DNA of 64,000 nucleotides from Thermogladius calderae 1633 (GTDB lineage Archaea; Thermoproteota; Thermoprotei_A; Sulfolobales; Desulfurococcaceae). Positions within the stretch are counted from its first letter, which is position 1, and each line of letters opens with the position of its first letter. Shown in pieces: positions 1 through 64,000 of this stretch. The stretch spans positions 434,001 through 498,000 of the forward strand of contig NC_017954.1 of assembly GCF_000264495.1 (NCBI RefSeq), given 5' to 3'. Below the pieces are notes generated by a model. That model was not told the DNA's origin. It ran no database searches and worked only from the letters and a program-made list of their open reading frames with translations. Made by a program: the position numbers and the translations under genes.

Positions 1-1
1 G

Positions 2-361
2 AGGTGGGGCTTGGACGACGCGGTCGTCGAGAAGGTTGTCAACGCCATAGAGTACCACAGCTTCAGTTACTCGCGCTCGAAGAAGGTCTGGCCTATGAGC
101 ACCGAGGCCCTCGTCCTGAGCGACGCCGACAAGCTCGATGCGCTGGGCGTGGTAGGGTTCCTACGGGTTTTTGCGTACAACTGGAAAACGGGCGGTAGTA
201 TGGACGACATTATAAGGCACTTCCACGAGAAGATATTCAGGCTGAAAGACCTAATGCACTTCTCCTACTCCAAGAGGAAAGCGGAGGAGCTGACGAGCAG
301 AGTCGAGAGAGTGGTCAAAGAACTTGTAGAGGAGCTCTCTTCCTCGGGTAAAGAGTCATAG
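2..361 (+). CDS. HD-domain phosphohydrolase, C-terminal part (cut by window edge)
   Basis: The reading frame is open to the left edge, so only the last ~119 codons are visible. A conserved SDADKLDALG segment near residue 40 carries acidic residues typical of the YedJ-like branch of the HD superfamily, metal-dependent phosphohydrolases acting on nucleotides or similar phosphate esters. A helical C-terminus rich in Lys and Glu follows. The first His-Asp pair must lie outside the window, so activity cannot be judged. A TTG at 11 could serve as a start but would remove the metal-binding core, so I treat the gene as truncated by the window. Family assignment is by recognition of the C-terminal pattern; the substrate is unknown. 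Confidence 0.65.
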   Translation, partial: RWGLDDAVVEKVVNAIEYHSFSYSRSKKVWPMSTEALVLSDADKLDALGVVGFLRVFAYNWKTGGSMDDIIRHFHEKIFRLKDLMHFSYSKRKAEELTSRVERVVKELVEELSSSGKES

Positions 362-443
362 GCCTCCGAAGGCCAGCCCCTACTCTAGGCTTAACGGAGC
401 GGGGAGGCCTAGACACGGTTTTAAGAGCCTTATCCTAGAGAAA

Positions 444-1583
444 GTGATGAAGAACATGTTCGAGGTCTTCATACTTAGACCCGACGCCCTCGCAGTGTGG
501 GAGGACGAGGTAGTAAGAGAGAGGCTGTCCTGGTACCACAGCGTGATGGTCGACGAGAAGCCGGCGAAGTTCATAATCGCTCGCAAGGTCGAGGTCCCCG
601 AGGACCCGTACAGGTTGGATGACATGAGAGAACTGTGGAAGGTCCACGAGAGGGCTGCCAGGGACTTCGACAGCCTGCTGAGAGAGGTCAAGAGCGCCGA
701 CGCGACCCCTGCCTCGTACCTGAGGAGACCCGACCCCAGGCACAGCTACCTCGACGTGAAGATAGCTATCGCCCGCAGGCTCATGGACCCCTGTAGGCTG
801 TGCGAGAGGAGGTGCGGCGCCCGCCGGCTCAGCGGCCAGCCCGGCGTCTGCTTAATGGCCGACAAGTGCATTGTTCACTCGGCCTTCCTCCACATCGGGG
901 AAGAGGCGCCGCTCGTACCTAGCGGGACTATCTTCTACGGCGGCTGCAACTTCAAGTGCGTGTTCTGCCAGAACTACGACATCAGCCAGGTCAACGCGAG
1001 AGGCGGCGAGGTTGTCTCGAGCCTGGAGCTCGCCAAGGTCCAGAGGGCTCTAAGGTTGAGAGGTGCGCGCAACATAAACCACGTGGGAGGCGAGCCGACG
1101 CCTCACGTGGCCTTCATACTCGAGAGCCTCAAGTTCCTCGACGTGAACGTGCCGCAGTTGTGGAACAGCAACATGTACATGACCGAGGAGGTCGCGAGGC
1201 TGCTCCTCGACGTGGTAGACATATGGCTCCCAGACCTGAAGTACGGGAACGACGAGTGCGCCTGGCGGCTAAGCAAGGTTAGGGACTACTGGGCGGTAGC
1301 GACGAGAAACATTAAGATGGCGCACGACTCAGGGGACATGATCATAAGACACCTGGTCTTACCCGGGCACCTGGAGTGCTGCACTAGGAGAGTCCTACAG
1401 TGGATATCCGAGAACACGCCGAGGGCGCTAGTGAACGTCATGGACCAGTACAGGCCAGAGCACCTAGTCCTGAAGTACCCGGAGAAGTACAAGGAGATAG
1501 CGCGGAGGCTCAGGCGCGACGAGATCCTCGAGGCTTATAAAATGGCCGAGGAATTTAAGTTAGAGTACAAACAGGTGTCTTAG
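444..1583 (+). CDS. PflA-like radical SAM protein
   Basis: 379 residues. The radical SAM cluster motif CxxxCxxC is at about C168, C172 and C175 (CNFKCVFC), preceded near residues 117-135 by a second Cys-rich group (CRLCERRC and a later Cys) typical of the 'pyruvate formate-lyase activating enzyme-like' archaeal family. Such proteins cleave SAM to a 5'-deoxyadenosyl radical; the target of this subfamily is not established, and the PflA name reflects similarity only. The N-terminal ~110 residues form a charged extension. ATG 444 follows a weak purine-rich site. The next gene starts 3 nt downstream, so the two are probably cotranscribed. Confidence 0.8.
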   Translation: MMKNMFEVFILRPDALAVWEDEVVRERLSWYHSVMVDEKPAKFIIARKVEVPEDPYRLDDMRELWKVHERAARDFDSLLREVKSADATPASYLRRPDPRHSYLDVKIAIARRLMDPCRLCERRCGARRLSGQPGVCLMADKCIVHSAFLHIGEEAPLVPSGTIFYGGCNFKCVFCQNYDISQVNARGGEVVSSLELAKVQRALRLRGARNINHVGGEPTPHVAFILESLKFLDVNVPQLWNSNMYMTEEVARLLLDVVDIWLPDLKYGNDECAWRLSKVRDYWAVATRNIKMAHDSGDMIIRHLVLPGHLECCTRRVLQWISENTPRALVNVMDQYRPEHLVLKYPEKYKEIARRLRRDEILEAYKMAEEFKLEYKQVS

Positions 1584-1586
1584 CCG

Positions 1587-1952
1587 ATGCTGCCGGACAG
1601 TGTAAGGGAGGTGTACTTCAGCGACTACTACAGGGTACTGGTGGTTGAGGAGGACGACAAGGTCTTCGTAAGCGTGGACGTGTACAAGAAGGGCTTTGAC
1701 TACCCTGTCACGAGAACTAGCTGCGTAAAGGAGGACTTTTGCCTGATATATTCGACTCTAGACCCAGCTCTGGCGGGCCCCGAGCTCAAGGACGTGACCC
1801 TGAGCCTCGAGGTCGTGGGCTCCAAGACCCCAGGCGGTGTGGAGACGTTGAACGTCAGGTGGGTATTGAGAAAGCCCGTCGGAGAAGACGTGTTAAGAAA
1901 GGTGTTCGAGACCTCCTGGCTTCTAATTAGGGCAAAACCCACTCCACAGTGA
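1587..1952 (+). CDS. hypothetical protein (121 aa)
   Basis: I do not recognise the family. It is a soluble acidic protein without signal peptide or membrane segment; alternating hydrophobic residues suggest a mainly beta fold. It has two cysteines (C41, C47 region) that could be a disulfide or simply conserved. It begins 3 nt after the stop of the radical SAM gene, so the two are very likely one transcript, making it a possible partner or substrate of that enzyme; this is inference from context only. A T-rich tract follows the stop codon. Confidence 0.6.
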   Translation: MLPDSVREVYFSDYYRVLVVEEDDKVFVSVDVYKKGFDYPVTRTSCVKEDFCLIYSTLDPALAGPELKDVTLSLEVVGSKTPGGVETLNVRWVLRKPVGEDVLRKVFETSWLLIRAKPTPQ

Positions 1953-1963
1953 GCCGTTGAACG

Positions 1964-1968
1964 TTTTT
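1964..1968 (+). terminator. T-tract terminator after the radical SAM operon
   Basis: Five consecutive T residues lie 12 nt after the stop of the hypothetical gene and just before the valS promoter. Archaeal RNA polymerase terminates at such oligo-T tracts without a hairpin; assignment is by position and sequence only. Confidence 0.4.
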
Positions 1969-1983
1969 AATCACAAACGGCTA

Positions 1984-1990
1984 CTTTATA
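1984..1990 (+). promoter_or_regulatory. TATA box of valS
   Basis: The sequence CTTTATA lies about 26-30 nt upstream of the TTG start of valS, the spacing expected for a nearly leaderless archaeal transcript. No Shine-Dalgarno core precedes that start, which agrees with leaderless initiation. Confidence 0.5.
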
Positions 1991-2014
1991 ACACCTAGCC
2001 GGACAGGTGTCGCG

Positions 2015-4441
2015 TTGCCGGACACGTACAAGCCTAGGTTAAAGGCGACTCGCTGGAGCCCCAGTAGAGAGGTCGAGCTATTAGAGCTGTGGGAGAAGGA
2101 GGGTTTATACAAGCCCGATCTAGACTCGAAAGAAGTGATAGTGATAGACACACCGCCCCCGTACGCTAGCGGCAAGTGGCACGTGGGAGGCGCAGCGCAC
2201 TATGCCCAGATAGACATGGTGGCAAGGTATTTCAGGATGAAGGGCTACGCCGTCGTGGTCCCCTTCTACGCTGACAGGAACGGGCTACCGGTAGAGGTAC
2301 AGGTTGAGAAGAAGTACGGTGTCAACCCCCACGAGCTCTCCAAGACCCCCGAGGGTAGAGAGAAGTTCCTGGAGCTGTGCAGACGCTTCCTGGACGAGGC
2401 CGAGAACGAGATCGTTAAAGTGTGGAGGAGGCTAGGTTGCAGCTTCGACTACTGGAGAGAGGGGACGGACAGCGCCAAGTACAGGACGATAACACAGGCG
2501 ACCTTCATAGACCTCTACAAGAAGGGGCTGATCTACGAGGCCGAGAGACCCGTTAACTGGTGTCCGAGATGTAGGACGACGCTCGCGGACTCCGAGCTCG
2601 AGTACGTCGAGAGGGACGACTACCTGTACTACATAAAGTTCAAAGTCAAGGAAACCGGCGAAGACGTTGTCGTCGCCACTACTAGACCCGAGCTCCTCAG
2701 GGCTTGCAAAGCCCTCGTCTACAAACCGGGCGACGAGAGGTACGAAAGGCTGAAAGGTCTCCACGCTGTAGCCCCACTGTACGGGACAGAACTGGTAATA
2801 GCCGAGCACCCGGAGGTAGACCCCTCCTTCGGCACGGGCCTCATGATGGTGTGTAGCTTCGGAGACCACGTCGACGTCAAGATGTTCAGGGACCTAGGGC
2901 TCCAGCCCGAGATAATCATCGACAAAGAGGGCAAGATGACGGAGAAAGCAGGCTTTCTCGCGGGGCTAACCGTTGAGGAGGCGCGGAGAAAGGTCGTCGA
3001 GGCGCTCGAGTCGAGCGGGCTGATAGTAAAGAAAGAGGCCATTAGGCACTCGGTGCCAGTCTGCTGGAGGTGCAAGACGCCGACTCAGATCATCGCGACG
3101 AGAGAGTGGTTCCTCAAACAGGTGGAGTTCAAGAATGCGCTGATCGACTTGGTCGACAAAATCGTTTTCAGGCCCGAGTTCCACAAGAGCAGGCTAATAT
3201 CGTGGATTAACAGCGTAGCAACGGATTGGCCTATAAGCCGGGACAGGTACTACGCCACCGAGGTCCCTGTCTGGCGTTGCACGAGCTGTGGTAGTGTGCT
3301 TGTCCCGGAGCCGGGCACGTACTACAGGCCCTGGAGAGACCCACCGCCATGGGACAGGTGCCCCGTGTGCGGGGCGCCCAGAGACAAGCTCGTCGGCGAG
3401 AAGAAAGTGTTCGACACTTGGTTCGACAGCAGTATCTCGGTGCTCTACGCTTCTGGGTACATGCACAACCCCGGCCTTTACAAGAGAGTGAAGTACACTC
3501 TGCGCCCGCAGGGCGTAGACATTGTGAGGACGTGGCTCTACTATACAATCCTGAGAGTGTACCAACTAAAAGGAGAGCCGGCCTTCAGCTGGGTGAGGAT
3601 AACGGGGATGGGGCTAGACGAGAAGGGTGAGGAGATGCACAAGTCCAAAGGCAACGTCATAGACCCAGACCCCTACCTGGAGAAGTACGGGGCAGACGCC
3701 TTCAGATTCTGGGCTGCAGCGAGTGGGAGGCTAGGGTACGACTACAGGTTCTCTGAACAGCTGATCAAGACAGGGCTGATGTTCGCCACCAAGCTGTGGA
3801 ACATAGCGAGGTTCGTATCAAGTTTCCCCGAGCCGGGCGACTACAAGCTCAGGCCTGTAGACGAGGCAACCTTAGCCTACTTGAATGCCGTCCTCGAGAG
3901 GGTCGACAGGGCTTACGCCGAGTTAGATGTTTACGAGCCGGTACACGAGATATACCAGTTCGCCTGGAACTACTTCGCCTCTCAATACGTCGAGTTAGTT
4001 AAGTCGAGGGCCTACAACCAGAGCGGGAGGTACAGTAGCGAGGAGCAGAGAGGGGCTTGGTTCACTCTACACTACGTGTTGAAGACTCTTCTCAAGATGC
4101 TGGCGCCGATAATGCCGTTCGTCACAGACGCCATTTACAGAGAGCTCTACGGGAAGAGCGTGCACACAGAGGAGTTCCCCAGAGTAGATAAGACGCTTGG
4201 AGAGAAAGGGCACGAGCTAGCGAAGCTTGTAGAAGAGGTCAACTCGGCTATATGGAGGTTCAAGAAGAAGAACAATATGCGGCTCTCCGACCCCGTAAAG
4301 GCCAAGGTCTACCTACCCGCCAAGCTCAGCGGGGCCTTGGAAGAGGTCGTAGACCTCCACAGGCTCGAAGATGTCGAGTTATACGAGGAGCCGCCCGCGA
4401 ACGCGGCGGATATCGGTGGCGGAGTCTACATTGCGTTGTGA
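2015..4441 (+). CDS. valS: valyl-tRNA synthetase
   Basis: 808-residue class I synthetase that charges tRNA-Val. The Rossmann fold begins with PPPYASGKWHVGG (about residues 47-59), where HVGG replaces the usual HIGH. The editing domain contains a TTRPELL motif near residue 225. The second signature is MHKSK at residues 541-545 in place of KMSKS, followed by the ValRS-like GNVIDP and KYGADAFRFWAAASG. Cys pairs near 183, 350, 425 and 450 suggest bound zinc. The C-terminal anticodon domain is short, as in archaeal ValRS. TTG at 2015 is chosen because the TATA box fits a leaderless message and no other start is in frame. Confidence 0.95.
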   Translation: MPDTYKPRLKATRWSPSREVELLELWEKEGLYKPDLDSKEVIVIDTPPPYASGKWHVGGAAHYAQIDMVARYFRMKGYAVVVPFYADRNGLPVEVQVEKKYGVNPHELSKTPEGREKFLELCRRFLDEAENEIVKVWRRLGCSFDYWREGTDSAKYRTITQATFIDLYKKGLIYEAERPVNWCPRCRTTLADSELEYVERDDYLYYIKFKVKETGEDVVVATTRPELLRACKALVYKPGDERYERLKGLHAVAPLYGTELVIAEHPEVDPSFGTGLMMVCSFGDHVDVKMFRDLGLQPEIIIDKEGKMTEKAGFLAGLTVEEARRKVVEALESSGLIVKKEAIRHSVPVCWRCKTPTQIIATREWFLKQVEFKNALIDLVDKIVFRPEFHKSRLISWINSVATDWPISRDRYYATEVPVWRCTSCGSVLVPEPGTYYRPWRDPPPWDRCPVCGAPRDKLVGEKKVFDTWFDSSISVLYASGYMHNPGLYKRVKYTLRPQGVDIVRTWLYYTILRVYQLKGEPAFSWVRITGMGLDEKGEEMHKSKGNVIDPDPYLEKYGADAFRFWAAASGRLGYDYRFSEQLIKTGLMFATKLWNIARFVSSFPEPGDYKLRPVDEATLAYLNAVLERVDRAYAELDVYEPVHEIYQFAWNYFASQYVELVKSRAYNQSGRYSSEEQRGAWFTLHYVLKTLLKMLAPIMPFVTDAIYRELYGKSVHTEEFPRVDKTLGEKGHELAKLVEEVNSAIWRFKKKNNMRLSDPVKAKVYLPAKLSGALEEVVDLHRLEDVELYEEPPANAADIGGGVYIAL

Positions 4442-4453
4442 CCGGGTGCTTTT

Positions 4454-5152
4454 TCACTCGAGGGTGATCTCGACGATCCTCCCCCTAGCCGGGAAGGAGA
4501 CGTTGTATACAGGCGTGTCTCCGACGACCACCCTCTCGTACACCCCCCTGTGGGCGTGAGCGTGGATAGCCAGGCTGAAACCGCCTTCGGCTAAGACTCT
4601 CTCGAAGTCGGGGTTGGCTAGGTAGTCCCATATATCGCGGGGCTCGCCAGCGAGGTTCTTGAAGGTCACCCCGTAGTGCGTCAGCAGTACGATTTTCTGG
4701 CATCCACGGGCCCGGCACTCCCTGCTCATTCTCAGCACCTTCTCCGGTAGAGTCTTGTAGTAGGCTCTTAGACCCGGCATATGCCTCTCCTGCCACTTCG
4801 TCGGCCTGTTGAGCGCCCCCCGAGACCCTATAATACACAGCCTCGTACCAGATACCTCGAGGTCGAGGACCTCGTCGTTCAGCCACCTGACCCTCCCGTA
4901 GACTCTCCTATACTCGTCCTCAAACCCCACGTACTCCTCGTTGCCGAAAACCGCTACAATAGGTACGCCTCCAAACCGCTTGAGGAGCTCTTCGTAGACT
5001 GGTTTAAAAGCGGCTATGTTGTTGTGCTCCACTAGGTCGCCCGCGAGTAGAACCACGTCCGGCTCTATAGAACCAGCTTTCTCGAGAGCGCTCAGGAAAC
5101 TCGAAGTGTAGGCCGGGGCGTGTATGTCGCCGGTGGCTAGGATCAGTACCAC
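4454..5152 (-). CDS. calcineurin-like metallophosphoesterase
   Basis: About 232 residues. Motifs of the dinuclear metal phosphoesterase fold appear in order: GDIHAP near the N-terminus, GDLVEHNN (metal-bridging Asp and catalytic Asn region), GNEEY in place of the common GNHD, LTHYG, and HAHAHRG near the C-terminus. Substrate unknown; archaeal relatives hydrolyse phosphodiesters. I start at GTG 5152 rather than an upstream ATG at 5194, because the TATA-like element at 5170-5176 places transcription start next to 5152, giving a leaderless message. It converges with valS, 12 nt apart. Confidence 0.8.
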   Translation of the reverse strand: MVLILATGDIHAPAYTSSFLSALEKAGSIEPDVVLLAGDLVEHNNIAAFKPVYEELLKRFGGVPIVAVFGNEEYVGFEDEYRRVYGRVRWLNDEVLDLEVSGTRLCIIGSRGALNRPTKWQERHMPGLRAYYKTLPEKVLRMSRECRARGCQKIVLLTHYGVTFKNLAGEPRDIWDYLANPDFERVLAEGGFSLAIHAHAHRGVYERVVVGDTPVYNVSFPARGRIVEITLE

Positions 5153-5166
5153 AGGAGTACCCTGGG

Positions 5167-5190
5167 TAAATTTATAAAAACCTCGTTTTA
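5167..5190. promoter_or_regulatory. divergent promoter region
   Basis: A short AT block (AATTTATAAAAAC and GTTTTAT) lies between the divergently transcribed phosphoesterase and zinc ribbon genes. The TTTATAA core reads as TATA on both strands, so the two promoters probably overlap physically and could compete for TBP. Confidence 0.45.
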
Positions 5191-5225
5191 TCAATAATCT
5201 CCCAGCTCCCAGTTGCGGTGGTGCT

Positions 5226-5495
5226 ATGACTGTAGGCTTACTGAGGGGTGCGGAGAAGTCTGGTCACAAGGGCTGGACTACAGTCTATTGTGCGATTTGT
5301 AACAAGAAGCTGGACTTATTCGCCGCGTACGACACAAAAGACGTCTTCTACTGCCCCACCTGCGTCTCAAAGGGTAGAGATGCGTACTTCTGTAGTGCCG
5401 ACGCGAGAAGGCTACACTACAGGTGCCCCTACTGCGGAGGCGAGCTCAAGCCGTACTTCCCTCTGGAAGAGACTTTCCGTCAACAAAGACCTTGA
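5226..5495 (+). CDS. small zinc ribbon protein
   Basis: 89 residues with three Cys-x2-Cys pairs: CAIC (about 22-25), CPTC (about 43-46) and CPYC (about 67-70), plus further Cys and His, enough for two zinc sites. Such archaeal zinc ribbons commonly bind nucleic acid or protein partners, but I cannot name this family. Its last 50 nt overlap the 3' end of a convergent ferredoxin gene. The start follows a GGTGGTGCT stretch that may act as ribosome-binding site. Confidence 0.65.
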   Translation: MTVGLLRGAEKSGHKGWTTVYCAICNKKLDLFAAYDTKDVFYCPTCVSKGRDAYFCSADARRLHYRCPYCGGELKPYFPLEETFRQQRP

Positions 5496-5664
5496 TGGCC
5501 CTCCTAGGGCAGAGAGGTACGCAGGCAAAACACCCTATACAGCGAGAGTCGTTAACGCGTATTTCACCGTTCTTATCCGTGTAAAAGACGTGTAGCGGGC
5601 ACAGGTCGACGCAAAGCATACACTTGTCGCACTTCTCAATGTCCAGCACCACTCTATAACTCAT
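5446..5664 (-). CDS. 2[4Fe-4S] ferredoxin
   Basis: 72 residues with two complete CxxCxxCxxxCP motifs: CDKCMLCVDLCP near the N-terminus and CIGCFACVPLCP in the second half, the signature of a bacterial-type dicluster electron carrier. No redox partner is adjacent: its neighbours are a zinc ribbon protein (convergent, overlapping by 50 bp) and a PHP protein (divergent). Other archaeal ferredoxins of this type serve 2-oxoacid oxidoreductases, which is only a general expectation here. Confidence 0.85.
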   Translation of the reverse strand: MSYRVVLDIEKCDKCMLCVDLCPLHVFYTDKNGEIRVNDSRCIGCFACVPLCPRRAIKVFVDGKSLPEGSTA

Positions 5665-5731
5665 GACTCTCAGCTAATACTTTAAACTGTCCAACCCGGT
5701 CTAAAATACCGTTGAAGAGCGGTGCTAGGAA

Positions 5732-6406
5732 GTGAGGGTCAAGGCCGACCTCCACATACACTCCCTCTACAGCGACGGGAAGAACTCTCCAAGCGAGATA
5801 GTCCACCGTGCTGCAGACATCGGGTTAGCCGTGATATCGATAAGCGACCACAACACCTTCGAGGGTAGTATGAGAGCCGTAAGGCAAGTACCCAAGGGCG
5901 CACTGGAGGTGCTGGTGGTTCCTGGGGCGGAGGTTAGGACGGACAGAGGAGACGTGTTGGTCTACTGCGAACACCCTTTCGACACGCCGTATAGGCTTGA
6001 AGAGCTTGTCGATAAAGCACACGAGAACAACTGTCTCGTGGTCCCCGCTCACCCGTTCGACCTCTTCAGGCTCGGTATAGGCGAGTACGTGTACAGCGTG
6101 AGGGGGTGGGACGCTATAGAGGTTTGGAACGCATCTTCTACCAAGGCCTCCAACAGGAGGGCGGTTCAGGCGGCCAGGGAGCTGGGCCTACCCGGGCTAG
6201 CCAACAGCGACGCGCATGTAGTCGAACAGGTCGGTTCCGCCTACACGATCGTCGAAGTAGACGACCTAGGGCTTCAACACGTTTTGGAGTCCATTAGGAG
6301 AGGCCGGGTACATCCAGTATTCGGGCATCACGGAGTGAAAGCGACCTTTAAGTGGGTCGAGTGGAGCATTGAGAGGAGGATTAGAGACCTGTTGGAGGGC
6401 AAGTAG
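5732..6406 (+). CDS. PHP-domain phosphoesterase
   Basis: 224 residues. The N-terminal DLHIHSLYSDG motif and SDHNTFEG (about 39-46) provide first metal ligands; VVPGAEVRT, VPAHPFD (about 107-113) and NSDAHV (about 157-162) supply the rest. PHP proteins are trinuclear metal phosphoesterases; this stand-alone form may act on nucleoside 3',5'-bisphosphates or histidinol-phosphate-like substrates, but the sequence alone does not decide. GTG 5732 is supported by a GGTG core 7 nt upstream. The gene is convergent with the CitG-like gene, 2 nt apart. Confidence 0.85.
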   Translation: MRVKADLHIHSLYSDGKNSPSEIVHRAADIGLAVISISDHNTFEGSMRAVRQVPKGALEVLVVPGAEVRTDRGDVLVYCEHPFDTPYRLEELVDKAHENNCLVVPAHPFDLFRLGIGEYVYSVRGWDAIEVWNASSTKASNRRAVQAARELGLPGLANSDAHVVEQVGSAYTIVEVDDLGLQHVLESIRRGRVHPVFGHHGVKATFKWVEWSIERRIRDLLEGK

Positions 6407-6408
6407 CC

Positions 6409-7275
6409 CTACGCCGTGAGTAGCCCTTCGTAGATGGCTAGGAAGGTCAGCACCGCCAGTTCCTCGACGTACTCGTTAAAGCTAAACCCCTGCCTCCTCA
6501 CTTCGGCATCTACCTCGAGTAACCTCTTAGCCGCCTCCCTACTGGCCAGGTCTTTCTCGACCAGCTCTCTAACAGCGCCTCTGAGGTTAACTGGAATACG
6601 GGGCGTAATCAGGTCGAGGTAAGTAGCCAGTATACTGGCCTCCGCGCTCTTGAACCTCTTCTTGTAGTTGAGCATGTTCTTCAGTAGCCCTATGACTGGG
6701 AACTCGTGTGTGTCGAGAAGCGTAAATGCGGGCCATTTAGACGACAAGACTCTGAACACCTCGCTGAAAGAAACCGTTGAGCTGATCAACGTGACGCCTG
6801 TAAGGTCTGTGGAGGCAAGGTGGTCGAGCATGTCCGTCCTATGGACGCTTCTCAGCGCGTCTAGGAAGGTCTTGATGTCCCCAGGCCTGTTTGCCGAGAG
6901 GAGGTTCTCCAGCACCCTCTTCACTTGTGCGTGGTCTCTCAGAATACTCTCGGTACCGGTGTACCCGAGCGAGAAGGCGTACAGGAGGCTCGGCACTATC
7001 AACGAGGGGTAGACCCTGCCACACCACCTGAAGGCCTCCCTTAGGGCTTTGTTGAGAAACCTGCCGAGTTCGACCGAGGGTAGTGAGAGGTCGCCTCTTC
7101 TAACCCGCTCCCCTATCGAGGTCGCCTCGTTTACGAGGTCCGATACCGAGATACTGTTGCACACTAGGCTAACCGACTCGAGGTCTACTCTCAACCTGTG
7201 ATAACCACCCGGCTTGATAGGGGTATCGACTGCTAGGTAGACCCCGTAGAGGAAGGACTTTACTACAGTGCTCAC
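6409..7275 (-). CDS. CitG-like triphosphoribosyl-dephospho-CoA synthase family protein
   Basis: About 288 residues. The N-terminal KPGGYHR resembles the KPGNVHR signature of archaeal CitG-related proteins, and the order of later segments (NLG-like hydrophobic helix, a DIKTFLDALRSV helix, STDLTG, and a terminal helical region) also fits. Bacterial CitG condenses ATP and dephospho-CoA with release of adenine; the archaeal homologues have no proven reaction. GTG 7275 is preferred because GGTG lies 6 nt upstream; GTG 7296 is also possible. It is the last gene of a minus-strand operon that also contains a RimK-type ligase and MTA phosphorylase. Family assignment is moderate. Confidence 0.5.
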   Translation of the reverse strand: MSTVVKSFLYGVYLAVDTPIKPGGYHRLRVDLESVSLVCNSISVSDLVNEATSIGERVRRGDLSLPSVELGRFLNKALREAFRWCGRVYPSLIVPSLLYAFSLGYTGTESILRDHAQVKRVLENLLSANRPGDIKTFLDALRSVHRTDMLDHLASTDLTGVTLISSTVSFSEVFRVLSSKWPAFTLLDTHEFPVIGLLKNMLNYKKRFKSAEASILATYLDLITPRIPVNLRGAVRELVEKDLASREAAKRLLEVDAEVRRQGFSFNEYVEELAVLTFLAIYEGLLTA

Positions 7276-7368
7276 GTGGACCACCCCTTTTACCACTCGT
7301 CTCGGAGGACCTAGAGATCAGGCTGAGAGCTCCTCCTCACCACTCCGGACGGTTTGCTACTCATCATC

Positions 7369-8259
7369 TCACTTCTTTATCTTATCTTTCAGGAGCCTAA
7401 TTATATCCCTCGAGGGGTCTACGCCGGTGGCCTGCTTGAGTCCGTGCCACTGCGGGAACGCGTTTACCTCCAGGATGAACAGTTTGTTTGTTGTCCTGTC
7501 TAGTGCGATGTCTACCCCAGCGTAGTCGAGTTTTAAGGTCTTAGTAGCCTCTACTGCTAGTTTGAACGCTTCAGGGTACTCGCTCTCGTCGACTTTCACC
7601 CCTCTAGCGCCCTGCGCTACGTTGGTCTTCCACTTACCCTCCACGACCCTCTTCATACCGGCGACTACTCTATCACCTACCACGAACAACCTGAAGTCGA
7701 AACCAGGCTTTTCCAAGAAGACCTGGTAGTAGCTTGGTATACCCATCGATGACAGCCCCTTAGTCAGCTGGAAAGCGACATCGGGGTCGTCTACAAGCGT
7801 CGAGCCGAGCCCTAGACTCCCCGTGATGGGCTTTAGAACGGCTCTTTTGGCTTGCTCTACGTACCTCATCGCAGTGAACGGGTTCTCGGTGACCAGTGTG
7901 TTAGGGACGGGCAGTCCAGCAGATGCCAATGCTAGAAGACTCCTCCACTTGTCTCTGGCAGTAACTGAGGCGATTGGGTCGTTGACTACCGGGACAGTTT
8001 TTGAAAGTGCCTCCAAGACGCCGATCCTCTTCATGAAGACCTCAAGCGACATGAACACCCCTACACCTCTGAGAACAGCACCGCTTATGTCTAGTTCTCT
8101 GTTGTGATACTTCACGCTGATTTTCCCGTCTACTATATAGGAGTCGAGACCCTGAACCCTGACGTACTCTGCCTCCACGTTCTCCTCGGAGGCAGCCCTC
8201 AACAAGTCTACGACGGACTCGGATAGTGTCGACCTATAGTGGATTATCCCTATCTTCAT
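7369..8259 (-). CDS. RimK-type ATP-grasp ligase (MptN/RimK/LysX group)
   Basis: 296 residues. After an N-terminal pre-ATP-grasp domain come the ATP-grasp signatures: AVLKPITGSLGLG (about 140-152) as the nucleotide-binding loop, a DFRLFVVGDRVVAGMKR strand (about 185-201), and the metal-binding ILEVNAFPQWHG (about 266-277). Members attach an amino acid, often glutamate, to a carboxylate on a protein or cofactor; archaeal MptN glutamylates tetrahydromethanopterin. Which substrate is used here cannot be read from sequence. It overlaps the upstream membrane-protein gene by 4 nt, indicating translational coupling. Confidence 0.8.
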   Translation of the reverse strand: MKIGIIHYRSTLSESVVDLLRAASEENVEAEYVRVQGLDSYIVDGKISVKYHNRELDISGAVLRGVGVFMSLEVFMKRIGVLEALSKTVPVVNDPIASVTARDKWRSLLALASAGLPVPNTLVTENPFTAMRYVEQAKRAVLKPITGSLGLGSTLVDDPDVAFQLTKGLSSMGIPSYYQVFLEKPGFDFRLFVVGDRVVAGMKRVVEGKWKTNVAQGARGVKVDESEYPEAFKLAVEATKTLKLDYAGVDIALDRTTNKLFILEVNAFPQWHGLKQATGVDPSRDIIRLLKDKIKK

Positions 8260-8618
8260 CTCGGGTACAGCCTCAGAGAAGCGATAGCGGTGACGAAAGA
8301 GGCTAGTGCCAATGTGGCACAGGTAGACAGGGAGTAGTACGAGCCGCTGAGGACGTAGCCTAGGAGCCCCCCGAGCGACACGGCAACTACTAATAGTAAG
8401 ACGAGGACGGCCGCCTCTCTCAGGCTTTTAACGTAGTCGACGTACTTGACGTAATAAGCCATCGAGAGCAAGAACAGCACGACGCCTGTCACGACAGTGT
8501 AGAGGCTCGCCTGGTAAGTTATAAGGAGACTGCCGATGCCTGAGGCTGCTAGGGCGGCGTAAGTGTACCTCCTAGTGTACAGCCTGATACCGGGCATGCC
8601 GTATACCACGCTCAACAA
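8256..8618 (-). CDS. small membrane protein (3-4 TM helices)
   Basis: About 120 residues with hydrophobic stretches near 21-36, 38-57, 68-86 and 93-112 and a short charged loop (KYVDYVKSLRE) in the middle; the C-terminus is basic. No family recognised. It sits between the SIS-like gene and the ATP-grasp ligase in a tight operon and overlaps the latter by ATGA-type 4 nt. TTG 8618 is the longest start; ATG 8597 would remove seven residues and is equally plausible. Confidence 0.6.
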   Translation of the reverse strand: MLSVVYGMPGIRLYTRRYTYAALAASGIGSLLITYQASLYTVVTGVVLFLLSMAYYVKYVDYVKSLREAAVLVLLLVVAVSLGGLLGYVLSGSYYSLSTCATLALASFVTAIASLRLYPR

Positions 8619-8639
8619 GTCGTTTACACTCGTCTCTTA

Positions 8640-9557
8640 TTAAGATTTTAACTCGTTTATAAAGAGGGACAAAATCGCGAAGTAGACAAGCGACTCTAGC
8701 GGGTCGGTATTCATTTGAATGCTATGGAGCCTTAAACCAAGCCGTGTGAGCTCCACAACTCTCTGTTTCACGAGGAACTCTTCAACACTGTTGTACAGTA
8801 GTACAAGGTGCCCCGAGAGTGGCGCCTGCTCGAGGCTCACGTAGACAGAGTTGATTCCCGCGCTTCTCAGCGCCTGTGAGAAGAGGAGTCCAGCGGGCTC
8901 GAGGAACCTCGTCGACGACACGTAGACGGCTCTCTCCGACACCACCTCCTCTAGGTTACCGATATACTTGTTGACCATCTCCTCGCCCAAGACGCTGAAG
9001 CCCTCCTCGGCGTGTTTACGTAGTCTCCTCCCCCTCGCGTCGAGCCTGTCCCCGTACAGGCCTGCGTAGTACTTGAACACCGTGATCGCCTCTAACGTTG
9101 CGTACTCCACTTCGTCGTGGACGCCTACGAACCGCACACTCTCAAATCTGCTCAGGAGCCCTCTGGCCCTCTCGTCTCTTGGCTGGGGTAACACCAGAAC
9201 TGCCTCATACCCGAGAGTCCTGGTGGTTTGGAGTAGCTCGTAAACAGCTGGGGAGTAGGGGTTTGACGCGTATGCGAGGATCGGGCCTCCCTCTCTATAG
9301 GGGGCTACATGGTAAACAAAAGACTCGACGTCGTAGAGGAGAACCGTCCTAGACGGGTTTAACACGTTGTTAAACCAGTATACTAGCGAAGCCGGTAGGA
9401 ACCCGTGCCTATCGTACAGGACTACTAGGTGGGGAGGGTCGGACAACGACTTAGGGGTCTCGGCGACCAGTTTATTCGATAGCTCCTCTAGTCTATTTAG
9501 GCTGGCTAAAAAACGCTCTAGATAAGCGCTGTCTCTAAGCTTCTGCAGCAACTGCAC
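8640..9557 (-). CDS. SIS-domain-like (phosphosugar-binding fold) protein
   Basis: 305 residues. Two alpha/beta halves resemble sugar isomerase (SIS) domains: a strand-helix unit with [17 protein letters not shown] followed by EAVLVLPQP (about 95-128), and a second with [23 protein letters not shown] and [13 protein letters not shown] (about 212-255). This layout recalls bifunctional phosphoglucose/phosphomannose isomerase relatives, but the active-site residues are not evident, so I claim only the fold. GTG start overlaps the 3' end of mtnP by 40 bp. Confidence 0.5.
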
Positions 9558-10339
9558 ATCCGCTCATCTGGTTTATCGGGTAATCTTCTCACAATCAGCG
9601 GTATTAAACTCCTAGCCTTCACCGTGTTCTCCTCCATGACTCTGACCACTTCCTCGGCTGTGACGGGGCGTTCAGCCCACACGTCGTAGTCGGTGACCAT
9701 GGCTACCGTGGCGTAGCACATCTGTGCCTCGCACGCCAGGTTGACCTCGGGTACCAGGGTCATGCCGATGATGTCGGCCCCGAAAACGTCTCTCCACAAC
9801 CGGCTCTCGGCTCTCGTACTGAACCTCGGCCCCTCGATGCATATGTACGTGCCCTTAGGGTGAACCCTGAGCCCAGCTACTTCCTTAGCCGCCTCCAAGA
9901 TGACTCTCCTCAGGTGTTCGCAGAAGGGGTCGGCCATACTCACGTGAGCCACGGTACCGCCCTCGAAGAACGTGAAGTCCCTTATGCCTTTGGTCATGTC
10001 TATGAACTGGTCTGGTACAACGAAGTCGCCCGGCCTCATTTCTTCGCGCAGGCTACCTACAGCGGCGAACGATATGACCCACGAAGCGCCCAGAGCCTTG
10101 AGCGCCCATATGTTGGCTCTGTAGTTTATTCTGTGCGGGGGTATTCTGTGTCCTCTACCGTGTCTGGGCAGAAAGGCTATTTTTCTACCGTCGAGCTCCC
10201 CGACCACGACCTTGTCACTGGGCTCCCCGTACGGTGTGTAGACCTTGTACTCGTTTACGTTCTTTAGCTCGGGGATGTTGTAGAGACCACTACCCCCTAT
10301 AATGGCTATCTCCGCCTGGACCGGGGGCTTAACTAGCAA
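9518..10339 (-). CDS. mtnP: S-methyl-5'-thioadenosine phosphorylase
   Basis: 273 residues of the PNP/MTAP family: IIGGSGLY at the N-terminus (phosphate site), [14 protein letters not shown] (about 55-68), [10 protein letters not shown], a [13 protein letters not shown] segment (about 170-182), and [15 protein letters not shown], then TDYDVW, where Asp rather than Asn favours 6-aminopurines. The enzyme splits methylthioadenosine to adenine and 5-methylthioribose 1-phosphate. A C-terminal MCSCC contains the CxC motif known from hyperthermophilic MTAPs, where it helps disulfide-based stability. It follows the phosphoribosyltransferase by 2 nt, consistent with adenine salvage. Confidence 0.93.
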
Positions 10340-10341
10340 GT

Positions 10342-11028
10342 CTAACCAGCCTCAACCACGTATCTCCCGGTCTTCTTGTCGTACTTGAGGAGCCCCTTTT
10401 CCACGAGGGCGCTTACGGCCTCCTTGTAGTAGGCCTCTCCTACGTCCACGCCATACCAGTCCTTGAAAGACTCGACTATCTCCTCGTACGACCACTCCCT
10501 CTTGCCCGCCTCTTTGAGGGTCTCCAACACCATTCTCTTTATGAACTGGGTGGTGTCCTCGAGCCTAGTCCAGGGGTACTGGAACCACCACCAGTCTTTT
10601 ACCTCGATGTAGTAGTAGTCCGGCTTGAACTTCGCGACGCTACTAATCCACTGGAGGGCGGCTGTTCTGAGCTCGCTGGGCCTCCAGTTCTCCGCGATGA
10701 AGTCCCTCGCAAGTTTGAGGGTGTCACCAGTGTCCACAATGTCGTCAACCACTAGCACCTTGAAACCCCTGAGGTCAAGCTGGTAGGGGAACTTTATGAT
10801 AGCCCTCTCCTCCGCCTTCGCTGCCTCTGTCCAGTGTTGGCTCTGTATGCTCAACAAGTTCTCTACTCCGAGGAAATCACAGACAAGCCTGCCGGGTACG
10901 TAGCCTCCTCTCGATAGCGCTACCACGATGTCTGGTTTAAACCCGTTGCTTTTTACTATGTTCGCGAGACCACGGGACCACTCAACGATCTCTTCCCAGG
11001 AGACCAGTTTCACTTTTACCCGTGGCAT
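10342..11028 (-). CDS. purine-type phosphoribosyltransferase
   Basis: 228 residues. The PRPP-binding loop [14 protein letters not shown] (about 90-103) is clear and [12 protein letters not shown] (about 38-49) matches the pyrophosphate loop of the COG2236/Gpt-Hpt group. After the catalytic domain an extra ~60-residue C-terminal region with a winged-helix-like pattern (a [15 protein letters not shown] strand pair) is present. It is the first gene of the minus-strand operon and is followed after 2 nt by MTA phosphorylase, suggesting that it recovers the released purine base; base specificity is inference. Confidence 0.85.
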
Positions 11029-11040
11029 GGTCTCACAAAA

Positions 11041-11071
11041 TTAATAAAAACGCCCCCCGCTTATAGGATTT
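11041..11071. promoter_or_regulatory. overlapping divergent promoters
   Basis: TTAATAAA at 11041-11048 sits at the right distance to serve the rightward MFS gene, and the complement of CTTATAGGATTTA at 11059-11071 can serve the leftward phosphoribosyltransferase operon. Each TATA-like element lies inside the other gene's initial region, so the two promoters would interfere. Confidence 0.4.
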
Positions 11072-11083
11072 ACGGCGTTGATT

Positions 11084-12268
11084 ATGAGGAGAGCAGCCGT
11101 AGTACTCTTAGTAGTCATGTTGCTCGCCTACGGTCTAGTCTATTTCCACAGGGTCATGACGGGCATAATGAAGGAAGAGATCGAGGGGTTCGCCGAGTAC
11201 TACAAAGTGGACCCAGAATACCTGCTGGCGTTTTTCCCTTCAGCGTACTTCTACGCGTACGCCCTATCACAGCTGTTCATGGGTAGCCTCGTTGACACCT
11301 ACGGCGTGAAGAGAGTTGGGGCCCTGATGATGGGCCTGATGGGCTTGTCGACCGCTCTCATGATGTTGCCGTCGCCTGCGGCGTTGATGCTGGGTAGGAC
11401 GCTGGTAGGGGTGTCGGCGGCTGTGGTGTTCGTGGGGACTCAGAGAGTAGCCTCGCTCTACTTCGCGTCAAGTAGCCAAGCGATAATAACATCGCTGCTG
11501 TTAATGACCGGAAACATAAGCGGGCTCCTCGCGACCTACCCTCTACGGGTCTTCCTATCTTACTACGGGCTAGCAGGGCTCCTCACGATCCTAGCGGTAT
11601 TCGCCTTCACGATCATGGTCCTCGTATATCTTCTAGCGTGGGATGTCGGCACGCGGAAGAAGGGGCTCGGGCTTAGAGAGGTGTGGGGTAAACTAGGTCA
11701 CTTGTCCCGCGAGAAACACGCGTGGGCGACAGCGCTGGGCGCCGTGGCGTCTTACGGGACTGGGACGGCATTTCAGGCGGCCTGGGGCCAGGACTTGATG
11801 TCGCGGGCGTTCGGCTACGACAAGTTCACGGTGAGCATACTCCTGATGTATCTCGCACTCTCCTTCGTGTTGTCAGCGCCTCTAGTAGGGGTCTTGAGCG
11901 ATAGGGTAATAGGGAGGAGGAAGCCCGTCTTGATCGCGTCCAATACGGTTTCCACGATCTCGTGGGTTTTGATAATAGCCTCGCTACTACTGCGCAGCAG
12001 CCCTCTACTCCTCGCCGGGCTGGTACTCCTCGGCGTATCGATGGGGCTACACATAGTAGCTCCGCCTATGGCCAAGGAGCCCTACGGCATCGACTACTCG
12101 GCCACGGCTACATCGTTCTTCAACCTCGTCTTATTCACTGGGATCGCCGTGCTACAGAGCACAGAGCCTTTCGTCGGGCCACTCGCGAACTCGGCGTTGA
12201 GTCTCACCGTCTCTCTGCTGGGGCTAGTACTCGTGGCGGCCTGGACACGCGAGACGCTCAGGTCTTAG
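11084..12268 (+). CDS. major facilitator superfamily transporter
   Basis: About 394 residues with twelve predicted membrane helices in two halves. The loop between helices 2 and 3 has the MFS signature form (GSLVDTYGVKR, about 71-81) and a matching one occurs in the second half (GVLSDRVIGRRKP). The central cytoplasmic loop is basic (GTRKKG). Substrate is unknown; homologues include nitrate/nitrite and organic acid carriers. ATG 11084 fits a short or absent leader after the TATA element at 11041; TTG 11078 is the alternative. The 3' end overlaps the convergent flavin reductase-like gene by 11 bp. Confidence 0.85.
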   Translation: MRRAAVVLLVVMLLAYGLVYFHRVMTGIMKEEIEGFAEYYKVDPEYLLAFFPSAYFYAYALSQLFMGSLVDTYGVKRVGALMMGLMGLSTALMMLPSPAALMLGRTLVGVSAAVVFVGTQRVASLYFASSSQAIITSLLLMTGNISGLLATYPLRVFLSYYGLAGLLTILAVFAFTIMVLVYLLAWDVGTRKKGLGLREVWGKLGHLSREKHAWATALGAVASYGTGTAFQAAWGQDLMSRAFGYDKFTVSILLMYLALSFVLSAPLVGVLSDRVIGRRKPVLIASNTVSTISWVLIIASLLLRSSPLLLAGLVLLGVSMGLHIVAPPMAKEPYGIDYSATATSFFNLVLFTGIAVLQSTEPFVGPLANSALSLTVSLLGLVLVAAWTRETLRS

Positions 12269-12818
12269 GGACAACAGTCACTTTTCCGGGGCCAACGAAC
12301 ACCCGCCTCCTCATGTGCATGAGTATCCTAGCCCTACCAAGGTTCCAGCTGTACTTCTCGTAGAGGTCTTGCCTCACGTGGACTGCGAGCGACCGGGCTA
12401 GGACGAGGGCCACAGACTCCACGTCTACCATCCTCTCGACCCTGCACTCTACGAACCCGTAAGACCCCTTGACACCAGGCGGCTTGACGAACTTCGAGGG
12501 AGCCGGTTCGAGGCGTAGGAGTTTCCACTTGTCGACACTCTTACCGCTCAGGCTACCGGCCTGGTAGACCAGGCCAGCGTGCTCCTCCCCCATCACGTTC
12601 ACCGTGAACTCGCCTACTTCGAGGAGGTTCTGGTACGTCTTCGTCTCCTTGTCCAGGGCAAGGGAGAGGATAAAGGGCTCGTCGTTCACGGGCATAACCC
12701 AAGACGCCGCCATCACGTTCAGCCTGCCCTCCCTATCGGAGGTCACGATGAGGTATGCTGGTCTGGGGTGTAGGACGTGGTACTCGTTTGGGTCTAAGGA
12801 CACGTACACATGTTCCAC
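12258..12818 (-). CDS. flavin reductase-like FMN-binding protein
   Basis: 186 residues. The N-terminal half follows the FMN-binding split-barrel of the flavin reductase-like family: HPRPAYLIVTSDREGRLNVMAASWVMPV (N and AASW positions contact flavin), LSLALDKETKTYQNL and EFTVNVMG. These proteins reduce flavins with NAD(P)H or act as small flavoproteins; the partner is unknown. GGTG 4 nt before ATG 12818 and a TAATTATAG box near 12835 support the start. It converges with the MFS gene. Confidence 0.8.
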   Translation of the reverse strand: MEHVYVSLDPNEYHVLHPRPAYLIVTSDREGRLNVMAASWVMPVNDEPFILSLALDKETKTYQNLLEVGEFTVNVMGEEHAGLVYQAGSLSGKSVDKWKLLRLEPAPSKFVKPPGVKGSYGFVECRVERMVDVESVALVLARSLAVHVRQDLYEKYSWNLGRARILMHMRRRVFVGPGKVTVVPKT

Positions 12819-12878
12819 CAGGACCCTCCCAATGCTATAATTACTCCACCAGAACTCTATATTAACCCAGGTGCTGGA

Positions 12879-12890
12879 ATAATTAAAAAA
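12879..12890 (+). promoter_or_regulatory. TATA box of tRNA-Leu
   Basis: AATAATTAAAAA lies about 30 nt before the tRNA 5' end, the standard position of an archaeal TATA element for a tRNA gene transcribed alone. Confidence 0.45.
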
Positions 12891-12916
12891 CCCCGAGTGA
12901 ATATCTAAGAGACTGA

Positions 12917-13001
12917 GCGGGGGTGCCCGAGCTAGGTCAAAGGGGCCGGGTTGAGGACCCGGTGGCGTAGGCCTGCGTGGGTTCGAATCCCACCCCCCGC
13001 A
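12917..13001 (+). tRNA. tRNA-Leu(GAG)
   Basis: 85 nt type II tRNA. The 7-bp acceptor stem (GCGGGGG/CCCCCGC), the D arm, a CCGGG/CCCGG anticodon stem around TTGAGGA (anticodon GAG), a long variable arm (TGGCGTAGGCCTGC) and a GTGGG/CCCAC T arm with TTCGAAT all form. The discriminator base is A, as in leucine tRNAs, and CCA is not encoded. No intron. Confidence 0.95.
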
Positions 13002-13058
13002 CTAACCGGACCTGGTTAAAGAAGTGGATTGGCACCAGACTCTCAGGGTAGGTAGGAT

Positions 13059-14402
13059 TTGGTACTCGACGGCTTAAGGAGGATCGTCAGGAACTTCATT
13101 GAGTCCAGAGAGTACGAGACGAGCGTCAACGAGTTCGTGAAAGAGCTCCAAAAGGAGTTGATCAGGAGCGACGTGAACGTCAGGCTCGTTATGGACTTAA
13201 CCAAGAAGATCAAGGAGAGAGCGGCCGAGGAGAGGCCTCCTCCCGGGCTGACGCGGAGGGACTGGTTCCTGAGCATAGTGTACGAGCAACTAGTGAACTT
13301 GTTCGGTGGGCCCGAGAGGCCGCAGGTAAAGCCGCCCAAGAAGCCATGGGTCGTTCTGCTCGTGGGGTTGCAAGGCTCGGGTAAGACGACTACTGCGGGC
13401 AAGCTCGCCTACTTCTACAAGCTGGAGGGCTACAAGGTAGGGCTTGTAGCAGCTGACACTTTCAGGCCTGGCGCCTACGAGCAGCTTAAGACTCTCGGCG
13501 AGGCAGTTGGCGTCCCAGTGTACGGCGAGCCAGGTTCCAAAGACGCGGTGTCCATTGCCGTGAAAGGCGTCGAGTTCTTCAGGGAGAAGGGGTTCGACGT
13601 GATAATCATAGACACTGCGGGCAGACACCACAGAGAAGAAGACTTGCTGGCCGAGATGGAGGACATCGCTGGGAGGGTGCGGCCAGACGAGGTGGTGCTC
13701 GTACTGGACGCCTCGATCGGTCAGCAGGCGTTCGAGGTCGCCTCGAAGTTCCACAACAAGACTCCCGTCGGCTCCATAATTGTGACCAAACTCGACGGCA
13801 CAGCGAAGGGGGGCGGGGCACTCTCAGCGGTGGCAGCCACTGGCGCCAGGATAAAGTTCGTGGGTACCGGGGAGAAGATCGACGAGCTCGAGGTCTTCGA
13901 CCCCAAGAGGTTCGTCGCCAGGATTATGGGGCTCGGAGACCTGGAGGGCCTGCTAGAGAGGGTCAAGAAGGCTAAAGTTGAGCTGAGCGAGAAGGACGTC
14001 GAGGACATCCTCGAGGGGAGGGTTAACATGAGGATCGTGTACAAGCAGTTGGTGAGCCTGAGGAAGATGGGCCCGCTCAGGAAAATACTGGAGATGATAC
14101 CCGGGCTTCAGGTCAGGATGCCCGTCGAGGTAGACTCGAAGACCTTGGAGGAGAAGATGGAGAAGTGGCTGGCCGCCATAAACTCGATGACGTACGAGGA
14201 GCTCGACAACCCGGAGGTTATAGACAAGAGCAGGGTGAAGAGGATATCCTACGGCGCTGGTGTAGACCCCGAGGACGTGAAGGCCCTCCTAAAGCAGTAC
14301 GAGGCGGTCAAGTCCATATCGAAGCAGTTGAAGAGGCAGAAGAACCTGCTCGCGAAGATGGGCCTGGACACGAAAAAGCTCGGCGAGCTCATGAAGAGTT
14401 GA
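13059..14402 (+). CDS. srp54: signal recognition particle GTPase SRP54
   Basis: 447 residues, full length for archaeal SRP54/Ffh. The N domain (1-90) is followed by the G domain with GLQGSGKTTTAGK (about 103-115), the DTFRPGA segment, DTAGRHH (from 185) and TKLDGTAKGGG (from 243). The C-terminal M domain (about 305-447) carries the GPLRKILEMIPG motif and basic helices that bind 7S RNA and the signal sequence. TTG 13059 aligns with the usual N-terminus (VLDGLRR). It delivers ribosome-nascent chains to the membrane with FtsY, which is not in this window. Confidence 0.95.
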   Translation: MVLDGLRRIVRNFIESREYETSVNEFVKELQKELIRSDVNVRLVMDLTKKIKERAAEERPPPGLTRRDWFLSIVYEQLVNLFGGPERPQVKPPKKPWVVLLVGLQGSGKTTTAGKLAYFYKLEGYKVGLVAADTFRPGAYEQLKTLGEAVGVPVYGEPGSKDAVSIAVKGVEFFREKGFDVIIIDTAGRHHREEDLLAEMEDIAGRVRPDEVVLVLDASIGQQAFEVASKFHNKTPVGSIIVTKLDGTAKGGGALSAVAATGARIKFVGTGEKIDELEVFDPKRFVARIMGLGDLEGLLERVKKAKVELSEKDVEDILEGRVNMRIVYKQLVSLRKMGPLRKILEMIPGLQVRMPVEVDSKTLEEKMEKWLAAINSMTYEELDNPEVIDKSRVKRISYGAGVDPEDVKALLKQYEAVKSISKQLKRQKNLLAKMGLDTKKLGELMKS

Positions 14403-14479
14403 GTACCAGCGTTAACCCATCACCTAAATTAACCCTAGCTAGATCCTTGAGCTATAGCTACCCCTAGAAGTGGTGCGTT

Positions 14480-15793
14480 ATGAGCGTCGACGACGTGATA
14501 GGACGAGTCGAGAAGGCGCTATTGAAGTACCCTCTCTGCGACCACTGCCTCGGCAGGTTGTTCGCTAAGATGGGACGCGAGCTCGGGAACGAGGAGAGGG
14601 GGAGGGCTCTGAAGACCCTGCTGTCTATGGTGTACGACCTGAAGTTGAGGACTGCGGGCGAGGGAGGGGTGAAGGAGGAGCTATACACACTCGCGAGGCA
14701 CGGGGGAGAGCCCCTGACGAGGCTGTACAAGAGGGTCTACGGAGAGGACGTGGCCGTCGACAAGTGCTATGTCTGCGGCGGGCTCCTCTCGCGTACGCTT
14801 TTCAACGAGCTAGCCGAGAAGGTCTCCGCGTATTTGAGGGACCTGGACGCGTCGACCTTCCTCGTTGGAGTGAAGCTCGAGCAAAGCGTCCTCGAGCACG
14901 AGCTGGAGGTAGCCAGGGTGGCGGGGTTCGACTACAGCGAGTCGATAAAGAACGAGGTGAAGCGAGAGGTCGGTAAGCGGGTCGCCCAGATAACGGGTCT
15001 TCAACCCTCTTTCACTAACCCGGACGTCGTAGCTATAATACACATACCCAGCCTACACGTCGAGCTAGAAGTTAAGCCGGTCTACTTGAGAGGTTACTAC
15101 GTGAAGACGGGTAGGAACATATCCCATACGCCCTGGATCACGAGTGACGGTGCCAGGAAGTACCCTCTGAGTATACAGGAGTTCGTCGACAGTAGGCTGA
15201 GAGACTTGTTCAAGGCAGACGCGGTCCTGATCCACGCCGCTGGGAGAGAGGACGTGGACGCGAGGATGGTCGGTACAGGCAGGCCGCTGGTCGTCGAGGT
15301 CGTTAGACCCCGCCGCAGGAAGGTCGGTCTGAGCGAGCTGAACTCTCTCCTCGAAGGCGGGGCAGTGACCGTTAGGCTCGAGGGCTACGCTCAGCCCCGG
15401 GACAAGAGGGTTGTCAAGGAGAACCTGGGGAAGAAGGCGAAGGTCTACAAGGTCTTGGTCCTCCTAGGCGGGGAGGTCAACGGAGACAAGCTCAGGCAGC
15501 TCGAGGACTCCTTCCAGGAGAGGGTCGTAACGCAGAGGACCCCGACGAGGGTCTTGAGGAGGAAGAAAGACATTGCGAGGAGGAGGAAGGTCTACTCCGT
15601 CAAGGTGGCCTCAGTAATGGGTAGACTGGTCGAGGTCTTGATCTACTGTGAGAGCGGGCTCTACGTCAAGGAACTAGTCCACTGCGATAACGGCAGGACA
15701 GACCCTTGCTTCGCAGGTGTACTAGGGGTACAGGCCTTACCCCTCGAGCTGGACGTGCTCGGCTTCGCTGGGAGGCCAGGATTAGACTTTTAA
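14480..15793 (+). CDS. pus10: tRNA pseudouridine(54/55) synthase Pus10
   Basis: 437 residues. An N-terminal accessory domain carries two Cys-x2-Cys pairs (C20/C23 and C96/C99) that bind zinc and a THUMP-like RNA-binding region; the C-terminal catalytic domain has GREDVDARMVGTGRP (about 256-269) containing the catalytic Asp. In Archaea Pus10 makes pseudouridine 54 and 55 in the T loop of tRNAs, replacing TruB for that role. It lies upstream of eL21 and rpoF within a translation-related run. ATG 14480 has GGTG 6 nt before it. Confidence 0.94.
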   Translation: MSVDDVIGRVEKALLKYPLCDHCLGRLFAKMGRELGNEERGRALKTLLSMVYDLKLRTAGEGGVKEELYTLARHGGEPLTRLYKRVYGEDVAVDKCYVCGGLLSRTLFNELAEKVSAYLRDLDASTFLVGVKLEQSVLEHELEVARVAGFDYSESIKNEVKREVGKRVAQITGLQPSFTNPDVVAIIHIPSLHVELEVKPVYLRGYYVKTGRNISHTPWITSDGARKYPLSIQEFVDSRLRDLFKADAVLIHAAGREDVDARMVGTGRPLVVEVVRPRRRKVGLSELNSLLEGGAVTVRLEGYAQPRDKRVVKENLGKKAKVYKVLVLLGGEVNGDKLRQLEDSFQERVVTQRTPTRVLRRKKDIARRRKVYSVKVASVMGRLVEVLIYCESGLYVKELVHCDNGRTDPCFAGVLGVQALPLELDVLGFAGRPGLDF

Positions 15794-15837
15794 AAGCCTA
15801 AAGAGTATTCGTTTTCAATGCTTAAAAGGGTTCTAGT

Positions 15838-16140
15838 ATGGTCAAGGCGCCCAAGGGTTACAGGCACAGGACAAGGAAGCTGTTGAAGAAAGACGTAAGG
15901 GAGAGAGGTGCTGTACCAGCACTCAGCCGGATCCTCGTGGAGTACAAGGAGGGCGAAGTAGTCCACATAGACATTAACCCGTCTGTTCACAAAGGCATGC
16001 CGCACAGGCGGTACCAGGGGAAAACGGGAGTTGTGGTAGGCAAGAGGGGGAGGGCCTTAATAGTTAAAGTAAACCTCGGAGGCAAGGAGAAAATACTGTT
16101 CGTGAGGCCCGAGCACGTCGTAAAGGCTGGAGCAGGCTGA
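15838..16140 (+). CDS. rpl21e: ribosomal protein eL21
   Basis: 100 residues, the usual archaeal length. It starts KAPKGYRHRTRKLLKK, has the conserved HIDINPSVHKGMPHRRYQGKTG core (about 41-62, central residues INPSVHKGMPHR) and ends in the SH3-like barrel. It belongs to the large subunit near the 5S RNA. An AT-rich TTTTAAAAG element at 15788-15796 overlaps the end of pus10 and may be its promoter. rpoF follows after 5 nt. Confidence 0.95.
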   Translation: MVKAPKGYRHRTRKLLKKDVRERGAVPALSRILVEYKEGEVVHIDINPSVHKGMPHRRYQGKTGVVVGKRGRALIVKVNLGGKEKILFVRPEHVVKAGAG

Positions 16141-16145
16141 GCGAG

Positions 16146-16508
16146 TTGAGCAGGGTTATTAGGCTAAACGTAGTCGAGCAGAAAGTACTGTCCAACCCCG
16201 AGGCTGCACACCTCCTCAAGGACGTCGTCGAGAGAATAAAGAGTAAGGAGGGCAGTATCTCGCCGTTCCTGGCCAAGACGCTAAACTACCTTAGCAAGCA
16301 CTCCAAACTCAAGGAGGACGTCGGGGTAGAAGCCGTCAAGTCCTTCCTCAAGGGTTTAGGCTACAAAGACGAGACCATAGTTATGATAATCAACCTGTGC
16401 CCTAAGACGGTAGAAGACCTCAGGATTCTCCTTGACTATGAAGAGAGGTACGTCGAAGAGAGCGTCCTAAACGAGACAGTAGAGTACATGAAGAACGTCT
16501 GCCTGTAG
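16146..16508 (+). CDS. rpoF: RNA polymerase subunit F (Rpb4-like)
   Basis: 120 residues, starting at TTG. The helical HRDC-like fold is seen in LSNPEAAHLLKDVVE and YLSKHSKLKED; the segment LGYKDETIVMIINLCPKTVEDLRILL (core INLCPKTVEDLR, about 83-94) is the conserved archaeal RpoF motif. RpoF pairs with RpoE to form the polymerase stalk. It follows eL21 by 5 nt, the order found in many archaea. Confidence 0.93.
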   Translation: MSRVIRLNVVEQKVLSNPEAAHLLKDVVERIKSKEGSISPFLAKTLNYLSKHSKLKEDVGVEAVKSFLKGLGYKDETIVMIINLCPKTVEDLRILLDYEERYVEESVLNETVEYMKNVCL

Positions 16509-16600
16509 TCCCCCCTATAGGAACCTTTGAGGTGTGCTAGGAAATATTAGACTCCTTCGAATTCTTATTTAGTGAGGGTGTTTGAGAGGACTGAGAGGTT

Positions 16601-17233
16601 TTGTCCAGGAGAGGGCTAGAGTCTAGGAAGGAGGCTGGCAGAGAACCCGCGATGTATGTTCTAGACTATTTGGAGACAGGTAACCCCTCCGACCGGCACT
16701 TCGAGCACAGGAACCAGCCTTTGGTTCAAGGCGTCGGGGTCAAGTACCTCTCACTACTAGAGGCTATTCCACTACCTGCTGTAAGGGTCGAGATCTTCGA
16801 GAGGATAGACCTAGGCCCTCACAGCAAAGTGAAGCACATCATCCACGTCTCGTACGACGACTTGACCAGCGTAGCTAGGTCGAATCTACCCGAGGCCCTG
16901 AAGAGGGTCGTGGCGGAGAACGAGAAGCTGTACACGGAGTTCTTCAACATAGCAGAGCCCATAAACATCAGACTCCATGCCCTAGAGCTTCTCCCAGGCG
17001 TGGGAAAGAAGACGATGAAGACTATACTGGAGGAGAGGGAGTCTAGGAGGTTCGAGAACTTCGCGGACATTAAAGAAAGAGTTAAGATAGACCCCATAAA
17101 GACCGTGGTCGAGAGGATCATCAAGGAGATGGTTGGAGGCGAGAAGTACTACCTGTTCATAAGACCCAGAGAAAGGACTGCCGGCGAGGTCTATTTGGGC
17201 TACTTGGAGAGACTCCATGGTGAGCTCCTATAA
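16601..17233 (+). CDS. DUF655 family protein with helix-hairpin-helix domain
   Basis: 210 residues. The protein has the DUF655 arrangement: a YVLDYLETG start of the core (about 19-27), VGVKYLSLLEA, an OB-like central part, and a HhH motif LLPGVGKKTMKTILEERE (about 130-147) that probably binds nucleic acid. The function is unknown, but position next to rpoF and ksgA is conserved in Archaea, suggesting a role with rRNA or tRNA. TTG 16601 follows GAGAGGT at a short spacing. The 3' end overlaps ksgA by 17 nt. Confidence 0.85.
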   Translation: MSRRGLESRKEAGREPAMYVLDYLETGNPSDRHFEHRNQPLVQGVGVKYLSLLEAIPLPAVRVEIFERIDLGPHSKVKHIIHVSYDDLTSVARSNLPEALKRVVAENEKLYTEFFNIAEPINIRLHALELLPGVGKKTMKTILEERESRRFENFADIKERVKIDPIKTVVERIIKEMVGGEKYYLFIRPRERTAGEVYLGYLERLHGELL

Positions 17234-18050
17234 TGTGGATCCAGACTCTTTCCGGGCAGTCTTCAAGAGGGTCGTGGAGAAAGTTAAATCTAGCCGTGTC
17301 AAGCTGAGGAAGAGCCTCAGCCAACACATAACAGCGAGCCCTCGCGTCGTCGACTGGGTCTTAGAGAGCGTCGACGAGTCCGCTGTTACCCTAGAAGTGG
17401 GGTCCGGCACAGGTATTCTCACGTACTTCCTGTGCAGGGCTGTAAAGGCCCCGGTATTAGCAGTGGAGATCGATAGCGTTTTCGCCGACCTCTCCCGGGA
17501 GGTCGTCCGCTGCCGCAACGCCGTGGTATTGGTAGGCGACGTCCTAGACCTGGAAATAACAGCCCACCAGGTCGTGTCCAGTGTCCCCTACGCGATCTCG
17601 GGTAGACTGCTTTCTAAGATAGCGCGGAGCAACAGCGTCAGGAGGGCGGTTCTAATCCTCCAGAGGGAAGTAGTGGACAGGATGCTTTCGAGCCCGGGTG
17701 AAGACGCTTACGGGAGGTTGAGCGTCCTCGTTAGGCTACTCTTCGACGTGACTCCAGGCCCTCTCTTCCACAGCACGGAGTTCTACCCGAGACCAAAGGT
17801 GGAGTCGAGGGGTGTCGTCCTCGTGAGGAAAAGGATGTACGACGACGAGGTAGCACTCGTCGAGGAACTGACTAGGGCGATCTTCCCGTTCAGGAGGAAG
17901 ATCGTGGGGGGTGTGGTGGAGAGGTTGTTCAAGGTCAGTAGGGAGGAACTAGGTCGCATAGGCTTAAACTGGTCGACGAGAGTCTACGAGCTGAGCGAGG
18001 GAGAGTTGCTACGTTTAGCGGTGTACCTGAGGTCAAGAGGTATACTATAG
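17217..18050 (+). CDS. ksgA: 16S rRNA dimethyladenosine transferase KsgA/Dim1
   Basis: 277 residues. SAM-binding motif LEVGSGTGILT (about 60-70), the acidic AVEID (about 86-90) and GDVLDLE are clear; the catalytic motif IV is SVPYAIS where most members have NLPY. The enzyme dimethylates two adjacent adenines in helix 45 near the 3' end of 16S rRNA. The N-terminal KLRKSLSQHI corresponds to the usual K-x-LGQNFL. GGAG lies 7 nt before ATG 17217. The 3' end overlaps the probable start of mtq2. Confidence 0.93.
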   Translation: MVSSYNVDPDSFRAVFKRVVEKVKSSRVKLRKSLSQHITASPRVVDWVLESVDESAVTLEVGSGTGILTYFLCRAVKAPVLAVEIDSVFADLSREVVRCRNAVVLVGDVLDLEITAHQVVSSVPYAISGRLLSKIARSNSVRRAVLILQREVVDRMLSSPGEDAYGRLSVLVRLLFDVTPGPLFHSTEFYPRPKVESRGVVLVRKRMYDDEVALVEELTRAIFPFRRKIVGGVVERLFKVSREELGRIGLNWSTRVYELSEGELLRLAVYLRSRGIL

Positions 18051-18649
18051 AAGGCATCAAGATCGCGTTGCTCAAAGACGTGTATGAGCCTAGCGACGAC
18101 ACCTGGCTTGCGGCCGGCCTGCTGGGGAGTATCAAGACGTCTCTGGGGAGGAGGCTGAAGACCTGCGCCGACATAGGGTCCGGCACAGGGTTTCTAGGGC
18201 TGTACACGTTGGTTGCGGGCATCTGTGAGAAGACGGTGTTCGTGGACGTCTACGATAACGCGTTACTCAATACGAGGCTTAACGTAGACTTAAACGGTCT
18301 TGGGTCGCGTGGGCTAGTAGTGTCTTCCACAGACGGGTTACACGACTCGTCATTCCAGCTCGTCGTGTCCAACCCACCCTACCTCCCGGGTGTACCGGGC
18401 AACGAGTACGAGGCGTCCCTCTACGCGGGCCCCCGCGGGTTCGAGGTCATAGTCGACGTAGTGAGAGAGGCCTATAGACTGCTCGTGGAAGGGGGACTAT
18501 TGGTTCTAGTCTACTCGTCCCTTAGCAACACAGAGGTGGTAGAGGGGGAGATAAGCAAGCGCTTCAAAGTAAGAGAGGTTAAGGTTAAGAGGTTCTTTTT
18601 CGAGGAGCTAAAGGGTGTAGTTCTCGAGAAGAAGAGTGGTGGGAGTTGA
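18047..18649 (+). CDS. HemK2/Mtq2-type class I methyltransferase (probable ATA start)
   Basis: About 200 residues. SAM motif ADIGSGTGFLGL, the catalytic NPPY (VVSNPPYLPG) and VYEPSDDTWLAA at the N-terminus match the archaeal HemK2/Mtq2 family, which methylates the Gln of the GGQ motif in release factor aRF1. Homologues begin with a strand of the form NGLRIKLHPEVYEP, and here the in-frame codons from 18047 read IEGIKIALLKDVYEP. No ATG, GTG or TTG precedes that strand; ATA 18047, overlapping the ksgA stop and 5 nt after GAGGT, is the best-placed start. TTG 18068 is the conventional alternative but loses the strand and lacks a Shine-Dalgarno core. Confidence 0.85.
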   Translation: MEGIKIALLKDVYEPSDDTWLAAGLLGSIKTSLGRRLKTCADIGSGTGFLGLYTLVAGICEKTVFVDVYDNALLNTRLNVDLNGLGSRGLVVSSTDGLHDSSFQLVVSNPPYLPGVPGNEYEASLYAGPRGFEVIVDVVREAYRLLVEGGLLVLVYSSLSNTEVVEGEISKRFKVREVKVKRFFFEELKGVVLEKKSGGS

Positions 18650-19347
18650 TAACCAGGGTCATACTGGTCGGCGTCGAGGGAGCGTACAACTTGGGCGTGG
18701 TAGCAAGGACGTGCGTTAACTTCGGGGTCGAGGAGCTTTACCTCGTCAACCCGAAGGCGGACTTGAACGAGGCCCTCAACTACTCCGCTAAGGCGAGGGA
18801 GTACCTTTCAAGGGCTGTTGTCGTCGGGGACCTGAAGTCGGCCCTGGAGGGAGTGGACCTCTCGGTCTCGACCAGCGACGAGGGCTTTTCCAGGGGCGAC
18901 GTGTTGAGGCAGGCTATAACCCTCGAGAGGCTCCCAGAGCTCGTGAAGTCCCGGAGAGTGAACAGGCTAGGGATCGTCTTCGGTCGCGAGAGCTCGGGGC
19001 TTACGAGGGAGGAGATAGCCCAGACAGACCTGCTGGTCACGATACCGGCTAACCCGGAGTACCCGGCTCTCAACCTGGCGCAGGCCGTGGCCGTTGTCCT
19101 GTGGGAGGTCTGGAAGATGAAAGGGGTGGCGCCTACCAACGTCCCCCCGCTCGCGCCTAGAGAGAGGCTCGACAAGATTGTCAGCGTCCTAAGCGAGTTA
19201 ACGGACCTTGCAGTGACGCCCGAGGACAAACGGAGGAGGATCAAGACAGTACTAAGAAGGGTCGTGTACAGGTCTGGAATGTCCGAGTTGGAGGCGAGGA
19301 TCGTACTCTACATGCTCATGAGGCTGAAGAGGAGGGTTTGGAGGTAG
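18646..19347 (+). CDS. trmJ: TrmJ-like SpoU tRNA 2'-O-methyltransferase
   Basis: 233 residues. SPOUT-fold motifs: NLGVVARTCVNFGV (about 16-29), LGIVFGRESSGLTREE (about 105-120) and IPANPEYPALNLAQAVAV (about 132-149), which form the trefoil knot binding SAM. Archaeal TrmJ methylates the 2'-OH of cytidine 32 of tRNA. A C-terminal helical extension is present as in the family. TTG 18646 overlaps the mtq2 stop by 4 nt, so the two are coupled. Confidence 0.88.
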   Translation: MITRVILVGVEGAYNLGVVARTCVNFGVEELYLVNPKADLNEALNYSAKAREYLSRAVVVGDLKSALEGVDLSVSTSDEGFSRGDVLRQAITLERLPELVKSRRVNRLGIVFGRESSGLTREEIAQTDLLVTIPANPEYPALNLAQAVAVVLWEVWKMKGVAPTNVPPLAPRERLDKIVSVLSELTDLAVTPEDKRRRIKTVLRRVVYRSGMSELEARIVLYMLMRLKRRVWR

Positions 19348-19356
19348 GAGGGTAGC

Positions 19357-20028
19357 CTACTCGGGGATTATGGTCGAGCCCGGGTTTCCTCCTCTCATCA
19401 TCTCGATCAAGTTGCCCGGGTTCTTGTAGCTAGCTATCTTGATGGTGATCCGGCTCCTGGCGGCGATGTCTAGGGCTCTCAGGTCGAGTAGTGCGTAGTC
19501 TCCCGGCACCTGGCCGGCCTTGAGCCACTCGGCTAGCTTGGAGGCCTGGACGACCTTAAGCGGCCTCGCATCGGGGCTGGTCCTGGGGTCTTTGTCGTAG
19601 ACGTAGTCTGTGGCTGACAGGTCGTAGACCTCGCGAGCCCCCACGGCCTCGGCTACTTCTAGTAGGACAGCTGCCGTCGACTGCCCCGGCACCAGGCCTC
19701 CCAAGACCACGACTCTACTGTACGCGAGCCCGTGCATGACCTCCCCGAGGGTTCTCGGGACTCCGGGGTAGGAGAAGGGCTGAAGGGACGCTACTAGGAT
19801 CAACGCGTTGAGCCTCGAGGCCTCTATCCCGATCTCGTCGAGCCAGTAGTTGGAGGAGACCCCTAGGGACTTCGCCTTCTCGATAGCCTCCCTTGCCACC
19901 CTACCCCCGCCCGCTACTACGACAACCCTCCTCTCGCGGGCGAGCTCTCTCACTACGTCCACGAACCTCCGCAGTGCCTCCTGGTCGTCGAAAATCTTGC
20001 CGGTCACCTTTACTACGACGGTGTCCAC
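19357..20028 (-). CDS. pyrH: UMP kinase
   Basis: 223 residues of the amino acid kinase fold: VVVKVTGKIF at the N-terminus, VVVVAGGGRVARE (about 37-49), VVLGGLVPGQSTAAV (about 109-123), and DLSATDYVYDKDP (about 136-148). The archaeal PyrH makes UDP from UMP with ATP and is hexameric. The GTG start lies in a short region divergent from glmS, whose product uses hexosamine later linked to UTP. It converges with trmJ. Confidence 0.93.
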   Translation of the reverse strand: MDTVVVKVTGKIFDDQEALRRFVDVVRELARERRVVVVAGGGRVAREAIEKAKSLGVSSNYWLDEIGIEASRLNALILVASLQPFSYPGVPRTLGEVMHGLAYSRVVVLGGLVPGQSTAAVLLEVAEAVGAREVYDLSATDYVYDKDPRTSPDARPLKVVQASKLAEWLKAGQVPGDYALLDLRALDIAARSRITIKIASYKNPGNLIEMMRGGNPGSTIIPE

Positions 20029-20118
20029 GCTACCCGAACACCCTTAGTCTAATAGGTGGATTAGGTTTTAAAGAATGCGTGGGTTTCAACCATAAGTAGG
20101 TGCGTGGGGCGCAACTGT

Positions 20119-21954
20119 TTGTGTGGCATAATAGGTGTTTGCACCCGCGTCGACAAAAAGCTTAACACCGGGGACGTCGTCTACAAGGGCCTTTTAAGAC
20201 TCGAGTACAGGGGCTACGACTCCGCCGGTGTTGCCTCGGTCGAGCAGGGAGTCCTGAGGGTGTTGAAGGGCAAGGGCAAGATCGCCGACCTAGAGAAGAA
20301 GCTGGGGTTGAGCCGGGTCAAGGGCAGCGTAGTAATAGGCCATACCAGGTGGGCGACCCACGGGGCGCCCAGCGACGTCAACGCCCACCCGCACACGGAC
20401 TGCACGGGGACGATAGCGATAGTCCACAACGGCATAATAGAGAACTACAGGGAGTTGAAGGAGGAGCTGGCTAAGAGAGGGCACGTCTTCAAGAGCGAGA
20501 CCGACACCGAGGTCGTCGTCCACCTGATAGAGGAGTTTTACAAGAGCGGTGATAGGCCCTACGACGCGTTCAAGAAAGCGGTCTCAATGATCAGGGGCAG
20601 CTATGCGATCCTCGTCGTCTTCGCGAGCGCCCCCAACACCATCTTCTTTGCCAAGAAGGACAGCCCCCTCGTAGTAGGCTTGGGGGACGTGGCCAACTTC
20701 GTCGCGAGCGACATCCCGGCGATCCTGGAGCACACGAGGAGGGTCATCACGTTGAGGGACGGGTGGGTGGGCTTCGTTACAGGGGACAGTGTTTTCATCG
20801 AGGAGCTCGGTAAAGGGCCGGTCAACCCTATGGAGTACGTGAGAGTAGTGGAGTGGAGCCTGGAGAGCGCGAGCAAGGGGGGCTACCCCCACTTCATGCT
20901 CAAGGAGATACACGAGCAGCCCAGGGCCCTAGTCGACACTCTCTACGGGCTGAGTAGCGACCCCACCCTGAGAGAGGCCTCTAAGATCATGGCTGAGGCC
21001 CGCAGGGTCTTTATAACAGCCGCCGGTACAAGCTACCACGCGTCTCTCCACTTCGCCGTCGCGCTGTCCAAGATAGCGGGGGTGCTGGCGACCCCGTTCG
21101 TAGCCAGCGAGTACGAGGCGTACCTCCCCGTCGTGAGGGAGGGAGATGTCTTGATAGCCGTGAGCCAGAGCGGCGAGACGATGGACACTCTGAAGGCAGC
21201 GAGGGCGTTCAAGGAGAGGGGCGCGAAGCTTATAGCGGTGTCGAACGTGGTAGACTCCGCCATACCGAGGGAGAGCGACATAGCACTCTACACGAGGGCG
21301 GGTCCCGAGATAGGGGTTGCGGCGACGAAGACCTTCACCACTCAGACCCTCCTCCTCTCGTTCCTCGTGTTGGACTACGCCCTCCTGCGAGGGGCGATAC
21401 TGAAGAGCGAGTACGACGAGTACGCTAGGGAGCTCTCCAGGGCCAGCGATCTCGCGGCAAAGTCCATAGCGTGGAGCGAGGGGCTGGCAAAGAAGGTGAG
21501 CGAGATGCTGAGGCTGAAGCAGAGCATGTACTACCTGAGCAGGGGGGTCGGGCTCCCGACGGCAATGGAGGGCGCGCTCAAGATCAAGGAGTTAGCCTAC
21601 ATCCACGCGGAGTCTTACCCCGCGGGGGAGTCGAAGCACGGCCCTATAGCCCTCGTCGAGGAGGGGTTCCCCGTCGTCTTCGTGGTCCCCAGGGACGTCT
21701 ACTACGAGAAGGTGCTCCTAGGGAACATACAGGAGATGAAGGCGCGTGGGGCCTGGATTATAGGCGTAGCACCCGAGGACACGAGCCTGGGAGAGCAGTT
21801 CGACTTGTTCTTCAGAGTCCCCTCCTCGCACTGGCTGACAACCCCTATAACCCACACCCCGCCAATGCAACTACTAGCATACTACACGAGCACGCTCAAG
21901 GGCTACGACCCAGACAAGCCGCGTAACCTGGCGAAGACCGTCACCGTGGAGTAG
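20119..21954 (+). CDS. glmS: glutamine-fructose-6-phosphate aminotransferase
   Basis: 611 residues counted from TTG 20119, which is placed directly before the catalytic Cys (M-C-G-I-I-G); a GTG at 20104 would leave five residues before the nucleophile and needs processing, so TTG is preferred. The N-terminal Ntn amidotransferase domain (LRLEYRGYDSAGVA, GHTRWATHG, HNGIIENY) is followed by two SIS domains (TAAGTSYHA; VSQSGETMDTLKA; YPAGESKHGP) and a C-terminal VTVE tail. It makes glucosamine 6-phosphate from fructose 6-phosphate and glutamine. The next gene, GlmU-like, starts 9 nt after the stop. Confidence 0.95.
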   Translation: MCGIIGVCTRVDKKLNTGDVVYKGLLRLEYRGYDSAGVASVEQGVLRVLKGKGKIADLEKKLGLSRVKGSVVIGHTRWATHGAPSDVNAHPHTDCTGTIAIVHNGIIENYRELKEELAKRGHVFKSETDTEVVVHLIEEFYKSGDRPYDAFKKAVSMIRGSYAILVVFASAPNTIFFAKKDSPLVVGLGDVANFVASDIPAILEHTRRVITLRDGWVGFVTGDSVFIEELGKGPVNPMEYVRVVEWSLESASKGGYPHFMLKEIHEQPRALVDTLYGLSSDPTLREASKIMAEARRVFITAAGTSYHASLHFAVALSKIAGVLATPFVASEYEAYLPVVREGDVLIAVSQSGETMDTLKAARAFKERGAKLIAVSNVVDSAIPRESDIALYTRAGPEIGVAATKTFTTQTLLLSFLVLDYALLRGAILKSEYDEYARELSRASDLAAKSIAWSEGLAKKVSEMLRLKQSMYYLSRGVGLPTAMEGALKIKELAYIHAESYPAGESKHGPIALVEEGFPVVFVVPRDVYYEKVLLGNIQEMKARGAWIIGVAPEDTSLGEQFDLFFRVPSSHWLTTPITHTPPMQLLAYYTSTLKGYDPDKPRNLAKTVTVE

Positions 21955-21963
21955 GTGGTCGTC

Positions 21964-23139
21964 TTGCTCAACGTAGTCCTAGCTGCGGGGAGGCCCTCCA
22001 GGGAGCTGGGCGTACTAGTCCCACCCCGCTCTAACAAGGTCTTGTTGAGGGTGCTCGGTAGACCGGTCCTCTACTACCCTGTGAGCGGGGTGTACCAGGC
22101 GAACAGGTCGACAGTAGTCATCGTCTACAGGAGCGGGGAGGACGCTGTGCCGAGAGAGGCGTCGTCGGCGCTCGACCTCCCCGTTGAGTTCGTGGAGCAG
22201 GAGGCGGGGGAGACGGTGAGGGACGCCATACTGGCCGCGAGAAAAGCCATTGACACGGTGGACTACTTCCTACTGTCGTTCGGCGACTTAGTACTCGACT
22301 CCGAGGCCTACGCGAAGGTCGTCAACACGCACTTGGAGGAGAGCCCGGACGCGACCATCCTTGTGACACCTGTCGAGCCCCACAACGTGGAGAACTACGG
22401 CCTCGTGTCCGTAGACGAGAACTGGCTCGTGAAGAGGGTCTACTCCACGGCGGGGTCTAGACCCCCAGAAGCGGTGTACACGATAGCCGGGGTGTACATA
22501 CTCCCGTCGCGGGTATTGGACTACCTCGAGAAGGGGCTGAACCTCCCCGAGGCTCTTCAAAGAGTCGCGGAGTCCGGGCGCGTCAAGGCAGTCCTGTGGA
22601 CGGGGACGTGGGTGGACGTCGGGTACCCCGAAGACCTCCTAGAGGCCGTGTACCAGCTACTCTCGAGGCTGAGAGAGGTCAGGATATCGGGGAAGGCCGC
22701 TGTGGAGAGGACTGCTGTGATCGAGGGGCCGGTCGTGGTCGAGGAGGGCGCCTACATAGACCACTACGCAGTGGTCAAGGGGCCGGCATACATCGGTAAG
22801 AGAAGCTTCGTGGGCGCCCACAGCTTCGTAAGGGACTACGTGGACCTGGAAGAGAACAGCAGGGTAGGCTCCTACAGCGAGGTCAAGTTCTCGAGTATCC
22901 AACCCTTCTCGCTCATGGACAGCAAGGTCACAGTACTGAACTCCGTCCTCGGCTCGGAGAGCATCGTGGGCATCGGCGTCACCACGCTCAACGTGCTGCC
23001 CTCCGAGGAGACGCCGCCCCGTCTCAGGGAGCACGTGGTCAGGGGAGGCGTGTTCGAGAAGAAGATGGGGGCCGTCATAGGCTACGGTGCGAGGGTCCCG
23101 CCGTACACGGTGCTCAAGCCGGGTAGCGTATTCAAATGA
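21964..23139 (+). CDS. GlmU-like sugar-phosphate nucleotidylyltransferase with left-handed beta-helix
   Basis: About 391 residues. N-terminal nucleotidyltransferase: VVLAAGRPSRE (a variant of LAAGxGTR with some residues changed), VPPRSNKVLLRVLGRPVLYY, SFGDLVLD and DVGYPEDLLEA. The C-terminal ~130 residues contain hexapeptide repeats of a left-handed beta-helix (AVIEGPVVVEEGAYI, AVVKGPAYIGKRSFVGAHSF in part) with HSFVRD. Together these suggest synthesis of a UDP- or dTDP-activated N-acetylated sugar, probably UDP-GlcNAc from the GlmS product after mutase action. TTG 21964 is preferred over GTG 21955 because GGTG lies exactly 6 nt upstream. Confidence 0.85.
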   Translation: MLNVVLAAGRPSRELGVLVPPRSNKVLLRVLGRPVLYYPVSGVYQANRSTVVIVYRSGEDAVPREASSALDLPVEFVEQEAGETVRDAILAARKAIDTVDYFLLSFGDLVLDSEAYAKVVNTHLEESPDATILVTPVEPHNVENYGLVSVDENWLVKRVYSTAGSRPPEAVYTIAGVYILPSRVLDYLEKGLNLPEALQRVAESGRVKAVLWTGTWVDVGYPEDLLEAVYQLLSRLREVRISGKAAVERTAVIEGPVVVEEGAYIDHYAVVKGPAYIGKRSFVGAHSFVRDYVDLEENSRVGSYSEVKFSSIQPFSLMDSKVTVLNSVLGSESIVGIGVTTLNVLPSEETPPRLREHVVRGGVFEKKMGAVIGYGARVPPYTVLKPGSVFK

Positions 23140-23202
23140 GGCCCACACCATATAAGATGCGTGGAGGGGTGTCCGCCCCAGGGGCTTAAAGGGGGTTCTG
23201 GG

Positions 23203-24006
23203 TTGGAGGTCGTCGGCGTAATCCACTTGCCCAGGCTACCGTACACCAACACGAGAGAGGACTTCGACCTGGACAGAGTCCTGGAGGCGGTACTGAGAGA
23301 CGTCTCTGTCCTCGAGAGGCTCGGCTACGACGGGGTCATAGTAGAGAACTACGGCGACAGCCCGTACCCCAAGCGCTTGAGAGACCCGCTGGCCCTTAGC
23401 ACGCTGGCTGTGATCGTTAGGGAGGTCGCGAAGTCCACGAGTATGAGGGTTGGCGTTAACGTCCTCCGGAACTCGGGGAGGGAGGCGTACGCTATAGCCG
23501 TGGCGACGGGGGCCAGGTTCATCAGGGTCAACGCGCTGACCGAGACGATAGTGAGCGACTCGGGTCTCATCGAGCCGGAGGCACCCCGGTTGAGGGCGAT
23601 CAGGAGGAACTACGGGGGCGTAGAGGTGTACGCGGACGTACTGGTCAAGCACGCCGGTAGCCTGTCCCTACTGGCGTACTCTGCGTCGGGCAAGGGCGCG
23701 GAGGGCTACTGGGACGCTCTACGCGAGCTCATACACGACACTGTCGAGAGAGGCGGGGCCGACAAAGTCGTTTTAACGGGCTACAGGACGGGGGAGGCGC
23801 CCGAGCCAGGGTTCGTGGAGAGGGCCAGGGGGCTAACACACGCCCCTCTAGTTCTGGGCAGCGGCGCTACACCCGAGAACATCGGGCTCTACAAGAGGTA
23901 CATCGACGGGGTCATCGTGGGCTCGTATATCAAGGTCGGCGGTAGAGCGGGTAACCCGGTGGACGAGGAGAGGGCTAGGGCTTTCATAAGGGCGGCGAGA
24001 GGTTGA
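23203..24006 (+). CDS. BtpA/SgcQ family protein
   Basis: About 267 residues counted from TTG 23203, which aligns with the usual VIGVIHLPPLP start (here EVVGVIHLPRLPYT). A TIM-barrel pattern follows with VIVENYGDSPY (about 42-52), VGVNVLRNSGREAYAIA, FIRVNALTE, VLTGYRTGEAP, PLVLGSGATPENIGLY and DGVIVGSYIKVGG. BtpA was named for photosystem I biogenesis in cyanobacteria; its archaeal role is unknown and likely enzymatic, with a phosphate-binding C-terminal loop. An ACCATATAAG element at 23145-23154 may be its promoter. Confidence 0.85.
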   Translation: MEVVGVIHLPRLPYTNTREDFDLDRVLEAVLRDVSVLERLGYDGVIVENYGDSPYPKRLRDPLALSTLAVIVREVAKSTSMRVGVNVLRNSGREAYAIAVATGARFIRVNALTETIVSDSGLIEPEAPRLRAIRRNYGGVEVYADVLVKHAGSLSLLAYSASGKGAEGYWDALRELIHDTVERGGADKVVLTGYRTGEAPEPGFVERARGLTHAPLVLGSGATPENIGLYKRYIDGVIVGSYIKVGGRAGNPVDEERARAFIRAARG

Positions 24007-24031
24007 TGCGGAGGGTAAAAAGAGATCGGGC

Positions 24032-25267
24032 TCACATGTAGTAGAGCGCGTAGTCGACCGCGGCCTTCGCGTCCACTATACCGTAGCCGTAGAGCGGGTC
24101 GTAGCTGTAGCCGGTCGGGTTGTACGCGGTATACTCTATCGCGTAGTAGACCCTGTCGGGCGACAACTTGGCCTTGCCCGCGGCCAGCCTTAGAGCCTGT
24201 ATCAGAGCGGCTATCGCCGAGACGTGTGGTGTCGCCATCGAGGTACCGCTCATAGTGGCGTACTTACCGCCCGGGTAGGTCGACAGGATGTTGACGCCCG
24301 GCGCGGCCACGTCAGGGTACCTGTTGCTCCAGCTCGGCACGTTCCCGTTGGAGTCCACGGCGCCCACGGCCAGCACCTCCGGGTAGGCGGCCGGGTAGTC
24401 TGGGGAGCTGGCGCCTTCATTACCCGAGGCCGCGACCAGCACTACGCCGTAGCTGTAGGCGTACTTGACGGCGTCGTGCAGGGTCGTGCTGTCAGAGGAG
24501 CTGCCCAGGGACATAGAGATGACATCTGCGTCGTCGCTGGTACCGGCAACACCGTCGGGGCCCTTAGTGGCCTCGATAATGCCCCTGGCTATGTCGCTGA
24601 CGTACCCGCTGCCAGAGGCGCTCAGCACTCTGATAGCGTACAACAGCGCCTTGGGGGCCACGCCTGCGACGCCCGCCCCGTTCAGCCTGGCCGCGATGAT
24701 CCCGGCTACGTGGGTGCCGTGCCCGTTGGGGTCGGAGCACTTACTCAGGTCTGTGCCCTTGTAGAAGGTCGCCCCGTTGTTCAGGGACACGACACACCAG
24801 GTCACAGCCCCGTTCAAGTCCGGGTGCTTGTAGTCGATACCGGTGTCGACGACGGCCACTCTCACGGTGGAGTAGTAGCCGTAGGCTGCGTTACCGTAGT
24901 ACGGGCTGTAGGCCGACCAGACCTGCGGCGCTTTGACCATGTAGACGTTCCACTGGATCTCGCCGTGCAGCCTAGCCGGCTTGTCCTCCTCGACGAGTAG
25001 CACGCCAGATATACCCGATAGAGCCGCCTTCGCGCTACTGGGCATTGCCAGGACGACCGCCCTTATCTCGGGTATCTCGCTTACAAAGGCCCCTCCAAGC
25101 CTCCTAGAGGCGTCCAGTAACTGGGCCTTGACCAGCCCGTAGTTGGCCGAGGGGCTTACCCTTACAACGACCCTCTCAACGGTTACAGGGGCAGCCGCAG
25201 TCTCGACCGATAGTAGGATAGTGGCCAAGAACATTACGACGACAAGGGCTACGAGCCACTTTCTCAT
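24032..25267 (-). CDS. secreted subtilisin-like serine protease
   Basis: 411 residues. A signal peptide (KWLVALVVVMFLATILLS, then A-rich site near 25) is followed by an I9-like propeptide to about residue 105 and the S8 catalytic domain: Asp141 in VVDTGID, His183 in NGHGTHVAG, oxyanion Asn283 in ASGNEG and Ser343 in GTSMATPH. Two Cys (158 and 177) may form a disulfide. The mature enzyme should act outside the cell in peptide nutrition. A TATATA element at 25304-25312 is well placed. The product lacks C-terminal extra domains found in larger archaeal pyrolysins. Confidence 0.95.
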   Translation of the reverse strand: MRKWLVALVVVMFLATILLSVETAAAPVTVERVVVRVSPSANYGLVKAQLLDASRRLGGAFVSEIPEIRAVVLAMPSSAKAALSGISGVLLVEEDKPARLHGEIQWNVYMVKAPQVWSAYSPYYGNAAYGYYSTVRVAVVDTGIDYKHPDLNGAVTWCVVSLNNGATFYKGTDLSKCSDPNGHGTHVAGIIAARLNGAGVAGVAPKALLYAIRVLSASGSGYVSDIARGIIEATKGPDGVAGTSDDADVISMSLGSSSDSTTLHDAVKYAYSYGVVLVAASGNEGASSPDYPAAYPEVLAVGAVDSNGNVPSWSNRYPDVAAPGVNILSTYPGGKYATMSGTSMATPHVSAIAALIQALRLAAGKAKLSPDRVYYAIEYTAYNPTGYSYDPLYGYGIVDAKAAVDYALYYM

Positions 25268-25303
25268 GTTCGCACCAGGGGTAAAATTAACCTACGGGGT
25301 GAA

Positions 25304-25312
25304 TTTATATAC
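25304..25312 (-). promoter_or_regulatory. TATA box of the protease gene
   Basis: On the minus strand the element reads AGTATATAAA and lies about 37 nt before the ATG, giving a leader of roughly 10-15 nt that contains GGTG close to the start. Confidence 0.5.
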
Positions 25313-25421
25313 TTTTCCCTCCAACCTAGATACATACCCCGCTGTCCCAAATACTTACGTACAATAGGAGGGGCTGGACGTATATACGCAAAACTCGAAC
25401 AGTGCTCAAGCTACTAGGAGT

Positions 25422-25464
25422 CGTGTGAGCGTAGGGGCGGCGGGGCCTCGACGCAGAGCACACG
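25422..25464. other. GC-rich nested inverted repeat
   Basis: CGTGTG at 25422-25427 pairs with CACACG at 25459-25464, and inside it GCGT (25429-25432) pairs with ACGC (25451-25454). It lies in the 233-nt gap between the protease promoter and the 3' end of trmO and could be a transcript end structure of trmO or a small RNA. Confidence 0.35.
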
Positions 25465-25500
25465 CCCTCTCGTCCCGCTAAGCGTTTAGCCTCCGCGGGG

Positions 25501-26013
25501 TCACGGGGTGATGGTCTTGCCCAGCCTCTCGCGTATCCTCCTCTCGAGTTCCTCGGCCCACCAGGGTTGCTTCGAGTCCTGGACGACCCTCCCCCTATCG
25601 TACGGCTTGATGTCGAGGACGGGCGTCCCGTCGAACAAGTCGAGGTTCTCCACGTGTATCCTGTTTCCCTCGATACCCCTGACCCTCAGGATGGAGAGGG
25701 CGATCGGGTTGGGCCTGTGGGGGCTGTCGGTCGCGAAAACCCCTACCTCGGGGAGGTCTTCTATGTTTACCCCCAATCGGCACAGCCTCCTGTGCTTGAC
25801 TCTGAGAACCCTCCTGTCATCTTCGCTCGTCTTGTGGAGGAAGGCTATCACGATTACGTGGGAGAACCCCTCGAGGTTGAGGAGGCCCTCCGAGTACTCG
25901 GGTAAGACCTCGATGAAACCCGGTACACCATCCACGCTGTTCTTGACCTCCTCGTCCTTGAAGCCGTGCCTAACAAACCCTATGGGTCTAAGGCATATCT
26001 CCGTACAAGACAC
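25501..26013 (-). CDS. trmO: tRNA(Thr) methyltransferase TrmO-like (UPF0066/YaeB)
   Basis: 170 residues. The single-domain YaeB/TrmO beta-barrel is recognised from LRPIGFVRHG near the N-terminus, FSHVIVIAFLHK (about 50-61), GVFATDSPHRPNPIALS (about 91-107) and DGTPVLDIKPYD (about 126-137). Members methylate N6 of t6A at position 37 of tRNA-Thr, with SAM bound at the RPNPI motif. GTG 26013 is about 30 nt from a TATATA element at 26039-26046, so the message is nearly leaderless. Confidence 0.88.
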   Translation of the reverse strand: MSCTEICLRPIGFVRHGFKDEEVKNSVDGVPGFIEVLPEYSEGLLNLEGFSHVIVIAFLHKTSEDDRRVLRVKHRRLCRLGVNIEDLPEVGVFATDSPHRPNPIALSILRVRGIEGNRIHVENLDLFDGTPVLDIKPYDRGRVVQDSKQPWWAEELERRIRERLGKTITP

Positions 26014-26046
26014 CCAGAGGTGTGTAAGGCATAGGTGGAATATATC

Positions 26047-26946
26047 CCTCAGCCCTTGATCAGCTCCTTAAGGTAACACTCCCATTAGTCTAAGACCGTG
26101 TAAAGGAGGCCTTGAGTACGAGGCGATCAATCGTAACTGTTAAAACGAAAGTGTCGAACGGTTAAGACTCGACATTACGAAGTCTAAGAGCAGCATGGGT
26201 ATTACGGGATACGCCGGATCATGGTGTTGGAGGTATCGTAGAACCTATGTCAATACTTGTCGGACCGACGCGATCGACTCTACTCGGTCACACCGGACAA
26301 TGTTTAGACACTGAAAAGTATGACGATTACGATGACTATTAACTCAATAAAGCATAATGGTACACATGAAGGTTTAACTTCCCTAAATACACAGAGTAGC
26401 CGCTTACCGGTGTTACCGGGTTCGGGGGATCAAGGCCTAAACCACTCGCTACACCTATGTCAACTATACCCCCGTCTAGATGGGGCGGGTACGAGGGGTA
26501 CTACTTCTCTAGTCTTATTATAGTGTATTTCATGCCATAACGCATTAATGGTGTAAAGTGAAATCAACTTGAAGTCCATGAGACTGGCTTGAGATTATAA
26601 ACCGTGTATTTCGGGTACTTGGGTAATCTACCCTTATACACAATACTTTTGTCTACCATGATCTACCCTAACCCGAAGGATCTTTTACGACCCCGCTTAC
26701 AGTGTTTCCCCGTCCTCGACGCGGGGGAGGCCTGGTTAACTACCCTCCAGTCAAGTTAACCGGGGATTAACTTCCACGGCTCGATCAGAAGATCCTGTAT
26801 CGATCAGCCGTCAACACCCCTTTTTCTCCGTTAACTGTCCTAGACCCGGTATCCTGTTGCCCATGGGACGTCGGGGTGTGAGTTAGCCCTGTCTAACGCA
26901 AGGGCAATTTCCCGTCTCCAACACTCCACTATTACAGGTGGTCGGG
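26047..26946. other. long gene-free region (about 900 nt)
   Basis: I see no protein-coding frame with plausible composition. The sequence is more AT-rich than its surroundings and carries hairpins: GGGTA/TACCC with a 3-nt loop nested in GTGTA/TACAC (26604-26641); an 8-bp stem at 26705-26729; and a 10-bp stem CCTGGTTAAC/GTTAACCGGG with a 14-nt loop (26731-26764). It could hold RNA genes, a replication or segregation site, or a decayed gene. The nearest downstream gene is preceded by a GGTG site at its end. Confidence 0.5.
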
Positions 26947-27450
26947 TTGATAAACGAGGAGGCCTTGATAAGCGAGGGCATACTAGAGGCGGCGAGGCTA
27001 ATGGCGGTAGCGGCTAAGACGGCTCCGAAGGCTAGGGGGGTCGATAACGTCGTCACGGCTCTCGTGACGGACAGAGGCGAGATCGAGAGGCTGGCCTCGA
27101 AGATGGAGGAGCTGGCGCCAGTCTACGGGGAGTTCTTCAGGAGGGACGCAGAGTCTGTCAGGGCGAGCAAGGCCGTGTTCTTGGTCGGCTGCAGGCTACT
27201 CAAGCTGGGGCTCGAGACGCCCAAGAGGTGGGGCTTAGACGCCGACTTGGTGAACTGCCTCGTGAACCTCGGTATAGCCATCGGCTCGGCGGTCAAGACA
27301 GCCCAGATCCTGAACGTCGACAACAGGGTCATGTTCTCGGTGGGCGTCGCGGCGCAGGAGCTCGGCTTAATACAGGCAGACGTGGTCTACGGGATACCCC
27401 TCTCTGCGACCTCGAAGAACATATACTTCGACAGGAAGTGGCCTCGTTGA
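26947..27450 (+). CDS. DUF2148 ferredoxin-like domain protein
   Basis: About 167 residues. The N-terminal INEEALISEGILEAARLMAVAAKTAPKARG (core AAKTAPKARGVDN) and FRRDAESVRASKAVFLVG match the DUF2148 family of archaeal and anaerobic bacterial proteins (COG4739), which have conserved Cys and His thought to bind a cluster. Here Cys occur at the CRLLKLGL and DLVNCLVN segments, fewer than in typical ferredoxins. Function unknown. TTG 26947 is chosen because GGTG ends 6 nt before it and family members begin MIINEE; GTG 26938 is the alternative. Confidence 0.75.
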   Translation: MINEEALISEGILEAARLMAVAAKTAPKARGVDNVVTALVTDRGEIERLASKMEELAPVYGEFFRRDAESVRASKAVFLVGCRLLKLGLETPKRWGLDADLVNCLVNLGIAIGSAVKTAQILNVDNRVMFSVGVAAQELGLIQADVVYGIPLSATSKNIYFDRKWPR

Positions 27451-27463
27451 ACGAACCCTCAAG

Positions 27464-27468
27464 TTTTT
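27464..27468 (+). terminator. T-tract terminator of the DUF2148 gene
   Basis: Five T residues occur 14 nt after the stop codon. The tract marks the likely end of the message and the left border of the next gene-free stretch. Confidence 0.35.
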
Positions 27469-27480
27469 GTAGACCACACA

Positions 27481-27826
27481 AGCCGCACCCGCCGTGTCAA
27501 CTACGTTAACCATTGGTAACGGGCGGGCCCCCTCGAGCGGGCGCGAAGCCCCGGGTTTTGTACACCTACGAGAATAACGCGGGGTAGGCTGTTGTCTAAT
27601 CCCGGCAACAGAAGTCATAGTCGTAGAAGGAATACCCGTGGTCCTTTCGGTTGCCCTAGAGTGGTGTTTGTCCCGCGTACAGGTGTAGCACCAGGTTACC
27701 TGGAAGCAAACCCAGCTGTAAACGTTTACGTGGGCGGTAGCCAGAGCAACAGCACCCCGCCTACAACACGGTAGGCGCCTCGAGCGTGGCTGACGTTGCG
27801 TAGTCTCGCTCGCGCGGAGGCTTTTT
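27481..27826 (+). ncRNA. candidate structured non-coding RNA
   Basis: No credible protein frame covers 27451-28057. Within it, 27488-27527 folds as CCCGCC/GGCGGG enclosing CGTTA/TAACG; 27582-27637 as GGGTA/TACCC enclosing CTGTTG/CAACAG; 27758-27777 as a 7-bp hairpin CGCCTAC/GTAGGCG; and 27777-27821 as GCCT/AGGC with an inner CGAGCG/CGCTCG stem, followed at once by TTTTT (27822-27826), which suggests an RNA 3' end. I looked for RNase P and SRP RNA signature sequences and did not see them. Strand and ends are inferred from the T tract; the RNA is hypothetical. Confidence 0.35.
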
Positions 27827-27955
27827 GTCGGGGTCCTCCCAAGTAAGAACTTTCGGGGTGCACGCCCCTTCCTCGAGGGCCCAGACCTTGTTGAGAGGTG
27901 AATAGCTTGGCCGTCGGCGGCGTGGAGGGCGGTTTGGTGCTTGAACGACTCAGCC

Positions 27956-27997
27956 AGAGTCCGGGAGACTCCCACGGAAATGTGTGGTCCTCGTGGG
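27956..27997. other. adjacent hairpins upstream of the transporter promoter
   Basis: GAGTC/GACTC with a 5-nt loop is followed directly by CCCACG (27971-27976) pairing with CGTGGG (27992-27997). They end about 15 nt before the TATA-like element of the transporter gene and so are not in its mRNA; they may belong to another transcript or to an operator. Confidence 0.3.
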
Positions 27998-28010
27998 TTC
28001 TAAGAATGTG

Positions 28011-28019
28011 TATTTTTAT
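28011..28019 (+). promoter_or_regulatory. TATA box of the ArsB/NhaD-type transporter
   Basis: TATTTTTAT lies about 40-47 nt before ATG 28058, which would give a leader of roughly 15-20 nt. Confidence 0.4.
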
Positions 28020-28057
28020 GCGTTCTCCAACATAGGCCGTTACCCGGGGCGGTTTCA

Positions 28058-29575
28058 ATGGACAACGTTAAGAAGGGTCTAATAGTGTCTCTCGTGATCC
28101 TCGTGTTGTCGTTCGCCGGCATGTACCTCATCAGGGTGCCGTACGAGGGGGTGGGTAAGAGCATCATTGACGCGTGGTGTAGTGCGAGAGGAGGCTGCTC
28201 GGACCCTTCGCTGATAAACTCCTCGAGGAGCATAGTGGAGCAGGGCGCTAGCCTGGGCTTCTTCCTCGTCGTGATAGCCCTCACAGTGATCTCGATGGAA
28301 TACAGGTACTACGCGGCCCTCCTCGGCGTCTCCGCGATAGTCTTCCTAGGGGTTGTCTCCCCGCAACTGGTATTAGGAGGTGTCGAGTGGGGGCTGATCC
28401 TCTTCCTAATCGGGAGCATGACCCTCGCCTACGTCCTGAGGTCGCTGAGGGTCTTCGAGTACCTCGCCATAAGAGTGCTGGAGGCCAGCCGCGGCAACCC
28501 TGTACTGCTCGTGGCCTACCTGTCCGTCCTCTCCTGGTTCCTCTCGCTCGCCGTAGGCGAAGTAGCGAGTATCACGTACGTGCTCATGCTGGTCTTCGAC
28601 ATCTACAAGCTCACAGGCTACGACGTGAGGCCTCTGGTCATACTGTCAGTACTAGCCACCAACACGGGTAGCGTCGCCCTGCCCGTGGGGAACCCCATAG
28701 GGCTATACTTGGCCTTCACAGCGAACCTCAGTATAACGTCCTTCATAGTCAAGGCCTTACCCCTGTCCCTCCTAAACCTAGCGCTCCTAGTAGTGGTGTT
28801 CTCCGCGCTCGCGAGAGGCTACCTCTCGGGTTTCGGCGAGAGGTTGAGCAGGGACATGATAGACAAGATAGCGGTGCGCTTCTACACCTCGCTGTCCCCC
28901 GACGAGATCAGCAGGGTTAAGGGGGGCCTGGTAATACTAATAGCCTTCCTGACCCTCGTCGGGGTAAACGACCAGCTGTCGAGGGCAATAAGCCTCCTAG
29001 GAGGCATTAACGTAGACCCCCACGCCCTATTGGCCTTCACACCCTACCCGCTGATAATGGTGTCGACCCCCCTTATCGGCGCCTCGAGAATGGGCGAGGT
29101 GCTCGAGAAGGGCGTCGAGTGGCCCTCTATAATATTCTTCATCTCGCTCTTCATGCTAGGCTACTCTCTGTTCTGGTCTGGCGTGGCCTCCAAGCTGGCT
29201 TACCTGACAGTCCTGCTAAGCTCTTTGACAGGCGCGGTGTCCTTCCCGCTCCTGTACACCATCATGCTGGTTCTCTCGGCGGGCCTAAGCAGCGTCTTGG
29301 ACAACTTGTCTGTCATAGTGGCCCTGACACCCGTCGCGCAGACGCTGGTCTCGATCGGGGGCTCAGCTGCGGCGTTCTGGGCCCTACTATACGGCGGCGT
29401 GTTCGGCGGGAACTACACGCCGATAGGTAGCTCGGCGAACATAATAGCCGTGGGCCTGAGCGAGAAGAACAAGATGGAGATAGGGTGGGGCGAGTGGCTG
29501 AAGATGGCCCTGGTCGCTACGACCATCGAGGTAGTGGTCGCCATTGCTTGGACTCTCACAGTGGCTAGCATGTAG
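28058..29575 (+). CDS. ion transporter of the ArsB/NhaD/CitM (IT) superfamily
   Basis: 505 residues with about 11-13 membrane helices. Helix 1 is at 8-27, an exterior Cys-containing loop follows (WCSARGGCSD), and the two-fold related NTGSVALPVGNP (about 205-216) and GGNYTPIGSSANIIA (about 449-463) segments match the conserved pore-forming hairpins of the superfamily, as does SSVLDNLSVIVALTP. Members exchange Na+ for H+ or move arsenite, citrate or sulfate; substrate cannot be fixed. The beta-grasp gene pair follows 9 nt after the stop. Confidence 0.85.
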   Translation: MDNVKKGLIVSLVILVLSFAGMYLIRVPYEGVGKSIIDAWCSARGGCSDPSLINSSRSIVEQGASLGFFLVVIALTVISMEYRYYAALLGVSAIVFLGVVSPQLVLGGVEWGLILFLIGSMTLAYVLRSLRVFEYLAIRVLEASRGNPVLLVAYLSVLSWFLSLAVGEVASITYVLMLVFDIYKLTGYDVRPLVILSVLATNTGSVALPVGNPIGLYLAFTANLSITSFIVKALPLSLLNLALLVVVFSALARGYLSGFGERLSRDMIDKIAVRFYTSLSPDEISRVKGGLVILIAFLTLVGVNDQLSRAISLLGGINVDPHALLAFTPYPLIMVSTPLIGASRMGEVLEKGVEWPSIIFFISLFMLGYSLFWSGVASKLAYLTVLLSSLTGAVSFPLLYTIMLVLSAGLSSVLDNLSVIVALTPVAQTLVSIGGSAAAFWALLYGGVFGGNYTPIGSSANIIAVGLSEKNKMEIGWGEWLKMALVATTIEVVVAIAWTLTVASM

Positions 29576-29584
29576 GAGCCGCCT

Positions 29585-29797
29585 ATGCCCGTGAGGGCCC
29601 TCGTACTACCCAGCAGGGTCTGGGTCGAAGTACCCAGAGACTCCATAACGCTGGCAGAGCTCGTGAGAACCATAGTAGAGCGCGGTTTCAGCGGAAACCT
29701 CATAGTCTTGGTAAACGACAGAATCGCGGACGAGCCGTGGACTCTTATAAGGGCCGGGGATAGAGTTGTAGTTATAGAGGAAGCGCCGGGTGGCTGA
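29585..29797 (+). CDS. ThiS/MoaD-like beta-grasp protein 1
   Basis: 70 residues, ending in APGG. The pattern of strand, strand, LAELVRTIVERGF helix, LIVLVNDRIADEPWTLIRAGDRVVVIEEAPGG is that of ThiS, MoaD and SAMP proteins, whose C-terminal Gly-Gly is adenylated by an E1-like enzyme and then carries sulfur as thiocarboxylate or is joined to lysines. GGAG lies 6 nt before the ATG. The next gene starts 2 nt after the stop and encodes a second such protein; an E1-like enzyme is encoded beyond it on the other strand. Confidence 0.75.
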   Translation: MPVRALVLPSRVWVEVPRDSITLAELVRTIVERGFSGNLIVLVNDRIADEPWTLIRAGDRVVVIEEAPGG

Positions 29798-29799
29798 CG

Positions 29800-30063
29800 G
29801 TGAAGGTGAAGGTCGTCTTCACCGGGAGAGCGAGCGAGATGTCCGGCGTCTTCGCGATGGAAGTCGAGCTACCGGAGGGTGCTACCCTAGACGAGCTGGT
29901 GAAAACAGTGTCCAGTAAGCTCAACCCGAGGATATACAAGAGGTACTCTCAAGGACACTTCGTCTTCGTGACCTTCGTAAACGACAGGCCTGTTCTCAGC
30001 CCCGACTACAGGCTCCGGGACGGCGACAGGGTCACGTTCATGACGCCCGAGATGGGTGGTTGA
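29800..30063 (+). CDS. MoaD-like beta-grasp protein 2
   Basis: 87 residues ending in EMGG. KVKVVFTGRASEMSGV, the LDELVKTVSSKLNPRIYKRY helix, FVTFVNDRPVLSPDYRLRDGDRVTFMTPEMGG fits the MoaD/SAMP type more closely than ThiS, with the longer loop between helix and strand 3. GTG 29800 is 7 nt after GGTG inside the end of the previous gene. It converges with the E1-like gene, 3 nt apart. It may serve molybdopterin synthesis, tRNA thiolation or protein modification; the sequence does not tell. Confidence 0.78.
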   Translation: MKVKVVFTGRASEMSGVFAMEVELPEGATLDELVKTVSSKLNPRIYKRYSQGHFVFVTFVNDRPVLSPDYRLRDGDRVTFMTPEMGG

Positions 30064-30066
30064 GCC

Positions 30067-30807
30067 TCACTGGCACCTCTCGAACATTCTTGGGTCTGGC
30101 TTGAACTCGATAACCTCGAAAGACGGCTGGAGACCGTTGTAGACGAGCAGCTTGTTGACCAGAAGGTTACCCATACCTAGGATTATCTTGGCGGTCTCCA
30201 GGGCCTCTATTAGACCTATGATCCCCGGCGTTGTGGGGAATACCTGGAGAGTGGACTCTTCCCTGGTTTCGTCGCTAATCGGGAACAGGGCCCTAAGACA
30301 GGGTGTCACCCCGGGGAGGACGACTGTCACCTGTCCGTAGAAGCCCCTAACGCCCCCGTGGACGAGGGGCTTTCTCTTAGACCAGGCGACCTTGTCAAGG
30401 ACGAACCTAGCAGGCCAGTTGTCGAACGCGTCGACGTAGACGTCCACGTCTATGCTCGACAAGAGGCTCTCGGAGACCTCGGCGTATATGGGCTGGACGT
30501 TCGTGTTCGGGTTCAGCTTCTTAAGTTTCTCTGCGGCGGCGAGCGGCTTGGGCTTGCCCAGGTCGTCTATTGAGTACAGCACCTGCCTCTGGAGGTTGCT
30601 GACCTCGACCACCTCTCTGTCCAGTACGTAGAGGTTCCCCACACCCATGGCTGCCAGGTAGATCGATACGGCTGAGCCTAGGCCGCCTAGACCGGCGACG
30701 AGGACCCTGGCCTTCTTCAGCTTCAGCTGCCCCTCTTCTCCTATCAGCTCGAGTTGCCTGCTGTAGAGCTCTCTCTCGAACTCGCTCAATTCCACTCTCT
30801 CAGCCAC
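30067..30807 (-). CDS. E1-like ThiF/MoeB/HesA adenylyltransferase lacking the usual cysteines
   Basis: 246 residues. ATP-binding GLGGLGSA at 39-46, the NLQRQVLY loop (71-78), K86/K88 and VDAFDNWPARFVLD (about 130-143) are intact, so the acyl-adenylate step should work. In contrast the Zn-binding CxxC of MoeB/ThiF is reduced to PCLRALFP, the second pair to FERCQ at the C-terminus, and the segment aligned with the catalytic-Cys loop reads REESTLQVFPTTPGIIG without Cys. It should adenylate the Gly-Gly end of the three neighbouring beta-grasp proteins. It overlaps the third of these by 8 nt. Confidence 0.85.
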   Translation of the reverse strand: MAERVELSEFERELYSRQLELIGEEGQLKLKKARVLVAGLGGLGSAVSIYLAAMGVGNLYVLDREVVEVSNLQRQVLYSIDDLGKPKPLAAAEKLKKLNPNTNVQPIYAEVSESLLSSIDVDVYVDAFDNWPARFVLDKVAWSKRKPLVHGGVRGFYGQVTVVLPGVTPCLRALFPISDETREESTLQVFPTTPGIIGLIEALETAKIILGMGNLLVNKLLVYNGLQPSFEVIEFKPDPRMFERCQ

Positions 30808-31009
30808 CGGACTTCACCACGTAGACGATTACCTCGTCCCCGTCGCTCAGCTCGTCGTCTTCTGTCAGTATGACGCCATTCCGGAGCACGACCACCTCCT
30901 CTCCCACTAGGCCTACTTTGGCCAGTAGCTCCCTCACGCTGGAGACGTTCTCGACAACACGCTCTCCCTCCCCTGTTATCCTCACACGTATTCCCATCGC
31001 TGTGCTCAC
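30800..31009 (-). CDS. ThiS-like beta-grasp protein 3
   Basis: 69 residues ending in KSGG. GIRVRITGEGERVVENVSSVRELLAKVG, then EEVVVLRNGVILTEDDELSDGDEVIVYVVKSGG, is typical of ThiS-like sulfur carriers (strand 3 LRNGVIL plays the role of VNGE). GTG 31009 overlaps the stop of the upstream GTPase gene by 4 nt; ATG 30997 is an alternative start. It is cotranscribed with the E1-like enzyme, which overlaps its 3' end by 8 nt, making these two the closest functional pair of the cluster. Confidence 0.75.
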   Translation of the reverse strand: MSTAMGIRVRITGEGERVVENVSSVRELLAKVGLVGEEVVVLRNGVILTEDDELSDGDEVIVYVVKSGG

Positions 31010-31815
31010 TCCGCCTCCACGGGTTCGACGTAGTATGGTATTAGACCATCGTGGAAATCCCTAATAACCTTGCGAGCAGCCTCCTCGACGAGGGGGTCCC
31101 CACTCTTCTTGTAGAACCAGCCGTGCTTGGTCGCTATAGCCCTTAGGATCTCGTCGGGGTCCACGGAGTCGAGGCCATAGGCCTTCTTGAAAGCGTCGGG
31201 CCTTTTATCGATAACCCTCTTGATCAGCATGTGGGCGACCCCCACCGGGTCCTCGATGTGCTCCACTGGCGTCCCCCTGATAACCCTCTCCAGCGGGTCT
31301 CCTTCTATGGGGATCACGCCAGGGGTGTCGACCATAAGGATGTCCTTGTCTACCCTAACGAACTGGACGCCCTTGGTGTAGCCTGGGGAACCAGGGTAGG
31401 GGCTTGTGGGGGCAGAGCGCCTCCCCTTCAAGGCGTTGATTATAGACGACTTCCCGGTCTTCGGGAACCCGACTACGGCCACGACCGTCGGGAGTCTCGG
31501 GGCTACGCGCTTTATAGTCCTTCTAAGTATGAGCGTGCCCTGGTGTCTAGTGGTCGACACGTAGACCGCGTTGTAGCCCCTGCCAGCGAAGTACCTCTTC
31601 CACGCCTCGGCTACATCCCTTGGTACTAGGTCGGCCTTGTTCAAGACGAGGACCAGTTCCTTCCCCTGGCGGCGTACTATGCTCTCGACCCGCGCGCTCA
31701 GCGTGGAGAGCGGGTCTCTGGCGTCGAGCACGTGCAGGACTACGTCCGCCGAGTCGATCACCCGCCTGACCTCGCTCCAGGACATCAACCGGAAGAACCT
31801 AGGCCTCCGGCTCAC
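31006..31815 (-). CDS. circularly permuted GTPase of the YlqF/RbgA (MMR1-HSR1) type
   Basis: 269 residues. GTPase motifs occur in permuted order: DARDPL (about 32-37), NKADLVP (G4, about 59-65), VVGFPKTGKSSIINAL (G1, about 113-128), then DTPGVIP (G3, about 162-168). The family acts in large ribosomal subunit assembly in bacteria and eukaryotic organelles; archaeal members are assumed similar. GTG 31815 is 7 nt after GGTG; ATG 31785 would align with the common MSW start. It overlaps the AK6 gene by 17 nt. Confidence 0.9.
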   Translation of the reverse strand: MSRRPRFFRLMSWSEVRRVIDSADVVLHVLDARDPLSTLSARVESIVRRQGKELVLVLNKADLVPRDVAEAWKRYFAGRGYNAVYVSTTRHQGTLILRRTIKRVAPRLPTVVAVVGFPKTGKSSIINALKGRRSAPTSPYPGSPGYTKGVQFVRVDKDILMVDTPGVIPIEGDPLERVIRGTPVEHIEDPVGVAHMLIKRVIDKRPDAFKKAYGLDSVDPDEILRAIATKHGWFYKKSGDPLVEEAARKVIRDFHDGLIPYYVEPVEAE

Positions 31816-32395
31816 GCTCCAGCACCCTTTCGAGCTCCTCTATGAAGCTGGGGTCTACAACACTGAGCCAGTCGACGTACCCGGCTGGGGCAGCCCCTTC
31901 TCTGACCTTGCGTAGGAGCTCGTCGACGACCTCTTCTGGGGTCTTGCCAGTGACGTCTACCTCGACAACCTTCCCGGTACCGAACCTGGCCACGACGTTT
32001 GTCAAAACTACGGATAAGACCTCTGCCATCACGTTCTCGGCTACCTTCTTATCGTTCCACCCCCGTTTCCTCAACCTGGTGATCAGTACCCTGGGATCCA
32101 GCCTGAGGACTACCACCAAGTCCACTACCTTGCTGTCCAAGACCTCGGGGTAGTGCGTCGAGATCACAGTCCCACTACTGCTCTCACACAGCTCTCTCAC
32201 TCTAGCCGAGACCCTTTCCTCGCTGATAACGTAGCTGTTAGTCTCGGGGTCGTAGTAGTCGTAGAGCCCCTCTCTCACTACTAGCTCGCTCAAGTCGACG
32301 TGGGTGCCTCCGATCCGCTCTGCCAGTAGTCTCGAGACTGTCGACTTGCCTACTCCAGGTGTACCGGCTACGACCAGGCACTTGAAACCCGGCAT
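31799..32395 (-). CDS. AK6/Fap7-type adenylate kinase
   Basis: 198 residues. P-loop AGTPGVGKST (about 10-19), HVDLSELV (about 32-39), VISTHYPEVLD for the substrate site, VVVLRLDPRVLITRLRKRGW (about 95-114) and KVAENVMAEVL are the signature of AK6/Fap7/hCINAP. Such kinases phosphorylate NMP and help 18S/16S rRNA maturation together with uS11 in eukaryotes and archaea. A C-terminal extension of about 30 residues follows the usual core. Next to it is the ribosome-assembly GTPase, which supports a role in ribosome biogenesis. Confidence 0.88.
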   Translation of the reverse strand: MPGFKCLVVAGTPGVGKSTVSRLLAERIGGTHVDLSELVVREGLYDYYDPETNSYVISEERVSARVRELCESSSGTVISTHYPEVLDSKVVDLVVVLRLDPRVLITRLRKRGWNDKKVAENVMAEVLSVVLTNVVARFGTGKVVEVDVTGKTPEEVVDELLRKVREGAAPAGYVDWLSVVDPSFIEELERVLEREPEA

Positions 32396-32445
32396 GCTTC
32401 AACCAACGTGTAGGGATGGAAATAGCCCGCTAAAAACAGGAGTGG

Positions 32446-34137
32446 CTACCTCTTCACCAGCTCGAGGATACCCTCGTAGGTCTTCTTGTAGATCTCCGTC
32501 GACTCCAGCTTGCGCCTGTCCCTGATGTACTTCCTAGTGACGATGCCCTCGGGCAAACCGTACTTCTTGCTGTACTCGACCAGGCTAATACTGTTCTCCT
32601 TGTGTATCTTCTCCCTGTAGATGTCCTCGAAGATGTTGAACGCGCAGAACGGTATCAGTCTACCGTCTGGCACAGCGTAGTGGATGTTACACCTCTGGAC
32701 CCTCTGAATGTCGTAGTTGTATAGGTCCATGAAGTGCATCTGCCCCAGGAACAAGAGCTTGTAGTGGAGTTCACCCAGGGCCTCGTAGCTCCTCTTCACG
32801 ATGATGTTGAACAGCAACTTGTAGAGGTCGAAGCCCTCGGGGGCCTTCTCCTGGTGTATGAACTTCCGGATAGTGTAGAGCAGCCTCATCCCGGTCAAGA
32901 TCCTGCTCGAGCCCTCCACTAAGTCCCTCCACTTCTCCTCGAGGTACTCGACGAGCCCTTCCACGTCCACGAACTCGGTTATGGGCACGAGTCTGGTGGC
33001 GTCACCCCTCCTCTCGACGTAGACGTAGGTCCCCACCCCGCAGGCTGGGTGATTGCTCATCTCGAACTTGAACTCCCCGCTGAAGCCCTCTACAAACCTG
33101 GAGAACACGGCGCTGACGTTGATCGGGAACCACGCCTCTCTCGGGACCTCCCCCTCGGTCTGCTCCTCTATCAGCTTGACTATGTCGCCTATGGTGACCC
33201 TGTACTTCTCCCTCTCGTGCCTCTTCATAAGCCCTGTTATGCTCACCGGTTGGAAGTTCACGGACCTCACGATGTCTATGTGCTTGGCGGCGAACCTTAC
33301 CATCGCCCCGAGCTCGTGGGTGTTCACGTTGTTGATCACCGTGGGCACCAGTACGACGCTCGTCATACCCGCTTTCCTGAAGACCTCGAAGATGTACGGG
33401 ATCTCCCAGTGGTTCTTCCAGTTCGTGACGGGCGATACGCCGTCGAAGCTCAGGTAGACCGTGTTCACGCCCGCAGCCCTCAGCTCTCGGGCGTACTCGA
33501 CAGCTTTAGCGGGCTCCTCCCAGTACAGCTCAGCGAACTTGATCCCGTTTGTGTTGAGCTGTATATGCCTTACGCCCTCGCTCCTCAACATCCTGACTAT
33601 CTCGACGAGGTCCTCCCTAAGGGTCGGCTCACCGCCTGTCAGCTGGACGGCGACCGTCACGCCCTGCTTCTTGATCGCTCTCACCATCTCCCTTATCTGG
33701 TCTATAGACGGCTCGTACACGAAGCCCGAGGCCTCCGCAAAGAAGAAGCAGTACCAGCAACTCAGGTTACACCTGTTAGTCAAAACGATGTTCACTAGGG
33801 CTGAGTGCTGCTTGTGCATCGGGCAGAGACCACAGTTGAACGGGCAGGGCCCCCTCAACTGGGTGTAGACGTGTCTCGTCCCTCTCCCGTCTTCCTCCCA
33901 CTTAGCGATCCTCTTGTACGTAGTAGCGTCACCGTAGTATATCTCCTCGATCTCCCCGTGTTCAGGGCACACTCTCCGTATGTAGATCTTTCCATTTCTC
34001 TCGACTAGTACGGCTGGTAAAACTCTGTAGCAGTAGGGGCAAACACTCATGGTCGTGGATACGAGCTCCTCGCCCTGCCTCAACCGGGGGATAACGTAGG
34101 AGATCTCCCCGACCCTTTTGCCGACTGTTATGGTCAC
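32446..34137 (-). CDS. radical SAM tetraether lipid synthase (Tes-like)
   Basis: 563 residues. The N-terminal zinc/Fe-S binding part has C33-x2-C36 and C57 (CPEHG), then CPFNCGLC at C98, C102 and C105 with KQHSALVNIVL, and the radical SAM motif CNLSCWYC (C123, C127, C130) followed by FFFAEASG and the LTGGEPTLR SAM site (about 165-173). A further Cys group (PACGVG; QRCNIHY; IPFCAFN) lies in the C-terminal half. This set matches the MJ0619/Tes family, which joins the phytanyl chains of archaeol lipids to make tetraethers. GTG 34137 has GGTGG 4 nt upstream. Confidence 0.88.
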   Translation of the reverse strand: MTITVGKRVGEISYVIPRLRQGEELVSTTMSVCPYCYRVLPAVLVERNGKIYIRRVCPEHGEIEEIYYGDATTYKRIAKWEEDGRGTRHVYTQLRGPCPFNCGLCPMHKQHSALVNIVLTNRCNLSCWYCFFFAEASGFVYEPSIDQIREMVRAIKKQGVTVAVQLTGGEPTLREDLVEIVRMLRSEGVRHIQLNTNGIKFAELYWEEPAKAVEYARELRAAGVNTVYLSFDGVSPVTNWKNHWEIPYIFEVFRKAGMTSVVLVPTVINNVNTHELGAMVRFAAKHIDIVRSVNFQPVSITGLMKRHEREKYRVTIGDIVKLIEEQTEGEVPREAWFPINVSAVFSRFVEGFSGEFKFEMSNHPACGVGTYVYVERRGDATRLVPITEFVDVEGLVEYLEEKWRDLVEGSSRILTGMRLLYTIRKFIHQEKAPEGFDLYKLLFNIIVKRSYEALGELHYKLLFLGQMHFMDLYNYDIQRVQRCNIHYAVPDGRLIPFCAFNIFEDIYREKIHKENSISLVEYSKKYGLPEGIVTRKYIRDRRKLESTEIYKKTYEGILELVKR

Positions 34138-34161
34138 AATACCACCGTTGTCTTAGGTTCA

Positions 34162-34186
34162 CCTAATAACCGAGGGCGAATATAAG
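34162..34186. promoter_or_regulatory. divergent promoter of the Tes-like and unknown genes
   Basis: AATATAAG at 34179-34186 lies about 25-30 nt upstream of GTG 34210 on the plus strand. On the minus strand CTTATATT and TTATTAGG at 34162-34169 can serve the Tes-like gene. The region between the two starts is only about 70-80 nt. Confidence 0.4.
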
Positions 34187-34218
34187 CGTTTACAGGCTCA
34201 TGAAAACAAGTGAGAGGC

Positions 34219-34656
34219 ATGACAGATATAAACATACAGGTCGTTTTCGAGTCCAGTATCGGCGAGCCGTTCACGCGGGTTTTCAGCGGAAGGATCACAA
34301 GCAGGTCTGGGACGCTGGTTTTCGAACTGGGCGATCTCGCCCTCAAATCGAAGCAGAGTATTAGAGTGGAGTACGAGAACAGCGTGGCAGGCTACTACAA
34401 ATTAATGGCGAGCGGTTGGCTTAGGATCGGGCCTTTTGAGGTTCCAATCCCTTGCCTTATAGCTGTGGGAGAGCCCTGTTACAGAGTCCAGGTCTTGATC
34501 CCGGGGCTAGACGAAGAGCTCTATGTAGAACCAGGCGTCTACGGCTCCACCCTCGTTGTGAGTTGGGATTTAGCAGAGGGCTCCGGCTCCCACAAGCTCA
34601 CCGTGAGAGTCCGCGGTAGAGAAGGCTCTCCCGGTAAAGTTTATAACAGAACATAG
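34219..34656 (+). CDS. hypothetical protein (145 aa)
   Basis: I do not recognise the family. The protein is rich in alternating hydrophobic residues, suggesting a beta-sandwich, with two Cys at about 77 and 86 (PIPCLIAVGEPC) that might pair. No signal peptide or membrane segment is visible. ATG 34219 is preceded by GTGAGAGG; GTG 34210 would be leaderless from the TATA element at 34179. It lies divergent from the Tes-like enzyme and 17 nt upstream of tRNA-Lys; no functional link is evident. Confidence 0.55.
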   Translation: MTDINIQVVFESSIGEPFTRVFSGRITSRSGTLVFELGDLALKSKQSIRVEYENSVAGYYKLMASGWLRIGPFEVPIPCLIAVGEPCYRVQVLIPGLDEELYVEPGVYGSTLVVSWDLAEGSGSHKLTVRVRGREGSPGKVYNRT

Positions 34657-34673
34657 AGTAGGAGGAGAACTGA

Positions 34674-34747
34674 GGGCCCGTAGCTCAGCTTGGTAGAGCG
34701 GCGGGCTTTTAACCCGTAGGTCCCGGGTTCAAATCCCGGCGGGCCCG
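34674..34747 (+). tRNA. tRNA-Lys(TTT)
   Basis: 74 nt including the discriminator. Acceptor GGGCCCG/CGGGCCC, D arm GCTC..GAGC, anticodon stem CGGGC/..CCCG around CTTTTAA (anticodon TTT), and T arm CCGGG/CCCGG with TTCAAAT fold normally. Discriminator G, no CCA and no intron. Confidence 0.95.
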
Positions 34748-34802
34748 CTCACGGCCCCAGGCGACGAGTCCTCAAGGGTATAAGACTTTTAACCCTTGTT
34801 GC

Positions 34803-34820
34803 CAAGTATCAATATACTTG
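34803..34820. repeat. inverted repeat before tRNA-Gln
   Basis: CAAGTAT and ATACTTG form a perfect 7-bp dyad with a 4-nt loop, ending 2 nt before the 5' end of tRNA-Gln. It could be a regulator site at the transcription start or a pre-tRNA leader hairpin next to the RNase P cut. Confidence 0.45.
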
Positions 34821-34822
34821 AT

Positions 34823-34924
34823 AGCCGGGTCGTCTAGCGGCCAAGGATGCGGGGCTCTGGGTCGCCAGGGATTTCCCTGGCGAGGGGAGCCCCCGTGACC
34901 GGGGTTCGAATCCCCGCCCGGCTA
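34823..34924 (+). tRNA. tRNA-Gln(CTG) with intron
   Basis: 102 nt with a 29-nt intron. Acceptor AGCCGGG/CCCGGCT, discriminator A; D arm GTCTAGCGGCCAAGGAT region; anticodon stem CGGGG/CCCCG; loop C-T-CTG-G then the intron at about 34861-34889, the canonical site after position 37. The intron folds into a perfect 9-bp stem TCGCCAGGG/CCCTGGCGA with an ATTT loop, so a bulge-helix-bulge cut by the splicing endonuclease is expected. T arm CGGGG/CCCCG with TTCGAAT. The exact splice sites could shift by a few nt. The 3' end overlaps the stop codon of the convergent DUF99 gene by 3 nt. Confidence 0.9.
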
Positions 34925-35500
34925 CTCTGCTCCTACACTCAACCTGTGGTATAGGAGTCTTGTTAACGCGGACGCTAAGTTGTGCGCTATCCTAAGGGGC
35001 TCGGGGATAGGGCTGTAGACCATAGCGGCTCTGACCAACACGGCGGCCTCGTAGAAGTCCACCCCTACCGGGAGTATCCTTATGGTTCTCCAGGGCGTCT
35101 CCAGGGGTTTCATGGACTCGTACGCTCTTAGGAAAGTCTTGAGCCTCTCGTGCCCGTCGGGGAAGTGCCTGGTCAAGGCCTCGACGACGCCTTGTAGGTC
35201 AACGTCGCCGTACTGCACCACTACGACGGGTTGCCCCGTGGACTCGTACACTCTCCACGGGTCTACGATGTCGAAGCCGCTGTACGTCACCCCGTCCAGT
35301 AGTAGTAGCCCGCCCCCTAGTCTCTTTCCTAGCTCTATCACCGCGTCTTCGCTACGTCCCGCGTCTACCAGGACGGGCTTGAACCCCGCAGCAGTAGGCT
35401 TCAAGTTCTCGTCTGTCTTAACCCCGAGTACGATCGTGTAGCCCCTCCTCGACTTGAACCCGACGGGGAAGTACCCGTCGTCGAAGGCAACGTAGTTCAT
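34922..35500 (-). CDS. DUF99 (endonuclease V-like fold) protein
   Basis: 192 residues. The start NYVAFDDGYFP and later VLVDAGRSEDAVIELGKRLGGGLLLLDGVTYSGFDIVD (core LLLDGVTYSGF) match the DUF99 family, COG1628, which has a fold related to endonuclease V. The conserved acidic positions (DDG near residue 8 and LDGVTY near 70) could bind Mg2+. Activity is not established. It starts 4 nt inside the end of the cdc6 gene, so it is coupled to it; its stop codon lies within the end of tRNA-Gln on the other strand. Confidence 0.82.
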   Translation of the reverse strand: MNYVAFDDGYFPVGFKSRRGYTIVLGVKTDENLKPTAAGFKPVLVDAGRSEDAVIELGKRLGGGLLLLDGVTYSGFDIVDPWRVYESTGQPVVVVQYGDVDLQGVVEALTRHFPDGHERLKTFLRAYESMKPLETPWRTIRILPVGVDFYEAAVLVRAAMVYSPIPEPLRIAHNLASALTRLLYHRLSVGAE

Positions 35501-36684
35501 TTAACATCCTTCAACAGGTCGTCGACGGTCTTCACTAGATCGGACCTGACTCTAATAACCTTGGTGACCCCGTGCCTCCCTCTACTCGCAACAGTCGCGT
35601 TCACGAGCCCGAGCATGTCCAGCTGGCTTATTATCTCGCTAACCCTCCTCTGAGTCAGCGGTTCTAGGCCCAGCTCCTTGGCGATTTCGGCGTACTTCAA
35701 GTAGACCTCGCCCGTGGTTGCGCTCCCTTTCAGCTTGGCGACCTCGATTATTGCCTTCAGCACTATCTTCTGGTGGAGGGGGAGGGACATCACACTCTGC
35801 TGGACTCTCCCCTCCTCTATCTCGACATTGGCCCTCTTCACGTGGTCAACCGTGACCTTCGGCGAGCCCTCCCTCTCCGCGATCTCGCCCGCTACTCTGA
35901 GCAGGTCGAGCGCTCTCCTCGCGTCTCCGTGCTCTCGGGCGGCTAGTGCGGCGCAGAAGGATATCACGCCGTCGTCCACGACACCCGGGTAGAAGGCCAT
36001 CTCCGCTCTCTGCTTCAGGATGTCGAAAAGCTGCTCTGCGTTGTAGGGCGGGAAGACGATCTCGACCTCTCCTAGGCTAGACCTCACCCGGGGGTCTAGG
36101 CTCTCGACGAAGTTTATGTCGTTGGTAATACCCACGAGGGCTACACGGGAGCTCTTTAGCTCCTCGTTGATCCTCACGAGCTTGTAGAGCAGGTCGTCTC
36201 CCTCTCTCTTCACGTAGTAGTCTACCTCGTCGAGGACTATGATGTGAACACCGCCCCAGTTCTCGAGTGCGTTGATGTACCTCCTGTAGACCTCGCTGAT
36301 CGCTAGGCCTGTCGGGGGGATCTTCAGCCCTATACTAGAGGCTATCTGGGCCACAACCCTGTACGTCGTGTCGAGTTTCCTGGTGTTGACGTAGGCCTGC
36401 TCCAGCTTCACGTTGAGCGAGTTGGCCTTCTCGACAAGCCTCTTGACGACGTACCTGGCCACAGCAGTCTTGCCGGTGCCCGTGAGACCGTAGAGAAGTG
36501 CGTTGCTAGGTCTTTCGCCTCTTAAGGCGACGATCAGTATCTCCGCTAGGCGCCGGATCTCGTTCTCTCTGTGAGGCAGGACTTCCGGCACGTACTCGGG
36601 GTGGAGTATCTCCCTGTTCTTGAAGATCCTCGTAGAGGGTGCTTTCAGGTTCTTGACTAGCTCGTCGATGATGTCCAAGGACAT
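35497..36684 (-). CDS. cdc6: Orc1/Cdc6 replication initiator
   Basis: 395 residues from ATG 36684. AAA+ motifs: LLYGLTGTGKTAVARYV (Walker A about 65-81), VLDEVDYY (Walker B about 147-154), sensor 1 GITND, and sensor 2 near GDARRALDLLR (about 257-267). The C-terminal winged helix (about 300-395) binds origin DNA. TTG 36708 (adding KKRLCPC-containing residues) is possible because it sits close to a TTAAATA element at 36732-36738. The first position of an operon with DUF99 is typical of Desulfurococcales. Such genes often lie beside a replication origin, but I recognise no ORB repeats next to it. Confidence 0.93.
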   Translation of the reverse strand: MSLDIIDELVKNLKAPSTRIFKNREILHPEYVPEVLPHRENEIRRLAEILIVALRGERPSNALLYGLTGTGKTAVARYVVKRLVEKANSLNVKLEQAYVNTRKLDTTYRVVAQIASSIGLKIPPTGLAISEVYRRYINALENWGGVHIIVLDEVDYYVKREGDDLLYKLVRINEELKSSRVALVGITNDINFVESLDPRVRSSLGEVEIVFPPYNAEQLFDILKQRAEMAFYPGVVDDGVISFCAALAAREHGDARRALDLLRVAGEIAEREGSPKVTVDHVKRANVEIEEGRVQQSVMSLPLHQKIVLKAIIEVAKLKGSATTGEVYLKYAEIAKELGLEPLTQRRVSEIISQLDMLGLVNATVASRGRHGVTKVIRVRSDLVKTVDDLLKDVK

Positions 36685-36807
36685 ACAGGGACACAACCTC
36701 TTCTTCAACTGGGAATAGGGGGCTCTTCCTATTTAACGGAGAGGGTTGAATTGCCCCCTCACGCGTGAACGCTTTTAAGACGTCTGGAGTGTATAGTATC
36801 AACTAGC

Positions 36808-36883
<76 letters not shown>

Positions 36884-37004
36884 CCCAACCTCTACTTTTC
36901 TATCGGCAGCGTCGTAGCTGACGATAAATTTAATAGACTTTTATCAATTGGGGTATTCAGGTGTGCTAGCTAGGATTATATCATGTTTATAACCGGTGTT
37001 GATT

Positions 37005-37280
37005 ATGGGCGAGGAGGAGAGTATAAACATCTTAGAACACGTTCTAGTCCCTAAGCACGAGGTTCTGTCTCCCGAGGAGGCGCTCGAGGTCCTAAAGAAA
37101 CTGGGTGTAAGCCCGAAGAACCTTCCCTGGATATCTGTTGACGACCCTGCGGCTAAGGCCGTAGGAGCCAGGCCCGGCGACATTATCAGGGTAGTGAGGA
37201 AGTCTCCCACAGCCGGGGTTGCGATCGCTTACAGGTACGTAGTAGTGGACGTGAGCAAGAAAGAGGCGAGTATGGAGTGA
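37005..37280 (+). CDS. rpoH: RNA polymerase subunit H (Rpb5-like)
   Basis: 91 residues. The conserved NILEHVLVPKHEVLSPEEALEVL (core HVLVPKHEVLS, about 12-22) and LPWISVDDPAAKAVGARPGDIIRVVRKSPTAG (core DPAAKAVGARPGDI) are diagnostic of archaeal RpoH, equal to the C-terminal half of eukaryotic Rpb5. ATG 37005 is chosen since GGTG lies 6 nt before it; TTG 36996 is upstream. It opens the large polymerase operon, and rpoB overlaps its stop by 4 nt. Confidence 0.96.
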   Translation: MGEEESINILEHVLVPKHEVLSPEEALEVLKKLGVSPKNLPWISVDDPAAKAVGARPGDIIRVVRKSPTAGVAIAYRYVVVDVSKKEASME

Positions 37281-40200
37281 CGTACAAGCCCTCCATCGAG
37301 GACTTGTGGACTCTAATGAAGGCTTTTTTCGAAGAGAAGGGTCTTGTGCGCCAGCACCTGGACAGTTACAACAGGTTTGTCCGCGAACTACTCCCTGAGA
37401 TAATGAGGGAGTACCGGGAGATCCCGATAACGGCCGACCTCAAGCTGGTGATAAAAGACTACAAGATCGGGAAGCCGGTTTGGAAGAATATCGAGGGGGT
37501 CGAGAGCGAAGTAACCCCCATGGAGTGCAGGCTCAGGAACCTGACCTACGCTGCCCCGGTGACGGCGAAGGTCGCCCTAGTAGACAGGGAGGGCTCTCAC
37601 AAGGAGCAGGATATAAAGCTCATGGACCTCCCGGTCATGTTGAAGTCCGAGCTAGACCCGCTAAGCAAGCTGTCCAAGGAGGAGCTTAAGCAGGTCGGCG
37701 AGGACCCCGACGATCCCGGCGGTTACTTCATAATAAACGGCGCCGAGAAGGTCTTGATAGCCCAGGAGGACCTGGCGAGCAACAACATAATCGTAGACAT
37801 ATCCCCGGAGGGCTCGTCGACAACACATGTAGCGAAGGTCGTCAGCACTGCCAAGGGTAGGAGAAGCCAGCTAGTGATAGAGAGGAGGAAGGACGGAGTC
37901 TTCTACGCGAACTTCCAAGGGAGGAAGATACCGGCTCCAATATTGATGATAGCCCTAGGGCTGGCTACGGAGTACGAGCTGATGAACGCGGTGTCCTTTG
38001 ACCCGGACGTCCAGATCCAGCTCCTACCATCCATAAGCGAAGTCCAGTCGGTTCTGCCGAGGCTCGAAATCCCGCCGGGGGTCTCCGAAGAGGAGATCCG
38101 TAGACTAGAAGAAGAGTACAGGAAGAAAGTAGTCGAGGAGGCCCTCGACTTCATAGGTGCGAGGATGGCCGTCGGCAGGCCTAGAGAAGAGAGGGTCAGG
38201 AGAGCGGAGAGGGCACTAGACGAGTACCTCCTACCTCACATTGGCACAGACCCGAGCCCCTCGACGAGGCTGAAAAAAGCCCTGTTCATAGGGCAGATGA
38301 TAAACAAAATAATCGAGGTCTACCTTGGCAGGAGACAACCCGACGACAAGGACCACTACAGGAACAAGAGGCTCAAGCTCGCGGGAGACCTCCTCGCAAC
38401 GCTTCTCAGGCACGCAATCGTCGTGTCGTTTATCAGGGAAGTGAAGACTAGCATCGAGAAGACCTACAGCAAGTACAGGAAAGTAGACCTAAAGATGGTT
38501 ATCAAGCCCAACATAATAACCGACAGGATCTCCCACGCGATGGCCACAGGTAACTGGCCTGGAGGCAGGACTGGCGTCAGCCAGATACTAGACAGGACAA
38601 ACATGCTGAGCACTCTCAGCCACCTCCGTAGAGTCGTCTCGCCGCTAGCTCGCGCGCAACCCCACTTCGAGGCTAGAGAGCTTCACTTCACTTCTTGGGG
38701 TAGGATGTGCCCCTTCGAGACCCCCGAGGGCGCGAACATAGGTCTCGTCAAGAACCTCGCCCTGATGGCTCACATTAGTGTGGGCTTCGACGAGAAGGAG
38801 GTCGAGCAGACGCTCGTTAAACTAGGCGTGAAAACCCTGCCTCAGATACTGGACGAGCTCAAGGAGAGTATTAAGAGAGGAGAGGCCTACTCTGGCACAG
38901 CGGAGTACAGTTCCTGGAGCAAGGTCTACCTGAACGGCAGGCTGATAGGGCTCTACCCGGACGGCGGTGAGCTCGCGAGGAAGATTAGGGAGCTACGCAG
39001 GCAGGGCAAGATCTCGTCGGAGGTCAACGTGGCCTACTTTAGAACAGAGTACCTCAACGAGGTCTATGTCAACTGCGACGCCGGGCGTATCAGGAGGCCT
39101 CTTCTCGTGGTAGAGAACGGCGAGCTAAAGCTCAAACCCGAGCACATAAAGCAGCTTAAGAACGGGAATTTGAAATTCGAGGACCTGGTCAAGAGGGGTG
39201 TTATAGAGTACTTAGACCCCGACGAGGAAGAGAACGCGTACATAGCCCTAAACCCCGACGAGTTGTCTATTGAACACACGCACCTCGAGATATGGGTTCC
39301 GAGCATCCTCGGCATAGTGGCCTCTATTATACCGTACCCAGAACACAACCAGAGCCCGAGGAACATATACGAGGCTGCCATGGGTAAGCAGAGCCTCGGC
39401 TTGTACGCTGCGAACTTCCAGAGGAGGATGGACTCTAGAGGGCACTTCCTCCACTACCCCCAGAAGCCTCTAGCCCAGACTAAGCCGCTCGAGGTAATCG
39501 GTTACAACGAGAAGCCTGCTGGGCAGAACATGGTGGTGGCCGTGTTGACTTACACGGGCTACAACATCGAGGACGCGGTCATAATGAACAAGAGTAGTAT
39601 TGAGAGGGGTCTAGGCCGTAGCACCTTCTTCCGTGTTTACTCGACGGTCGAGTACAAGTACCCCGGTGGACAGGAGGACAAGATATCCGTCCCGCCGAGC
39701 GACATAAGGGGCTACAAGGGCCCGAGGGCCTACGAGAAGCTAGACGAGGACGGTATCGTAGCCCCGGAGACATACGTTGTAGGCGGCGACGTCCTGATCG
39801 GGAAGGTCAGCCCTTCAAGGTTCATGATCACGCAGGAGCTGACTGGTAGCGAGCAGGTCAAGCAGGACACAAGTGTCGTGATGAGGCACGAGGAGAAGGG
39901 TATAGTGGACGTCGTCATGATAACCACTGACAGCGACGGTAACAAGCTCGTCAAGGTGAGGGTGAGGGACCTCAGGATACCTGAACTAGGAGACAAGTTC
40001 GCCTCGAGGCACGGCCAGAAGGGGGTAGTAGGCCTCATCATCCCGCAGTACGACATGCCCTTCACCGAGGACGGGATTACACCAGACCTCATAATCAACC
40101 CCCACGCGTTCCCTAGCAGGATGACTGTGGGGCAGCTGATCGAGAGCATAGCGGGTAAGGTGGCCGCACTAGAGGGTAGGCTTGTCGACGGTACACCCTT

Positions 40201-40732
40201 CTTCAAAGAGGACCCGGAGAAGCTGATGGTCGTACTGAAGAGGCACGGCTACCCGGAGACAGGTGAAGAGGCCATGTACGACGGTAGGACTGGCGAGCTG
40301 ATGAGAGCCCCTGTTTTCATAGGCATAGTCTACTACCAGAAACTACACCACATGGTCAGCGACAAGATCCACGCTAGGGCTAGGGGCCCGGTGCAGATCC
40401 TGACCCGGCAGCCCACTGAGGGCAGGGCTAGAGCAGGCGGGCTTAGATGGGGTGAGATGGAGGTAGACTGCTTGGTAGGCCACGGCGCGGCCTCGCTACT
40501 GAAGGAGACGATGATAGACAGAAGCGACAAGGCGGTGATATACGTGTGCGAGTTGTGTGGCCACATAGGTTACTACGACAGGATCAGGGACAGGTACGTG
40601 TGCCCCGTCCACAAGGAGAAAGGGGTTCTAAAACCCGTTGAGGTATCGTACAGCTTCAAGTTGCTCATACAGGAGCTCATGAGTATGGCCATCATGCCCC
40701 GTCTAAAGCTGGAGGACGTTAGGGAGGCTTGA
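37277..40732 (+). CDS. rpoB: RNA polymerase subunit B (Rpb2-like), unsplit
   Basis: 1151 residues, full length. The gene is a single frame, unlike the B'/B'' split of many methanogens and halophiles. Seen are the protrusion [18 protein letters not shown] (core FIINGAEKV, about 155-163), the hybrid-binding region with [13 protein letters not shown] (about 477-489), the [14 protein letters not shown] segment (about 757-770), [11 protein letters not shown] (about 911-921), and a C-terminal zinc site CELCGH...CPVH (about 1092-1113) before the clamp. GTG 37277 overlaps the rpoH stop; rpoA1 starts 4 nt after its own stop. Confidence 0.98.
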
Positions 40733-40736
40733 GATC

Positions 40737-43385
40737 ATGGGTATGTACAGGATTAAAGAGGTAAAATTCGGCATACTCTCTCCAGACGAGATCCGTAGAA
40801 TGAGCGTGACCAACATAATAACGAGCGACGTCTACGACAGCGACGGAGCCCCCGTGGACGGGGGCGTAATGGACAAGCGACTAGGAGCAATAGAGCCTAA
40901 AGAGGTCTGCCCGATCTGCGGGAACACGAGAGACGAGTGCCCGGGACACTTCGGCCACATAGAGCTGGCTAAGCCCGTTATACACGCCGGTTTTGCCAAG
41001 CACATCCACATGTACTTAAAGACCACTTGTAGGGTGTGCGGAAGGGTAAAGCTCCCCGAGAACGAGAGGCAACTCTACCTGAAGCTGTTGAAGGATCTCG
41101 AGGACTTAAACCTCAAGTACCTGGTCAAGCGGCTCCACGAGTTCATAAGGAAGAGAGCGGCAGCACAGCAGACGTGCCCGCACTGTGGTGCGCCTCAGTA
41201 CAAGATCAAGCTGGACAAACCACACACATTCTACGAGGACCGGGAGGAGGGGATCGTCAAGCTCACTCCTGCCGAAGTTAGGAGCAGACTGGAGAAAATA
41301 CCGGACGACGACGTTAGGCTACTCGGCGGAGACCCGACCGACGCTAGACCGGAGTGGATGGTTCTAACGGTCTTACCGGTACCGCCGAGGGCTGTGAGAC
41401 CCTCGATCCTGCTAGAGACGGGTATAAGGAGCGAGGACGACCTGACGCACAAGCTAGTGGACATTATAAGAGTCAACAACAGGTTGAGGGAGCACGTAGA
41501 GACGGGTGCGCCCAACGCCCTGATCGAGGACGAGTGGGAGCTGTTGCAGTACCACGTCACTACATACTTCGACAACGAGGCACCGGGCATACCGCAGGCC
41601 AAGCACAGGACGGGTAAGACGCTCAAAGGCATAGCGCAGAGGCTCAAAGGTAAGGAGGGCAGGTTCAGAGGTAACCTGAGGGGTAAGAGAGTCGACTTCA
41701 GTGCTCGTACTGTGATCAGCCCAGACCCCAATTTGAGCATAAACGAGGTGGGTGTACCGGAGGTAGTAGCGAAGGTCCTAACCGTCCCGGAAAAAGTGAC
41801 GCCTTGGAACATTGAAGAGATGAGGAAACTAGTTCTCAACGGTCCCGACAAGTGGCCTGGCGCAAACTACGTGATAAGGCCGGACGGGAGGAAGATCAGC
41901 CTCAAGTTCGTCGACAGGAAGGCCGTGGCCGAGTCGCTAGCCCCCGGTTTCATAGTGGAGAGGCACCTACTAGACGGCGACGTAGTCCTGTTCAACAGGC
42001 AGCCCTCGCTCCACAGGATATCGGTAATGGCCCACATCGTCAGGGTTCTCCCGTACAAGACCTTCCGTCTCAACCTGCTAGTATGCCCGCCTTACAACGC
42101 CGACTTTGACGGCGACGAGATGAACTTACACGTACCTCAGAGCGAGGAGGCGAGGGCCGAAGCAAGAATACTAATGCTCGTCGAGAAACACATTCTCACC
42201 CCGAGGTACGGTGGGCCCATAATCGGTGGGCTACAGGACTACATAAGCGGAGCCTTTTTGCTGACTAACAAGTCCACCATACTCACAAAAGCCGAGGTCA
42301 TAGACCTGCTGAGCGTTGCTGGCTATAAGGGCTCGCTACCCGAGCCAGCTATACAGAGACCCGTAGAGTACTGGACGGGGAAGCAGATAGTCTCCGTCTT
42401 CCTGCCGGGGGACTTCAACTACAAGAGGAACGCTAAGATAGCCTCCGCCTCCGCGTTGAGGTGTATAGACGAGGACTGCCCGCACGACAGCCTTGTCATA
42501 ATCAAGAAGGGGCAGCTACTCGAGGGCGTTATAGACAAGGCTAGTATCGGCAGGGAGGAGCCCGAGAGCTTGGTCCACTGGTTGATCAAAGAGCACGGGG
42601 AAGACGTTGCTAGGAAGTTCATGGACAACGTCTATAGGATGTTCATAAGGTTCTCGGAGATGTACGGTTTCACAATGAGCTACTACCACCTGCTCATACC
42701 CCCAGAAGCCAGGGAGAGGATCAGGAGCATAATCGCTGACAAGAAGAGGGAGGTTAGTAGACTGATCGAGGAGTACAGGGCTGGAAGGCTGCAACCCAAG
42801 CCGGGGAAGACCGTTGAGGAGACCCTTGAAGACGAGGTCATAGACCTACTGTCCAAGAGGCTTCTCGACGAAGTAGCTGACGTCATCACGCCGTACTTCA
42901 CACTAGCCAACCCCGTGATAGTCATGGCCAGGACGGGCTCCAGGGGGAACCCTGTCAACCTAACGCAGATGGCTGCCCTGCTAGGGCAGCAGACGGTTAG
43001 AGGTAAGAGGCTTACGAGGGGCTACATGGACAGGAGCCTACCCCACTTCAAGCCCGGCGACCTAGGGCCAGAGGCTAGGGGGTTCGTCGCGAGGGGTTTC
43101 GTCAACGGCCTATCGCCTATCGAGATGTTCTTCCACGCGGCAGGCGGGAGAGAGGGCCTGATTGACACGGCTGTGAGGACGAGTCAGTCGGGCTACATGC
43201 AGAGGAGGCTGATAAACGCCCTACAGGACGTCAGAGTAGACATTGACGGTAGTGTGAGGACTACTAACGGTGAGGTCATACAGTTCAAGTACGGGGAGGA
43301 CGGTGTAGACCCCATGAGGAGCGACCATGGAAAGGCCGTTAACGTGGACAGGGTCATCCAGAAAGTGGTGGGGTGGAGGATGTGA
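40737..43385 (+). CDS. rpoA1: RNA polymerase subunit A' (Rpb1 N-terminal part)
   Basis: 882 residues. Zinc sites [17 protein letters not shown] (core CPGHFGH near residue 67) and CRVCG lie in the clamp, a second CPHCG near residue 145, and the catalytic Mg-binding loop [11 protein letters not shown] is at about 455-465. The bridge helix region [19 protein letters not shown] (core [11 protein letters not shown]) and the trigger loop start are present at the C-terminal end, where the subunit ends as usual before A''. Four nt separate it from rpoB, and rpoA2 overlaps its end. Confidence 0.98.
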
Positions 43386-44584
43386 GGCCCGTTGAGTCGG
43401 TCGAAGAGCTAAGGAAGCGTATTGAGTCGCTAAGGGGTAGAGTGAGCGAAAACGTCGTGGAGGAGCTCGAGAAAAAGCTCGTCGAGGTGTACGAGAAGTA
43501 CGGCCTCTACGAGGAGGAGGTAGACGCCATCCTAGGCGAGGTGGCTAAGAGGTATGAGAGCTCTCTTGTTGAACCCGGCGAGCCTGTAGGGACGGTGGCA
43601 GCTCAAAGCCTGGGAGAGCCGTCGACCCAGATGACACTACGTGTCTTCCACTACGCTGGCGTCAGGGAGTTCAACGTGACCCTGGGCCTCCCGAGACTTA
43701 TAGAGATAGTCGACGCGAGGAAGAGGCCGGAGACTCCTATCATGGAGATTTACCTCGAAGAAGAATACAAGAACAGCGAGGAGAAGGCCAAGGAGATAGC
43801 CAGGAGGATAGAGTCAACCCTTATCGAGAACGTTGCCGAGAGTATCGTTATCAACCCGTACGAGGGGGCCATCATCAAGCTGGACCCAGAGATGCTGGAA
43901 GACAAGGGCGTCAAGATATCAGACGTGGTGGCCGTCCTCGAGGCGCTTAACATAGGCGAGATCGAGGTAGACGAAGAGAACTATACGGTGAGAGTAGAGT
44001 TACCCGAGGAGTACATGGACTACTCCAAGATGGAGAAGATACGGCAGAAAATAGCGTCGGCCCGTATCAAGGGGGTGAAGGGTATCAAGAAGGTCATCAT
44101 CCAAAAGAGGGGTGACGAGTACGTGTTGATCGCCGAAGGTAGTAACCTACCCGAGGTGATGAGGATCAAGGGCGTTGATTGGAGGAAGGTCTACACGAAC
44201 GACATCATGGAGATCGAGAGAACGCTGGGGATCGAGGCTGCGAGAGCGGCGATTATACGCGAGATCAAGAGCATCCTAGACGACCAGGGGCTGGACGTCG
44301 ACATAAGGCACATCATGCTCCTAGCCGACGTTATGACGTGGACTGGTAGGGTGAGGCAAGTGGGTAGGATGGGCGTAGCCGGTGAGAAGCCCAGCGTCTT
44401 GGCCAGGGCCACTTTCGAGATGACGGTGCAGAAGCTGATAGAAGCGGCGGTCAGTGGCGAGGTAGACAACTTAAACGGTGTCCCCGAAAATATTATAATA
44501 GGGCAGATAATACCTGTTGGTACAGGGTTGGTAGAGCTCTACGCGACATCGTCAAGTATTAGGAACCAGAAGACGGAGGGATAG
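43382..44584 (+). CDS. rpoA2: RNA polymerase subunit A'' (Rpb1 C-terminal part)
   Basis: About 400 residues. [32 protein letters not shown] (core [14 protein letters not shown], about 75-88) is the trigger loop; [14 protein letters not shown] and the C-terminal cleft/clamp region with [38 protein letters not shown] (core [10 protein letters not shown]) follow. GTG 43382 overlaps the rpoA1 stop by 4 nt with GGTG 6 nt before; GTG 43373 is an alternative adding three residues. Two nt separate it from eL30. Confidence 0.97.
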
Positions 44585-44586
44585 TC

Positions 44587-44910
44587 ATGTCCACAGCCCA
44601 GCCCGAGGTCATCAAGGCTATTCAAACGGCGTATAAGACGGGTAAGGTGGTCATGGGCTACAGAAGGACTGTGAAGTTGCTCCTCCACGGGAAGGTCAGA
44701 CTAGTAATACTCGCGGCAAACACGCCGCCAGAGTTCAAGGAAGACGTATACTACTACGCTAAGCTGTCCAACGTACCCGTAATGGTCTTCCCGGGCACCA
44801 ACATGGAGCTCGGCACGATACTAGGGAAGCCGTTCGGCGTGTCCACGTTGGGAGTGATCGAGCCCGGGCAGTCCAACATCCTAGAGCTGGCGGGTGGAGG
44901 CAAGCAATGA
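44587..44910 (+). CDS. rpl30e: ribosomal protein eL30
   Basis: 107 residues. The L7Ae/L30e fold is seen in AIQTAYKTGKVVMGYRRTVKLLLHGKVRLVILAANTPPEFKEDVYYYAKLSNVPVMVFPGTNMELGTILGKPFGVS, with key segments KTGKVVMGYRRTVK (about 17-30) and LAANTPPEFKED. eL30 binds a kink-turn of 23S rRNA. The position after rpoA2 and before nusA is the common archaeal order. nusA overlaps its stop by 4 nt. Confidence 0.96.
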   Translation: MSTAQPEVIKAIQTAYKTGKVVMGYRRTVKLLLHGKVRLVILAANTPPEFKEDVYYYAKLSNVPVMVFPGTNMELGTILGKPFGVSTLGVIEPGQSNILELAGGGKQ

Positions 44911-45353
44911 GCAAAGAGAGACCCCAGATCAAGATAACGCCCGAAGAGTTCAGGTACATGACTCTGCTACACGAGCTGACCGGGGTCCACGTACACGACT
45001 GTGTTGTCGACGAGGAGAACAACAGGATAATATTCCTCGTCAAGCCCGACGAGATAGGTAAAGCGATAGGCCCCAAAGGCATATTCGTACAGACACTGAA
45101 GAAGATGCTCAATAAGAACATCGAGATCGTCGGCTACAGCGACAACATAGAGGAGTTGACGAAGTACGCCCTAGCACCGGCTAGGGTCAGGGAGGTGAAG
45201 GTGGCCCAGAGACCTGGTGGCAAGAGAGTCGTGTACGCCACTGTCGACCCTAACGACAAGGCGGTTGCTATAGGAAAAAACGGTAAGAACGTTGCTAGGG
45301 CTCGTCTACTACTCAACCGGTATTTCAACATTGACACAGTGATAATAGCGTGA
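44907..45353 (+). CDS. nusA: NusA-like KH-domain transcription factor
   Basis: 148 residues, the short archaeal form: two KH domains only, without the S1 and N-terminal domains of bacterial NusA. First KH: VDEENNRIIFLVKPDEIGKAIGPKGIFVQTLKK (GPKG at about 55-58). Second KH: VDPNDKAVAIGKNGKNVARARLLLNRYF (GKNG at about 122-125). It probably binds RNA during elongation or termination and lies between eL30 and uS12 as in most archaea. About 45 nt with a T-containing stretch separate it from uS12. Confidence 0.95.
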   Translation: MSKERPQIKITPEEFRYMTLLHELTGVHVHDCVVDEENNRIIFLVKPDEIGKAIGPKGIFVQTLKKMLNKNIEIVGYSDNIEELTKYALAPARVREVKVAQRPGGKRVVYATVDPNDKAVAIGKNGKNVARARLLLNRYFNIDTVIIA

Positions 45354-45398
45354 AGCTTAAAAGCCTATGTGAGACTCCCTTCTTAGAGGGGTCAAGGA

Positions 45399-45842
45399 AT
45401 GCCAGGTAAAAAGGCGCCGAACGGCCTCTTCGCTGCGAGGAAGCTGAAGAAGAAGAGGCTCAAGTTTAGGTGGAGCCTTAGAGAGTTCAAGGTGAAGATG
45501 TTAAGGCTGAAGGAGAAAGCCGACCCACTAGAAGGGGCGCCAATGGCACGCGGAATAGTGCTCGAGAAGGTGGGTGTGGAGTCGAGAAAACCGAACTCTG
45601 CTGTCAGAAAGTGTGTTAGGGTCCAGCTCGTGAAGAACGGCAAAGTGGTTACGGCTTTCGTGCCGTGGGATGGTGGTGTGAACTACATAGACGAGCACGA
45701 CGAGGTTATCATCGAGGGTATCGGAGGCCCCAGAGGTAAGTCTATGGGAGACATACCCGGTGTGAGGTACAGGGTTATTAAGGTGAACGGCGTCTCTCTA
45801 AGGGCTATATGGCTCGGTAAAAAGCAGAAACCGGTCAGGTAA
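45399..45842 (+). CDS. rps12: ribosomal protein uS12
   Basis: 147 residues, archaeal length. The conserved [20 protein letters not shown] (about 64-83) and [29 protein letters not shown] (core [15 protein letters not shown]) are the decoding-centre loops. The N-terminal [24 protein letters not shown] is archaeal/eukaryotic. uS12 normally precedes uS7 directly; here an opposite-strand DUF151 gene intervenes. Confidence 0.97.
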
Positions 45843-45853
45843 AACCCTACAGT

Positions 45854-46309
45854 TCACTGCTTAAACAAGGCTTCCTGAGAGTCTACCAGCTCCTTCTTCA
45901 CGTAGACAGGCTTACTCACTAGTAGAGCTAGAAGGATGGCGTGACTCGGCACCATTTTCCTCTTTATCGTCAGTTCTCCATCGTTGAACTCGACGTAGGC
46001 CGAGTACACCCCTCTCGTCTCGTCGAACTCTTCGATCAGGACTCTCTTAATGTGCTTGCCGAGAGCCTCCAGCACCTCGGGCATCGAGATTAACAGGTCG
46101 CCTAGCCTCTCTCTGTCGTCTTCGATCACACCGCCGTTGATCTTCTTTACAAATATAATGACGTCGTAGGGCACTCTCTCTAGGTAGAAAGACCTCCCGT
46201 CCTCGAGCTCGCAGACCAGTCTCGGTACAGGCATGTATAAGTCAAGCCCTTCTACTTTGACCTCGCCGATCTCGTCGCGAACCCTCTTTACGAGCAGGTA
46301 TTTAGTCAA
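45854..46309 (-). CDS. DUF151 (bifunctional nuclease-like) protein
   Basis: 151 residues. The C-terminal region ELTIKRKMVPSHAILLALLVSKPVYVKKELVD (core VPSHAILLALLVSKPVYV, about 118-135) matches the DUF151/BFN family motif RPSDAIALALRTGAPIYV; here His replaces Asp. The N-terminal half is the other DUF151 strand set with ELEDGRSFYLERVPYDVI. Bacterial members are described as regulators or nucleases; archaeal function is unknown. It lies on the minus strand between uS12 and uS7, with 11 nt to uS12, and starts with TTG. Confidence 0.75.
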   Translation of the reverse strand: MTKYLLVKRVRDEIGEVKVEGLDLYMPVPRLVCELEDGRSFYLERVPYDVIIFVKKINGGVIEDDRERLGDLLISMPEVLEALGKHIKRVLIEEFDETRGVYSAYVEFNDGELTIKRKMVPSHAILLALLVSKPVYVKKELVDSQEALFKQ

Positions 46310-46343
46310 TCCCGTTGTCCTCTCTTACGCTATGCAGATAGAG

Positions 46344-46365
46344 TTAAACCTAGTTTTAAACCTAG
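46344..46365. repeat. tandem direct repeat between DUF151 and uS7
   Basis: TTAAACCTAG occurs twice (46344-46353 and 46356-46365) with a 2-nt spacer, a 12-bp period. On the minus strand the GTTTAAAAC part coincides with the probable TATA element of the DUF151 gene; the plus-strand uS7 promoter lies downstream at 46428-46436. This could be a double regulator site. Confidence 0.45.
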
Positions 46366-46472
46366 CATGCCGTCAGCGAGGGTCTTCTACGGGATAGTCC
46401 CAGTTGTCTCTTCATGGAGAGGCTGAGGTTTAAAAGACCAGTTTGACTATTCAATCCCTTCAGGTGCTCAGG

Positions 46473-47063
46473 TTGAGTAGTACTGCTGGGTTAGAAGTGC
46501 CGGAGATTAAGCTGTTCGGTAAGTGGAGCTACGACGGAGTGGTTGTCAGAGACCCAAGCCTGAAGAGGTACATATCCCTTAAACCGGTGTACCTTCCTCA
46601 CACAGGTGGACGGCACGAACACAAGAGGTTCGGAAAGGCCGATGTGCCAATAGTCGAGAGGCTGATAAACAAGATCATGAGACCTGGGCACAACATGGGC
46701 AAGAAACACCTAGCGTACAACATAGTGAAGGCCGCTTTCGACATGATATACCTGAGGACCAAGGAGAACCCCATCCAGGTCTTGGTTAGAGCAATCGAGA
46801 ACGCTGCCCCCCGCGAAGAGACCACTAGAATAATGTACGGCGGTATAGTCTACCACGTCTCCGTAGACGTATCCCCCCTACGCAGGGTGGACTTAGCCCT
46901 GAGGCACATAACCGAGGGGGCTCGTTCTAAGGCGTTCAAGAGCACCATTAGCATAGAGGAAGCCCTCGCCGAGGAGATCATACTGGCCGCCTCTAATGAC
47001 CCCAGGAGCTACGCGATACAGAAGAAGGACGAGATCGAGAGAATAGCCTTGAGCAGTAGGTAG
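46473..47063 (+). CDS. rps7: ribosomal protein uS7
   Basis: About 196 residues from TTG 46473. [42 protein letters not shown] (core [17 protein letters not shown]) and [37 protein letters not shown] (core [18 protein letters not shown]) are the rRNA-binding regions. TTG 46473 has AGGTG 6 nt before it, and the TTTAAAA box at 46430-46436 places transcription start after the earlier TTG at 46443. uS7 starts assembly of the small-subunit head. Confidence 0.96.
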
Positions 47064-47131
47064 AAGAATAAGATCCGGCCTCTTTTACTTCTCAGCTCTG
47101 TTCAAACATAATGCTTTATAAACACCTCATT

Positions 47132-47141
47132 TTTATTTAAA
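47132..47141 (+). promoter_or_regulatory. TATA box of the EF1A gene
   Basis: TTATTTAAAT lies about 35-43 nt before ATG 47175; a stronger TTTATAAAC at 47116-47124 lies further up. Both could work as promoters for the highly expressed EF1A. A clear GGAGAGGGT Shine-Dalgarno follows at 47162-47170. Confidence 0.45.
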
Positions 47142-47174
47142 TCCCAGTGCGTTAGGTTACAGGAGAGGGTCGAT

Positions 47175-48491
47175 ATGAGCGCATCCCAGAAGCCTCACTT
47201 AAACCTGGTAATAATAGGGCACGTCGACCACGGCAAGAGCACGTTGGTAGGGCACATACTCTACCGTCTAGGCTACTTCGACCAGAAGACAATACAGGCG
47301 ATCGAAGAAGAAGCCAAGAAGATAGGCAAGGAAAGTTTCAAGTTCGCGTGGTTAATGGACAGAATGAAAGAGGAGAGGGAGAGAGGAGTAACAATAGCGT
47401 TATCCTACATGAAGTTCGAGACAAAGAAGTACTTCTTCACGATCATCGACGCACCGGGTCACAGAGACTTCGTTAAGAACATGATCACTGGCGCCAGCCA
47501 GGCTGACGCGGCTATATTAGTGGTGAGTGCGAGGAAAGGTGAGTTCGAGGCCGGTATGAGCCCCGAGGGCCAGACGAGAGAGCACGCGATCCTGGCCAAG
47601 ACTATGGGCATCGACCAGCTGATTGTCGCAGTAAATAAGATGGACGCGACCGAGCCACCCTATAGCAAGGAAAGGTTCCTGCAGATCAAGGAGACCGTGA
47701 GCAAGTTCCTCAAGGGCCTAGGCTACAACCCGGACAAGGTACCGTTCGTCCCGGTGTCTGCCTGGACAGGAGAAAACCTCATAGAGCGCTCGCCCAACAT
47801 GCCATGGTATGATGGCCCGACCCTAGCAGAAGTCCTCGATACACTCCAGCCACCGCCAAAGCCGCTAGACAAGCCTCTCAGGATACCTATCCAGGACGTC
47901 TACAACATCTCCGGTGTAGGCGTCGTACCGGTCGGTAGGGTCGAGACAGGCGTCTTGAAGGTAGGCGACAAAGTAGTGTTCATGCCAGCTGGGGTTGTCG
48001 GCGAGGTCAGGTCGATAGAGACGCACCACATGAGGATCGACAAGGCAGAGCCAGGCGACAACATCGGTTTCAACGTTAGAGGCGTCGAGAAAAAGGACAT
48101 TAGGAGAGGAGACGTTGCCGGACACTTGGAGAACCCGCCGTCGGTGGTCGAGGAGTTCACGGCTAGGGTGTTCGTTATATGGCACCCAACAGCAATAGCC
48201 GTCGGCTACACGCCGGTCATTCACGTACACACAGCTAGTGTTGCCTCGAGGATAACCGAGATCGTCGGCAAGCTTGACCCCAGGACTGGTCAAATAGTGG
48301 AGAAGAACCCGCAATTCATAAAGCAGGGTGACAACGCGATAGTGAAGTTCAAGCCGATCAAGCCGCTAGTAATAGAGAAGTACTCCGACTTCCCACCGCT
48401 CGGAAGGTTCGCTATGAGAGACATGGGCAAGACGATAGGTATAGGCATAGTCACCGAGATTAAACTAGCCGAGGTCAAGATAAAGAAGTAA
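47175..48491 (+). CDS. tuf: translation elongation factor aEF1A
   Basis: 438 residues, full length. G1 GHVDHGKST (about 15-23), switch I with ERGVTIALSYMKFE (core RGVTIALSYMKFE), G3 DAPGHRDFVKNMITGASQAD (about 93-112), G4 NKMDATEPPYS (about 154-164) and domains II-III ending VKIKK are complete. It brings aminoacyl-tRNA to the ribosome. GGAGAGGGT 4 nt before the ATG is a strong ribosome-binding site. A T6 tract follows after its stop and uS10 starts 45 nt downstream. Confidence 0.98.
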   Translation: MSASQKPHLNLVIIGHVDHGKSTLVGHILYRLGYFDQKTIQAIEEEAKKIGKESFKFAWLMDRMKEERERGVTIALSYMKFETKKYFFTIIDAPGHRDFVKNMITGASQADAAILVVSARKGEFEAGMSPEGQTREHAILAKTMGIDQLIVAVNKMDATEPPYSKERFLQIKETVSKFLKGLGYNPDKVPFVPVSAWTGENLIERSPNMPWYDGPTLAEVLDTLQPPPKPLDKPLRIPIQDVYNISGVGVVPVGRVETGVLKVGDKVVFMPAGVVGEVRSIETHHMRIDKAEPGDNIGFNVRGVEKKDIRRGDVAGHLENPPSVVEEFTARVFVIWHPTAIAVGYTPVIHVHTASVASRITEIVGKLDPRTGQIVEKNPQFIKQGDNAIVKFKPIKPLVIEKYSDFPPLGRFAMRDMGKTIGIGIVTEIKLAEVKIKK

Positions 48492-48497
48492 GAACGA

Positions 48498-48503
48498 TTT
48501 TTT
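48498..48503 (+). terminator. T6 tract after EF1A
   Basis: Six T residues lie 7 nt after the stop codon, in a run ACGATTTTTTCTC. They may cause partial termination before uS10, as EF1A is needed in larger amounts. Confidence 0.45.
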
Positions 48504-48536
48504 CTCAAAACACAAAGTGTTTTAAGGGTCTCAGTC

Positions 48537-48848
48537 ATGTCAGCGCCTCGAATGGTCAAGATAAAGGTCTGGAGTACTAACGTAGACGTGCTCAACGACT
48601 TCACAGGAAGAATTGTAGACATAGCGAAGAAGACAGGGGTCAAACTGTCCGGGCCTATACCCCTCCCCACGAAGAGGCTCTCGATAAGGACTCTCAAGCT
48701 ACCTCACGGTGAGGGCAAGAAGAAGTACGAGAAGTGGGAGATGAGAATCCACAAGAGGCTGCTTTACATCGCAGCTGACGAGAGGGTAATGAAGCAACTC
48801 ATCAGGTTAAGGGTTCCACCCGAGATCTGGATGGAGATCGAGCTGTAA
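48537..48848 (+). CDS. rps10: ribosomal protein uS10
   Basis: 103 residues. IKVWSTNVDVLNDFTGRIVDIAKKTGVKLSGPIPLPTKRLSIRTLKLPHGEGKKKYEKWEMRIHKRLLYI, with the markers SGPIPLPTKRLSIRTLK (about 41-57) and HGEGKKKYEKWEMRIHKR, is archaeal uS10. It belongs to the small-subunit head. GTGTTTTAAGGG just before may be a weak promoter. A T5 tract follows 6 nt after the stop. Confidence 0.97.
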   Translation: MSAPRMVKIKVWSTNVDVLNDFTGRIVDIAKKTGVKLSGPIPLPTKRLSIRTLKLPHGEGKKKYEKWEMRIHKRLLYIAADERVMKQLIRLRVPPEIWMEIEL

Positions 48849-48854
48849 AAAAGA

Positions 48855-48859
48855 TTTTT
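48855..48859 (+). terminator. T-tract terminator after uS10
   Basis: TTTTT in the stretch AAAAAAGATTTTTAATT follows the uS10 stop by 6 nt and closes the uS7-EF1A-uS10 run. Confidence 0.5.
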
Positions 48860-48898
48860 AATTCCAGTACCCGCTACCTGCCATAAGCTTCAAAAACC

Positions 48899-48961
48899 TT
48901 ACTTCTTCTCAGCCTTCTTTTCCTCCTTCTTCTCTTCCTTCTTCTCCTTCTTCTTGCTCAT
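48899..48961 (-). CDS. Lys/Glu-rich 20-residue peptide (candidate micro-gene)
   Basis: A complete small frame starting with ATG and ending with TAA encodes 20 residues: Met-Ser, then only Lys (12), Glu (5) and one Ala in KKE/KKEE blocks. A TATA-like CATAAAAT on the minus strand at about 48985-48991 lies 24-30 nt before the ATG, exactly the spacing of a leaderless archaeal message. Such highly basic tails occur in archaeal ribosomal proteins, and the neighbours are ribosomal genes, so a small ribosome-associated peptide is possible. It may also be a chance frame; the promoter is the main support. Confidence 0.42.
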   Translation of the reverse strand: MSKKKEKKEEKKEEKKAEKK

Positions 48962-49110
48962 ACGGACACCCTTTGTTTGCTACCATTTTATGGCTTCAAT
49001 TACCAAAGTTAAAAAACCTATCTATTTGTCTTCGTGAAAGTCATGATCGCCCTGTTGTAAACCCGCAGTAGAACCGGGACCTCAAACCTTTTTGTATCAT
49101 AGAACCCAAG

Positions 49111-49196
49111 CGCCGGGGGCGGGATTCGAACCCGCGCACCCCGTATGGGGCACTGGCTCTCCAGGCCAGCCCCTTAGGCCGCTCGGGCACCCCGGC
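49111..49196 (-). tRNA. tRNA-Ser(GGA)
   Basis: 86 nt type II tRNA on the minus strand. Acceptor GCCGGGG/CCCCGGC, anticodon stem CTGGC/GCCAG around CTGGAGA (anticodon GGA), long variable arm (TGCCCCATACGGGGTGC), T arm GCGGG/CCCGC with TTCGAAT, discriminator G, typical of serine tRNAs. No intron and no CCA. The complement of CTTTAAAA at 49224-49231 is the likely TATA element. Confidence 0.95.
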
Positions 49197-49353
49197 TCAG
49201 TTATAATATTTCGGTGTAAACTTCTTTAAAAGTGTTGAGTAGAGGGGTCCCGGAGTAGCATCCTCAGCGAGAAAGCCTACGACCCTAGGCGGCATAAACT
49301 TAAAAAGAGTTTACTTAATTGAAGGTTCTAGGCGTGCTTAAACGGTTTAAGGG

Positions 49354-49830
49354 ATGCGCATGGAGAGAGGCTTTAGACCGATAGTTAGGATAGCAGGTGT
49401 CGACGTCGATGGAAACTTATCACTAGTCCACGGGCTAGCGGAGATAAAGGGCGTCGGCCTTAACTTTGCTCTAGGCGTCTCGAGAGTCTTAAGGTTCAAC
49501 CCCGACATGAAAATAGGCTTTCTAACCGAAGAGGAGGTCAAGAAGATAGAGTCGGTCATAAGCGCGCCGGAAAAGCACGGTATTCCGGCTTGGATGTACA
49601 ACAGGAGGAAGGACTTTGCGACTGGGAGAAACGTCCACCTGGTCGGCAACGAGCTGATCTTCTTCGTGAAAGAAGACATCGAGAGGGAGAAGAGGATAAA
49701 GAGTTGGAGGGGTATTAGGCATTCGCTAGGGCTCAAGGTTAGAGGGCAGAGGACGAGAACCACCGGTAGGACTGGCATGACTGTGGGTGTGAGGAAGAAG
49801 AGGCAGGCTCAGCAGCAACAGAAGAAGTAA
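49354..49830 (+). CDS. rps13: ribosomal protein uS13
   Basis: 158 residues. [33 protein letters not shown] (core [11 protein letters not shown], about 11-21), the central helix pair and [33 protein letters not shown] (core [12 protein letters not shown]) match archaeal uS13, with a Gln/Lys-rich tail. It opens the uS13-uS4-uS11-rpoD operon. AACTTAAAAAG near 49298-49308 is the probable promoter. Confidence 0.97.
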
Positions 49831-49846
49831 AAGGTGGGCGGTCCAG

Positions 49847-50359
49847 ATGGGTGACCCGCGTAAGATAAGGAAAAAGTGGGAGGGCCCGAAACACCCCTGG
49901 AGGAGGGACGTCTTAGAGCACGAGATGAAGCTGATAGGTACTTACGGTCTTAGGAACAAGAGAGAGCTCTGGATAGTAGCTACCCTGGTCAGGAGGATAA
50001 GGCACAGAGCCAGGTCCCTCCTAGCCGCACCCAGAGAGGTGCGCGAGAAGGAGGAGAAGGTCCTCATTCACAGGCTAGTCAAGCTCGGAGTAATACGGGA
50101 GAACGCCAAGTTGGAGGACATCCTAGCGCTGAAGCCAGAGGACCTCCTCGAGAGGCGGCTCCAGACAATAGTGTATAGAAAGGGGCTCGCTCGCACGATT
50201 CACGAAGCCCGCCAGCTTATAGTCCACGGACACATAGCTATAGCTGGGAGGAGGATCAGGTCTCCTAGTTACCTGGTGACCTTGGACGAGGAGAAACTTG
50301 TGGATTACGCTCCTACGAGCCCAATTAAGGCGAGGGCTTCACAGGCTGGTGGTGAGTAA
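49847..50359 (+). CDS. rps4: ribosomal protein uS4
   Basis: 170 residues. It starts [26 protein letters not shown] and has the S4 RNA-binding domain [41 protein letters not shown] (core [14 protein letters not shown], about 123-136). uS4 nucleates the 16S 5' domain. It follows uS13 by 16 nt and its stop TAA overlaps the ATG of uS11 by 1 nt. Confidence 0.97.
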
Positions 50360-50760
50360 TGTCCTTCGCCGGTAGAGAGCTCAAGTGGGGTCTAGCCCAC
50401 ATCTACAGTAGCATGAACAACACGATAATCCACATAACAGACATTACAGGGGCCGAGACGGTAAGTAGGTGGAGCGGCGGAATGGTCGTCAAAGCTGACA
50501 GAGAGAAGCCCAGCCCCTACGCCGCTATGATTGCCGCTAGCCGCGCCGCAGGCGACGCGATGGACAAGGGTGTTACGGCGATACACATAAGGGTGAGAGC
50601 ACCGGGCGGACACGGCCCTAAGACGCCTGGCCCGGGTGCTCAGGCTGCGATTAGGGCCTTAGCTAGGGCCGGCTTTATCATAGGCAGGATCGAGGACGTG
50701 ACTCCGATACCCCACGATACTACAAGGAGGCCCGGTGGTAGGAGAGGTAGGAGAGTCTAG
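50359..50760 (+). CDS. rps11: ribosomal protein uS11
   Basis: 133 residues. [49 protein letters not shown] (core [20 protein letters not shown], about 13-32) and [29 protein letters not shown] (core [14 protein letters not shown]) are conserved. The C-terminus [11 protein letters not shown] is basic. uS11 sits on the platform and is the partner of AK6/Fap7 in ribosome maturation. Confidence 0.97.
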
Positions 50761-50775
50761 TGGTGTCCGGGGTTT

Positions 50776-51624
50776 ATGGACATAGAAGTCCTGCGGAGAG
50801 AAGGTAACGCTATTAGGTTGCTTGTTAGAGGCGTTAAACTACACGTCTTGAATAGCATAAGAAGAGCAATCTTAGCCGAAGTACCGACAATGGCCGTGGA
50901 CTACGTGGTTTTCATGGAAAACAGTAGCGTGTTCTACGACGAGTATATCGCGCACAGGCTAGGCCTGATACCGCTGACCAGCGAGAACGCCCTGGGAAAG
51001 TACAAGCCACCGGAGGAGTGCCGTGAAGCAGGAGAAAAAGGCGTGTTCTCGGAGGACTGTTTCGTCAAGCTCGAGTTGAGCGGGGAGGGTACTCCTGGGG
51101 GAGTTAAAACCCTGTACGCCGGCGACCTTGTCACGGGCGACCCTGACGTTAGGCCTGTGTACGAGAAGATACCTATTGTCCAGCTACTAGAGAACCAGCG
51201 GATCAAGTTGGAGGCGTATGCTAGGCTCGGTAGGGGTAGGGAGCACATAAAGTGGAGCCCTGCCTCAGTAGCTTCTCACAAGTACATCGCGAAGATAAAC
51301 ATAGATAGAGAGAAGTGCAGGTACCCGGGTTGCAAAAAGTGTGTTGAGATATGCCCCAAGCAGGTCATTGTAGAGAAGGACGGCACCGTAGAAGTCGAAG
51401 AAGCCAGATTAATGGACTGCAGCCTCTGCAGGTTATGTGAGACCGTCTGCCCTAGTGAGGCTATTAACGTTTCCTATAAGGAGGACGAGTACATACTATA
51501 CTTCGAGTCGACGGGTTCTTTAACCCCCAAGAGAATTTTAATAGAGGCAACTAGAGCTCTAGAAGACAAGCTTAACGAGCTTAAGAAGAGTCTAGTCGAG
51601 GGTGTCCCGTATGGAGCTAGCTAA
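50776..51624 (+). CDS. rpoD: RNA polymerase subunit D (Rpb3-like) with two Fe-S motifs
   Basis: 282 residues. The N-terminal HVLNSIRRAILAEVPTMAVDYVVFMENSSVFYDEYIAHRLGLIPL (core AHRLGLIPLTS) is the dimerisation domain that pairs with RpoL. The inserted ferredoxin-like domain carries eight Cys in two complete sets: C181, C186, C189, C193 and C215, C218, C221, C225. Many archaeal RpoD proteins keep only one or no cluster. The clusters stabilise the D-L heterodimer in other archaea. eL18 starts within the end of the gene. Confidence 0.96.
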   Translation: MDIEVLRREGNAIRLLVRGVKLHVLNSIRRAILAEVPTMAVDYVVFMENSSVFYDEYIAHRLGLIPLTSENALGKYKPPEECREAGEKGVFSEDCFVKLELSGEGTPGGVKTLYAGDLVTGDPDVRPVYEKIPIVQLLENQRIKLEAYARLGRGREHIKWSPASVASHKYIAKINIDREKCRYPGCKKCVEICPKQVIVEKDGTVEVEEARLMDCSLCRLCETVCPSEAINVSYKEDEYILYFESTGSLTPKRILIEATRALEDKLNELKKSLVEGVPYGAS

Positions 51625-51970
51625 GACAAACATAGTGTTAAGGAGGACTATTAGCGAGCTGAGGAGAGCCGCAAACAAGTACGGGGCAGCTATATGGGAT
51701 GAGGTCGCAGAAGAACTTTCAAGACCCCGTAGGAGAAGGAGAGTAGTCAATTTGAGTAGGATCAACAGGTACACTGGACCCGGCGACGTGGTGGTAGTTC
51801 CAGGGAAAGTCCTAGCCGCGGGTAGACTAGACCACCCAGTGACAGTAGCCTCTTTCAGCTTTTCTAAGGCAGCCGTAGAGAAGATACGGGCTAGCGGTGG
51901 TAGGGCAATACATATACTCGACCTAGTCAAGGAGAACCCGAAGGGCAGTGGGGTGAAGATTATTGGGTGA
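51611..51970 (+). CDS. rpl18e: ribosomal protein eL18
   Basis: 119 residues from ATG 51611, which has GGTG 6 nt before it; GTG 51602 is the other candidate. NIVLRRTISELRRAANKYGAAIWDEVAEELSRPRRRRRVVNLSRINRYTGPGDVVVVPGKVLAAGRLDHPVTVASFSFSKAAVEKI, with RRRRRVVNLSRINR and VVVPGKVLAAG as key parts, matches archaeal eL18. It overlaps rpoD by 14 nt and uL13 overlaps its stop by 8 nt, so the operon is continuous. Confidence 0.96.
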   Translation: MELAKTNIVLRRTISELRRAANKYGAAIWDEVAEELSRPRRRRRVVNLSRINRYTGPGDVVVVPGKVLAAGRLDHPVTVASFSFSKAAVEKIRASGGRAIHILDLVKENPKGSGVKIIG

Positions 51971-52433
51971 GGGAAAGACGGCTGAGAAAGACAAGGTTCT
52001 AGTAGTAGACGCGAGCGGGCTGATCCTAGGAAGAATGGCGAGTATCATAGCAAAGAAGCTACTCGAGGGATACAAGGTCTACGTGGTCAACGCGGAGAAG
52101 GCCGTCTTGAGCGGTGAGGGGAGGAGAGTAGTAGAGGGCTATAAGCTACTCTTAAACGTAAGAACCCACTACAACCCGGAAAAGAGTGGTATTAGAAGGC
52201 CTAGGACACCAGTGGGAATTGTTAAGAGAGCTGTCAGGGGTATGTTACCAATGGACAAGCCAAAGGGTAGACTCGCCTTCAGGAACCTGAGAGTATTCGT
52301 GGGATTACCAAAAGAGCTACAGGGACAGAACGTGGTCCGGTTCGAGGAAGCCGACGCGAACAGGCTTTCGGGCAGGTTTGTGACCGTTGCGGAAGTGGCT
52401 AAAAGCCTGGGTTGGAGGGGTGGTACTGAATGA
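51963..52433 (+). CDS. rpl13: ribosomal protein uL13
   Basis: 156 residues starting at TTG. VLVVDASGLILGRMASIIAKKLLEGYKVYVVNAEKAVLSG (core DASGLILGRMASIIAK, about 17-32) and PVGIVKRAVRGMLPMDKPKGRLAFRNLRVFVG (core RAVRGMLPMDKPKG) are conserved. It is part of the large subunit. uS9 overlaps its end by 4 nt. Confidence 0.97.
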   Translation: MGEGKTAEKDKVLVVDASGLILGRMASIIAKKLLEGYKVYVVNAEKAVLSGEGRRVVEGYKLLLNVRTHYNPEKSGIRRPRTPVGIVKRAVRGMLPMDKPKGRLAFRNLRVFVGLPKELQGQNVVRFEEADANRLSGRFVTVAEVAKSLGWRGGTE

Positions 52434-52852
52434 GCTCCCAAGAGGTTAGTGGACACAAGATAGTCGTGTCGTCGGGGAAGAGGAAGACGAGCGTAGCCGT
52501 GGCGACGATCAAGCCCGGAAAGGGTAGAGTGTGGGTTAACAACGTCCCACTCGAAGTCATACCTATCGAGTTGGCGAAGAACAAGATCCTCGAGCCACTC
52601 TTGCTCATAGGAGACCTGCGAAACGCGATCGACGTGAAGGTCAGAGTCAGAGGTGGGGGTTGGATGAGCCAAGCAGAGGCCTCCAGGATAGCTATAGCCC
52701 GAGGTATTGTGGAATACTTTGGACTAGAGGAGATAAAACGGGTTTACAAGGACTACGACAGGCACATGCTCAGCGGTGACCCCAGGCAGACCGAGCCCGA
52801 GAAGTGGGGTAGAATTAGTGCTAGGAGAAGGTGGCAGAAGAGCTACAGGTGA
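52430..52852 (+). CDS. rps9: ribosomal protein uS9
   Basis: 140 residues. [33 protein letters not shown] (core [21 protein letters not shown]) and the C-terminal [24 protein letters not shown], whose terminal KSYR reaches the P-site tRNA, are typical. GGTG is 7 nt before ATG 52430. rpoN follows 5 nt after the stop. Confidence 0.97.
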
Positions 52853-52857
52853 TGGAC

Positions 52858-53058
52858 ATGCTCTTCCCAGTTAGGTGCTTCACGTGCGGTGCTCCAATAG
52901 GTCACTTGTGGGAAGACTACATCAGGAGAGTCCAGGCTGGAGAAGACCCGGGGAAAGTCCTCGACGAACTCGGTGTTAAGAGGTACTGTTGTAGGAGGAT
53001 GTTTTTGTCCCACGTGGACATAGTGAAGCAGGTGTTGTACTTCCCCAAGACCTCGTGA
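52858..53058 (+). CDS. rpoN: RNA polymerase subunit N (Rpb10-like)
   Basis: 66 residues. The zinc site is formed by CFTCG (Cys 7 and 10) and RYCCRRM (two adjacent Cys near 44-45). ATG 52858 is chosen because it gives [11 protein letters not shown], matching the [11 protein letters not shown] start of the family, and AGGTGAT (52847-52853) is 4 nt before; GTG 52831 and ATG 52852 lie upstream in frame. RpoN binds RpoD, RpoL and RpoB in the assembly platform, which fits its operon with rpoD. Confidence 0.96.
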
Positions 53059-53068
53059 GGTGGTCTAA

Positions 53069-53731
53069 ATGAGTGAGGAGGAAAGACCAGATATGGAGGA
53101 GGAGAAGCCAATTACAATGCTACCGGGGGAGAAGGTAGTCGAGCTACTGATACCCCTCGAGGACTACTTGACGGCGGGAGTTCACATTGGTACACACATC
53201 TGCACGAAGTTCATGGAGCCTTTCGTATACAGGGTCAGGAGCGACGGGCTCTACATACTGGACGCAAGGAAGATAGACGAGAGGATAAGGATCGCTGCTA
53301 AGTTCCTCGCTAGGTACGAGCCGGCGAAGATCGCCGCGGTGTCAGTCAGGCAGTACGGCTTCAAGCCAGTCACTAAGATGTGCCAGTACGTTGGGTGTAA
53401 GCCGTTCACTGGCAGGTTCGTCCCTGGGACTTTCACGAACCCCAGCTTGAGCTGGTACTTCGAGCCCGACGTAGTGGTAGTGACAGACCCCAGGGCCGAC
53501 GCTCAAGCCGTCAAGGAGGCCGCCGAGATGGGCATACCTGTCGTGGCGTTCGCGGACACCGACAACAAGACCGAGTTTGTCGACCTGGTTATACCTGGGA
53601 ACAACAAGGGCAGGAAGAGCCTCGCCCTACTTTACTGGTTGTTGACTAGGCAGATACTAAGGGAGAAGGGGCTGATCCCGCCCAACGGGGACTTACCGGA
53701 GAAACCCTCCGATTTCGAGACGAAGCTCTAG
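53069..53731 (+). CDS. rps2: ribosomal protein uS2
   Basis: 220 residues. [44 protein letters not shown] (core [14 protein letters not shown], about 34-47) and [52 protein letters not shown] (core [19 protein letters not shown]) match archaeal uS2/SA. The N-terminal acidic tail of ~25 residues is usual in crenarchaea. It closes the ribosomal part of the operon before MEMO. Confidence 0.97.
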
Positions 53732-53742
53732 GCGTGGTCTTA

Positions 53743-54606
53743 ATGAGTAAAAGGTATCCCGCTGTCGCCGGGTTTTTTTATCCAGCCAGTAGAAAAGAGC
53801 TCGTTGTAAGCATAGAACAGTCCTTCACGCACAAGTTGGGGCCTGGTAAGAAGCCTGTTGTGGCAGCCTCGCGGAATAAGAGCGTTGTCGGTTTCGTGGT
53901 CCCGCACGCTGGCTACATGTACAGCGGCCCTGTAGCGGCCCACGCCTATCTCGAGCTCGCCTCGGCGGGAGTACCAGAGACCGTCGTCATACTTGGCACA
54001 AACCACACGGGGTACGGAGCACTAGTCTCGGTCTACCCGGGTGGAACCTGGGTTACTCCACTAGGCGAGGTGAGGGTCGACAGCGAGCTCGCGAAGAAGT
54101 TAGTGGAGTTCAGCGGCTTCGCCGAACTAGACGAAGAGGCACACATAGAGGAGCACAGTGTTGAGGTTCAGGTCCCCTTTATCCAGTACATGTACGAGGA
54201 CAGAGTCAAGATCTTACCGGTTGTCATAGGGCTTCACACGGTAGACGTGGCTAGGGACCTGGCTCTCTCTTTGAAGAAGGCTGTATCGGAGCTAGGCCGG
54301 GACGTGGTAGTGCTCGCCAGTAGCGACTTCAACCACTACGAGCCTCAACACGTCACTGTGGCAAAAGACATGGAGGCCATAAACTACATCCTGAGAGGCG
54401 ACTCTGAAGGCTTCTACAGGGCGATAACAGAGAAGAACATAAGCGTGTGCGGTCCAGGAGGGATAATGACCCTCATAGAGTACACCAAGCTATACGAGAA
54501 GTACACCCCGCGTATAACGCTTTTGAAACACGCTACGAGCGGCGACGTGACAGGAGACTACTCTGCCGTCGTAGGCTACGCCTCAGTCAAATTCGAGGTA
54601 GCCTAA
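53743..54606 (+). CDS. MEMO1 family protein
   Basis: About 287 residues from ATG 53743 (GTG 53734 is upstream). PAVAGFFYPAS (about 6-16), VPHAGYMYSGPVAAHAY (about 53-69), LGTNHTGYG (about 83-91), HIEEHSVEVQVPF (about 128-140), SSDFNHY (about 193-199) and VCGPGGIMTLIEY (about 231-243) are MEMO1 signatures; the conserved His and Cys form a metal site like that of class III dioxygenases. Human MEMO1 has been tied to copper and signalling; in Archaea the gene sits by mevalonate genes, as here next to fni. Confidence 0.92.
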   Translation: MSKRYPAVAGFFYPASRKELVVSIEQSFTHKLGPGKKPVVAASRNKSVVGFVVPHAGYMYSGPVAAHAYLELASAGVPETVVILGTNHTGYGALVSVYPGGTWVTPLGEVRVDSELAKKLVEFSGFAELDEEAHIEEHSVEVQVPFIQYMYEDRVKILPVVIGLHTVDVARDLALSLKKAVSELGRDVVVLASSDFNHYEPQHVTVAKDMEAINYILRGDSEGFYRAITEKNISVCGPGGIMTLIEYTKLYEKYTPRITLLKHATSGDVTGDYSAVVGYASVKFEVA

Positions 54607-54617
54607 GGTGTTCCAGC

Positions 54618-55727
54618 CTGGTAGTAGACCACCTACTGAGAAAGCTTAGCCACATAAACGTGGTTCTGACCAAGGATGTCGACCACCCAGACCACTGTAA
54701 GCAGTACTTCGACTCGATCGTGTTGGTACACCAGGCTTTCCCGGCTCTGAGACTGGAGGACGTCGATCTACGCGCCAAGTTCCTGAAGTACGAGGTTAAC
54801 GCTCCAGTTATAATCACCGGTATGACAGGGGGGCATCCCGAGGTCTACTCGGTTAACGAGAAGTTAGCAACAATAGCAGAAGTACTACGTATACCCATAG
54901 GCGTTGGGTCGATGAGGCCTGTGTTAGTGAAGCGGGGCGACACTGCCGTCGCAGAGACTTACAAGGTCGTAAGGCGCGTAGCACGGGACGTCCCCGTAAT
55001 AGGCAATATAGGTGCAGTTAACCTACCGGGCCTCGACGAAAGAGTCTTTATAGACCTTGTGAACGAGTTTGAGCTAGACGCTCTGGCAGTCCACTTGAAC
55101 CCCGCCCAAGAAGTCGTGCAACCAGAGGGGGAGACAGGGTTCACCGTTGAGGTAGTTGAGGCAGTAGTTAGACTGGCGAAGGCTGTGAAAGTCCCTCTAA
55201 TAGTCAAGGAGGTCGGTAACGGTCTTTCAATGGAGGCGGTCTCAGTCTTCTACTCGAAGGGCATCAGAATATTCGACGTCGCGGGGGCCTGCGGTACAAA
55301 CTGGGTTTCCGTGGAAAAGCACAGGCTCCCAGAGAACGACGTGAGAAGATTTGTGGCAGAGTCGCTCTCCTCATGGGGTATACCAACGCCAGCCGCCATT
55401 GTAGAGGCCAGGTACATAGCCCCAGACGCTACTATAATAGCTAGCGGAGGAGTTTGGGACGGTTTGAGGGCCGCCAAGTCGATATCTCTGGGGGCAGACC
55501 TCGTTGGTCTGGCGAAACCCTTACTCAAGAAGCTCCTCTTAGAGGGCTACGAGCAAGCTCTGAAGTTCATGGAGGCGTACATACAGACCCTGAAGACCGT
55601 CATGTTCTTGACGTCCTCGAGGAACACGTTCGAGCTGAGGAGGAGGCCCATAGTTATACTCGGCCCACTACTAGAATACTTGAAGCAGAGAGGGGTCGAC
55701 GTAAACGAGTACGTGATGGCGAGGTAA
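54618..55727 (+). CDS. fni: isopentenyl-diphosphate isomerase type 2 (probable CTG start)
   Basis: About 369 residues. FMN-dependent type 2 isomerase: ITGMTGGHPEVYSVNEKLA (about 62-80), PIGVGSMRPVLV, IGNIGAVNLPG, AVHLNPAQEVVQPEGET (about 155-171), VKEVGNGLSMEA, DVAGACGTNW, IIASGGVWDGLRAAKSISLGADLVGLAKPLL (core SGGVWDGL, GADLVGLAKP). It makes DMAPP from IPP for the isoprenoid lipids. Homologues start with a RKxEH helix 6-7 codons after the initiator; here RKLSH is preceded by no ATG, GTG or TTG short of 54447, deep within MEMO. CTG 54618 gives the right length and lies 7 nt after AAGGTG. Confidence 0.92.
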   Translation: MVVDHLLRKLSHINVVLTKDVDHPDHCKQYFDSIVLVHQAFPALRLEDVDLRAKFLKYEVNAPVIITGMTGGHPEVYSVNEKLATIAEVLRIPIGVGSMRPVLVKRGDTAVAETYKVVRRVARDVPVIGNIGAVNLPGLDERVFIDLVNEFELDALAVHLNPAQEVVQPEGETGFTVEVVEAVVRLAKAVKVPLIVKEVGNGLSMEAVSVFYSKGIRIFDVAGACGTNWVSVEKHRLPENDVRRFVAESLSSWGIPTPAAIVEARYIAPDATIIASGGVWDGLRAAKSISLGADLVGLAKPLLKKLLLEGYEQALKFMEAYIQTLKTVMFLTSSRNTFELRRRPIVILGPLLEYLKQRGVDVNEYVMAR

Positions 55728-55730
55728 GAG

Positions 55731-56252
55731 TTGTACTACTACCCGGCCGTCCTAGTACCGTGTTCTAGCAATATGAAATGGTGCCTTGTAGGAGACCAGC
55801 TCTGTCCGTCGGCTGGCTCGTGCGAGTCTGGTCAAGGGTTCTGTCTCATCGAGTACGAGAGGGCTTTAGAGAGAATAGACCTCGTAGAGGCCACTGTTGT
55901 AAGCGACTTTATCGTCATCGAAAAGTACGGCCTGTCTACACCCTCGACTCGCGGGTTCTACCTCAAGGCGGGGGACAAAGTATGCCTCCAAGAGGTCTCG
56001 GCAGCCTACGTGACGATAACCAAGAAGGAGGGCGACCAGGTCAGGGAGGGGGAGAGAATAGGCTACATCCTCTCCTCTAAGGGGAATCTTAAGACTATAA
56101 GGTCTAGTTGTAATGGGATAATAACGTTGGTCGTCAATATAACATGGGAGACGCCAGAGAAATACGTGGTCGTGGTAGTGAAGGAAGATGAGCTTAGACA
56201 AGTCTTTGTTAGAGAAGGTACGGGAGGTTGCTCTAAAGAACGCCCTAATTAA
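55731..56252 (+). CDS. DUF2118 (biotinyl/lipoyl-like) protein
   Basis: 173 residues. The C-terminal part has the single-hybrid motif layout GFYLKAGDKVCLQEVSAAYVTITKKEGDQVREGERIGYILSSKGNLKTIRSSCNGIITLVV (core GDQVREGERIGYILSSKGNLKTI), as in DUF2118, which resembles biotin-carrier domains but lacks the MKM lysine. Cys are abundant near the N-terminus (C11, C18, C25, C31, C38). Function unknown; the gene is conserved next to gltX or isoprenoid genes in crenarchaea. TTG 55731 is used. The 3' end overlaps gltX by 65 nt. Confidence 0.75.
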   Translation: MYYYPAVLVPCSSNMKWCLVGDQLCPSAGSCESGQGFCLIEYERALERIDLVEATVVSDFIVIEKYGLSTPSTRGFYLKAGDKVCLQEVSAAYVTITKKEGDQVREGERIGYILSSKGNLKTIRSSCNGIITLVVNITWETPEKYVVVVVKEDELRQVFVREGTGGCSKERPN

Positions 56253-57945
56253 CGCCGTTAAACACGGCGGTAGAGCTGATACTAAGGCTGTAGTCTCGAA
56301 GGTCCTCGGCGAGCTGTCAGAGGCTAGGAAGTACGCGAAAGAAGTAGTCAAGGTCGTCCAGGAGATCGTCGAGTCCGTTAACAAAATGGCGCCCGAGGAG
56401 CAGCTCAGGCTTCTTAAGTCCAACTGGCCCGACCTAGTGCTCGAGAAAAGAGTGGAGAAGGAGAAGACCCTCCCGCCGCTACCAGAAGCAGTGGAGGGCA
56501 GGGTCGTCACAAGGTTCGCTCCTAACCCAGATTTCGCCATACACTTAGGTAACGCGCGGCCAGCATTACTTAGCTACTGGTACGCGAGGGAGTATAACGG
56601 AAAGTTCATTCTCAGATTCGAGGACACGGACCCGAGAACAAAGGCCCCATTCCCCGAGGCTTATCTGCAGATTAAAGAGGACCTGAGGTGGCTCGATGTC
56701 AAGTGGGACGAGGAGTACATTCAGAGCCTCAGGATGGAGTTGTTCTACGATATAGCGAAGGAGCTGATCAGAGTGGGTGGGGCTTATGTGGACAGGTGTA
56801 GCGATGAAGAATTCCGGAAACTAAGAAACGAGGGCAAGGCCTGTCCTCACAGGGATAAGAGTCCCGAGGAGAACCTAGAAGAGTTTGACAAAATGCTTGA
56901 AGGCCGCTTTGCTGAAGGAGAAGCTGTTGTAAGGGTGAAGACCGACCTTTTCCACCCCGACCCAAGCGTGCGGGACTGGGTGGCTCTGAGGATAATCGAC
57001 ACGTCCAAGACCCCTCACCCTATAACCGGGGACAAGTACGTCGTGTGGCCAACTTATAATTTCGCTGCTGGAGTCGACGACCACTTGATGGGTGTTACCC
57101 ACATCCTCCGCGCGAAAGAGCATGTATCGAACACCGTAAAGCAGAAATATCTCTACGACCACCTCGGCTGGAAGTACCCTGTTACGATCCACTTCGGTAG
57201 ACTGGGCCTCGAAGGCGTCATCCTAAGCAAGTCGAAGATGAGAAAGCTCAGTACGAAATCGGGTCTAAACCCCTACACCGACTTGAGGTTCGGCACTATT
57301 AGTAGCTTAAGGAGGAGGGGCATCAAGGCAGAGACTATACACCGAGTCGTCATGGACGTAGGAATAAAACCCGTTGACGCCAAAGTCAGCTTGGTGAACC
57401 TGTTTGCCATAAACAGGAGCATCGTGGACCCGATTGCTAGAAGGTACATGGCGGTGGAGGGTCCTGTACTAGCGGTTATGGAGCTGAATGTCGACAAAGC
57501 GGAAGCCCATATACCTAGGAGGCTTGGGACTAAGGATGTCGACTACTACGAGGTCAGGGGTGGGGATATCGTGGCCATATCACAAAGGGATCTCGCGGCA
57601 TACAAGCAGACAGGGTTCAGGCTATTAGGTCTAGGGAATTTCCGCGTCAAGGGAGTAGTAGAGAGGGACGGGCTACCTCTACTACAGCTCGAGTTGACGA
57701 GTCTGAGCTCAGAGGACGCGAAGAGGCTGGACCTTCCGATCATACAATGGGTGAAGATGGGCGAGCACGTCCAGGCAAAGCTAATCAGAGTTGAGGGCGA
57801 CAGGTTGGAGTCCCGCGACGTACTCGTCGAGAAGAGGATTTTAGACGAGAAGGCAGACAGTATAGTCCAGTTGTACAGGGTAGGGTTCGCTAGAGTGGAC
57901 TACGTAGGCGACAACGAGATCGTTCTCGTGTACAGCCATGACTGA
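56188..57945 (+). CDS. gltX: glutamyl-tRNA synthetase
   Basis: 585 residues, archaeal/eukaryotic type. An N-terminal helical extension (1-95) precedes RFAPNPDFAIHLGNARPALLSYWYA (HLGN as the HIGH motif, about 118-121), FILRFEDTDPRTK (about 138-150) and LSKSKMRKL (KMSKS equivalent, about 348-356), then a beta-barrel anticodon domain. In archaea the enzyme charges tRNA-Glu and usually leaves tRNA-Gln to be made via GatDE, so it may be discriminating. It overlaps both neighbours (DUF2118 by 65 nt and the methyltransferase by 8 nt). Confidence 0.95.
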   Translation: MSLDKSLLEKVREVALKNALINAVKHGGRADTKAVVSKVLGELSEARKYAKEVVKVVQEIVESVNKMAPEEQLRLLKSNWPDLVLEKRVEKEKTLPPLPEAVEGRVVTRFAPNPDFAIHLGNARPALLSYWYAREYNGKFILRFEDTDPRTKAPFPEAYLQIKEDLRWLDVKWDEEYIQSLRMELFYDIAKELIRVGGAYVDRCSDEEFRKLRNEGKACPHRDKSPEENLEEFDKMLEGRFAEGEAVVRVKTDLFHPDPSVRDWVALRIIDTSKTPHPITGDKYVVWPTYNFAAGVDDHLMGVTHILRAKEHVSNTVKQKYLYDHLGWKYPVTIHFGRLGLEGVILSKSKMRKLSTKSGLNPYTDLRFGTISSLRRRGIKAETIHRVVMDVGIKPVDAKVSLVNLFAINRSIVDPIARRYMAVEGPVLAVMELNVDKAEAHIPRRLGTKDVDYYEVRGGDIVAISQRDLAAYKQTGFRLLGLGNFRVKGVVERDGLPLLQLELTSLSSEDAKRLDLPIIQWVKMGEHVQAKLIRVEGDRLESRDVLVEKRILDEKADSIVQLYRVGFARVDYVGDNEIVLVYSHD

Positions 57946-58834
57946 GGGATGGCTGGGAGCCCTCAGGTTTCCACGCCACTTTTACAGGCCAGCGAGGGGG
58001 TATTGGTTCACGAGCTTTCTAGTGCGGTTACTCGAGAGTGGAGACGGGTGCTTCCACGCCACACTAGACATAGGGCTAACGCAGAGCCTGGTCTGTAGAC
58101 AGGGCGGTTACGTGAGAGTCGGGGATTTAGAGCTCCCTATTTCAGACCTGAGGCCTACTGAACCCGATAGGGTCGTGTTCTTCGACGTAGACAAGCAGGA
58201 GCTCTACGAGGTTGTCAAGCACACGGAGTCGGGGTTCTACAAGCTTAAGGCTGTCGGGCTAGACGTAGCCCCGACACTCGAAATCAACGGTATTCACATG
58301 CACCGGATAAAGGACGTCGACCCTATCACGGACACGCTCTACAAGGTAAGAGCGTTGAGGCTCAAGAGAGGGGGGATAGTCCTTGATACATGTATGGGGC
58401 TGGGGTACACGGCGATCACTGTAGCCGAGTTCGGGGCAAGCCTGGTAATCACGTTCGAGGTAGACCCCAACGTTGTTTACGTAGCCGAGAGGAATCCGTG
58501 GAGCAGGGGCCTGGCAGACGAGAGAGTGAAGATCCACCTAGGCGACGTAGTCGAAGCTGTGTACGAGTTACCAGACGAGTTCTTTGACAGGGTAATCCAC
58601 GACCCCCCGAGGTTCACGTCCTCGACAGGTGACCTGTACAGCCAGGAGTTCTACAACCAGTTGTTCAGGGTCTTGAAGCCAGGCGGGGTACTCTTCCACT
58701 ACACGGGTGAACCTAGAGCGAGGGGGCCTCCAAGTATCCTGAAAGGAATAAAGGAGAGACTTGTACGGGCTGGTTACGTGAGGGTGTTCTTTGATAGGAG
58801 AGCTATGGGGTTTACTGCCGTGAAGCCTGGTTAA
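57938..58834 (+). CDS. COG2521-type predicted SAM-dependent methyltransferase
   Basis: 298 residues. An N-terminal domain of ~130 residues is followed by the Rossmann methyltransferase core: VLDTCMGLGYTAIT (about 147-160), VITFEVDPNVVYVAERNPWSR (core FEVDPNV), HLGDVVEAVYELPDEFFDRVIHDPPRFTS (HDPPR near 222-226), FRVLKPGGVLFHYTGEP. COG2521 proteins are archaeal, with a possible nucleic acid or tRNA substrate; reaction unknown. ATG 57938 overlaps gltX by 8 nt, and the gene ends the long operon begun at uS13. Confidence 0.82.
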   Translation: MTEGWLGALRFPRHFYRPARGYWFTSFLVRLLESGDGCFHATLDIGLTQSLVCRQGGYVRVGDLELPISDLRPTEPDRVVFFDVDKQELYEVVKHTESGFYKLKAVGLDVAPTLEINGIHMHRIKDVDPITDTLYKVRALRLKRGGIVLDTCMGLGYTAITVAEFGASLVITFEVDPNVVYVAERNPWSRGLADERVKIHLGDVVEAVYELPDEFFDRVIHDPPRFTSSTGDLYSQEFYNQLFRVLKPGGVLFHYTGEPRARGPPSILKGIKERLVRAGYVRVFFDRRAMGFTAVKPG

Positions 58835-58910
58835 CCCGCTCTAAGTTAACGTTAAAAACCCGTTGTAGAATTCTAGGAGACTACAGACGACCACTAGGGA
58901 GGAGGATGAT

Positions 58911-59291
58911 ATGCCCAAACCGTTCTATGTGAAATTCGAGGTCCCACAAGACCTGGCTGAGAAGGCGTACGATCTCCTTAAGAAAGCGAGGGAGACTGGC
59001 GGGAAAATCAGGAAGGGGACAAACGAGACCACTAAGGCTGTAGAGAGGGGCCAGGCGAAACTCGTGTTGATCGCGGAAGACGTCGACCCCCCTGAGATAG
59101 TCGCGCACTTGCCGGCGTTGTGCGACGAGAAAAAGATACCCTACATCTACGTGCCCAGCAAGCAGAAACTGGGACAGGCAGCCGGCATCGAAGTCGCTGC
59201 GGCCAGTGCTGCGATAATCGACTTTGGAGGAGCTAAGGATCTCGCCGAGGAAGTCCTGTCGAAACTGAAGGAGATCAGGGCCAAGAGCTAG
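58911..59291 (+). CDS. rpl7ae: ribosomal protein eL8 (L7Ae)
   Basis: 126 residues. [54 protein letters not shown] has the kink-turn binding motif [12 protein letters not shown] (about 38-49) and the [18 protein letters not shown] loop. Archaeal L7Ae serves the ribosome, C/D and H/ACA snoRNPs and RNase P. GGAGGATGAT precedes ATG 58911; AACGTTAAAAACC near 58850 may be the promoter. A strong T tract follows its stop. Confidence 0.97.
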
Positions 59292-59320
59292 AGTGAACCG
59301 CTCTCACATACAAAGAACTG

Positions 59321-59331
59321 TTTTTATTTTT
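59321..59331 (+). terminator. T-rich terminator of eL8
   Basis: TTTTTATTTTT follows the eL8 stop by about 30 nt, the longest T-rich tract in this part of the window. It should end the eL8 message before the opposing eS28 gene. Confidence 0.6.
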
Positions 59332-59435
59332 AGCTTTCGGTCATGTGTACTGCTAGGCTAGTCCTATTAAGCCAGGTAAACTTGATAGCCAAGAACCGCT
59401 CTCTTTTACCCGGCGAAGGGCTGAGGTAGAGGGGT

Positions 59436-59705
59436 TTACCTCTTGCCTGTCAGCTTCTTGGCTTCCCTCTCCGTCTCTCTCAGTATGAGAATGTCTCCCA
59501 CTCTAACAGGTCCCTTAACGTTCCTAGTTATGACTCTCCCCTTATCGCGCCCTTCGAGGACTCTCACTCGAACCTGTATAATCTCGCCTGTGACGCCTGT
59601 CCTTCCAAGTATCTGGACTACTTCGGCGGGGAAGCCTATCTCCTCTACTACGTTAACGTTCAGTGGCTCGAAGACGACTTTCTTGGGGCTGCTCGTTGTT
59701 ACCAC
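59436..59705 (-). CDS. rps28e: ribosomal protein eS28
   Basis: 89 residues. [59 protein letters not shown] has the diagnostic [15 protein letters not shown] (about 34-48) and [22 protein letters not shown]. The N-terminal extension of ~18 residues is longer than in most. In many archaea eS28 lies between eL8 and eL24 in the same direction; here the gene is inverted. A TTTATAAAC element near 59732 makes GTG 59705 nearly leaderless. Confidence 0.96.
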
Positions 59706-59796
59706 CTTAGCAACGATTACAACTAAAGCGTGTTTATAAAGGTTTATATTGGGGGTTTAAACTGCTTGGTGTATGCAGTAGGTGGGTGTGCTTACA

Positions 59797-59973
59797 ATGC
59801 TGAAGATAGCGACGTGCGCCTTTTGCGGCAGAGAGATAGAGCCGGGAACAGGCTTGATGTTCGTGAAGAACGACGGCTCAATCCTCTACTTCTGTAGTAG
59901 CAAGTGCTTCAAGAACTACAGGCTAGGTAGAGACCCGAGAAAGTACAAGTGGACGACCAAACACTCGGCTTAG
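59797..59973 (+). CDS. rpl24e: ribosomal protein eL24
   Basis: 58 residues from ATG 59797, which gives [17 protein letters not shown] as in the family; GTG 59782 would add five residues. The zinc site is CAFC at about 7-10 and CSSKC at about 33-37, followed by [14 protein letters not shown]. eL24 is part of the large subunit. GGTGGGTG lies upstream of the start. ndk begins 27 nt after the stop. Confidence 0.95.
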
Positions 59974-60000
59974 AAATAGTGAAGGCCGGTGAGTGTTGAG

Positions 60001-60420
60001 ATGGTCGTAGAGAGAACACTTGTGATGGTAAAGCCGGACGGGGTTCGAAGGGGGCTCGTAGGCGAGATCATCTCGCGCTTCGAGAAAAAGGGTTTTCGTA
60101 TAGTGGGCCTGAAGATGTTGAGAATGAGTAGGGAGCTCGCGGAGAAGTTCTACAGTGTACACAGGGGCAAGCCCTTCTTCAACTCTTTAATCGACTTCAT
60201 AACGTCGGGGCCCGTAGTGGCAATGGTGATAGAGGGGGACTCGGCTATCAGCGTCGCGAGGCTTATGATCGGCAGCACGGACGGTAGAGAGGCTCTCCCA
60301 GGCACTATACGGGGTGACTACGCGCTCTCGAAGTCGGAGAACGTCGTCCACGCTAGTGACAGCCCAGAGTCTGCAGCGTACGAAATAGGCTTGTTATTCA
60401 GCGAGGACGAGCTAGCTTAG
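60001..60420 (+). CDS. ndk: nucleoside diphosphate kinase
   Basis: 139 residues. [38 protein letters not shown] (core [17 protein letters not shown]), [37 protein letters not shown] with the catalytic His in NVVHASDS (about 112-119). It transfers the gamma phosphate from ATP to NDPs. ATG 60001 is the family-type start; GTG 59989 precedes it. The order eL24-ndk-infB is common in Archaea, though infB here is on the opposite strand, convergent and 6 nt away. Confidence 0.96.
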
Positions 60421-60426
60421 CTGGGC

Positions 60427-62241
60427 TTACAACTGGTAGAAGCCCCCGTAGAACGGATCCTTCTTTTTCTTTATCGTGATTATCTCCTTTAAAACGAGGA
60501 GCTCGTCATCGGACAACTCACTCCTGTACTTTGTCAGCCAGAGGTTGACGTGGTCTTTGGGGATACTAGTGTACAGTAAGTCCCCTTCGTCGATTTGCCT
60601 GCCGACCATCACGTGGCCTTTGATACTTATCGCGACAGAGGATCCTACTACTGCCTCCTTTAACACCTGGTCTTTGTCTCTAATCTGCAGGATCACACCT
60701 ATCTCGGTGCCATCTTCCCTCATGAGGGGGTACCCGGGCTTTATTCTACCGCCCAGCACCTCGACACCCACAATTGCGGGGTCGCTCCTCCTAAAGACGT
60801 AGCCCGGCAGTATTCTTATTTTACCGGGTCTAACAAGCTGCTCTAGTTCTTTCATCTTCTCTCTAGTCCTAACCTCTTTGACCCACTTGTCGAGCTCCTC
60901 GAGTAACTGGTATATCACGTTGTGGTATAAGATGTTCACGTTTTCTCTCTCGGCCAAGCTCTTCGCCTCAGGCAGTACTTTGACGTTGAAGGCCAACACC
61001 ACTTTGTACTCAGGAGCCGTCTTACCAACAATGGAGGCCTCTAGAACGTCGTTTTGGGTCACTGGGCCTACGTCGGCTATTCTCACGGGTATGTTCATTT
61101 GTTTCAGTGCGGAAGTCAAAGCCTCTAGCGTGCCCAGCGTGTCGGCTTTGACCACCACACCGTTGCCGCTGCCCCTCACTATGATCTCGCTCACCTCCTC
61201 TCTAACAGCCTTGACGACCTCACCTAGCACCTCATCGCTGGGGACGACGTATATCGGGGAGCCGGCTAGCGCGTCGTCGAGGTTCGCGGCGGATATCTTT
61301 ACGCCGGCAGCCGCCACGACCTGGTCTATGAGTGTGAAGGCCCCTTCGTGCATTCTCATGTCCTGCAACGGCCTCGGCATTAGGAGCGCTCTAATCTTTG
61401 TAACTATAGGCCCGTTCTTGCCTGCGAGAACGATGGTGTCGCCCCTCTTCAAGACGCCGTCGAATATGACGGCGTCGACGGTCGTCCCAAAGCCAGGCTC
61501 CTCCTTAACCTCGAGTACTACCCCCTTCGCCGGCTCGTTTTTGGTTACAAGCCTCTTCTTCATGAACTGCTGTACTAGCCCTGTGATCAGTGCGAGGAGT
61601 TCCGGAATGCCCTCACCCGTCTTAGCAGAGACCGGGACGACTGCTACGGTCTTCCGGAAGTCTCTTACTCTGTCAAACCTGTCTGCTTCGAATCCTTGCT
61701 CGTAGAGCTTCGAGACGATCACGTAGATCCTCTCGTCTAGTTTGGCGAGGGCCCTCTGGCTCTGCGACTTGAGGGACTCTAGGAAGGAGGAGTCGGGCTT
61801 CGAGACCCACCCCTCAACCCTATCGATCTTGTTGGCCACCACCACGAAGGGGACTCTCTTCTCCTTCAGTATGTTGAGGGCCTCGTAGGTCTGCTTCTGG
61901 AAGCCCTCTACGACGTCGACGACTAGCAGGGCGAGGTCGGCAACACTACCCCCTCTACGTCTCAAGTTCGAGAAGAGCTCGTGGCCGGGGGTGTCGATGA
62001 ACAGTATACCGGGGATATCAACGGTCAGCCTCGGGAAGAACTTCCTCAGAGGCTCGGTCACCTTCTTAAGAACGCTGGCCGGCACCATACTCGCGCCCAC
62101 GTGCTGTGTGATTTCGCCTGGCTCTTTCTTGGCTACAGCAGTACCCCTGATCTTGTCCAGCAGGGTTGTTTTCCCGTGATCTACGTGTCCTAAAACAACT
62201 ACTATGGGCTGCCTTATCCACTGCTCCGTGTCAGACCCCAA
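60427..62241 (-). CDS. infB: translation initiation factor aIF5B
   Basis: About 604 residues from TTG 62241. The start is fixed by a near-perfect Shine-Dalgarno GGAGGTGAT ending 6 nt before it; GTG 62277 would add twelve residues before the site. G1 [16 protein letters not shown] (about 19-34), switch I EITQHVGASMVP (about 42-53), G3 DTPGHELFSNLRRRGG (about 82-97), G4 NKIDRVEGW (about 136-144), then domains II-IV. It joins the subunits with Met-tRNA during initiation, like eukaryotic eIF5B. AATTAAAT at about 62303-62310 is the probable TATA element. Confidence 0.96.
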   Translation of the reverse strand: MGSDTEQWIRQPIVVVLGHVDHGKTTLLDKIRGTAVAKKEPGEITQHVGASMVPASVLKKVTEPLRKFFPRLTVDIPGILFIDTPGHELFSNLRRRGGSVADLALLVVDVVEGFQKQTYEALNILKEKRVPFVVVANKIDRVEGWVSKPDSSFLESLKSQSQRALAKLDERIYVIVSKLYEQGFEADRFDRVRDFRKTVAVVPVSAKTGEGIPELLALITGLVQQFMKKRLVTKNEPAKGVVLEVKEEPGFGTTVDAVIFDGVLKRGDTIVLAGKNGPIVTKIRALLMPRPLQDMRMHEGAFTLIDQVVAAAGVKISAANLDDALAGSPIYVVPSDEVLGEVVKAVREEVSEIIVRGSGNGVVVKADTLGTLEALTSALKQMNIPVRIADVGPVTQNDVLEASIVGKTAPEYKVVLAFNVKVLPEAKSLAERENVNILYHNVIYQLLEELDKWVKEVRTREKMKELEQLVRPGKIRILPGYVFRRSDPAIVGVEVLGGRIKPGYPLMREDGTEIGVILQIRDKDQVLKEAVVGSSVAISIKGHVMVGRQIDEGDLLYTSIPKDHVNLWLTKYRSELSDDELLVLKEIITIKKKKDPFYGGFYQL

Positions 62242-62411
62242 CTCAGCATCACCTCCGCTGGATTCACCCGTTCTCACATTTTTACATTGTGAGGTTCACA
62301 GCTTAATTAAATGTACGCCAGTACCCGATTCGGCGAGATTGCCTTATCCCTACGGGAAAATCTTAGCCAGCTCGAATTCGCACCGGTGGAGTCGGTCATA
62401 TTAGAGAAGCG

Positions 62412-62419
62412 TTTATAAA
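62412..62419 (+). promoter_or_regulatory. TATA box of eS6
   Basis: TTTATAAA lies about 25-28 nt before position 62440, where transcription should start, giving a leader of about 29 nt that begins with the hairpin described next. Confidence 0.5.
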
Positions 62420-62443
62420 ACTGGCTTTCACATCTAAAACTAG

Positions 62444-62463
62444 TCCACCGGGCAACTGGTGGA
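62444..62463 (+). promoter_or_regulatory. hairpin covering the eS6 ribosome-binding site
   Basis: TCCACCG (62444-62450) pairs with TGGTGGA (62457-62463), seven pairs including one G-U, with a 6-nt loop GGCAAC. The 3' arm is the GGTGG Shine-Dalgarno, 6 nt before ATG 62469. The hairpin would keep the site closed unless opened by heat or a bound factor. Confidence 0.45.
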
Positions 62464-62468
62464 GTCGT

Positions 62469-63116
62469 ATGCCTGACTTCAAGATCGTGGTAAGTGACCC
62501 AGAGGCCCCTAAGAAGGAGGTCGTCTTAAAGGTTAAAGTAGTTGGAGACCCCGATGTGGAGTACACTGACAGGGTAAAAGAGAAATTCGAGTTGCCCAAG
62601 ATCAAGCTTAACCCGGAGACCATCAACAGGCTTGGGGCTAGACACGGCGTTGTTACGATAAGAATGAGGAGGCCGGACACGGGCGACAAGGTGAAAATAA
62701 CAGGAGTGGTCGTTCCCGACTCGACAGTACCCGAGGGGGAGGCTAGGGTCAACTCGGAGCAGATGATAAACCTTACGGGCGTTAACGAGCTCGAGGGTGA
62801 GATTTTCAGGGCGAGGGCATGGCAGATCAGGATCAACGACGAGAGGACAAACTCGTTAATAGGCCTGAAAATAGGTGAGGAGATAGGCGGCGAGATAATT
62901 GGTCTCAAGGGCGTCAAGCTGGTTATAACCGGTGGTAGTGACAACAGCGGGTTCCCGATGAGGTCCGACATTCACGGACCCGTTAAGAAGAGGGTTCTTT
63001 TATCGGGACCGCCCGGTTTTCATCCGGCCGAGAGTGGGGAGAGGAGGAAGAAGACTGTTCGCGGAGACACTATATCAGGTGACATAGTCCAGATAAACAC
63101 GATGATTAAATACTAG
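62469..63116 (+). CDS. rps6e: ribosomal protein eS6
   Basis: 215 residues. FKIVVSDPEAPKKEVVLKV at the start, then the conserved LIGLKIGEEIGGEIIGLKGVKLVITGGSDNSGFPMRSDIHGPVKKRVLLSGPPGFHP (core ITGGSDNSGFPMRSDIHGP) and RKKTVRGDTISGDIVQIN. It is longer than the ~130-residue family core, with a 60-90 residue insertion between the N-terminal and the conserved halves. aIF2-gamma follows after about 50 nt, an arrangement found in Archaea. Confidence 0.95.
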   Translation: MPDFKIVVSDPEAPKKEVVLKVKVVGDPDVEYTDRVKEKFELPKIKLNPETINRLGARHGVVTIRMRRPDTGDKVKITGVVVPDSTVPEGEARVNSEQMINLTGVNELEGEIFRARAWQIRINDERTNSLIGLKIGEEIGGEIIGLKGVKLVITGGSDNSGFPMRSDIHGPVKKRVLLSGPPGFHPAESGERRKKTVRGDTISGDIVQINTMIKY

Positions 63117-63167
63117 GAAGGTGGTATTTCTTCACCGCTAAAACCTTGTGCTCGAGGTGAACGGTTT

Positions 63168-64000
63168 CTGCCCTGGGAGATGAGGCAGCCCGAAGTAAAC
63201 ATAGGCGTCGTCGGCCACGTTGACCACGGGAAAACGACGCTAGTACAGGCTATAACAGGTATTTGGACCGCCAAGCACAGCGACGAAATAAAGAGGGGTA
63301 TGACGATTAAACTAGGCTACGCTGACGGGAACATTGCGTACTGCGACTCCTTGAACCCCCCCGAAGCTTACACCACGGAGCAGGTGTGCCCCGACGGTAG
63401 CGAGTCAAGGCTTCTCAGGCGGGTCAGTTTCATAGACGCCCCCGGTCACGAGGCACTTATGGCCACAATGCTGAGCGGCTCCTCTCTAATGGATGGAGCG
63501 ATACTCGTCATAGCGGCAAACGAGCCGTGCCCCCAGCCACAGACCCTAGAGCACTTCTCGGCTCTCAACATAATAGGAATCAAGAGGGTCGTCGTAGTCC
63601 AGAACAAAATCGACGTGGTGTCGAAAGAAAGAGCGCTGGAGAACTACCGCGAGATCAGGAGACTTTTACAGGGCTCTCAGATCGAGGACGCCCCTATAAT
63701 ACCGGTCTCCTCGCTCCATAAGGTAAACGTTGACGTAGTCTTAGAAGCGCTGTACGAGGAGATCCCTGTCCCCGAGAGAAACCTGGCGGGAGACCCGATA
63801 ATGCTTGTTGCGAGGAGCTTCGAGGTGAATAGGCCTGGAACCCCGTACAAAGATCTACTAGGTGGAGTTGTCGGGGGATCGTTAATACAGGGTGTTCTGA
63901 GAGTGGGTGACGAGATCGAGATCGTCCCTGGGGCTAAAGTACCTGTCGGAAAGACGTCCTATAAGTACCAGCCGCTCGTGAGCACTATTGAAGAGCTTAG
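63168..64000 (+). CDS. eif2g: initiation factor aIF2 subunit gamma (probable CTG start, cut by window end)
   Basis: 277 codons visible. [47 protein letters not shown] (core [21 protein letters not shown]), then [40 protein letters not shown] and NKIDVV are typical. The zinc knuckle is degenerate: CDSL and CPDG keep one Cys of each former CxxC. CTG 63168 gives [12 protein letters not shown], the length and Trp position of Sulfolobus-type N-termini, and follows AGGTGA by 7 nt; ATG 63180 is the conventional alternative. The protein carries initiator tRNA to the ribosome. Confidence 0.93.

Follow-up and report, generated by a model that had tools for sequence, protein, structure and literature searches.

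A conserved locus in Thermogladius likely serves Ubl activation through one E1-like enzyme and three distinct Gly-Gly carriers

Our analysis identifies a compact gene cluster that likely represents the Ubl-activation locus of Thermogladius, comprising one MoeB/ThiF-type E1 enzyme and three of about six sulfur carriers with a C-terminal Gly-Gly motif. One of these carriers, Ubl-C, is very probably the sulfur carrier for tRNA 2-thiolation by the 2-thiouridine synthetase TtuA, as judged from its sequence relationships and its gene linkage in related archaea. The principle that one activator serves several carriers is already known and is established for both T. kodakarensis (PMC11323500) and H. 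volcanii (PMC4048286), and what is added here is a conserved cluster that contains three carriers.

The cluster is located in a 64,000-nucleotide stretch of DNA (the window) from the closed, 1,356,318-base genome of Thermogladius. On the forward strand, the gene for a CitMHS/ArsB-type membrane transporter (28058..29575; Pfam CitMHS, 114.9 bits) is followed after 9 bases by that for Ubl-A (29585..29797), a beta-grasp carrier of 70 aa ending in ...EEAPGG, and, after another 2 bases, by that for Ubl-B (29800..30063), a MoaD/SAMP1-like carrier of 87 aa ending in ...TPEMGG. The gene for the E1-like adenylyltransferase of the MoeB/ThiF family (30067..30807, reverse strand; 246 aa) converges on this pair, with 3 bases separating its stop codon from that of Ubl-B. 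Its start overlaps by 8 bases with the gene for Ubl-C (30800..31009, reverse strand), a SAMP2/TtuB-like carrier of 69 aa ending in ...VKSGG, which in turn shares 4 bases with the end of a gene for a YlqF/MMR_HSR1-type GTPase (31006..31815, reverse strand; MMR_HSR1, 65.3 bits). Next on the same strand is the gene for an adenylate-kinase-like NTPase (31799..32395; AAA_18, 83.4 bits) of the PRK03839 type, perhaps Fap7, whose score against the PRK03839 profile (133 bits) lies below the cut-off of 152. The NTPase, the GTPase, Ubl-C and the E1 are probably encoded in the same operon. The coordinates and strands given in the initial annotation are correct for all four genes, as are the Gly-Gly ends of the three carriers and the description of A and B as running rightward and of C as running leftward and overlapping the E1 gene. 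A gene for the radical SAM tetraether lipid synthase Tes (32446-34137; 710.8 bits, NF045702) adjoins the cluster, and a Tes-type gene was found again in about 23 of the compared loci.

All three carriers score above the Pfam ThiS cut-off of 22.5 bits (A, 26.3; B, 32.5; C, 33.8 bits) and combine a C-terminal Gly-Gly with a beta-grasp fold. The fold, previously proposed from the sequence alone, is confirmed by the AlphaFold models of A and B (mean pLDDT of 93 and 84, respectively), and C was matched by sequence to the solved structures of SAMP2 and TtuB. The model of A resembles ubiquitin folds with Z scores of about 8-9; its Foldseek matches are all weak (best E value 4.7e-3), with beta-grasp domains at the top. 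This protein is weakly SAMP2-like (1.8e-4), was detected in the genome by the profile of its own family and belongs to a group found mainly in the Desulfurococcaceae. B gives a profile match to P. furiosus MoaD (1vjk; 1.2e-7), and its AF2 model matches MoaD and SAMP1 with Z scores of 10-11. Against the NCBIfam family moaD_arch, it reaches 23.8 bits, below the cut-off of 49.5, and its last six residues are invariant across 15 relatives. In a phylogenetic tree, the three carriers form separate supported clades (A, 96/92; B, 98/95; ultrafast bootstrap 96-98 across A, B and C), with few columns underlying the tree and an unsure deeper branching order.

The E1 matches the Pfam ThiF family with 213.6 bits (cut-off 28.1) and is the sole member of this family in the whole genome. 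Its best solved relative is MoeB (1jw9; 2e-35), and the ATP-binding and adenylation residues characteristic of MoeB/ThiF-type enzymes (R17, D63, N71, R74, K87, D126 and D129) are conserved in 49-51 of 51 sequences. By comparison, its score against the NCBIfam family SAMPActivE1UbaA, 168.7 bits, is under the curated cut-off of 450 bits. The thioester cysteine of Uba4 is located in the crossover loop (PMC7527816). In the window E1, this loop, FPISDETREESTLQVFPTT, contains no cysteine, and a crossover-loop cysteine is likewise absent from 50 of the 51 E1 sequences in the set. The sequence of the loop thus suggests that the enzyme acts in a MoeB-like manner, with adenylation alone sufficing and being followed by sulfur transfer rather than by conjugation through an E1 thioester. 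Cys170 and Cys245 are the only cysteines in the protein, and two of the four zinc-ligand cysteines remain. A reduced CxxC zinc site is seen in two genera (window 30067-30807; L055, L056 and L063), the second zinc cysteine being replaced by Ala in Thermogladius and by Tyr in a Desulfurococcus-like genus, and one C-terminal cysteine is lost as well. All genera with a reduced site have carrier C beside the E1.

To place the locus in context, we compared 61 related genomes, each of which contains an E1 homolog. In 25 of them, A and B are adjacent and co-directional. A B gene convergent with that of the E1 occurs in 24, spread over many genera, and 12 have C immediately next to the E1, with both genes on the same strand in every case. 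This recurrence across the Desulfurococcaceae indicates that the cluster did not arise by chance. It could still represent inherited synteny devoid of any functional link, with A and B converging on the E1 yet being expressed and used independently, in line with the fact that both are transcribed toward the E1, not together with it, and that several relatives have B or A at another site, flanked by unrelated genes. However, the persistence of the convergent arrangement in so many genera, together with the presence of only one ThiF-domain protein in the genome, makes this explanation highly improbable. With regard to the wider surroundings, the initial annotation had pointed to an ion transporter and ribosome-assembly enzymes. 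The GTPase and the kinase are indeed conserved neighbors, located at most four genes from the E1 in 24 and 23 of 52 inspected loci, respectively, whereas the transporter was found in 6 of 52 and is a neighbor only within the genus and in a few close relatives. Several relatives lack an intact B. In G016, a closed genome, its reading frame is interrupted by a stop codon, and G012 has no B gene; the gene is frameshifted in G019 and decayed in G013, two draft genomes in which sequencing errors could account for the broken gene. In G016 (L051, about 7232-7498), the stop is a TGA at a conserved Arg position, and the B gene of a close relative is intact in G024.

Carrier C offers the clearest link to a biochemical task. 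Among solved structures, it is closest to P. furiosus SAMP2 (5lda; 3e-13), PF1061 and Thermus TtuB (5ztb; 5.6e-6), and while its score against the Pfam family SAMP2 (PF21965) is 23.8 bits, compared with a cut-off of 27, an ortholog in G014 reaches 29.9 bits. In 25 of the 61 genomes, C lies directly upstream of the gene for the PP-loop protein TtuA, on the same strand and at a distance of -4 to 61 bases; in G024, this adjacency spans the circular origin. A representative C-linked PP-loop protein scores above the Pfam cut-offs for TtuA_LIM_N and ATP_bind_3. C thus shows both the closest solved relatives and the TtuA/NcsA linkage expected of a SAMP2/TtuB-type carrier. In none of the 61 genomes does C adjoin both the E1 and TtuA, so that, by neighboring either one or the other, it links the E1 to tRNA thiolation. 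In Thermogladius itself, C (464803) and TtuA (G000:C1:891374) lie apart, and the linkage is drawn from its relatives. The TtuA found at this position, above the TtuA_LIM_N and ATP_bind_3 cut-offs, answers the search for a TtuA/NcsA partner elsewhere in the genome; two TtuA paralogs are present, either of which may use C. Sulfur transfer to tRNA, one of the tasks initially proposed for these carriers, is therefore well backed by the repeated linkage of C to TtuA in relatives, with TtuA as the likely acceptor of C. In two relatives, a PALP/cysteine-synthase-like PLP enzyme, possibly involved in sulfur supply, is encoded after C and TtuA (L073 2135, L111 2752). In the presence of S0, T. kodakarensis can form part of its thiolated tRNA independently of Ubls (PMC11323500); by analogy, Ubl-free tRNA thiolation with S0 may occur in Thermogladius, too.

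The genome encodes six carriers with a terminal Gly-Gly, five of which exceed the ThiS cut-off. The three located outside the cluster lie beside MoaE, methyl-transfer genes and a molybdenum hydroxylase, respectively. The first is a separate MoaD, whose gene overlaps that of MoaE (L078 9459-9692 and 8995-9462) and is accompanied by those for MoaC and MoaA. The second (L077 10085-10330; G000:C1, about 636 kb), a ThiS/MoaD carrier of 81 aa ending in ...PPVSGG, has corrinoid-protein, RACo, MtrH-like and putative MetF/MetE-like genes as neighbors and may supply sulfur for homocysteine/methionine synthesis. The third (L079 8149-8406; G000:C1, about 1003 kb), a divergent MoaD-like protein, scores 17.2 bits against ThiS, under the cut-off, but ends in Gly-Gly (YEGG); its gene directly follows that for the small subunit of a hydroxylase of the CO-dehydrogenase/xanthine-dehydrogenase type.

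These findings bear on the suggestion that the clustered carriers act in molybdopterin synthesis. A MoaE partner does exist elsewhere in the genome, although it stands beside its own MoaD, and B was not found beside MoaE in any of the inspected loci. B could nevertheless be the MoaD that serves MoaE and AOR enzymes in molybdopterin or tungstopterin synthesis, given its MoaD-like sequence and fold, the presence of MoaE and AOR in this genome and most relatives, and the precedent of T. kodakarensis UblB, which is encoded with the E1 and serves the tungsten cofactor (PMC11323500). However, the dedicated MoaD described above, the retention of MoaE and AOR in genomes with a lost or broken B (G012, G016, G019 and G013) and the existence of several AOR genes in relatives with their own adjacent MoaD-like gene, weakly related to B, render this role quite improbable. 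Since MoaE is linked to a MoaD other than B, and since B can degenerate in genomes that retain MoaE and AOR, molybdopterin synthesis probably does not depend on B as its only carrier, and the molybdopterin task proposed for A, B or C thus finds no backing. Co-occurrence was also considered as a means to connect B to AOR or molybdopterin, but AOR and MoaE are present almost everywhere and provide no discrimination.

For A and B, no consistently linked acceptor emerged from the loci inspected among relatives, and no thiamine genes were seen in the neighborhoods of A, B and C. The idea that A serves the second TtuA paralog was rejected, because the two are uncorrelated: G008, G020 and G028 have A without a detected second TtuA, and G009 and G029 have a second TtuA without A. 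Away from the E1, B has inconsistent neighbors, which we take from their sequences to be purine deaminases, topoisomerase VI, ArgS/HIT and cation antiporters, and the other neighbors of A (DUF432, MscS-like and CutA1) indicate no function. A and/or B could mainly be protein modifiers that act in SAMPylation or urmylation, with the E1 moving the adenylated carrier straight to target lysines. SAMPs, Sulfolobus Urm1 and all three T. kodakarensis Ubls are conjugated with an E1 only (PMC4569737, PMC11323500, PMC12625751), with Sulfolobus forming conjugates by means of a single E1 (PMC4569737), and this possibility would agree with the lack of a consistent acceptor enzyme and with the model of B, which is equally near SAMP1 (Z 10.5) and MoaD. 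We nevertheless consider it unlikely, given the cysteine-free crossover loop, the broken or missing B in several relatives and, as an absence that is itself compatible with tagging, the failure to detect a JAMM desampylase in this genome and most cluster-bearing relatives. In G000, the search for a JAMM/MPN+ desampylase yielded no PF14464 match at an E value of 0.001, a threshold at which a divergent protease could be missed. It is tempting to speculate, albeit tentatively, that A and B are lineage-specific carriers for novel sulfur (or tagging) acceptors, in a system in which one cysteine-poor E1 charges six carriers without a thioester and specificity is set entirely by the carriers together with their acceptors. 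Either way, their retention with the E1 points to sulfur-transfer or tagging chemistry in these archaea that is still unexplained.

Returning to sulfur transfer by several carriers as the preferred reading, the single ThiF domain in the genome implies that the E1 must serve about six carriers. We infer that it would activate each of them by adenylating the C-terminal glycine. A persulfide or sulfide would then provide the sulfur that turns the acyl-adenylate into a thiocarboxylate, presumably with no E1 thioester being formed on the way, given the lack of a cysteine in the crossover loop; the genome encodes a protein of the cysteine-desulfurase type (433.9 bits) and gives a single weak rhodanese match. 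Thiocarboxylated C would hand its sulfur to TtuA for the formation of 2-thiouridine in tRNA, whereas A and B would act as parallel carriers for other acceptors, with B being dispensable in the lineage, and molybdopterin synthesis would proceed via the separate MoaE-adjacent MoaD, activated by the same E1. Related steps have been described elsewhere, including pyrophosphate release by TK2117 with TK2118 and the use of UblA for tRNA thiolation in T. kodakarensis (PMC11323500), as well as the TtuA-TtuB chemistry of Thermus thermophilus (PMC7138817). The initial notion of one activator for carriers with different tasks thus stands with respect to the single ThiF protein, the six carriers and the C-TtuA linkage, but not with respect to molybdopterin for the three clustered carriers. 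A strict assignment of one carrier to one task may also be wrong, considering that the Ubls of T. kodakarensis are partly interchangeable.

Collectively, our findings point to a compact, conserved locus suited to co-expressing the E1 with the three different carriers in cross-activation tests, and they provide comparative evidence suggesting that a SAMP2/TtuB-type carrier of the Desulfurococcales works with TtuA. A 2010 survey that included Staphylothermus marinus and Desulfurococcus kamchatkensis already recorded many associations between E1 and Ubl genes as well as duplications of MoaD in crenarchaea (PMC2948915). The nearest precedent, and an experimentally tested one, is the system of T. 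kodakarensis, with the E1 TK2117 and the carriers TK2118, TK1093 and TK1065 (PMC11323500). Both hyperthermophilic archaea have one MoeB/ThiF-type E1, three Gly-Gly carriers, a carrier gene together with the E1 and a ThiS-type carrier for tRNA thiolation, the latter being predicted in Thermogladius. However, T. kodakarensis has a single carrier beside the E1, which is of the MoaD type and serves the tungsten cofactor, whereas in Thermogladius three are clustered, the tRNA-type carrier overlaps the E1 and three more are encoded elsewhere. The UbaA/SAMP1-3/NcsA system of Haloferax volcanii (PMC4048286) similarly combines one E1 with several SAMPs and a SAMP2-like carrier linked to an Ncs6/TtuA-type thiolase, but it includes a JAMM desampylase, of which none was found in Thermogladius, and in contrast to UbaA, the Thermogladius E1 falls below the NCBIfam UbaA cut-off and has no crossover-loop cysteine. 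The TtuB-like C and the TtuA with its TtuA_LIM_N domain recall Thermus thermophilus TtuB/TtuA (PMC7138817), although the present system is archaeal and has two TtuA paralogs and the extra carriers A and B. Finally, the E1 resembles the enzymes of the E. coli MoeB-MoaD and ThiF-ThiS pairs in size, fold and adenylation residues, but differs from MoeB and ThiF in that its zinc cysteines are down to two and that it has several types of carriers to serve.
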